Assembly (NCBI GenBank): GCA_947464015.1
Contig: CANHVE010000004.1
Location: 1 to 36,403 of the forward strand
Length of the DNA stretch: 36,403 nt
Direction of reading: 5' to 3'
Source: Saprospirales bacterium
Lineage (GTDB): Bacteria; Bacteroidota; Bacteroidia; Chitinophagales; CAMDFR01
Below the pieces are notes generated by a model. It worked only from the letters and a program-made list of their open reading frames with translations. It ran no database searches and had not been told where the DNA came from. Positions 1-36,403 of this stretch are shown piece by piece; positions within the stretch are counted from its first letter, which is position 1, and each line of letters opens with the position of its first letter. Position numbers and translations under genes: made by a program.

Positions 1-2790
1 ATTTAATCCTGTAAAATTTGCAATTGGTAATGCATATACATTTGTAGTTAATGAATCTTTATTAAAACAACCCGTTGCAGAATCAATTACATAATAGACT
101 ATGTCATAAGGTCCACCAACTCCAGCAACAGCAGGATTAAAAGTATTTCCAAATAAACCTACCCCCGTAAACCAACCACCTGAAGGAGTAGCGGTAATAG
201 TAGCAGGAGCTGAATTAATACAATATTTGCGTGCTAATCCACTAATAGTAATAGTAGGTCTTCCGGTAACTGTTACAAATTGAGTATCGTTATCGCTACA
301 TCCAGTAACTGGATCTGTATAACTATAGATAATTCTATAAGGACCACCAATACCTGCAGTAGAAGGACTGAATGTAGTACCTGTAATACCAGTTCCACTA
401 AAGGTGCCACCTGAAGGGATACCTGTTAATGTTACATTTGGTGAATAAAAACAATATTGATTTGCTAATCCTGTAAAGCTAGGGTTTGGTAATGCATTTA
501 CACTAACATATTGGGTGTCTGAATTACTACATCCTGTAGTTGGAGATGTGTAATTATAAATAATCATATAAGGTCCACCTACACCAGCGATAGTAGGACT
601 AAAGGTCGTACCACTAATACCTGTACCACTAAAAGTGCCTCCGGTTGGAGATCCAATTAACGTTGCATTTGGTGATGTTAAGCAATATCTTGTAGCTAAA
701 CCAGAAAAACTAACAACTGGTCTATCATTAATTACTACCCGTTGAGAATCTATATTAGTACAACCAGTTGTTGGATCGGTATAAGTATATTTAATATAAT
801 AAGTTCCAATGCCAGCAGTTGAAGGACTAAATGTAGTGCCACTAATACCTGTACCACTAAATGTACCACCCACCGGACTACCTGTTAATGTAACATTAGA
901 TGCATAAAAACAATATTGAGTTGCTAAACCTGTAAAACTTACTATTGGTCTAGCATTCACTCTAGTTGTATTAGTATCATAGTTAACACAACCATTTGAA
1001 TCGGTATAAGTATAATAAATATTGATAGAAGGATTTACACCTGCTGTGCTAGGAGAAAAGCGATTGGTAGGGATTATTCCTGTGCCACTAAATGTACCAC
1101 CAGCAGGTATACCTGTAAGTAAAGCTGCTGAATCATATAAACAATATTGAGTAGCCAATCCACCAAAACTAACTATAGGTCTAGGTAATACACTTACGTA
1201 TTCACTATCAATTCTACTACATCCTGTTGTAGGAGAGGTATATGAATAAGTGATTAGATAAGGTCCACCAATACCTGCAGTTGCAGGATTAAATGTTGAA
1301 CCAGACATTCCAATTCCACTAAATACGCCACCGGCAGGAGAACCAGTAATTACTACAGGTGTTGCATGAACGCAATATCTTGGTAATAATCCAGAAATAG
1401 ATACAATTGGTCTATCATTAATTAAAACACTTTGTGAATCCATATTAAAACAACCTGTAACTGGATCTGTATAAGCATATCTTATGGTATGTGTACCAAT
1501 TCCAGCAGTTGCAGGATTAAAAGTAGTACCGGTGATTCCTGTACCGCTAAATGTACCTCCAGTAGGGCTACCGGTTAAAGTTACACTTGGTGCATAATAA
1601 CAATATTGAGTAACAAGTCCTGAAAAACTAATTACAGGACGTGCATTTACTCTAGTTGTATTTGTATCATAATTAATACAACCAAAACTATCTGAATAAG
1701 TATAATAAATATTTATTGAAGAACTTACACCAGCTGTGGAAGGTGAAAATCTATTCGTTGGAATAATACCAGTTCCACTAAAAGTACCACCACTAGGAAT
1801 ACCTGTAAGTAAAGCTGCAGAATCATAAAAACAATATTGACTAGCCAAACCAGTAAAATTTACTATAGGTCTTGGTCTTACATAAATAAGTTGTGTATCA
1901 GCATTACTACATCCTGTAACTGGATTTAAATAATAATAAATTATTCTATGTGGTCCACCTACACCTGCAGCGGCTGGATTGAATCTATTACTTGTAATAC
2001 CAGGACCACTAAATGTACCACCAGCAGGAGAACCAATTAAGGTGTCGATTGGATCGTAAATACAATAATTTGAACTTAGTCCAACGATACCTGTTGTAGG
2101 TCTATTAGAAACGGTAGTGTATCCTGTATCACTATTTATACAACCAGTAGAAGGACTAGTATATGTATATACGATTTGTATTATGGTTGATACACCTGCT
2201 AGGTTTGGATAAAAAACAGAACCTATCATACCAGATCCAGCAAATGCACCGCCAGAAGGACTTCCAATTAAAGTGTCTGGAGATTCATATTGACAATATA
2301 AAGTATCTAAACCTATAATATCAACTACAGGGCGCGGATTTACAGTGACACTTATAAAAGTATCGTCAAAACAAAGACTCACAGGATTTGTATAAGCATA
2401 TCTTATGCTAAAGGTACCAGGACCTGCAATGCTTGGATTAAATGTGTTTCCAACGATTCCAGTACCTGAGAATATACCACCACTAGGTGTTCCTACAAGT
2501 GTGGCAGCAGAATCATAAACACAATATCTAGCTGCTAAACCACTAAATCTAGCTCTAGGAATACTATCTACATATGTAACAGCACTATCCTTTCCAATAC
2601 AACCACTAGGGAAAGTGTAGGTATAATATATTTTTTTAGGTCCGCCAATACCAGCACTTGCTGGAGTAAAGCTACTTCCTATCATTCCAATTCCAGAAAA
2701 AACACCGCCAGCTGGTATACCAGTTAATAAATCAGCAGCGCTAGAAATACAATAGATTGAATCTAATCCAGTAAAATCAATAGGTGGTGC
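1..2790 (-). repeat. Coding tandem repeat: ~12 units of ~230 bp (~77 aa) with a superimposed ~690-bp (3-unit) higher-order period
   Basis: Motifs recur at ~690-bp spacing: 'gcattcactctagttgtattagtatcata' (~953) vs 'gcatttactctagttgtatttgtatcata' (~1643); 'ctatcattaattactac' (~722) vs 'ctatcattaattaaaac' (~1412); 'ctactacatcctgttgtagg' (~1213) vs 'ttactacatcctgtagttgg' (~524). Confidence 0.88.
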
Positions 2791-4485
2791 TGTAAGAATA
2801 ACTAAACTAATACTGTCTCTTGCAACACAACCATAACGTGAACTCGTAACAAGGTAACCTATGCTTCCAGATACGCCCGTTGAAGGAATAGTGACAGTAG
2901 GATTTGATGCAGAAGTTGAAGATAGATATGAAGTGGCTGTAGGAGGATAACCAGTCCACGTAGTAGTGAAACCAATACCTGTGGATGTGGGAGCTCCACC
3001 TAATGTTATGGTCCTACCAGGACATAACGAATCGTCTATACCAGCATTGGCCCTTATGGTATCAACTAAAACCCTTGTGGAAAAAATCCTTCTACATCGA
3101 AAAGGTGAAGTAATGGTTACCGTATAAGTGGTTGTTGCGAGTGGAGTAACACTTACACTACTAGTGGTAGCTCCACCAGGGCTCCAACTATAAGAAGTTC
3201 CACCAATGGCAGTGATGGTGGAAGTAGCTCCCATACAAATGGAAGAATCGATTGGAGTAATTCGTGAATTTTTTAGTAATGTATCTACTGTTACTATTAC
3301 TCGGTATGTATCAATTCCACAAGTACCTGAGCCTAGAGCTGTATAAACGGTATTTACTAATGGAGCAATACGAATAGAATCATATGTCGTTGGTCCAATA
3401 ATACTTCCAGGAGGATCAGCTACCCAATTCCAAAGGTAACTCGAAGCACAATTACTAAGGGCTTTTACTTTGGATGAATCGCCATAACATAAATTAATTT
3501 TTAATGAATCCGTTATATCAGTTGAATCAGAATAAAAAGATATAGCAGAAGAGGTAAGAGCTAATGCTCTATTCAAGTCAGAAGGATTAAGTACGTGAGC
3601 ATAACCAAAACAAATACACTCACCTGGTCTAATGGAATCAAATTTAAAACATAATGAGATTGCTTCATCAGCTCTACTATTATAACCAACAGTAGTATTG
3701 TATGGAACTACACCATTGTAGACATCTGAACTAAGTATAGGAGGGGCAAAACCACCTACAGATACTCTAGCATTTGGACTTTCTGAACCAAGCCCTAGAT
3801 AACATTGCAATATTGACCGTGCAGTAACAAGTGCTGGAGAAATAGAACTTCCTTGCGATACAACTGTATTGTCAGTAGTAAAGCTACCTCCAGCCCAAGG
3901 TTGATCATTGTCGGGATCTAAATGTCTTAGGTAATAAACGTTTCGTTGAGTTGTAGTGGATTCGTTACACAGTTGAACTTGAGTTACGAAAAACAATGCA
4001 GTATCAGGTACGTATGTAGTTGCAGAAACTCGTAAAGCACCACTAACAAGACCAGTTGATCTCCAAGTTGCACTTTTACGTTGAGGAGTATTTTGATAAC
4101 ATAAAATGGAACCAGGCATTTGATTGAAGTCGCAAATACCAGAATTATTAAAATTTCTAAAATTAGTGGTACCAATTTGCACCCCAAATCCTTCTACTGG
4201 CGAACCAGGTAAGAAATAATCTCCACAATAATTAGGTAAAGTACCAGGTCCAGCAGTGGTCCATCCATTTCTACCAGCATCTGCAACGAATCCTAGACCT
4301 CTACTAGCAACATTATTATGATATCCGACGGGAACAGCTGGTGGGATAGCGGTTCCAAAAGATCCGCAATTAGAAATACCAACTTCTGTTTTGGTTCCTT
4401 GTAAATACACATTGGTACCTACAATTTGAGCATATGTTAATTGATAACATATTACAAAAAGTAATAAAAAATAACTTTTACGCAT
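1..4485 (-). CDS. Giant secreted/cell-surface repeat protein (Ig/PKD-like ~77-aa repeats), 3' end truncated by the left window edge
   Basis: The reverse complement from ATG at 4485 (MRKSYFLLLFVICYQLTYAQIVGTNVYLQG..., signal peptide) is in the same frame as the repeat region ending at base 1; no stop was seen when translating by eye. It has 12 complete units of type ..GLxxxYCxYxxxxTLxGxPxGGxFSGxGIxGxxFxPxxAGxGGxxxIxYxYTxxxTGCxNxDxxxxxVxxRP. It is not in the supplied ORF track, probably because it has no in-window stop. Confidence 0.9.
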   Translation of the reverse strand, partial: MRKSYFLLLFVICYQLTYAQIVGTNVYLQGTKTEVGISNCGSFGTAIPPAVPVGYHNNVASRGLGFVADAGRNGWTTAGPGTLPNYCGDYFLPGSPVEGFGVQIGTTNFRNFNNSGICDFNQMPGSILCYQNTPQRKSATWRSTGLVSGALRVSATTYVPDTALFFVTQVQLCNESTTTQRNVYYLRHLDPDNDQPWAGGSFTTDNTVVSQGSSISPALVTARSILQCYLGLGSESPNARVSVGGFAPPILSSDVYNGVVPYNTTVGYNSRADEAISLCFKFDSIRPGECICFGYAHVLNPSDLNRALALTSSAISFYSDSTDITDSLKINLCYGDSSKVKALSNCASSYLWNWVADPPGSIIGPTTYDSIRIAPLVNTVYTALGSGTCGIDTYRVIVTVDTLLKNSRITPIDSSICMGATSTITAIGGTSYSWSPGGATTSSVSVTPLATTTYTVTITSPFRCRRIFSTRVLVDTIRANAGIDDSLCPGRTITLGGAPTSTGIGFTTTWTGYPPTATSYLSSTSASNPTVTIPSTGVSGSIGYLVTSSRYGCVARDSISLVILTAPPIDFTGLDSIYCISSAADLLTGIPAGGVFSGIGMIGSSFTPASAGIGGPKKIYYTYTFPSGCIGKDSAVTYVDSIPRARFSGLAARYCVYDSAATLVGTPSGGIFSGTGIVGNTFNPSIAGPGTFSIRYAYTNPVSLCFDDTFISVTVNPRPVVDIIGLDTLYCQYESPDTLIGSPSGGAFAGSGMIGSVFYPNLAGVSTIIQIVYTYTSPSTGCINSDTGYTTVSNRPTTGIVGLSSNYCIYDPIDTLIGSPAGGTFSGPGITSNRFNPAAAGVGGPHRIIYYYLNPVTGCSNADTQLIYVRPRPIVNFTGLASQYCFYDSAALLTGIPSGGTFSGTGIIPTNRFSPSTAGVSSSINIYYTYSDSFGCINYDTNTTRVNARPVISFSGLVTQYCYYAPSVTLTGSPTGGTFSGTGITGTTFNPATAGIGTHTIRYAYTDPVTGCFNMDSQSVLINDRPIVSISGLLPRYCVHATPVVITGSPAGGVFSGIGMSGSTFNPATAGIGGPYLITYSYTSPTTGCSRIDSEYVSVLPRPIVSFGGLATQYCLYDSAALLTGIPAGGTFSGTGIIPTNRFSPSTAGVNPSINIYYTYTDSNGCVNYDTNTTRVNARPIVSFTGLATQYCFYASNVTLTGSPVGGTFSGTGISGTTFSPSTAGIGTYYIKYTYTDPTTGCTNIDSQRVVINDRPVVSFSGLATRYCLTSPNATLIGSPTGGTFSGTGISGTTFSPTIAGVGGPYMIIYNYTSPTTGCSNSDTQYVSVNALPNPSFTGLANQYCFYSPNVTLTGIPSGGTFSGTGITGTTFSPSTAGIGGPYRIIYSYTDPVTGCSDNDTQFVTVTGRPTITISGLARKYCINSAPATITATPSGGWFTGVGLFGNTFNPAVAGVGGPYDIVYYVIDSATGCFNKDSLTTNVYALPIANFTGLN

Positions 4486-4593
4486 GACTATGGCTTTATA
4501 AATGTAAAATTGTAATCTATATAATTTAGTTTTAACGTGTTAAGGTACTATGATTTGTTGATAATTGCAAATTTTTCAACCAATTAGTAACAT

Positions 4594-5454
4594 TTAATTA
4601 GTTGCTGTAAAAACAAGAATTTTAGCAACAAGTTCACTACAAGCGATAGGTAATATATTTTGATTCCAAGGTTGTGTCATGCCGAAAGTATGATTGGCAT
4701 CTTTAATTATATGAATATCAATATTTTGATTCGTTTTTTTGAAAGCATCCACCACTAATACTGGCACAGTTTCATCCATATCTCCATGTATTAAACAGAA
4801 AGGAATATGTATGTTTTTTATAGCATTAGGGATATTTAGTCTATCGAAATGCCTTAAAAAATCTTGATATATGATATATTTTAGTGGCATATCTTGTTTA
4901 GTACGTGAGTTAAATTCATACCGTATACCTACTTTTTCCCATTTATTTAACATTTCAGTATTCCAAAATTTTCCAAATTCAAAAATGGAAGCGAGTGTAA
5001 TTATTTTTTTTATTCTAGCATCTTCATTTGCTTTCAATATGGAAATGCCACCTCCCATACTATGTCCCATTAAATAAATTTCTTTATTATCAATTGGATA
5101 TTTTTCGATATATGTAGATGAATTGACAAAATCAATGACATCGCCTAAATCATTTAATTCTTGAGAAAATGTATTTTCGGCAAAAGCATCTAAATCAAAA
5201 AAAGTATCGGGATAATCAGGAGTAGTTCCATTCATCGAAAAATTAAATTTTAGAAAAACATATCCTGATTTAGCAATTTCTGATGCTATTAAATTGAAGC
5301 ATCCAAAATCTTTGAACCCTTTAAATCCATGTGAAAAAATGATTATCGGCATTTTTTCTTTTATTTCAGAATAATGTTTAGGAAATCTAATGTCACATAA
5401 CATTGGTTTGCCATTACTATTATTAATGATAAATTCTTCCTTACATTCTTCCAT
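4594..5454 (-). CDS. Alpha/beta hydrolase (dienelactone hydrolase/BAAT-like)
   Basis: FSHGFKGFKDFGCFN oxyanion region, GHSMGGG nucleophile elbow, HGDMDETVP acid loop, DANHTF histidine. The supplied ORF starts at 5604, overlapping the divergent gene; the internal ATG at 5454 (MEECKEEF) is the more likely start. Confidence 0.85.
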   Translation of the reverse strand: MEECKEEFIINNSNGKPMLCDIRFPKHYSEIKEKMPIIIFSHGFKGFKDFGCFNLIASEIAKSGYVFLKFNFSMNGTTPDYPDTFFDLDAFAENTFSQELNDLGDVIDFVNSSTYIEKYPIDNKEIYLMGHSMGGGISILKANEDARIKKIITLASIFEFGKFWNTEMLNKWEKVGIRYEFNSRTKQDMPLKYIIYQDFLRHFDRLNIPNAIKNIHIPFCLIHGDMDETVPVLVVDAFKKTNQNIDIHIIKDANHTFGMTQPWNQNILPIACSELVAKILVFTATN

Positions 5455-5461
5455 AAATAGA

Positions 5462-5469
5462 TACCTTTG
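5462..5469 (+). promoter_or_regulatory. Bacteroidota -7 promoter element TAnnTTTG (TACCTTTG) upstream of polyprenyl synthetase
   Basis: Exact match to TAnnTTTG, 22 nt before the ATG at 5492. Confidence 0.5.
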
Positions 5470-5491
5470 AATATTATATATAGATAAATAT

Positions 5492-6466
5492 ATGTCAAAA
5501 ATTCTTGATGAAATTAAAAAACCTATTTTAAAAGAATTAAATTCTTTTGAAGATAAACTCAAGGAGAGTATGAAAAGTAATGTTGTATTATTAGATACAA
5601 TCATGAACTATATCGTACAACGAAAAGGTAAACAAATTAGACCCATGTTTGTATTTCTAACTGCACGACTTTGTGGTGAAGTAACACAAGCAACTTATGA
5701 TGCAGCTTCCTTAGTAGAGTTGTTACATACTGCTACATTAGTGCATGATGATGTAGTAGATGAATCTTATCAGCGTAGAGGATTTTTAAGTATTAATGCA
5801 GTTTGGAAAAATAAAATTGCAGTTTTAGTTGGAGATTATTTATTATCAAAAGGCTTATTGTTATCAGTTGAAAATGGACGATTCAGTATGCTTCAAATCG
5901 TATCAAATGCTGTAAAAGATATGAGTGAGGGGGAGTTATTACAAATTGAAAAAGCAAGAAGATTAGATATTAAAGAAGAAGTGTATTATGAAATTATTCG
6001 TCAGAAAACAGCCTCATTAATTTCAAGTGCTTGTGCTTGTGGTGCTGCTTCATCAACAAATGATGAAAAAGTGATTCAGCAAGCAAAAATGCTCGGTGAA
6101 AAAATTGGTATGGCTTTTCAAATTAAGGATGATTTATTTGATTATGGAGATGCCGAAATTGGTAAACCAAGAGGTATAGATATTAAAGAACGTAAGATGA
6201 CTTTACCACTTATTTATACATTAAATAAATGTGAGTCAACTATTAAAAAGAAAATCATTAACATCGTTAAAAATGAAAATGAAGATAAAGATAAAGTGCG
6301 TGAAGTAATAGCTTATGTAAAGCAATATGGAGGTATTGAGTATACCATTCAAAAGATGAATGATTATAAAGAAGAAGCCCTTAAAATTTTAGACACATTT
6401 GAAGCGAATGAAGCTTCTAACTCATTAAGATTATTAATAGACTATACGATAAGTAGAGAAGTTTAA
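5492..6466 (+). CDS. Polyprenyl synthetase family protein (trans-isoprenyl diphosphate synthase)
   Basis: First Asp-rich motif LVHDDVVDES and second KDDLFDYG; GKQIRPMFVFLTARL. Confidence 0.92.
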   Translation: MSKILDEIKKPILKELNSFEDKLKESMKSNVVLLDTIMNYIVQRKGKQIRPMFVFLTARLCGEVTQATYDAASLVELLHTATLVHDDVVDESYQRRGFLSINAVWKNKIAVLVGDYLLSKGLLLSVENGRFSMLQIVSNAVKDMSEGELLQIEKARRLDIKEEVYYEIIRQKTASLISSACACGAASSTNDEKVIQQAKMLGEKIGMAFQIKDDLFDYGDAEIGKPRGIDIKERKMTLPLIYTLNKCESTIKKKIINIVKNENEDKDKVREVIAYVKQYGGIEYTIQKMNDYKEEALKILDTFEANEASNSLRLLIDYTISREV

Positions 6467-7599
6467 AAGGTAATACCTGTTCCAAATTCAAGCATTTCAG
6501 CTATAGCGTTATGTGTTTTTAAATTAACACTTACAAACATTTTTTGCTCTTTGTTTTTACCAAAAGCATAATAATAATAATTTGCACCGAATTTAAAATA
6601 ATACGATTTTGGTTTAGGTTCGACGTAATAAACATAATACCCTACTAAAGCAAATAATCCAAGTTTACCAAACATCAGTTCATCTCCTATATATACACTC
6701 ATATTAGTAGCTTTCCATCGTTGGTTGGTGCCTTTATGTATTTCTGAATATTTAAATTGTTGATACAACATAGGGTCATAAGCAATATTAACTCCCATCA
6801 TAATTTTATTAACAGAGCCAGTGTATCTATTATATCCAATAGTACCAATATATTTTGGAAATTTTGGTCCGCCGGCTACTTTACCCATTTCATTAAATCC
6901 CATACTAAATTTAACAAGACCTTCATTTCGTTTTCTAGGTTTTCCAGGTTTATTTAAATTATATGAATAATCTTTTACCCAAGGAAAAATATGCAATCCT
7001 ATGGAACCAGCAACAAGATTGATTCCCAAATTTGGATTTTGAAATTTAGCATTTGACCAATGCGTTAATGAACCATTCGTAGTTATATATATATGTTCAT
7101 TTATTTTCCAATTAAATCCCATTTTAAATTGCGTGATATTATTAATAACAGAGCCTGTCATAACATTCAAAGGGTTGTCAACAGGATTGTTGTGTTTGGT
7201 TAAAAAGCCAATACCAAATCCCATTCTAAAAAAACCATCTACATGTTTGGTTCTAAACAACCATAAATTTATATAGGGAAGTAATGAAAAAGAATGACCA
7301 AAATATTGTCTATCTCCATAAATTGCATGCATAAACGAAACGCCTACATTGGGGTATTTACGCTGTCTTTGCCAAGGCTTTTCACCAAAATTATAGAAAT
7401 TAACTCCAATTTCATAAGCATTGGAGAACTGATGAATGGGTGTAGTTACTCGACTATTATGTTTAATGATTTTACCGAAATAATAAGTTGTTTCAATACC
7501 ATATTTAGCTTGCTTAGGAGGCTGTATATAGAATTTATTTGTTCCTTTTGAATTTAAAAAGATACAAACTACAACGATAAGTAAAAAAATCTTCTTCAA
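6463..7599 (-). CDS. Acyloxyacyl hydrolase / PagL-like lipid A 3-O-deacylase
   Basis: N-terminal signal peptide; central THWSNAKFQNPNLGIN motif (PagL-type His-Ser region) in a beta-barrel-like outer-membrane sequence. The start is probably TTG. Confidence 0.75.
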   Translation of the reverse strand: MKKIFLLIVVVCIFLNSKGTNKFYIQPPKQAKYGIETTYYFGKIIKHNSRVTTPIHQFSNAYEIGVNFYNFGEKPWQRQRKYPNVGVSFMHAIYGDRQYFGHSFSLLPYINLWLFRTKHVDGFFRMGFGIGFLTKHNNPVDNPLNVMTGSVINNITQFKMGFNWKINEHIYITTNGSLTHWSNAKFQNPNLGINLVAGSIGLHIFPWVKDYSYNLNKPGKPRKRNEGLVKFSMGFNEMGKVAGGPKFPKYIGTIGYNRYTGSVNKIMMGVNIAYDPMLYQQFKYSEIHKGTNQRWKATNMSVYIGDELMFGKLGLFALVGYYVYYVEPKPKSYYFKFGANYYYYAFGKNKEQKMFVSVNLKTHNAIAEMLEFGTGITF

Positions 7600-7626
7600 A
7601 ATAAATTAACTAAGTGGTAAAAGTAA

Positions 7627-7634
7627 TAACTTTG
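7627..7634 (+). promoter_or_regulatory. TAnnTTTG -7 element (TAACTTTG) 7 nt before a start codon
   Basis: Exact TAnnTTTG match; ATG at 7642. Confidence 0.5.
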
Positions 7635-7641
7635 AAGTGCA

Positions 7642-8235
7642 ATGAAAAAATTAGTCACATATTTTGTACAAGGCCTATTAGTCTTTTCACCTTTTATATT
7701 TACAGTATTTATTATTACCAAGGCTTTTAACATGGTAGATGATCCAGCCAATGAAGTAATTAATATTGTTTTTGGAAGGTATTATAAAGGGTTAGGATTT
7801 TTATTAATATTAATTACTATTACTTTTTTGGGTTTTTTAAGTTCAACCATCATTTTTAGAGGGGTTTTTAAATGGATAGAAAATATTATTCTTAGAAATT
7901 CATTAATACGAATGATATATACCTCTATCAAAGATTTATCCAATGCATTTATGGGGGAAAAGAAAAAATTTAATAAACCTGTATTAGTACAATTAGATAA
8001 ACATAATGGTATTTATAAATTAGGATTTATTACACAGCAGAGCATGGATTTGATTGCTGAAAAAGATTTAATTGCGGTGTATTTGCCCATATCTTATTCT
8101 ATTGCTGGAGATTTGTATTTAGTAGAAAAAGAGCTAGTGAAGCCTATTAATATTAACTCTAGTGAAGCGATGAAATTTATTGTGAGCGGAGGAGTAACAC
8201 ATATTGATATTAAACCTAAAAATGAAGATGAATAA
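7642..8235 (+). CDS. DUF502 family membrane protein
   Basis: MKKLVTYFVQGLLVFSPFIFTVFIITKAF plus VFGRYYKGLGFLLILITITFLGFLSS and SIKDLSNAF..; typical DUF502 layout. Confidence 0.82.
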   Translation: MKKLVTYFVQGLLVFSPFIFTVFIITKAFNMVDDPANEVINIVFGRYYKGLGFLLILITITFLGFLSSTIIFRGVFKWIENIILRNSLIRMIYTSIKDLSNAFMGEKKKFNKPVLVQLDKHNGIYKLGFITQQSMDLIAEKDLIAVYLPISYSIAGDLYLVEKELVKPININSSEAMKFIVSGGVTHIDIKPKNEDE

Positions 8236-9232
8236 AAAATATCAATTTTTAATTTTATTTATAGTGTTGCATGTATTTACTGTACATCAGGCATTTGCTT
8301 GGGGTTTTTGGGCACATAAACGAATCAATAGATTAGCAGTATTTACTTTGCCACCTGAAATGATGCCTTTGTTTAAAGCAAATATTGAATTTCTTACAGA
8401 CCATGCAGTAGATCCTGATAAAAGAAGATATGCCATTAAAGAAGAAGCCCCACGTCATTATATAGACTTAGATCATTACTGTGTTTATCCCTGTAAAGAT
8501 TTTCCAAAAAAATGGAATGATGCTAAAGTTAAATATACCGAAGACACTCTAAATGCATATGGAATAGTTCCATGGTATATTCAAATTATGATGACACGAC
8601 TTACGAATGCATTTAAAGAGAAAGATAAAAATAAAATATTGAAGTATGCAGCAGATATTGGTCATTATACAGCTGATGCACACGTGCCATTACACACGAG
8701 TGAAAATTATAATGGACAAATGACTAATCAAGTTGGTATACATGGTTTTTGGGAAAGTAGAGTGCCTGAGTTATTAGGTGAAAATTATGATTATTTTGTA
8801 GGAAAAGCTAGTGTAGTAAAAAACCCAAATGATTGGATTTGGAATATTGTTTTACAAAGTCATCAAGCATTAGATACGGTATTATCTTTTGATAAAAAAT
8901 TAAAAGAAACTTTTCCAAGCGATCGAATTTATAGCTATGAACAGCGTGGAGAAACTATAGTGAAAGTATATAGCGAAGAGTTTACTAAAGCGTATGATTT
9001 GAAGATGGGTGATTTAGTTGAACGAAGAATGCGAGCATCCATTTTAGATGTCGGCTCTATCTGGTTTACTTGTTGGGTAAATGCAGGTCAGCCAGATTTA
9101 AGCAAACTGGAAGATAAACCACTTACTAGTGAAGAAAAAAAGGAACAAGAAAATGAAGAAAAACTATATCAACAAAAAGGTCAACAACTAGGTAGACAGC
9201 ACGATGAAACTGGCAAAGATGGGATTAAGTAA
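8222..9232 (+). CDS. Zinc-dependent phospholipase C / S1-P1 nuclease-like secreted hydrolase
   Basis: WGFWAHKRINRLAVFTLP, HYIDLDHY, ADIGHYTADAHVPLHTSENYNGQ..GIHGFWES: spaced His/Asp metal ligands. The supplied start (8204) is upstream; starts at 8222 or 8228 fit a signal peptide better. Confidence 0.8.
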   Translation: MKMNKKYQFLILFIVLHVFTVHQAFAWGFWAHKRINRLAVFTLPPEMMPLFKANIEFLTDHAVDPDKRRYAIKEEAPRHYIDLDHYCVYPCKDFPKKWNDAKVKYTEDTLNAYGIVPWYIQIMMTRLTNAFKEKDKNKILKYAADIGHYTADAHVPLHTSENYNGQMTNQVGIHGFWESRVPELLGENYDYFVGKASVVKNPNDWIWNIVLQSHQALDTVLSFDKKLKETFPSDRIYSYEQRGETIVKVYSEEFTKAYDLKMGDLVERRMRASILDVGSIWFTCWVNAGQPDLSKLEDKPLTSEEKKEQENEEKLYQQKGQQLGRQHDETGKDGIK

Positions 9233-10197
9233 TGCTTAAGATTAGTCCAGATAAAACAATACAGCTGAAAAAATTTACAGTATTATTTATAAATATTTTA
9301 CTAGGTATTCTATTTCTTTATCCGGCATATTCTAAAATTTATTTAATTGAAATATTAGAAAATAATCTCGTAGATATGGGTTTTGTTTCTTGGAACCTTG
9401 CACCAATATTTGCAAGTTTATTAATTTCATTTGAATTTGTTTTAGGTGTTTTTTTGATTAGTCAGTTTAAACTAAAAAAAATAACTTACCCAATTGCATT
9501 ATTTACTTTAGTATTTTTTATTTTTTATTTACTACTTAGTATTCACAAATATGGGAATACAGGTAATTGTGGATGTTTTGGTGTTCAAATAATGATGACA
9601 CCTTTACAAGGAATTTATAAAAACATCATTATTATAATCATTATTTTACTCGCTTATTTTTTACAATCAGACATAGTTGTTTCATTTAAATTTTATCTTG
9701 TATTTGTTATTATAACTTCAGTTATAGCTTTTAGTATACCTTTTATACTAAATCCAATAGCTATAAATGAAAAAGGATTTATAGCAGAAAAAATACCTCA
9801 TATACTTACGCTAGATTCACTCTATAACGAGGATTCGAAAATAAGTAAGCAATCACTGGAGCTTAAAAACAATAAGCAGATTATTGCATATTTAAGTATG
9901 TATTGTTTGCATTGTAAAATTGCTGCACAAAAATTAAGTTTATTCAAAGAAAAAAATCCAAAGCTCCCCATTCATTTTATTCTAGTGGGCAATAAGGGAT
10001 TAGTAGCCGATTTTAAAAAGGAGTCGAAATTTAAAAATATAGATTATTACTTTACAAGTAATAAAATCTTGATGAAAGATACAGATGCCTCGTTTCCTAA
10101 AATTTATATGGTAGATAATTCAAAAGCAATGAAATTGTGCGAAAAGTATTATCTAATAGACATGGACGAAATAGAGGCTTGGCTGAATGAAAAATAA
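9232..10197 (+). CDS. MauE/DoxX-like membrane protein fused to a thioredoxin-fold-like C-terminus
   Basis: Four-TM N-terminus with PAYSKI and GNCGCFG motifs; C-terminal soluble domain with YCLHCKIAAQKL (CxxC) and TDASFPKIYMVD. Start overlaps the preceding stop (TAATG). Confidence 0.75.
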   Translation: MLKISPDKTIQLKKFTVLFINILLGILFLYPAYSKIYLIEILENNLVDMGFVSWNLAPIFASLLISFEFVLGVFLISQFKLKKITYPIALFTLVFFIFYLLLSIHKYGNTGNCGCFGVQIMMTPLQGIYKNIIIIIIILLAYFLQSDIVVSFKFYLVFVIITSVIAFSIPFILNPIAINEKGFIAEKIPHILTLDSLYNEDSKISKQSLELKNNKQIIAYLSMYCLHCKIAAQKLSLFKEKNPKLPIHFILVGNKGLVADFKKESKFKNIDYYFTSNKILMKDTDASFPKIYMVDNSKAMKLCEKYYLIDMDEIEAWLNEK

Positions 10198-10263
10198 TTA
10201 GTTTATAATTGTAGATACTATAATTATTATATACATTTTAAATAAATCAAATTTTTAATCACA

Positions 10264-10836
10264 ATGAAAAAAATTATATTATTTATTAGTATTCTTAGTG
10301 TATCATTAATTTCCGTAGCACAAAATAATGATGCAATAGTATGGTTTGGTTTAGATTTTACACAAGCTCGATTAATAGGTTCTGAGGGCTTTACAGATGT
10401 GCAAAAAATAAAGGATTATTATTTCAATGAATGGAATAATGTGATTGTTGCAGAAAGCGATAAATACAATATCAGTAAATATTTTGCAAAATCTACGGTT
10501 AATAGAGATTTAACAATATGTGAGAGAAGAAATAAAACAGTAAATGTTTCCACCCTTATTACCAATAACAGCTATACGCTAGATAGAGCTAATATTGACA
10601 AAGTTATTAAAGATTATAAATCAAAAGAGACTGGTATAGGATTGGTTTTTGTAGTAGAGAGTTTTGATAAAACTAAAGAGAAGGCATTTGTATATGTTAC
10701 TACATTTGATATTGCCACTAGAAAAATTATTAAATGTGTAAAAGTTGAGGGAAGCGCCTCTGGTTTTGGATTTAGAAATTATTGGTTAGGTGCAATAGCC
10801 AGTGTAATGAAAGCAAGTGCTAGAGCGATGAAATAA
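10264..10836 (+). CDS. Secreted hypothetical protein
   Basis: Signal peptide MKKIILFISILSVSLISVAQ and an intact ORF; family not recognised. Confidence 0.7.
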   Translation: MKKIILFISILSVSLISVAQNNDAIVWFGLDFTQARLIGSEGFTDVQKIKDYYFNEWNNVIVAESDKYNISKYFAKSTVNRDLTICERRNKTVNVSTLITNNSYTLDRANIDKVIKDYKSKETGIGLVFVVESFDKTKEKAFVYVTTFDIATRKIIKCVKVEGSASGFGFRNYWLGAIASVMKASARAMK

Positions 10837-10928
10837 ATTTTAATTAGTAACCCATTTTATATCATTGAAGTATTTGAAGGATTTATTGAATTTCATTATA
10901 AAATGTATAAATCAATAATTTATACTAG

Positions 10929-10936
10929 TATATTTG
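10929..10936 (+). promoter_or_regulatory. TAnnTTTG -7 element (TATATTTG) upstream of the M42 peptidase
   Basis: Exact motif 32 nt before the ATG at 10969. Confidence 0.4.
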
Positions 10937-10968
10937 CATTCATTAATCAATTTTAAATATCTATTATC

Positions 10969-12024
10969 ATGTCAATTAACGTTAAGCTATTAGCTGATAT
11001 ATGTCGTATTCCTGGAACATCTGGTTTTGAACATAAAGTAAGAGCCTTTGTACAAAAAGAATTAAAAGGTTATGTAGATGAAATGTATACAGATCATATG
11101 GGCAATTTAATTACTATTAAAAAAGGTAAAAGTTCTAAGAAAAGAGTAATGGCTGCTGCACATATGGATGAAATTGGCTTTATGGTGACACATATTGATG
11201 AAAAAGGTTTTTTACGTTTCCATACCATTGGTGGTTTTGATCCTAAAACACTTACTGCACAAAGAGTAATTGTACATGGCAAAAAAGATGTAATTGGGGT
11301 AATGGGTGCTAAACCAATACATGTAATGACTCCAGAAGAAAGAGCAAAAGTGCCTCAAACAAAAGATTACTATATCGATTTAGGATTAAGCAAAGAAGAA
11401 GTTGAAAAAATTGTTAAAGTAGGAGATCCAGTTACTCGTGAAAGAGAATTAATTGAAATGGGTAATAATGTAAATGTAAAATCACTTGATAATAGAGTTT
11501 CTGTTTTTATATTAGTAGAAGTGATGAAGGAATTAAAAAAAGAAAAAATTCCTTATGATTTTTATGGGGTGTTTACAGTTCAAGAAGAAGTAGGTATTAG
11601 AGGAGCCCATGTTGCGGCACATCATATTAATCCTGATTTTGGTTTTGGTTTAGATACAACCATTGCTAACGATACACCTGGTGCACCAGCTCACGAAATG
11701 ATTACAGAATTAGGGAAAGGGACTGCTATAAAAGTAATGGACTCTTCTGCAATATGTGATTATAGAATGGTAGAGTATATGAAACAAGTAGCTTCCAAGA
11801 AAAAAATCAAATATCAATTAGAAATTTTAACAGCTGGAGGTACGGATACTGCAGGTATGCAACGTATGGCTAAAAATGGTACTATAGCTGGAGCTGTTTC
11901 TATTCCTACTCGTAATATTCACCAAGTTATAGAAATGTGTGATAAAAGCGATATCAAAGGTAGTATCGATTTATTAAGAGAATCAGTTAAAAATATAGAC
12001 ACCTTTGATTGGGCACATAAATAA
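10969..12024 (+). CDS. M42 family metallopeptidase (FrvX/glutamyl aminopeptidase-like)
   Basis: AAHMDEIGFMV, SLDNRV, VQEEVGIRGA, GLDTTIAND, GGTDTAGMQ metal-ligand and catalytic motifs. Confidence 0.93.
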   Translation: MSINVKLLADICRIPGTSGFEHKVRAFVQKELKGYVDEMYTDHMGNLITIKKGKSSKKRVMAAAHMDEIGFMVTHIDEKGFLRFHTIGGFDPKTLTAQRVIVHGKKDVIGVMGAKPIHVMTPEERAKVPQTKDYYIDLGLSKEEVEKIVKVGDPVTRERELIEMGNNVNVKSLDNRVSVFILVEVMKELKKEKIPYDFYGVFTVQEEVGIRGAHVAAHHINPDFGFGLDTTIANDTPGAPAHEMITELGKGTAIKVMDSSAICDYRMVEYMKQVASKKKIKYQLEILTAGGTDTAGMQRMAKNGTIAGAVSIPTRNIHQVIEMCDKSDIKGSIDLLRESVKNIDTFDWAHK

Positions 12025-12041
12025 AACTAAAATTATACAAT

Positions 12042-12078
12042 AAAAAAAGAGGAGTTTGAAATAAGCTCCTCTTTTTTT
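12042..12078. terminator. Bidirectional intrinsic terminator
   Basis: Perfect 13-bp inverted repeat AAAAAAAGAGGAG (12042-12054) / CTCCTCTTTTTTT (12066-12078) with an 11-nt loop, between two convergent genes. Confidence 0.88.
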
Positions 12079-12997
12079 ATATCAATATTTTTACAGCTAG
12101 TGGCATACAAGTAAATTCAAATGGTCCGGTGCCAATAAGTTCACCTTCCGCCTGTGTATAGGTATTTTCACTATTATCACTTACACTTACTTTTATATGA
12201 TTGGTTTTATACGAGACTACTTTTTTTAGATTCGTATAACTACCACTATACATTTTATGTGTGTTTAATAATACCATTGGTATAGATAAATCTTTTACAA
12301 TCACTACATCAAATAATCCATCATTATTGATGGCATTTGGTGCTAATTTCATGCCTCCACCAGCATATTTATTTAAAGCAATAATACTGGTATAACTTTT
12401 ACATTCTATAATCTGATTATCAAATTCAATTTTTAATGCAATATGTTTATAGCGAAATAATGATTTAAGCATGGCAAACAAATAAGCAAATCGATTTGAT
12501 TTTTCGCTTTGCATATTTTGTACTACAAAAGCGTCAAAGCCTACACCAGCCATATTGATGAAGTAGTGATTGCGTCTTTCTTTTTCAATGATACAAGAAA
12601 TTTTGCCTACATCATGTAGTAAATAATCTTGTTCTATAAATCGTTGAACGAAAAATTCAATACTGGTATCTTTAAAATTATTTCGTTGCCAATCATTGCC
12701 AGTACCACAAGAGTAAAAGGCAATTTGTATCTCTTGATTCTCGCAAGTGTTTTGTAACATCACTCCATTTACTGCATCGTGTAAAGTACCATCACCTCCA
12801 ATACATAAAAAATTTCTATATCCATCACTAACGGCGTCTATTAATAAAGTTGTTGCATGGTGAGGAAATTTAGTATGTGTATGGAAAAAATCAAAAGATT
12901 CAGAAAGCTGAGAATCTATATAATTCCAAACTTCTTCGCTTTTCCCAAATCCAGATATAGGATTTATAATTACAAACCAATCGTTTTTATTTCTCAT
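12077..12997 (-). CDS. Diacylglycerol/lipid kinase family protein (YegS/LCB5-like)
   Basis: INPISGFGK, GGDGTLHDAVNGVM, SCGTGNDWQRN motifs. Confidence 0.9.
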   Translation of the reverse strand: MRNKNDWFVIINPISGFGKSEEVWNYIDSQLSESFDFFHTHTKFPHHATTLLIDAVSDGYRNFLCIGGDGTLHDAVNGVMLQNTCENQEIQIAFYSCGTGNDWQRNNFKDTSIEFFVQRFIEQDYLLHDVGKISCIIEKERRNHYFINMAGVGFDAFVVQNMQSEKSNRFAYLFAMLKSLFRYKHIALKIEFDNQIIECKSYTSIIALNKYAGGGMKLAPNAINNDGLFDVVIVKDLSIPMVLLNTHKMYSGSYTNLKKVVSYKTNHIKVSVSDNSENTYTQAEGELIGTGPFEFTCMPLAVKILI

Positions 12998-14271
12998 CTA
13001 GTATTTTTTTCTATTGCTACTAATGCATGATATCTTTTGGATAATACAAATACAAAAAACAATATATACAAACCTAATAATAACATACTAAATAATATGC
13101 CTTTTTTTGAGTCGAAAAAAGGTATGGCAAATACTAAACCCATCACAAATCGAGTAAAATAGCTAGAAGTATTTGTTACACTATTTACACGACCGATTAC
13201 TTCATTAGGTACAATTTTAAAAAAGTATGTATTTCGATAAATACGAATACCTGCATTACAAGCTCCAATTACAAAGTTTAAAAATATAAATACCGATATA
13301 TTCGTATTAAAAAGATAACAGAAATATACCAAACTACCGATAAACAATAAGCCGATTATTTTTATGATGTTATTAGCTGCTCTAAATAGATAGGTTACTA
13401 AAATACCTGCCGACATAGCGCCTAATGCAAAGCACATTTCTGCTCCTGCAAAAACATAGGAAGGTGCTTCTAAATATTTATTGATATAAATAGGTAATTG
13501 ATAATAACTACACATGATAATTGTATTGAAAACCGCTGCAGCACCAATACCTAGCCAAAGTAAGTTTTTGTTTTGTAGTAAATAATCAATCCCAAATTTA
13601 AATCTATCACGTAAACTAGTTGTGTCGATTTCTCTAGTTTTTGTTGGTACATAATTCATAAACAATAACAATAAGAAAGAGATAAAATAAGTCACCCCAT
13701 CCAATAAAAACACATCTGCTAATTTCCAAGTTTGAAAATGAAATTGTATACCTAGTGTATCTAATAAAGCTGATTCTTTTCCATCATAACCACTTAATAA
13801 TACAGCCGCTAATCCACCACTAATAACAGTAGCGGCCTGACCTTGAATCTCTACCATAGATAAAATACGCATGTAGTTTTTTGGTTCACTTATTTCTTGT
13901 GCTAATGCATATAAGTTGGGATAGTAAATATTATAAATAAGTGTTGTGCAAGTAAAGACAGCCATCGCTAAAAACATACTTACTTCATTAGTTTGATACG
14001 CAACAAATGCAGCCGAACATAATGCTATTGCTCCAAAAATATTCATCGCTAAAAAAAGTTTTTTGCGACTGTGTTTATCGATGAGCGTGCCTGCATATAA
14101 GCCCCATATCATAGATATTAAAATCAAAAGGCTATAAAATATTCCAAACATGCTTCCTATTTTAAGCACTGCATTAAAATACCAAACCACACCAATCATA
14201 CTAATACCTTGTGCACAAGAACTAATGATATTCGCTAAAAAAAGTAAAGCAACCGCTTTTTTATTGTTCAA
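12994..14271 (-). CDS. MFS transporter
   Basis: About 12 hydrophobic segments, GTLIDKHSRKK loop motif; stop overlaps the next start by ATGA. Apparent TTG start with an in-frame TAA immediately upstream. Confidence 0.88.
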   Translation of the reverse strand: MNNKKAVALLFLANIISSCAQGISMIGVVWYFNAVLKIGSMFGIFYSLLILISMIWGLYAGTLIDKHSRKKLFLAMNIFGAIALCSAAFVAYQTNEVSMFLAMAVFTCTTLIYNIYYPNLYALAQEISEPKNYMRILSMVEIQGQAATVISGGLAAVLLSGYDGKESALLDTLGIQFHFQTWKLADVFLLDGVTYFISFLLLLFMNYVPTKTREIDTTSLRDRFKFGIDYLLQNKNLLWLGIGAAAVFNTIIMCSYYQLPIYINKYLEAPSYVFAGAEMCFALGAMSAGILVTYLFRAANNIIKIIGLLFIGSLVYFCYLFNTNISVFIFLNFVIGACNAGIRIYRNTYFFKIVPNEVIGRVNSVTNTSSYFTRFVMGLVFAIPFFDSKKGILFSMLLLGLYILFFVFVLSKRYHALVAIEKNTR

Positions 14272-14289
14272 TTATGTTTACTTTGTAAG

Positions 14290-14760
14290 ATGAAAAAAAT
14301 AACTTCTTTAGATGAAAAAGAAATTTTGGCGAAGATACTAAAATATTGCGCCTATAGAGAACGCACCTGGCAAGAAGTGAATCAAAAGTTTTATGAATAC
14401 CAAACCAGTGAAGAAATTAAAGAACGTATCATTGCTTTTTTAAAAGAAGAAAATTATGTCAATAACGAACGCTATACACAGTCATATGTAAGAGGGAAAG
14501 TGAATATTAAAAAATGGGGCAAACAAAAAATTAAAAACGAATTGCGACATAAAAACATCAGTGGTGAAGAAGTACAACAAGCACTAGATAATATCGATGA
14601 AATAGCCTATAAACAAAGTCTTGTAGATTTGTTAATTAAAAAGAATAAATCTCTCAAAGATGAGATTAAAAATGATAGAAGAAATAAATTAGTGCGTTAT
14701 GCCTTAAGTAAAGGCTATGAAATGGATTTAATTTTTAATTGTTTGAAAGAGATTGTTTAA
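14290..14760 (+). CDS. recX: Recombination regulator RecX
   Basis: CAYRERTWQEVNQKF, IIAFLKEENYVNNERYTQSYVRGK, WGKQKIKNELRHKNIS: RecX helical repeats. Confidence 0.9.
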   Translation: MKKITSLDEKEILAKILKYCAYRERTWQEVNQKFYEYQTSEEIKERIIAFLKEENYVNNERYTQSYVRGKVNIKKWGKQKIKNELRHKNISGEEVQQALDNIDEIAYKQSLVDLLIKKNKSLKDEIKNDRRNKLVRYALSKGYEMDLIFNCLKEIV

Positions 14761-14761
14761 A

Positions 14762-17083
14762 TTACTTTTTTACAACTTTAGCTTTCCATGTATGTAGTTG
14801 GTCGAATGCCTTGATATAATAAATGCCTGAAGAAATATTGGGCATTTCAAATTTATAGTTTGATACCTGATTCAAATTATTTTCTTCAACAATTATTTTT
14901 CCTTGTGCATCATAAATTACTAAATGTAAATCTTTGCTAGTTGGCAATTTAATAAAAGTAAAATCACTAAATGGATTTGGTAATACCATTAATTCACTAT
15001 TGGTTTCAATTGTTTCTATTCCTGCGCCAATAGTTGATACCGTTCTACTAATTGTATCTGAGCCACAATAATTAGATACAATCAATGTTACAGTATACAC
15101 ATCGGCTGAACTGTATATGTGATTCACTGTAGAGCGAGTAGATGTAGTTACGTTTGCACTTCCATCACCAAAATTCCACTCATAACTATCGCCATTTAAT
15201 GTGAATGAAAGGAAATTAAAATTGCGTAATACATTCGCATAATTGAATGAAGCGACTGGTAATGTATCTTCTACCACATAAAAATTTGCTGATATACCAA
15301 TACATCCTATACTATCAGCGATAGTTACTTTGTACATTCCAGGATTATTTATGCTTATTGGATTTACTGTTTCTCCAGTATTCCAACTATAAGAATTATA
15401 TATACCTGTTTCTAATAGAATAGAATCTCCTAAACAAAAAATGCTATCACCTGTAATGCTAGGATAAGGTGTATACGTCGGATGAATAGTTTGAGAAGCA
15501 TTTAAAGTACAGCCATGTAAATCTGTTACAAGTAATGTATACGTACCTACTGATAAGGAGTCTATAGCATTTGTTGTATCTCCAGTATTCCATACATATT
15601 GATATGGGTTGGTTCCACCTGAAACAATTGCAGTAATAGCCCCATCATGAATTTCTGTACAAGTTGCATCTGCCAAGTTGAATAATATACTTAATGAATC
15701 AGGTTCAGTAATTGTAAATGATTCAATTTTAGCGCAATTGTATTTGTCATAAACAGTAACAGAATAGTTTCCTGCAGCTAAACTATCAATAGCATTTAGT
15801 GTGTCGCCAGCACTCCATTCATATGTGTATGGTGCTTTTGGACCTACAGTGCTTATACTAGCAGTTCCATCATATCTACCTTTGCAACTTACATTATTAG
15901 TAATGATAGTTGAATGATAGGGAGTATAAGGTTTGTATTTGCTTTCTTGATCACGAATAGTTCCATTGATGTCAATACATTTAAAATTTGCTGTATCTCC
16001 GTTGATTTCAAACTTTACATATTCACTAATTTTCAAAACCAATTGTACTTGCGAATAAGTATTCCATTGAGTTTCTGTATTAGTTGTTGGATCTTGTCCT
16101 GAACCGCCTGAAATAATATATTTTACACCATTGGCTTCTCCTTTTTGATATAAGTGCGTATGTCCGTTTAATACATAATCTACATCATATAGCTCAAATA
16201 ATGGTACAATGGTAGTACGCATATCGGCATTGCCACCATACATAAAATAATCTGTAAATGGAATGAGATAATCTAAGCTCCAGTAATTGGTCCAAGCGGG
16301 CTCATGAAAGAAACAAAACAACCATTCTTTATCATTACATCGTAATTCATCTTCTAGCCAACGATATTGTGCAGAGCCTACCGCATATGACATATGAGGA
16401 TCTAAACAAATAAATTTCGCATTCCCCCATATAAAAGAATAGTAGCGCTCAGTATTTGCTGGATTATTATGCGGAAGATAAAAAGATTCCAAGTATGTAG
16501 CTGCTCCATCAAAATAGGTATCATGATTGCCAATTGCTGTAAAATGACATTGTTTAGCTAATTGATTGGTGTATATTTGAAAAAATATATCATCATAGTT
16601 GTCGCCTCCAGCAGTGCCTGCTCCTTGGTCGACATCACCCGTAACTACCCCAAAATCTACATCTTCAGCATTCATTAACGTTGCAATATCGTGTTGAATG
16701 GTTGAATTAAACCCACAATCGCCATAATGTAAAAATTTAAAATGATGATTACTATCAGGCATGGCAGTTGAAAAATACTCAATTGGGTAAGGTGCATGGC
16801 CAGCTGTATGTACTTGATAATAATACTTTTGATTACTTGCTAAACCTGTAAGTAACATCACATGTTTTTGAGTAGCGCTGCTTTCACGTAAAGTATCAGT
16901 AAGACTTGTAGAACTTAAACCATAAGCAATAGTGCCAATACCAGCGGTAGCATTACGCCAGGCAATAATAGCACTGTGCTCATCGGGCGATTGTACATAA
17001 GGATAACGGTCTACTACTTGAGAATTTGATATAAAAGTAATTAGACAAAGCAATAATATCGCAGCAACGTTTTTATTCATCAT
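14762..17083 (-). CDS. Secreted purple-acid-phosphatase-like metallophosphoesterase with SprB-like repeats, PKD domain and T9SS C-terminal sorting domain
   Basis: GDCGFN...VTGDVDQGAG...AIGNHDTY...NGHTHLYQKG; repeats GxYSVTVYDKYNCxxxxSFTITEPDS; PKD YEWNFGDGS; C-terminal LPNPFSDFTFIKLPTS...YDAQGKII...SGIYYIKAF...KVVKK. Confidence 0.9.
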   Translation of the reverse strand: MMNKNVAAILLLCLITFISNSQVVDRYPYVQSPDEHSAIIAWRNATAGIGTIAYGLSSTSLTDTLRESSATQKHVMLLTGLASNQKYYYQVHTAGHAPYPIEYFSTAMPDSNHHFKFLHYGDCGFNSTIQHDIATLMNAEDVDFGVVTGDVDQGAGTAGGDNYDDIFFQIYTNQLAKQCHFTAIGNHDTYFDGAATYLESFYLPHNNPANTERYYSFIWGNAKFICLDPHMSYAVGSAQYRWLEDELRCNDKEWLFCFFHEPAWTNYWSLDYLIPFTDYFMYGGNADMRTTIVPLFELYDVDYVLNGHTHLYQKGEANGVKYIISGGSGQDPTTNTETQWNTYSQVQLVLKISEYVKFEINGDTANFKCIDINGTIRDQESKYKPYTPYHSTIITNNVSCKGRYDGTASISTVGPKAPYTYEWSAGDTLNAIDSLAAGNYSVTVYDKYNCAKIESFTITEPDSLSILFNLADATCTEIHDGAITAIVSGGTNPYQYVWNTGDTTNAIDSLSVGTYTLLVTDLHGCTLNASQTIHPTYTPYPSITGDSIFCLGDSILLETGIYNSYSWNTGETVNPISINNPGMYKVTIADSIGCIGISANFYVVEDTLPVASFNYANVLRNFNFLSFTLNGDSYEWNFGDGSANVTTSTRSTVNHIYSSADVYTVTLIVSNYCGSDTISRTVSTIGAGIETIETNSELMVLPNPFSDFTFIKLPTSKDLHLVIYDAQGKIIVEENNLNQVSNYKFEMPNISSGIYYIKAFDQLHTWKAKVVKK

Positions 17084-17274
17084 AATATTAGGGAAATAGC
17101 TTGTTGTAAAATTAATGTAAATTAATTGTTAAGCAAAAATCAATCAAATATTAAGCAACAAAGACTATGTATCTATTGTAAAATATACTAAATCAGATTA
17201 ACAGATCAACTTATATATCTTTTGGAGCTTATTTTTTAGTCAATAAGTTCTCTCTATTTACACTAATAAATTAA

Positions 17275-17282
17275 TACCTTTG
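17275..17282 (+). promoter_or_regulatory. TAnnTTTG -7 element (TACCTTTG) of uvrA
   Basis: Exact motif 13 nt before the ATG at 17296. Confidence 0.55.
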
Positions 17283-17295
17283 CACACCAATTCAT

Positions 17296-20073
17296 ATGGC
17301 AAAGCAAGAGGAAAGTATTATTATTAAAGGTGCTCGTGAGCATAATCTAAAAAATGTAGATTTAACATTACCTAAAAACAAATTAATTGTTTTTACAGGT
17401 GTTTCAGGTAGTGGTAAATCTTCTTTATGCATGGATACTTTATATGCAGAAGGGCAGCGCAGATATGTAGAGAGCTTGTCATCATATGCTCGTCAGTTCT
17501 TGATGAGAATGAATAAACCAGATGTAGATTATATCAAAGGGATAACGCCTGCGATTGCTATCGAACAAAAAGTGAGTACTCGTACAACAAGAAGTACTGT
17601 TGGTACACTCACAGAAATATATGATTATTTAAGACTGTTATATGCTCGTGTGGGTAAAACCATTTCACCAATAAGTGGTAAAGAAGTCAAAAAACATGAA
17701 GTGAAAGATGTGGTCGATTTTGTGTTTTCGTATGCAGCCGATACCAAAGTGCAGTTGTTTGCGCCAATTCAACTGAAAAGAAAAATTGAAGATGAGTTGA
17801 ACATACTTATGCAAAAAGGTTTTACACGAGTATTATATAAAAAAGAGTTATATAAAATTGAAGACTTAGCGCAGCAAGACCTGAAAAAAAATAAAGAGGA
17901 TTCTTTATGGATCTTAATCGATAGAGTGGTTGCTGAAAATACCGAAGATAATCATTCTCGAGTGGCTGATTCAGTACAAACCTGTTTCTATGAAGGTAAT
18001 GGAGAATGTATAGTAGATATTGATCAAAAATTTCACATCTTCAATAATAAGTTTGAATTGGATGGAATGCGTTTTGAAGAACCCACTCAGCATTTCTTTA
18101 ATTTCAATAATCCATATGGTGCATGTAAAACCTGTGAGGGTTTTGGAACTGTTATCGGTATTGATGAGGATTTAATTATTCCAGATAAAAATTTATCGGT
18201 TTATGAAGGAGCCATCGCTTGTTGGAAAGGCGAAAAAATGAAAGAGTGGAATGAACGATTAATTAAACATGGAATTAAATTCGATTTCCCAATTCACAGA
18301 TCGATTAAAGATTTAACTAAAGCAGAGAAACAATTACTATGGACTGGTAATGAATATTTTCAAGGACTTACAGAGTTTTTTAAGTTTTTAGAAGCAGAGA
18401 GTTATAAAATTCAATATCGTGTAATGTTATCTCGATATAGAGGTCGAACTACCTGTAATGATTGTCAGGGCTCCCGTTTACGCGCAGATAGTAATTATGT
18501 TAAAGTTGGAGATATGACACTTTCAGATTTGCTGATGACTCCTATTGATGAAGCTTATGAGTTTTTCGATAAAATTAAATTAAGCAAACAAGATCAACAT
18601 ATTGCTGATCGTATTATTGTCGAAATAAAAAATCGATTGAAAGTAATGGTCGAGATTGGACTAGGCTATCTAACGCTTAATCGTTTTTCAAATACATTAA
18701 GTGGTGGTGAAACACAACGTATCAATCTTACTCGTATATTAGGAAGTAATCTTACCGATAGCTTATACATGCTGGATGAACCTAGTATTGGCCTACATCC
18801 TAAAGATACTGAAAAACTAATTATGGTGATTAAACAATTGCGTGATATGGGCAATACCGTAATTGTGGTAGAGCATGATGAAGAAATGATACGCGAAGCA
18901 GATTTTCTAGTAGATATGGGTCCTTATGCAGGTGTGAATGGAGGTGAAGTAGTGTTTAGCGGACATGCAAAAGATTTGAAATCGGTTATTGAAACCAGTC
19001 TTACAGCTCAATATATGTTGGGTAAACAAGTGATAGAAGTTCCAAAAACGAGAAGAAAATTTATCAATAGTATAGAAATTACAGGAGCATCACATCATAA
19101 TTTAAAAAACATAGATGTCAAATTTCCATTACAAGCTTTAACCATTGTAACAGGAGTTTCGGGGAGTGGTAAAACTACTTTAGTTAAAAAAATACTATAT
19201 CCTTTAATAGCTAATTTAACAGAAGATAATTCAGGTGAAAAGCCAGGTTTCTATAAAGATTTAAAAGGAGAGTATAATCAAATTAAACAAGTAGAATTAA
19301 TTGATCAAAATCCATTAGGCAGAACTTCTAGAAGTAATGCAGTGACCTATACAAAAAGTTATGATGCCATACGAGAGTTATTTTCGCAACAACAACTTTC
19401 GAAGTTACGTGGATTTAAACCCAAAGATTTTTCGTTTAATGTTGAAGGTGGTAGATGTGAGACTTGTAAAGGAGATGGAGAGATAGTAGTTGAAATGCAA
19501 TTCTTAGCTGATGTACATTTAGTTTGCGATAGTTGTAAAGGAAAACGATTTAAAGACGATGTGTTAGAAGTAACCTATAAAGACAAAAATATTTTCGAAG
19601 TATTGAGTATGAGTATCGATGAAGCGATGGAGTTTTTTATTCATCATGCAGATATTCGATTACGTATAAAACCATTACAAGATATTGGATTGGGATATAT
19701 TACCTTGGGTCAAAGTACCTCTACGCTGAGTGGTGGTGAAGCACAGCGATTAAAGTTAGCATCATTTCTTGGTAAAGGGGCTGTAACACATCCAGTTCTA
19801 TTTATTTTCGATGAACCTACTACTGGGTTACATTTTTATGATGTTCAAAAATTATTATACGCTTTTGATGCATTGATAAAATTAGGTCATACCTTAGTGG
19901 TCATTGAACATAATTTGGATGTGATTAAATGTGCAGATTGGCTAATTGATTTAGGTCCTGAGGGAGGTAAAAATGGTGGAGACCTTATTTTTCAAGGTGT
20001 TCCAGAAGATATATTGACTAATAAAAAAAGTCAAACGGCTCGATTTTTAAAAGAGAAATTAAATTCGAAATAA
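17296..20073 (+). CDS. uvrA: Excinuclease ABC subunit UvrA
   Basis: Two Walker A (GVSGSGKSSL, GVSGSGKTTL), LSGGETQRI and LSGGEAQRL signatures, CxxC zinc modules (CKTCEGFG, CETCKGDG). Confidence 0.98.
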   Translation: MAKQEESIIIKGAREHNLKNVDLTLPKNKLIVFTGVSGSGKSSLCMDTLYAEGQRRYVESLSSYARQFLMRMNKPDVDYIKGITPAIAIEQKVSTRTTRSTVGTLTEIYDYLRLLYARVGKTISPISGKEVKKHEVKDVVDFVFSYAADTKVQLFAPIQLKRKIEDELNILMQKGFTRVLYKKELYKIEDLAQQDLKKNKEDSLWILIDRVVAENTEDNHSRVADSVQTCFYEGNGECIVDIDQKFHIFNNKFELDGMRFEEPTQHFFNFNNPYGACKTCEGFGTVIGIDEDLIIPDKNLSVYEGAIACWKGEKMKEWNERLIKHGIKFDFPIHRSIKDLTKAEKQLLWTGNEYFQGLTEFFKFLEAESYKIQYRVMLSRYRGRTTCNDCQGSRLRADSNYVKVGDMTLSDLLMTPIDEAYEFFDKIKLSKQDQHIADRIIVEIKNRLKVMVEIGLGYLTLNRFSNTLSGGETQRINLTRILGSNLTDSLYMLDEPSIGLHPKDTEKLIMVIKQLRDMGNTVIVVEHDEEMIREADFLVDMGPYAGVNGGEVVFSGHAKDLKSVIETSLTAQYMLGKQVIEVPKTRRKFINSIEITGASHHNLKNIDVKFPLQALTIVTGVSGSGKTTLVKKILYPLIANLTEDNSGEKPGFYKDLKGEYNQIKQVELIDQNPLGRTSRSNAVTYTKSYDAIRELFSQQQLSKLRGFKPKDFSFNVEGGRCETCKGDGEIVVEMQFLADVHLVCDSCKGKRFKDDVLEVTYKDKNIFEVLSMSIDEAMEFFIHHADIRLRIKPLQDIGLGYITLGQSTSTLSGGEAQRLKLASFLGKGAVTHPVLFIFDEPTTGLHFYDVQKLLYAFDALIKLGHTLVVIEHNLDVIKCADWLIDLGPEGGKNGGDLIFQGVPEDILTNKKSQTARFLKEKLNSK

Positions 20074-20099
20074 GTAAAATATTTAAATATTTTTAAATA

Positions 20100-21812
20100 G
20101 TGAAAAAAATACAACTGATACTATTATTCGTTTTTTGTTTTTTTATTTCTAATGCCCTAGATTTAAAAGGATTGGTAGTAGATAATGATACGAAACTTCC
20201 TATAAGTGGTGCTTTGATTCGAATTATGATCAATGGAGTAGAAACGGGAAAAACAAACACCTCTGCTGATGGCAATTTTACTATTGCTTTGCAAAGAGAT
20301 GTAGTATACAAAGTGTATATAGATAAAAAAGGATATGAGCAAATTCGATTAGATATCTCTACGAAATTCTCAAGTACTATCAATGAAATACCTGCTTTAG
20401 ATATTGCACTTATTAAAGTAAAAACTCCTGTAGCAAGCACTACTACAAATACTACTACTCCTACCACCACCACCACATCTAATACTGCACCTAGTATTGT
20501 TTTAAAAGGCAAAGTATACAACCAAGTAATTGGAGGAATGGCAGGTGCAGAAGTAATATTAAAAAACAATATTACAGGTGTTGTTCAAAAAGATATTACT
20601 ATTGAAAATGGAAATTATGCATTTACACTTGAGGCTAATAAAAATTATACTTTAACTGTTACATCTACAAGTACACAACCGAATTATAATTATGAGAGCT
20701 ATTTAATTTCAACATTAGGTGTAAGTTCTAGTGTTCAAATAGTACGTAATTTTGAAAACAAAGGAGAAATTTATCAAGAAATTACAGCAAATAAAGAAAA
20801 TAATACTCCAGCAGTTATAGTAGTTAAGAAAACAAAAAAGAATAAAAAAGAGATTGTTGCTCGTAATATTGTTGTGAAAATTACAGATGTTAATCCGAAA
20901 GAAAAAGAAGATAAGAGAACGATAATTGATAGTACTAAAATCAAACAGCAAGAAGAGAAAAAAAAGGAAGAATTAAGATTAGCTGAAGCAAAAAAAATTG
21001 CGGATCAAAAAATGATTGATGAAAAATTGGCACAATTAGCACTCGAGAAAAAACAATTAGATGAGCAAAAGAAATTAGCAGAAGACAAAAAACTTCAAAA
21101 TCAAAATGCTAAGGAACAAGAAAAACAATTAGCTATTGAGAAAAAATTAGCAGAACAAAAATTAATAGAAGATCAAGCGAAAGAAGCACAAAGATTGGCT
21201 GAAGAAAAAAGAATAGCTGAAGAAAAGGCACTCGAAGATAAAAAACAAATACAAATTGCCTATAACAAATATCTAGATTCTATTGTAGCGTATAGTGGAC
21301 CACGTTTTATGCATAGTTCTAAAACGAAAGAAGATATAGCTAGAGAATCAAAAATATCTGCTAACTATATGGGGGATGTAGTAAAAGATACTATTGTAGA
21401 CTCGCCGATTACAAGCAAAGCTCTTTTACCTATTACAGTAGATGAAAATCGCACCCCTGTAATAGAAAATAAAATATATTTTGGTCCAGGGAAAGCGATA
21501 TTAGATGAGGAAGCCAAAAAATATTTATTAGAAATGTCTAATAAATTAATTGGGAATCTAAATTTAAAGTTAACTATTTCTGTACATGCCGATGCTAACG
21601 ATGAAGCTAGTGTAGCAGATTATATATGTAAACTACGAACAAAAAATATTACCGATTTATTGTTACATAAATACAATGTAAACTTTTCACAATTAGTAAT
21701 AAGAAGTGCAGGTAGTGCACAAGGTGCAAATACTTGTAAAAAAGGAGATGCTAATTGTACAGAATTAGATCATCAAATGAATCGTAGAGTTGAGGTGTCT
21801 CTTAATCCTTAA
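20100..21812 (+). CDS. OmpA-family protein with carboxypeptidase-regulatory-like repeats, Thr-rich linker, charged coiled coil and OmpA C-terminal domain
   Basis: GTG start with signal peptide; GLVVDNDTKLPISGALIRI and GKVYNQVIGGMAGAEVIL modules; K/E/A/Q-rich ~100-aa helix; C-terminus IYFGPGKAILDEEAKKYL...NRRVEVSL. Confidence 0.85.
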   Translation: MKKIQLILLFVFCFFISNALDLKGLVVDNDTKLPISGALIRIMINGVETGKTNTSADGNFTIALQRDVVYKVYIDKKGYEQIRLDISTKFSSTINEIPALDIALIKVKTPVASTTTNTTTPTTTTTSNTAPSIVLKGKVYNQVIGGMAGAEVILKNNITGVVQKDITIENGNYAFTLEANKNYTLTVTSTSTQPNYNYESYLISTLGVSSSVQIVRNFENKGEIYQEITANKENNTPAVIVVKKTKKNKKEIVARNIVVKITDVNPKEKEDKRTIIDSTKIKQQEEKKKEELRLAEAKKIADQKMIDEKLAQLALEKKQLDEQKKLAEDKKLQNQNAKEQEKQLAIEKKLAEQKLIEDQAKEAQRLAEEKRIAEEKALEDKKQIQIAYNKYLDSIVAYSGPRFMHSSKTKEDIARESKISANYMGDVVKDTIVDSPITSKALLPITVDENRTPVIENKIYFGPGKAILDEEAKKYLLEMSNKLIGNLNLKLTISVHADANDEASVADYICKLRTKNITDLLLHKYNVNFSQLVIRSAGSAQGANTCKKGDANCTELDHQMNRRVEVSLNP

Positions 21813-23299
21813 TTCTTACTCCAACTAACAGCACCGTCTTTTTCATCTTTCACTTGAATTTGTAAGGCAGCTAGTTTATCTCTAATCAAATCAGAGGTAC
21901 TCCAATTTTTATTGGTGCGTGCTTCTTTACGCATTTCTAATATCAAGTCCATCAATCCATTTGTAACAGAGTTATCAGCATTGTCGATTATCTTCAAGCC
22001 TAATACATCTTCAAAATATACTTTAAATGCTGATTGTAATGATTGAAGTGTAGTTTTATGAATGGTTAAATTTTCATGCTTTATTTTATTGATATAACTA
22101 GCCAATTCAAATAATACCGCTATTGTTTTTGGGGTATTAAAATCATCGTCCATATTTACTTTTAACAATGCAATCTGATTTGAAATCTCTTCATCAATAG
22201 CAGTAAGTGAATCACTAGAATTAAATTTTGTCGCATCAAATTCAGTTACCAATTTAAAAGCTTCACTTAGTCTAGCATAGCCTTTTTCAGCGGCTTGTAG
22301 TGCTTCATTTGAAAAATCTAAAGTACTGCTATAATGGGTTTGCATCATGAAAAATCTCACCACACTTGGGCTATAACCTTTTTCTAGTAAAGGGTGAGTA
22401 CCTGCAAATAGTTCCATAGGTAAAAATGAATTGCCTTTTGATTTACTCATCTTTTCGCCATTTACGGTAAGCATATTGGTATGTATCCAATAACGTACTG
22501 GATCTATACCATCTGCACCAACACTTTGGGCTATTTCACATTCATGATGAGGAAACTTAATATCATTACCACCTGCATGAATATCAAATTCTTTCCCTAA
22601 GTATTTAGTGCTCATCACCGAACATTCTAAATGCCAGCCCGGCACTCCCTCACCCCATGGTGAATTCCATTTTTGTATATGTTGTGGAGTTACTGCTTTC
22701 CAAATACTAAAATCAGCGAAATATTTTTTTTCTTCTTGTCCGTCTAAATCCCTGGTGGTTTCTAATTGTTCATCTATTTTTCTACCACTCAGTTTTCCAT
22801 AATTATATTTCTCAGCATATTTTCTTACATCAAAATAAACACTTCCATTTACCACATATCCATATCCGTTATCAATAATACGTTGAACCATTTCTATTTG
22901 TTCTAATATATGCCCTGTTGCTGTTGGTTCTATACTAGGAGGTAATAAATTAAATAGTTTACAAACTTCATGAAAATTTACGGTGTATTTTTGAACTACT
23001 TCCATGGGTTCAATTTGCTCTAATCGAGCTCTATCTCCAATACGATCCATATCCTCGCCCGAATCTGTGGTGATATGTCCAGCATCAGTTATATTGCGCA
23101 CATAACGCACTTTATAACCACAATGCATTAAGTATCTGTACATCATATCAAATGAGGTAAAAGAACGTAAATTTCCTAGATGAACTTCACTATATACCGT
23201 TGGTCCACAGGCATAAAATCCAACAAAAGGAGGGTTTAACGGAATAAATTCTTCTTTTTTTCTACTTAATGAATTGTATATAACTAATCTTGATTCCAT
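21809..23299 (-). CDS. cysS: Cysteinyl-tRNA synthetase
   Basis: YACGPTVYSEVHLGNLRSF (HIGH-like HLGN), WHLECSVMS, HAGGNDIKFPHHECEIAQS, KMSKSKGN. The ATG at 23299 (MESRLVIYNSL) is preferred to the supplied 23314. Confidence 0.97.
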   Translation of the reverse strand: MESRLVIYNSLSRKKEEFIPLNPPFVGFYACGPTVYSEVHLGNLRSFTSFDMMYRYLMHCGYKVRYVRNITDAGHITTDSGEDMDRIGDRARLEQIEPMEVVQKYTVNFHEVCKLFNLLPPSIEPTATGHILEQIEMVQRIIDNGYGYVVNGSVYFDVRKYAEKYNYGKLSGRKIDEQLETTRDLDGQEEKKYFADFSIWKAVTPQHIQKWNSPWGEGVPGWHLECSVMSTKYLGKEFDIHAGGNDIKFPHHECEIAQSVGADGIDPVRYWIHTNMLTVNGEKMSKSKGNSFLPMELFAGTHPLLEKGYSPSVVRFFMMQTHYSSTLDFSNEALQAAEKGYARLSEAFKLVTEFDATKFNSSDSLTAIDEEISNQIALLKVNMDDDFNTPKTIAVLFELASYINKIKHENLTIHKTTLQSLQSAFKVYFEDVLGLKIIDNADNSVTNGLMDLILEMRKEARTNKNWSTSDLIRDKLAALQIQVKDEKDGAVSWSKN

Positions 23300-23344
23300 G
23301 TAGTAAAGATACAATAGATGAAATAAATGAAAACAATTTTATTC

Positions 23345-24421
23345 TTACTTTAAGCTAAAAGTGCTGATAATAGGATAGTGATCGCTATAGTCTTTTTCTA
23401 TAGTTTTATACGAATTGATTTGAATGGCTGCGTCAAATAATAAATAATCGATACGTAATGTTGGAATTATTTTCGAATAGGTTCTACCAAAACCAAAACC
23501 GTTTTGAACATGAGCATCATGCATATTTTTAGAAAGCTTTTGATAGGTATATGAAACGGGAGGGTCATTGAAATCGCCACAGATAATCTTAGGGTTTTCA
23601 CAGGCATTGATACTCTCAAGTACTTCGTTCACTTGTTTTCCTCTTTTGACAGCTGCATTTTTAATTTTTCGTAAAATATTCTCTGTTTTTTGAGAATTCG
23701 TTTCTTGGTTTTCTTGAATTTGGTCGATATACTTATAATCATTATAACCGAAATGAATAGATTGCATATGTACATTATATACACGAACTATTTGATTTTT
23801 AATTTTAATATCTGTATAAATACAAGTATTTCCAGTGCTATTATAAAAATCAATTTTATCTTGATCAATAATTGGATATTTGCTTAAAGTGATAATACCC
23901 CAAGTACGTAATCCTTTCTTGCCTTTGATACTAACCGTTTTGCCATAATAACTATACTTAAAACCTAAGGTTTTCTTTAAATCTTCAATATTATTAAATC
24001 GCATAGTATCATTATAAAATTCTTGTAAACAAAGAATATCTGGCGCTTCTTCTTTCAATAAATCAAACATTTTTTGTCTAGTCTCTTTATTATGACTCCA
24101 ATTATACAAGTCGAAATTTCGAACATTATAGGATATGATTTTAATGTCCTTTTCTTTATTCTCATGTGTAGAGATGGTGAATGTGCGATGTAAAAATGGA
24201 AATGTAAATAATAATGGAATTAATGAAACTAGAGAATACTTTTTATTTTTGGTTAATAACCAAAATAAAACTAAAAAAATATTGATACATACAAAAAATG
24301 GGAAAATAAAACCTAAAAATGCCAATGGCCAATAGTAGGATGGATTTACAAAACAACCAATAGTAGTAGCTAATAAACTAATACCACAGATAATATTGAT
24401 AAATACTAAAAACTTTTTCAC
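23345..24421 (-). CDS. Endonuclease/exonuclease/phosphatase family protein (membrane-anchored)
   Basis: SYNVRNFD, DILCLQEFYND, IICGDFNDPP, RIDYLLFD, SDHYPI motifs following N-terminal TM segments. Confidence 0.92.
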   Translation of the reverse strand: MKKFLVFINIICGISLLATTIGCFVNPSYYWPLAFLGFIFPFFVCINIFLVLFWLLTKNKKYSLVSLIPLLFTFPFLHRTFTISTHENKEKDIKIISYNVRNFDLYNWSHNKETRQKMFDLLKEEAPDILCLQEFYNDTMRFNNIEDLKKTLGFKYSYYGKTVSIKGKKGLRTWGIITLSKYPIIDQDKIDFYNSTGNTCIYTDIKIKNQIVRVYNVHMQSIHFGYNDYKYIDQIQENQETNSQKTENILRKIKNAAVKRGKQVNEVLESINACENPKIICGDFNDPPVSYTYQKLSKNMHDAHVQNGFGFGRTYSKIIPTLRIDYLLFDAAIQINSYKTIEKDYSDHYPIISTFSLK

Positions 24422-24471
24422 TTAACGAATATACAATCTTTTGAAAAAAAATAAAGAGACGAAATAAAATA

Positions 24472-25371
24472 TTATGATTCGTTGCTGTATTTGAATAAGA
24501 ATTCTTTTTCCGCAGCACTAAGACTATCATATCCACTTTTACTAATCTTATCTAAGATAATATCTAATTCTTTTTGTTTTGAAAGTTCTCTTTTAGGTGC
24601 TTTTTTAGTATTCAAATCACTATAAACTACTTTCATTTTATTTTTTCTAGAGAATAAATTTGTTACCCATTCTAAAAATCGATTAAGGGGTTTCGAAAAA
24701 TCATTCCCATTTTGTAATTGCTTAATAAATATATATCCAAATAAGGCACCTCCTAAATGTGCTATACTTCCACCAACATTGCTGAAAGTAGGAATAGATA
24801 CTAAATTGATTAATATCAATGCTAATGCGATATACCTGATTTGTACATTTCCAATTATAAATAATCGAACTTCAGCTGTGGGACTGATCGTTGCCGCGGC
24901 TACTATAATAGCTGCTATTCCAGCAGATGCACCAATCAAAGAAGTGTTTGCATCTAAATTAGGTAAAATAGAAAATGTAATGATACTAATGAATGCACCA
25001 CTTAATCCACCAAAAAGATATAAGGATAACGTTTTAGAATTGCCCACTACATTCTCTAAGATTTGTCCAAACCAATACAAACTAAGCATGTTAAAAAACA
25101 AATGAAATAATCCATAATGAACAAATTGATAGGTAATAATAGTATAAGGTAAATAAATGAAATTTAGAAAATTTAAAGGCATTTCGATGTATTTCCCTAC
25201 ATATAAATGAAATTGAGTACTGATGATTTCAGGACCAGCACCAGACAACATAAAACCAAGTTTGATAATATTTAGAATTAGAAATACCACTACATTAATC
25301 ACAATAAGCTGTATCAACTTATTGCCATAATGGAAAGCATTTTTAATATCATCAAATATACTCGTAAACAT
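24472..25371 (-). CDS. Rhomboid family intramembrane serine protease
   Basis: HLFFNMLSLYWFG, LIGASAGIAAI (catalytic Ser), SIAHLGGALFGY (catalytic His). Confidence 0.92.
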   Translation of the reverse strand: MFTSIFDDIKNAFHYGNKLIQLIVINVVVFLILNIIKLGFMLSGAGPEIISTQFHLYVGKYIEMPLNFLNFIYLPYTIITYQFVHYGLFHLFFNMLSLYWFGQILENVVGNSKTLSLYLFGGLSGAFISIITFSILPNLDANTSLIGASAGIAAIIVAAATISPTAEVRLFIIGNVQIRYIALALILINLVSIPTFSNVGGSIAHLGGALFGYIFIKQLQNGNDFSKPLNRFLEWVTNLFSRKNKMKVVYSDLNTKKAPKRELSKQKELDIILDKISKSGYDSLSAAEKEFLFKYSNES

Positions 25372-25386
25372 TTTATTGTTTTTTAA

Positions 25387-26109
25387 TTACCAAAAAGTTG
25401 TTCGGTTTCTTTTCCAAATTTGGACCATGATAAATCCTGTAATTGCTCCTCCAATATGAGCAAAATGGGCTATATTATCGCCATATCCAAATAAGGAGGT
25501 TCCTTTAAATCCTAAATAAAAATCAATACATACCAATGCACCAATGACATATTTTGCTTTTATAGGAATAGGTATAAAAAATATAAATAATTCTTGATTG
25601 GGAAACAATAATGCAAATGCGGCGAATACCCCAAAGATAGCACCAGAAGCACCTACAGCCACACTTATAGTACCGTTTAGTTTTACCTTTTGTAAAGCAG
25701 TTAATGTATCTGGATTATAAATAAAAGATTGACATGCCTGATATACTTGAAAGGCTTGTGCTAATTCATGCATCAATGCAGCACCCAAACCACATATCAA
25801 ATAAAAAATCAAAAATCTTTTGGCACCCCACACTTTTTCAAGTATTACACCTAATGAAAATAATGAAAACATATTAAAGAAAATATGCGACACACTAGCA
25901 TGCATAAAAAAATGAGTCACAATCTGCCATGGTCTAAAATCAGGACTTCCAAAATAATGTAATCCAAGTTTATAATTCAATGTTTTTTCAAATTCGCCAG
26001 TATAGGCAAATTGATTATCATAGATAAACATCAACACAAACATGATGACATTAATAATAATAATATTTTTTATAACTGGAGTTTCAGTAAAAATGGATAA
26101 TCTTCTCAT
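25387..26109 (-). CDS. Rhomboid family intramembrane serine protease (second copy)
   Basis: HIFFNMFSLFSLG, AVGASGAIFGVFAAF, NIAHFAHIGGAITGF. Confidence 0.93.
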   Translation of the reverse strand: MRRLSIFTETPVIKNIIIINVIMFVLMFIYDNQFAYTGEFEKTLNYKLGLHYFGSPDFRPWQIVTHFFMHASVSHIFFNMFSLFSLGVILEKVWGAKRFLIFYLICGLGAALMHELAQAFQVYQACQSFIYNPDTLTALQKVKLNGTISVAVGASGAIFGVFAAFALLFPNQELFIFFIPIPIKAKYVIGALVCIDFYLGFKGTSLFGYGDNIAHFAHIGGAITGFIMVQIWKRNRTTFW

Positions 26110-26110
26110 T

Positions 26111-27925
26111 TTATTTTTTTAAAAATTTTTCTTGAATCATGTCTAATTCAAATGTAATAAATGTAGGTGTGCCATTTGGAGTACTATAAGGATTTTCACA
26201 TTGAAAAAGTTCCTCTACAATCGTGTTCATTTCATCTGAAGACAGATTTTTACCTACTTTAATACAAGAGCTTTTAGCCAAACTTCTAGCGATATTATCT
26301 CGTGCATTTAACTTTTGAATACTTAAATTGTTTTTATATTGCTCTAATAATTCTTCAATCATTTTCTTTTCGTTCGATACTTGAATATCTACTGGTAAAC
26401 TATGAATCACAAAACTATTTCCTCCAAAATGTTGAATATCGAATCCGAGAGCATTGATATCAGGCAATATTTCTAATAAGATTGCGGCATCTTGTGCAGT
26501 GAATTCAATGTTTTGTGCAAACATTTTTTTCTGACTCATCGATTTGTTTTTAGCAATACTTTGAATATACTTTTCGTATAATATTCGTTCATGCGCTAAA
26601 CTCTGATCTAATAAAATAAATCCAGCTTTGGTTTGTGTAGCTATATAATGTGAATGGATTTGATAATGTTGATTACTCAGCGAAACAGCCGTATCTTGTT
26701 CTATTAGTGAAGCGTTTTCAGTAGCAGGTGTACTTGCATTTTGTGTGGCAGCTATCTTATATAATTCTTCCCAATTGCTTATATTCGAATTTTTAATAAA
26801 ATCTTTTCGGGCATTAAATGATTGGTTGGCACGTTCAACAATCACCTCATCACTTTCTTTTTTGGAAGCAGTTAAGCCAAACGCTTCCCAATTATTAATA
26901 TTAGCTTCTAACTCAAAATCTAAAGTAGGTGCAATGCTATATTGCGCTAATGAATGACGAATTCCAGCATTAACGAAAGTATATACCAATCGATCATCTT
27001 CAAATTTAATCTCTTGTTTGGTTGGATGCACGTTAATATCTATTAAAGCGGGCGCTATATCTATAAAAATACAATAAAAAGGAAATACATCCTTAGGTAT
27101 CATTTCGTCATATGCACGCATTACTGCATGATTTAAATACTGACTTTTTATAAATCGCTTATTGACAAAAATAAATTGTTCTCCCCTTGTTTTCTTTGTT
27201 AAATCAGGTTTTCCGGTAAAACCATACACCGTAATTTGATCTGATTTCTCTTCTAAAGGCACCAACTTACTATTGTAGTTTTCGCCAAAAATATTCACGA
27301 TTCGTTGACGAAGATTGCCACTATTCAAATGAAATATCTCATAATCATTATTGATAAAAGAAAAGGATATAGCAGGATGTGCTAATGCAATACGTTCAAA
27401 TTCATCGATGATATGTTTTAATTCAACCGCATTCGATTTTAAGAAGTTTCTTCTAGCGGGTACATTGTAAAATAAATTTTTAATCGTAAGCTGAGTGCCA
27501 GCCGCACATTCACAAAATGATTGATCAAGTATTTCACTACCTTCGATACTAATATGTATACCAACTGATGCATCATGTGTTTTGGTTTTCAACTCCACTT
27601 GTGCAATAGCTGCTATAGAAGCCATCGCTTCTCCTCTAAATCCCATTGTTTTGATGCTAAACAAATCATCTATATTTCGAATCTTGGAGGTTGCATGTTT
27701 TTCAAAACAAAGTCTTGCATCTGTTTCATTCATGCCAATACCATTATCAATAATTTGGATTAATGTTTTACCCGCTTCTTTAATAATGACTTTTATACTT
27801 GTTGCTCCCGCATCAATACTGTTTTCCATCAATTCCTTTACAGCACTAGCCGGACGTTGAATCACTTCTCCTGCCGCAATTTGATTTGATATATGGTCGG
27901 GTAATAATTTAATTATGCCACTCAT
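26111..27925 (-). CDS. mutL: DNA mismatch repair protein MutL
   Basis: IAAGEVIQRPASAVKELMENSIDAGAT, DNGIGM, TMGFRGEAMASI, GTQLTIKNLFYNVPARRNFLKS. Confidence 0.97.
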   Translation of the reverse strand: MSGIIKLLPDHISNQIAAGEVIQRPASAVKELMENSIDAGATSIKVIIKEAGKTLIQIIDNGIGMNETDARLCFEKHATSKIRNIDDLFSIKTMGFRGEAMASIAAIAQVELKTKTHDASVGIHISIEGSEILDQSFCECAAGTQLTIKNLFYNVPARRNFLKSNAVELKHIIDEFERIALAHPAISFSFINNDYEIFHLNSGNLRQRIVNIFGENYNSKLVPLEEKSDQITVYGFTGKPDLTKKTRGEQFIFVNKRFIKSQYLNHAVMRAYDEMIPKDVFPFYCIFIDIAPALIDINVHPTKQEIKFEDDRLVYTFVNAGIRHSLAQYSIAPTLDFELEANINNWEAFGLTASKKESDEVIVERANQSFNARKDFIKNSNISNWEELYKIAATQNASTPATENASLIEQDTAVSLSNQHYQIHSHYIATQTKAGFILLDQSLAHERILYEKYIQSIAKNKSMSQKKMFAQNIEFTAQDAAILLEILPDINALGFDIQHFGGNSFVIHSLPVDIQVSNEKKMIEELLEQYKNNLSIQKLNARDNIARSLAKSSCIKVGKNLSSDEMNTIVEELFQCENPYSTPNGTPTFITFELDMIQEKFLKK

Positions 27926-27932
27926 GATTTAT

Positions 27933-28649
27933 TCAATTCCTATCAAAAATATTATATTTCAATATACAGTAAATGGCTCTTACACCATCCTTCCAATTTA
28001 TTTTTTTGCCCTCAGCATAGGTTCTTCCATAATATGAAATGCCTACTTCGTATATTCGTACACCTGGATATCTGCTCATTTTTGCAGTCACTTCAGGTTC
28101 GAAACCAAAACGTTTTTCTTTTAAGTGCAATGATTTCAATACTTCTGCTTTAAACATTTTATAACAGGTTTCCATATCTGTTAAGTTCAAATTGGTAAAT
28201 ATATTGCTTAAGTTAGTCAAAAATTTATTCCCTATAGAATGCCAGTAAAATAAGATTCTGTGTGGTTTCCCGCCCATAAATCTACTCCCATAAACCACAT
28301 CTGCAAAACCATCTAAAATAGGTTGTAATAATATCGAAAATTCATCTGGATTATATTCTAAATCGGCATCTTGAACTATAATATAATCGCCACTCGCTTC
28401 TCTAATACCCGAATGTAAAGCAGCTCCTTTGCCTTTATTTACTTCATGTTTCACATATTTAATAGCTACAGAAGGATGCTCTAGCTGAAAACCAAATACT
28501 TTTGACTCCGTTTGGTCTTTCGAACAATCATTTACTACAATGATTTCTTTCTCAATTCCTTGTTTTATATTGGTTTGAACCAGTTTGCTTAGTATAGTAT
28601 GAATGGTTTTTTCTTCATTATACGCTGGGACTATAATGCTTAACTTCAT
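27933..28649 (-). CDS. Family 2 glycosyltransferase (dolichol-phosphate mannosyltransferase/DPM1-like)
   Basis: IIVPAYNEEKTI, VNDCSKDQT, QDADLEYNPDEF, FGFEPEVTAKMSR. Confidence 0.93.
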   Translation of the reverse strand: MKLSIIVPAYNEEKTIHTILSKLVQTNIKQGIEKEIIVVNDCSKDQTESKVFGFQLEHPSVAIKYVKHEVNKGKGAALHSGIREASGDYIIVQDADLEYNPDEFSILLQPILDGFADVVYGSRFMGGKPHRILFYWHSIGNKFLTNLSNIFTNLNLTDMETCYKMFKAEVLKSLHLKEKRFGFEPEVTAKMSRYPGVRIYEVGISYYGRTYAEGKKINWKDGVRAIYCILKYNIFDRN

Positions 28650-28654
28650 ATCAA

Positions 28655-28662
28655 CAAAGGTA
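28655..28662 (-). promoter_or_regulatory. TAnnTTTG -7 element (TACCTTTG) 5 nt before the GT2 start codon
   Basis: Plus strand caaaggta; the minus-strand ATG starts at 28649. Confidence 0.5.
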
Positions 28663-28898
28663 ATTCATTTCCCCATAAATTAACAGTCATAGCGCTAAAT
28701 AAGTAATAATTAACAATTTGTGAAATCTTTACAAGGAATGTATAAAAACGAACACTAGATGCGTTATCCATGAATCGCATGTAAAAATACTTTCTACTTA
28801 GCAAGCTTTGTTTTTTACACATTTACTATGTTATAAATCAATGTTTAATAAATGAAATAGATACATGAACTTTGTTAGAATAATTAGAATTAGGAAAT

Positions 28899-31832
28899 AT
28901 GTTGTTTTTGATCAAATCAAGTCTACTTAAATTAGCCGCAATAAGCTGTTTTATTCAGCCTATTGAGCCTTTAGTAAACCCAATGCCACCCAAAGTATAT
29001 GAAGAAAGTAATAAAACTACTTGGGTTAATAATCAATATAATAATTTAAACTTAGATGAAAAGATAGGTCAACTATTTATGATAGATGCCTATACAGTTG
29101 CTGATAAACAAAACAAACAAGCCGTTCAAGATTTAATCAATAATTATAAAATTGGAGGCATCATCTTTTTTAAAGGGAATGCACTCACTCAAGCTCAATG
29201 GACCAATGATTTTCAAAGAAGTTCGAAAGTGCCTTTACTTATTGGCATTGATGGAGAATGGGGCGTGAATATGCGAATAGAGAATACTATTCAATATCCT
29301 CATTGTCTAACACTAGGGGCTATTCGTAATAATCAGTTGGTATATGAAGCGGGTCGACAAATAGGACTTGAATGTAAGCGTATGGGGATTCACGTAAATT
29401 TTGCTCCTGATGTAGATGTCAATAATAATCCGCTCAATCCAGTAATCAATGATCGTTCTTTTGGGGAAGATAAATACAATGTAGCAATTAAAGGGATTAG
29501 CTTTATGCAGGGTATGCAATCAGCTGGGGTATTAGCTTGCGCGAAACATTTCCCCGGACATGGTGATGTAAGTGACGATTCGCACTTTTCATTACCAGTA
29601 ATCAATCATACCAAAGAACATTTGATGTCGCTCGAATTGTATCCTTTTCGTGCCATGATTAATAATGGAGTGAGTAGTGTAATGGCTGCACATCTGAATG
29701 TACCTGCCCTAGACAATACTGGTATACCAACTTCCTTGTCTGAAAAAGTCACCAAATTTTTATTGCGAGACACTTTTGGTTTTTCAGGATTGGTTTTTTC
29801 GGATGCATTAAATATGAAAGGAGTGAGTGCGAATTATACGAGTGGTCAACTAGAAGTAAAAGCATTTCAAGCCGGGAACGATGTATTATTATTTTCACAA
29901 AATGTGCCTTTAGCGATTGCAAAATTGAAAGAGGCAGTATTGAATGGTACAATCAGTGAAGCCGCTTTAGAACTAAGTGTAAAAAGAATTTTAGCAGCTA
30001 AGTATGATGCAGGTTTAAACGAATATACACCTATCGATTTAAATAATATTCAAGCTGACTTGAATTCTAATCAAGGTTTATTATTGAAACAACATTTATT
30101 CGAAAATGCAATTACGCTTGCCAAAAACAATAAGAATGAAATTCCATTTTTAGATTATAAAAACGAAAAATTTGCATTGCTCGAAATTGGTACAAATAAT
30201 TATAAAGACATGCAAACAATGCTTAATAATTATGCGGTGGTTGATTACTTTCATATGGATAAAGATGCAGATGCGAACGAGCGTGCAGCCATGTTAAGCA
30301 CTTTATCAAAGTATGATCATGTAATTGTTTCGATGCACGACATGAGTAGAAAAATTGCCATAAATTATGGTATTTATGATAATAGTATCGAATTTGTATA
30401 TAAGCTAGAAACCAATACACGTGTAACTTTATGTCTCTTTGGTTCGCCTTATAGTGTCAAAAAATTTGAACAAGTAAATACTATCGTAGTTGCTTATGAA
30501 GATAATGAATATGCTCAAAGAGCTTGTGCACAAGCCTTGTTTGGGGGTATTCCTATAATGGGTAAAATGCCTGTAAGTGCAGGTTTATCAGTGCCTGTGG
30601 GTTCTGGTGTAGTGATTGATACTACCTATCGACTCAAATATACCGTGCCAGAAGAGTTACAATTGAGTTCTGAAAGTTTTAATAAAATTGATCAAATTAT
30701 TCAAAATGCAATCAATAATGGAGCTACTCCTGGTGCACAAATTTTAGTAGCTAAAGCAGGTAAAGTGATTTATAATAAAGCCTTTGGTTTTGCTGATTAT
30801 AGCAAGACACAAGCTGTGAAAACTTCTGATTTGTATGATATCGCTTCTTGTACTAAAATATGTGCTACTACCATTGAAGCAATGAAATTATATGATGAAG
30901 GCAAGCTCGATTTAAATAAAAAAGTAACTGATTATTTAAGTTTATCTTCCAATGCTACGATTAAAAATATTGCCATCAAAGATTTGCTTTTGCATGAAGC
31001 TGGACTCACCCCATTTATTCCATTTTATAAAAAGACAATAGATGATCCAAATTTAAAAGCCTCTTTTTATCGAACGACACAAACAGTTGGTTTTACCAAT
31101 GCAGTAGCTAATAATATGTATATCGATAATAATTATGCAGAAACGATGTGGGATAATATTGAGCATGCCGAATTATCTGGAGTGCGAAAATTTGTTTACA
31201 GCGATTTGAGTATGTATATCACTCGACGAGTAGAAGATCAATTGACAGGAACGAGTATTGATAAATATATGTCGGATAATTTTTACAGCAAAATGGGTTT
31301 ACAACGAATTACTTATAACCCATTACAAAAAACAGCTCTTAAAAACATTATGCCTACTGAAAATGATCGCTTATTTAGAATGCAACAAATTAGAGGTTAT
31401 GTGCACGATCCAGGAGCAGCAATGATGGGAGGGGTTTCAGGACATGCAGGATTGTTTTCTAATGCCAGTGATATCGCTTCCTTAATGCAAATGTTATTGA
31501 ATGGAGGTAATTTTAATGGACAACATTTCTTATCAAAAAATACGATTGATTTTTTTACTAAAAAACAAAGTACTATCAGCAGAAGAGGTTATGGATTTGA
31601 TAAACCTGAACCCGACCCCAATAAAACCAATCCTTGTAGCGATTTGACTCCTATGTGTGTATATGGACATACAGGCTTTACAGGTACTTGTATTTGGGTG
31701 GATCCAGAAAATCAACTGATTTATATTTTCTTAAGCAATCGGGTTTGTCCGAATGCCGAAAACTGGAAATTAGTAAGTATGGGCGTTCGCTCTGATATTC
31801 AAAATGCTATTTATAAAGCGATAGGAAAATAG
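28899..31832 (+). CDS. Bifunctional NagZ-like GH3 beta-N-acetylglucosaminidase fused to a beta-lactamase-fold serine hydrolase (AmiE-like)
   Basis: GH3/NagZ: IDGEWGVNMR, CAKHFPGHGDVSDDSHFSLP, LVFSDALNMKGVS. Serine hydrolase: IASCTKICAT (SxxK), FVYSDLSMY (YxD/N), YGHTGFTGT (HTG). Confidence 0.93.
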   Translation: MLFLIKSSLLKLAAISCFIQPIEPLVNPMPPKVYEESNKTTWVNNQYNNLNLDEKIGQLFMIDAYTVADKQNKQAVQDLINNYKIGGIIFFKGNALTQAQWTNDFQRSSKVPLLIGIDGEWGVNMRIENTIQYPHCLTLGAIRNNQLVYEAGRQIGLECKRMGIHVNFAPDVDVNNNPLNPVINDRSFGEDKYNVAIKGISFMQGMQSAGVLACAKHFPGHGDVSDDSHFSLPVINHTKEHLMSLELYPFRAMINNGVSSVMAAHLNVPALDNTGIPTSLSEKVTKFLLRDTFGFSGLVFSDALNMKGVSANYTSGQLEVKAFQAGNDVLLFSQNVPLAIAKLKEAVLNGTISEAALELSVKRILAAKYDAGLNEYTPIDLNNIQADLNSNQGLLLKQHLFENAITLAKNNKNEIPFLDYKNEKFALLEIGTNNYKDMQTMLNNYAVVDYFHMDKDADANERAAMLSTLSKYDHVIVSMHDMSRKIAINYGIYDNSIEFVYKLETNTRVTLCLFGSPYSVKKFEQVNTIVVAYEDNEYAQRACAQALFGGIPIMGKMPVSAGLSVPVGSGVVIDTTYRLKYTVPEELQLSSESFNKIDQIIQNAINNGATPGAQILVAKAGKVIYNKAFGFADYSKTQAVKTSDLYDIASCTKICATTIEAMKLYDEGKLDLNKKVTDYLSLSSNATIKNIAIKDLLLHEAGLTPFIPFYKKTIDDPNLKASFYRTTQTVGFTNAVANNMYIDNNYAETMWDNIEHAELSGVRKFVYSDLSMYITRRVEDQLTGTSIDKYMSDNFYSKMGLQRITYNPLQKTALKNIMPTENDRLFRMQQIRGYVHDPGAAMMGGVSGHAGLFSNASDIASLMQMLLNGGNFNGQHFLSKNTIDFFTKKQSTISRRGYGFDKPEPDPNKTNPCSDLTPMCVYGHTGFTGTCIWVDPENQLIYIFLSNRVCPNAENWKLVSMGVRSDIQNAIYKAIGK

Positions 31833-31994
31833 TTTAAAGTTCAAAGTTTTTAGTAAATAGTATTGCGTAAGGGAAATATCAATACAGTAAACATCAGAAT
31901 AAAATCTATAGAATTACCAAAATTTCCTAATATGTTTTATTAAGTGTATTTGCAATTATAGCCCATTTTTAGCAGATAGAAAGCTAGCATTGAG

Positions 31995-32002
31995 TATATT
32001 TG
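31995..32002 (+). promoter_or_regulatory. TAnnTTTG -7 element (TATATTTG)
   Basis: Exact motif 19 nt before the ATG at 32022. Confidence 0.45.
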
Positions 32003-32021
32003 TATTATTCAAAATTATTCA

Positions 32022-33662
32022 ATGAGAAAACTATTACTTGCATTACTTTGTATCTCTAATTTTTTATTTGCACAAAAAAACATTAGCGTTCAATATGAAC
32101 TATTTGAGAATAAACAATTAGTTCCTAATCGTTCCATTGTAGTAAATGCCGATAGAATGAATTGTAATATTATTAATTCATCAACCTCCGAACAGTTTTA
32201 TATCGATTATACGAATAAAGTAACCATTAAATCTGCTAGTTATGATGGGGTCAAGTATGCCGTTTATACACCTTTCGATTCATTGATAGCACCAGTTTAT
32301 AATAATGAACTAGATACTATTCTTGGTTACCATTGTAAAAAATGTACCTATACAATTTTTTCAAATAAATATGAAGTTTGGTATACTTCTGAACTTGGTC
32401 AAAATGCTTGTCCAGCTATAGCCTTTGCACCTCCCACAGGTACCGTACTTAAATATGTGATAAATGGTAATAGAATGGTGATTGCAAAAGCTATAAGCAA
32501 AGCAGATAAAATAGAAGCATTTAATGCTAGTGGAGTTGTTAATATTAATGAACCTAAATATGTGGCGGCACAGATTAAATCGAGATATACAACTATACAG
32601 GTATTTGATAAGGAGCAATTAAATTTTGATAATGCACTCAGCAAACCTGAATCATTTGTATCCAATACAACCTATCATTTATGTAATGGAAATATATTGC
32701 TTAAAAAAATCACTTTACCTCCCAATAGTTCACAAGGGATGTATTATATCAAACTTACCGATTGGTCGAATGGTGATGCTTATGATCGAGTAGGTTCGGT
32801 ATTTACGATACAAGCTGATAAAGAGACGAATTTATTAACTGCCTTACAAAAAGGAATTCAAGCATTACCTACTTTTATTGATAATCAGAATGAAGTATAT
32901 CAAGGAATCGTATGTACCAAAAACTATGCACCTTGTACAGAATTAATGCGCTTTTTTACGCCATTTGGTGTTGGATATTTTAATAATAAAAGAATCATTG
33001 ATGGTTATACTTGGAGCGATTCCGTAGTCTACAAACAAGAAGTAACATCCTTAATTCCTTCTAATCAAAAAGAAATATGGATAGGTGTTTATATAGGTAA
33101 TTATGATAAAGGTGGACATAAAGTTAGTTTAGAATTAGATTTTTATCCAGAACCTGATATGGATACCATTCATAAATTTATTGCCCCATTATTTAATACC
33201 GTAAATATTATGGAAGCCTGTGGTCAAAATTATGGTAGATTGTTTGAACATGATACATTAGAATTTGATGTCGATATTACAGATAGTTTACATGATGTAC
33301 AATTGCTTTTCACCACAACAGGACATGGTGGTTGGGGAGGAGGAGATGAATTTAATCCTAGATTAAATACAATTCTAATCGATAATAAACAAGTATTTGA
33401 AATTACACCTTGGAGAACAGATTGTGGAACGTATAGATTATCTAATCCATCTTCAGGTAATTTTCCAGATGGTCTTTCATCCAGTGATTTTAGTCGTTCT
33501 AATTGGTGCCCAGGAACATTAACACCTCCTTTTATGATTCCATTAAACAATTTAAATATCGGAACTCATCATTTTAAGTTGATTATTAAACAAGGTAAGA
33601 GTGAAGGTGGTGGTTTCAATCATTGGTGTACCTCTGGTGTACTTGTAGGCTTAAAAAATTAG
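32022..33662 (+). CDS. PNGase F-related secreted protein with N-terminal GLPGLI-like domain
   Basis: PNGase F-like: YDRVGSVF, TTTGHGGWGGGDEFNPRLNTILID, CGTYRLSNPSSGNFPDGLSSSDFSRSNWCPGTLTPPFMIPL. N-terminal DTILGYHCKKCTYTIFSNKYEVWYTSEL resembles the GLPGLI core (LGYxCKKAxxxFxGRxxxAWYTxxI). Confidence 0.82.
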   Translation: MRKLLLALLCISNFLFAQKNISVQYELFENKQLVPNRSIVVNADRMNCNIINSSTSEQFYIDYTNKVTIKSASYDGVKYAVYTPFDSLIAPVYNNELDTILGYHCKKCTYTIFSNKYEVWYTSELGQNACPAIAFAPPTGTVLKYVINGNRMVIAKAISKADKIEAFNASGVVNINEPKYVAAQIKSRYTTIQVFDKEQLNFDNALSKPESFVSNTTYHLCNGNILLKKITLPPNSSQGMYYIKLTDWSNGDAYDRVGSVFTIQADKETNLLTALQKGIQALPTFIDNQNEVYQGIVCTKNYAPCTELMRFFTPFGVGYFNNKRIIDGYTWSDSVVYKQEVTSLIPSNQKEIWIGVYIGNYDKGGHKVSLELDFYPEPDMDTIHKFIAPLFNTVNIMEACGQNYGRLFEHDTLEFDVDITDSLHDVQLLFTTTGHGGWGGGDEFNPRLNTILIDNKQVFEITPWRTDCGTYRLSNPSSGNFPDGLSSSDFSRSNWCPGTLTPPFMIPLNNLNIGTHHFKLIIKQGKSEGGGFNHWCTSGVLVGLKN

Positions 33663-33669
33663 TTTACTA

Positions 33670-35181
33670 ATGATTTTAACTTTTATAAAAAATAATATAA
33701 GACCATTACTATTACTGATACTATTATCTGGCTTATGTTTTTTTTATAAAATCCCACAACATATTCAAGATCGTCCATATGGACAACATATTTGGCGTCA
33801 GTGTGATGGGGCAAGTTTTGCATGGACTTATACCCATGTAAGTATGAATTTTTTTGAACCAAGACTTATCAATGTATATAATGCAGATGCAAAAATGTGT
33901 CCCGAATTTCCTATTGTATATTATGTAGCTGCATGTTTAAATAAACTTTTTGGTTATCAAGAAGCCTATATTCGAATCATTCATTTAACATTTTTCTTTA
34001 TAGGCTTATTCGCCTTATCATCTATTGTTTTTCACTTAACCAAACATACTTTATTCTCCTTGATAATACCTTTATTATTATTTACAAGTACGATGTTTGT
34101 GTTTTATGGTCCCAATTTTTTACCTGATGTTGCAGCTATTTCCATGGGATTTGTAGGTGCTTATTTTTTGATGCAGTATAAAAAAACATACCTAAAAAGG
34201 GATGCGCTTTTCACAGTCATTGCTTTTGCATTATGTGGTTTACTCAAGCCTACTGCCCTGAATTTATTTTTTGCTTTAGCTATATTATGGACTTTCGAAC
34301 AAGTTTTTAATATTTCATTGAGTTCTAAAAAAAATATTTACCCGTTCAGATTTTTGGATTTTTTTTAGTGTCTTAGCTATTGTTTTTGCATGGTATATTT
34401 TTGCGATTAAATACAATAGTGATAATAAAAGTATTTATATGCAAGCCTTTATTATACCTATGTGGAAAGCATCGGAAGTGCCTATAACAAAAGCTTTTGA
34501 ACTTATTTGGCAAAACATATTAAACAATTATTCGGCTATATGCTTTTTTATATTGCCTTATTCTCACTTCTTATAAGCTGTTGTGCCATTAAAAAAGAAT
34601 CAAGATGGATAAGTTTATTTAGTTTCAGTATGTTTTTAGTACTAGGTATAAATTTGCTTTTTTTCTTTCATCAGATTTATCATCACGAATATTATCTGCT
34701 TGTGTTTTTCCCATTTGCTATCAGTTCTATTGTTTTAGCATTTTATTGGCTTAACCAGAGCGAATTCAAGTTTAGAAAACCTATTATTGTGCTAAGTCTA
34801 TTTTGCTTGATTATGATTGTAAATATGAATATGCATCAAACGAATCGTTATGTAGATAAATTGAAAAATCATTATCCATATGACGACTATTTTCAATCTT
34901 ATTATGGTGTCGATAAATTACTATCGCAATATGGAATTGATCCTAATGCACGTATTTGGTGTTGGGCAGATAACTCTTCTTCTATTTCGTTGTATTTAAT
35001 TGGACATAGAGGTTGGACTCAGTTTTATCATGCCGATGGCAGTTTAGCAGCTTGTAAAAAATATCAGATACAACATCTATTAATAAATACCGCCACAGAT
35101 AAGGACCAAGGAGAAATTCAATACTTGAAAAACGAGTTGGTTTTTGCTGAGAAAGGATTTGAATTATATAAAATTTATTAA
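33670..35181 (+). pseudogene. GT-C (ArnT/PMT, GT39-like) membrane glycosyltransferase split into ORFs 33670-34368 and 34507-35181 by two compensating single-base shifts
   Basis: Both ORFs are in the same frame. The gap 34369-34543 is open in the +1 frame with membrane-protein sequence (FFSVLAIVFAWYIFAIKYNSDNKSIYMQAFIIPMWKASEVPITKAFELIWQN). Homopolymers A8 (34327-34334), T8 (34359-34366) and T6 (34544-34549) lie near the joins. N-terminus has GQHIWRQCDGASFAW typical of the family. Confidence 0.72.
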
Positions 35182-36403
35182 GCGATTACTTTCTCTAATC
35201 CCATACTTCTACTGCCTTTAAGTAAAATAGTATAATTGTTGAATGCTTGTTGGACAAACCATTCTTTCACTTCTAATGCATTTTCAAAATATATATAGGA
35301 AGAATATTTCTCTTTAAAATTTTTAAATGCATTGCCTACAAAAATAATTTTAGGAATAGCAGTATGACTGCATTGTTGGATAATTTTTTCATGTTCCAAG
35401 GCAGTATAATCCCCTAATTCTTTCATCTCCCCTAATATCATCATTTTATTTGTTGCCTGATAGTTATTGAAGTTGTCGATGGCTAAGCTCATACTGCTAG
35501 GATTAGCATTATACGCATCTAAAATAAAATCATTAGCACCAATTTTTTTGATTTGTGAACGATTATTATCGGGTATATAATTTTCTAAAGCTTGTTTAAT
35601 CGCTGTTTTGTCGATGTTGAAATATTTACCTAAACAAATACTGGCAAGTATATTTGGGAAATTATAAGCGCCCACTAAATGCGTTTGTATTGAAATTCCA
35701 TCGTAATTTACTTTTACTAAATCAGCTGTTTCATCTATAGTTGCCTCTACAAATAGATTTGAATTGCTTGCTTTTTTACCATAGAATTTTACTTGATGCA
35801 ACTGAGTTGCAATAGACATTAATTTCTCGTCTCCCGTATAAATGAATATCTCTTTCTGTGATTCATTTAAATAATCAAAGAGTTCTGTTTTGCCTTTTAA
35901 TACGCCTTCTTCCCCTCCAAATCCTTCTAAATGAGCTTTCCCAATATTCGTAATTAAACCATGTGTAGGCAAGGTATACGTGCAATAGGATGCGATTTCT
36001 TTTTGATGATTAGCTCCCATTTCGATAATAGCTATTTCCGTATCAGCTTGTATGCGCAATAATGTTAGAGGTACACCAATATGATTATTCAAATTGCCAA
36101 TGGTAGCAATGACTTTATAATTTGAACTTAATACAGCATGTATCAATTCTTTGGTCGTGGTTTTACCATTACTTCCGGTTAAAGCTATAACAGGAATTTG
36201 AAATTGCTCCCGATGATATTTAGCGAGTGCTTGCAAAGTTTCCAACACATCATGTACCAATATAATATTGCTATTTGGCTCTGATTCCTCATCCACAATA
36301 GCATATAAAGCACCTTCTTCTAGGGCTTTGATGGCATAGGTGTTCCCATTAAAATTCGCCCCTTTTAAAGCGAAAAATAGTTGACCTGGAGCGATGCTTC
36401 TAG
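35178..36403 (-). CDS. murF: UDP-N-acetylmuramoyl-tripeptide--D-alanyl-D-alanine ligase, 5' end truncated by the right window edge
   Basis: ALTGSNGKTTTKELI, NLNNHIGVPLTLL, IEMGANHQKEI, LDAYNANPSSM; upstream of the supplied ATG the frame stays open with RSIAPGQLFFALKGANFNGNTYAIKALEEGALYAIVDEE. Confidence 0.95.
   Translation of the reverse strand, partial: RSIAPGQLFFALKGANFNGNTYAIKALEEGALYAIVDEESEPNSNIILVHDVLETLQALAKYHREQFQIPVIALTGSNGKTTTKELIHAVLSSNYKVIATIGNLNNHIGVPLTLLRIQADTEIAIIEMGANHQKEIASYCTYTLPTHGLITNIGKAHLEGFGGEEGVLKGKTELFDYLNESQKEIFIYTGDEKLMSIATQLHQVKFYGKKASNSNLFVEATIDETADLVKVNYDGISIQTHLVGAYNFPNILASICLGKYFNIDKTAIKQALENYIPDNNRSQIKKIGANDFILDAYNANPSSMSLAIDNFNNYQATNKMMILGEMKELGDYTALEHEKIIQQCSHTAIPKIIFVGNAFKNFKEKYSSYIYFENALEVKEWFVQQAFNNYTILLKGSRSMGLEKVIA

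What the first reader, a model, noticed from the sequence alone, without database searches (positions are those of the whole stretch)
32022..33662. PNGase F-like deglycosidase with an N-terminal GLPGLI-like domain
The C-terminal half aligns by eye with PNGase F. AYDRVGSVF corresponds to the EWDRYANVYV segment carrying the catalytic Asp, and GGDEFNPRLNTILID to AEWCFRTHTIAIN carrying the catalytic Glu, both retained. The region of the third acidic residue (TETWLAKG) does not appear conserved (GNYDKG). The first ~150 aa instead look like a GLPGLI-family domain (LGYHCKKCTYTIFSNKYEVWYTSEL) that has lost the GLPGLI signature itself. I do not know of this combination being described. It could be a glycopeptide-binding module on a glycan-removing enzyme.
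Basis: partly seen in the sequence, partly recalled or inferred. Interest (0 to 1): 0.6.

Follow-up and report, generated by a model that had tools for sequence, protein, structure and literature searches.

The report
Ordinary type II PNGase (PNGase F-II)
This gene encodes a well-known kind of bacterial enzyme that strips N-linked sugars, probably plant-type ones included, off proteins; its extra front domain is also known from crystal structures, but papers call that domain unique and here it proves to be the same family as the orphan "GLPGLI" proteins, with a fold that resembles the lipoprotein carrier LolA.

Summary
The catalytic Asp (D255) and Glu (E443, equivalent to E206) are kept, and the E118 position is a glycine (G359). 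The combination is not new. It is the type II ("group 2", PNGF-II) architecture solved as 4R4X/4R4Z in 2015 and 7ZGN in 2022: 38-39% identity along the chain, N-domain matching Pfam PF22252 (PNGase_F-II_N, 1.1e-14), and G359 as the type II hallmark that makes room for core alpha-1,3-fucose. Over 580 relatives turned up in genomes, mostly Bacteroidota. Both models then point to the LolA/EPDR1/VioE beta-clam fold, although papers call the bowl domain unique. The proposed glycopeptide-binding role has no support: published deletion of the domain changed neither activity nor specificity. Verdict: an ordinary new member, with a small unrecognised domain-family link.

The parts
32022..33662 (+). type II PNGase (PNGF-II-like), 546 aa
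32022..32075 (+). Sec-type (SPI-like) signal peptide MRKLLLALLCISNFLFAQ; no good lipobox; read by eye, no signal-peptide program was run
   Evidence: sequence; helix 2-16 with low confidence in the model
32079..32546 (+). N-terminal bowl-like (NBL) domain = GLPGLI-family domain, residues ~20-175, mostly antiparallel beta strands
   Evidence: PF22252 1.1e-14, TIGR01200 1.1e-7, hhalign 1.9e-17, strands
32550..32585 (+). linker helix, residues 177-188, in the same place as the C-terminal helix of stand-alone GLPGLI proteins
   Evidence: DSSP of the two models
32592..33143 (+). PNGase F N-terminal catalytic jelly-roll, residues 191-374
   Evidence: PF09112
33228..33647 (+). PNGase F C-terminal catalytic jelly-roll, residues 403-542
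   Evidence: PF09113
32784..32786 (+). D255, catalytic Asp (counterpart of the PNGase F catalytic Asp)
   Evidence: invariant in 11 type II sequences and 80/80
33096..33098 (+). G359, type II glycine at the PNGase F Glu118 position
   Evidence: 80/80 Gly in type II relatives, Asp in two group 1 enzymes
33213..33215 (+). E398, probable counterpart of PNGF-II Glu418
   Evidence: 77 of 80 Glu, 3 Asp; PMC9522356
33348..33350 (+). E443, catalytic Glu, equivalent to PNGase F Glu206
   Evidence: 80/80; alignments

Best explanation
The gene encodes a secreted type II peptide:N-glycosidase. The C-terminal double jelly-roll hydrolyses the GlcNAc-Asn amide bond of N-glycoproteins or N-glycopeptides using D255 with E443 and E398. 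Because residue 359 is glycine where PNGase F has Glu118, core alpha-1,3-fucosylated (plant and insect type) glycans should fit as well as ordinary ones. The product is exported by a Sec signal and has no C-terminal sorting domain, so it is probably periplasmic or soluble, and it serves glycan and peptide scavenging. The N-terminal domain is a GLPGLI/NBL domain with a LolA-like curved sheet, joined by a helix; it is not needed for catalysis and more likely positions or tethers the enzyme or binds a hydrophobic partner. Shown here by sequence and model: family, architecture, active-site residues, the G359 type II mark, the homology of the N-domain to GLPGLI. Inferred: activity, fucose tolerance, location, role of the N-domain.
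For: Pfam domains; match along the chain to 4r4x and 7zgn, 38-39% identity and TM 0.76-0.87 for the AlphaFold model of pLDDT 81.7; active-site residues invariant; glycine versus Asp/Glu at the type-defining site (PMC9522356); the two relatives with Asp there (L025, L026) also lack the N-domain, as described for group 1. N-domain: all 11 type II sequences match TIGR01200, all 9 GLPGLI proteins match PF22252, a GLPGLI profile finds only PNGF-II and 7zgn in the PDB at significance, hhalign 1.9e-17, reversed-profile controls nil, and the GLPGLI model finds the same chains first.
Against: No enzyme assay. Identity to characterised enzymes is about 39%, and relatives differ in glycan range. The window's own N-domain scores below the TIGR01200 cut-off. 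The LolA similarity is structural only (TM about 0.35-0.48, no sequence signal).
Confidence: 0.93

Rival explanations
1. A glycan-removing enzyme with a newly acquired glycopeptide-binding module.
For: Extra N-terminal domain beside a catalytic module; accessory domains of glycan enzymes often bind substrate (general knowledge).
Against: The domain is a standing feature of the type II group: present in 79 of the 80 pattern-selected relatives. Published work reports that removing it changed neither activity nor specificity (PMC9522356), and PMC12381499 describes an NBL-like module placed away from the active site.
Confidence: 0.07
2. A degenerate or inactive PNGase homologue kept for binding, since the third acidic residue is missing.
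For: The E118 equivalent is Gly.
Against: That glycine is the type II mark in active enzymes; D255, E443 and E398 are all kept; no internal stops; 65% identical orthologue in the same genus.
Confidence: 0.03
3. About the N-domain only: it is a LolA/EPDR1-like hydrophobic-ligand carrier that anchors the enzyme to lipoprotein, lipid or an outer-membrane partner, as stand-alone GLPGLI proteins may do with their neighbouring outer-membrane barrels.
For: Both AlphaFold models retrieve LolA, EPDR1 and VioE as the best matches outside the PNGase family with a plausible aligned length. Stand-alone GLPGLI genes lie beside an outer-membrane barrel gene (CarboxypepD_reg + Plug, or OMP_b-brl_3) on the same strand in about 31 of 36 loci.
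Against: TM only 0.35-0.48; no sequence link to LolA. Type II PNGase genes do not share the barrel neighbour (1 of 80), so the partnership would have been lost or replaced.
Confidence: 0.3

Closest known systems
PNGase F-II / PNGF-II, Elizabethkingia meningoseptica (PDB 4R4X, 4R4Z)
   Same: Same two-part architecture, NBL domain, type II glycine, active-site residues; 38% identity over about 545 columns in the structural match.
   Different: Sequence divergence; different host (a Bacteroidota genome whose same-genus relative is a Chitinophagales-type MAG).
B035DRAFT_03341 PNGase, Bacteroides massiliensis (PDB 7ZGN, 'Glpgli family protein')
   Same: Same architecture; group 2; TM 0.84/0.87.
   Different: That enzyme is encoded next to plant N-glycan CAZymes; here the neighbours are a GH3/beta-lactamase-like gene and housekeeping genes.
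PNGase F, type I (PDB 1PNF, 3PMS)
   Same: Catalytic double jelly-roll, catalytic Asp and Glu206 equivalents.
   Different: No N-domain; Glu118 instead of Gly; 17-18% identity.
GLPGLI family (TIGR01200; PF09697 Porph_ging) and DUF4412 (PF14371)
   Same: Homologous to the N-domain.
   Different: Stand-alone secreted proteins; the GLPGLI family keeps the GLPGLI motif and is mostly encoded beside an outer-membrane barrel gene.
LolA / EPDR1 / VioE beta-clam fold
   Same: Similar curved antiparallel sheet by Foldseek (fold described in PMC6363788).
   Different: No detectable sequence similarity; TM below 0.5.

Membership tests
Type II (group 2) PNGase / PNGase F-II | Both PNGase F catalytic jelly-roll domains | tested here: met
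   PF09112 and PF09113, whole profiles
Type II (group 2) PNGase / PNGase F-II | Catalytic Asp and Glu (E206 equivalent) kept | tested here: met
   D255, E443
Type II (group 2) PNGase / PNGase F-II | Glycine at the PNGase F Glu118 position | tested here: met
   G359; Asp in two group 1 sequences; definition in PMC9522356
Type II (group 2) PNGase / PNGase F-II | N-terminal bowl-like domain | tested here: met
   PF22252 1.1e-14; model superposes on 4r4z/7zgn
Type II (group 2) PNGase / PNGase F-II | Releases core alpha-1,3-fucosylated N-glycans | not testable with these tools
   needs an enzyme assay
GLPGLI family (TIGR01200), N-domain only | Score over the curated cut-off of 50 bits | tested here: not met
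   24.6 bits whole protein, 31.8 bits N-domain; a type II relative (L021) reaches 66 bits
GLPGLI family (TIGR01200), N-domain only | GLPGLI sequence motif | tested here: not met
   PAIAFAPPTGTVLK in its place
GLPGLI/NBL superfamily | Significant profile-profile homology and same fold | tested here: met
   hhalign 4.2e-14 and 1.9e-17; GLPGLI model to 4r4x 2.0e-9
LolA-like fold superfamily, N-domain | Beta-clam fold | tested here: inconclusive
   Foldseek probability about 1.00 but TM 0.35-0.48; no sequence signal

The most novel reading that the evidence does not exclude
The NBL domain of type II PNGases, the GLPGLI proteins and DUF4412 form one domain superfamily with the LolA/EPDR1 beta-clam fold. 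That would give GLPGLI proteins a fold, already solved inside PNGF-II, and a predicted role as hydrophobic-ligand or lipoprotein carriers working with the outer-membrane barrels they are encoded beside.
Probability: 0.55. Interest if true: 0.4.

Novelty: new member of a known kind. Interest (0 to 1): 0.22.

Why it matters
The enzyme itself is ordinary: one more type II PNGase, possibly useful for deglycosylating plant or insect glycoproteins. The by-product is worth a note. A domain that papers call unique and of unknown function is the same family as a very common orphan family of Bacteroidota (GLPGLI), and probably has a LolA-like fold. That makes the function of GLPGLI proteins testable from an existing crystal structure.

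Tried and rejected
GLPGLI versus bowl domain as alternatives: rejected, they are one family. Sequence link of NBL, GLPGLI or DUF4412 to LolA: tried with hhalign, nothing. Functional link with the upstream GH3/beta-lactamase-like gene: the gene is near the PNGase only in the same-genus genome, where a further ORF lies between them, and in none of four other relatives, so rejected. A barrel partner for the PNGase as for stand-alone GLPGLI: found in 1 of 80 loci, rejected as a rule. The first genome-contig scan with the single protein found nothing; the alignment query found hundreds. No paper in the library joins GLPGLI or DUF4412 with LolA, or PNGF-II with LolA or EPDR1.

Full report
Observation. 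The open reading frame 32022-33662 on the + strand encodes 546 residues. Pfam finds both halves of the PNGase F catalytic module end to end (PF09112 1.4e-51, PF09113 1.8e-42) and, over residues 56-168, PF22252 PNGase_F-II_N at 1.1e-14. NCBIfam gives TIGR01200 GLPGLI at 1.9e-5, below its cut-off.

Active site. D255 lies in AYDRVGSV, E443 in GGDEFNPR. In the PNGase F chain (1pnf) the CAEWCFRTHTIAIN segment puts Glu at position 206 and IYTETWLAKG puts Glu at 118, counted from the alignment printed; one search aligns the window with 4r4x. The window has glycine (G359) at the 118 position. According to PMC9522356 this glycine (G380 in the E. meningoseptica type II enzyme) opens a pocket for core alpha-1,3-fucose and marks the group 2 enzymes, and another glutamate (E418) probably takes over the role of Glu118; E398 here is its probable counterpart. 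The distance G359-E398 is 39 residues, and 39 in the 4r4x chain, while the numbers printed in the paper differ by 38; I take this as a numbering slip but could not check it. Across 80 named relatives D255, G359 and E443 are invariant, and E398 is Glu in 77 and Asp in 3. Those relatives were drawn with peptide patterns that include GDAYDR, so the constancy of D255 is partly built in there; the 10 relatives found without patterns agree. Two relatives with Asp at the 118 position, as in group 1, also lack the N-domain.

Known architecture. The chain matches PNGF-II (4r4x, 4r4z) and the B. massiliensis enzyme 7zgn by sequence and by model over nearly the full length (AlphaFold pLDDT 81.7, TM 0.76-0.87, 38-39% identity). 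7zgn is named 'Glpgli family protein' in the PDB.

N-domain. They are the same family. All 11 type II PNGases tested (window included) match TIGR01200 (best 2.8e-17), and 47 of 53 isolated N-domains do. All 9 stand-alone GLPGLI proteins tested match PF22252. A GLPGLI profile finds in the PDB only PNGF-II and 7zgn at significance. Profile-profile comparison gives 4.2e-14 and, with deeper alignments, 1.9e-17; reversed profiles give nothing. DUF4412 joins the group at 5e-10 to 5e-13. An AlphaFold model of a stand-alone GLPGLI protein (pLDDT 88.7) has PNGF-II and 7zgn as its first six PDB matches (2e-9 to 4e-8). Even the linker helix of the PNGase (177-188) sits where GLPGLI proteins have their C-terminal helix.

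Fold. After the PNGases, the GLPGLI model retrieves the EPDR1/LolA/VioE group, and the full-length PNGase model retrieves the same group with a single-domain alignment length among its further matches. Their 11-stranded beta-clam binds hydrophobic ligands (PMC6363788). TM-scores normalised by the target are 0.37-0.48 and sequence profiles show no link to LolA, so this is suggestive, not shown. PMC9522356 calls the NBL fold unique and of unknown function; no paper in the library makes either link. Structure classifications such as CATH or ECOD could already hold it; I could not look.

Function of the N-domain. Removing it did not change activity or specificity of the E. meningoseptica enzyme (PMC9522356), and PMC12381499 suggests orientation of the catalytic module. 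Stand-alone GLPGLI genes are next to an outer-membrane barrel gene on the same strand in about 31 of 36 loci (19 downstream, 12 upstream), which hints at an outer-membrane partnership; the counts come from clusters of neighbours and may overlap by a few loci. Type II PNGase genes do not share that neighbour. I favour a positioning or docking role, with low confidence.

Surroundings. The upstream gene (28899-31832) is a GH3 plus beta-lactamase-like protein. It is near the PNGase only in the same-genus relative, not in four others, so no pathway link is claimed.

Verdict. An ordinary new member of the type II PNGase family, with a useful side result on the family of its N-terminal domain.

Noticed in passing
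33670-35181, + strand: The gene downstream (PMT_2-like membrane glycosyltransferase) is split into two ORFs by two compensating frame changes (the frame moves near 34330 and back near 34510); either a broken gene or an assembly error.
   Followed up: partly
loci L027-L034, L042, L089-L117: Stand-alone GLPGLI genes lie beside a CarboxypepD_reg/Plug or OMP_b-brl_3 outer-membrane barrel gene on the same strand in about 31 of 36 loci.
   Followed up: partly
L041/L066 (G016:C79) and L045/L060 (G021:C21): Single proteins match both GLPGLI (TIGR01200) and DUF4412 (PF14371), bridging the two families.
   Followed up: yes
L004, L015; L005: L004 and L015 are distant proteins with only the C-terminal PNGase half clearly recognisable (about 30% identity), a possible further PNGase group; L005 carries a PNGase F-like domain in a much longer protein.
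   Followed up: no
28899-31832, + strand: Fusion of a GH3 glycosidase domain with a beta-lactamase/serine-hydrolase domain, 977 aa, 76% identical in the same-genus genome.
   Followed up: partly
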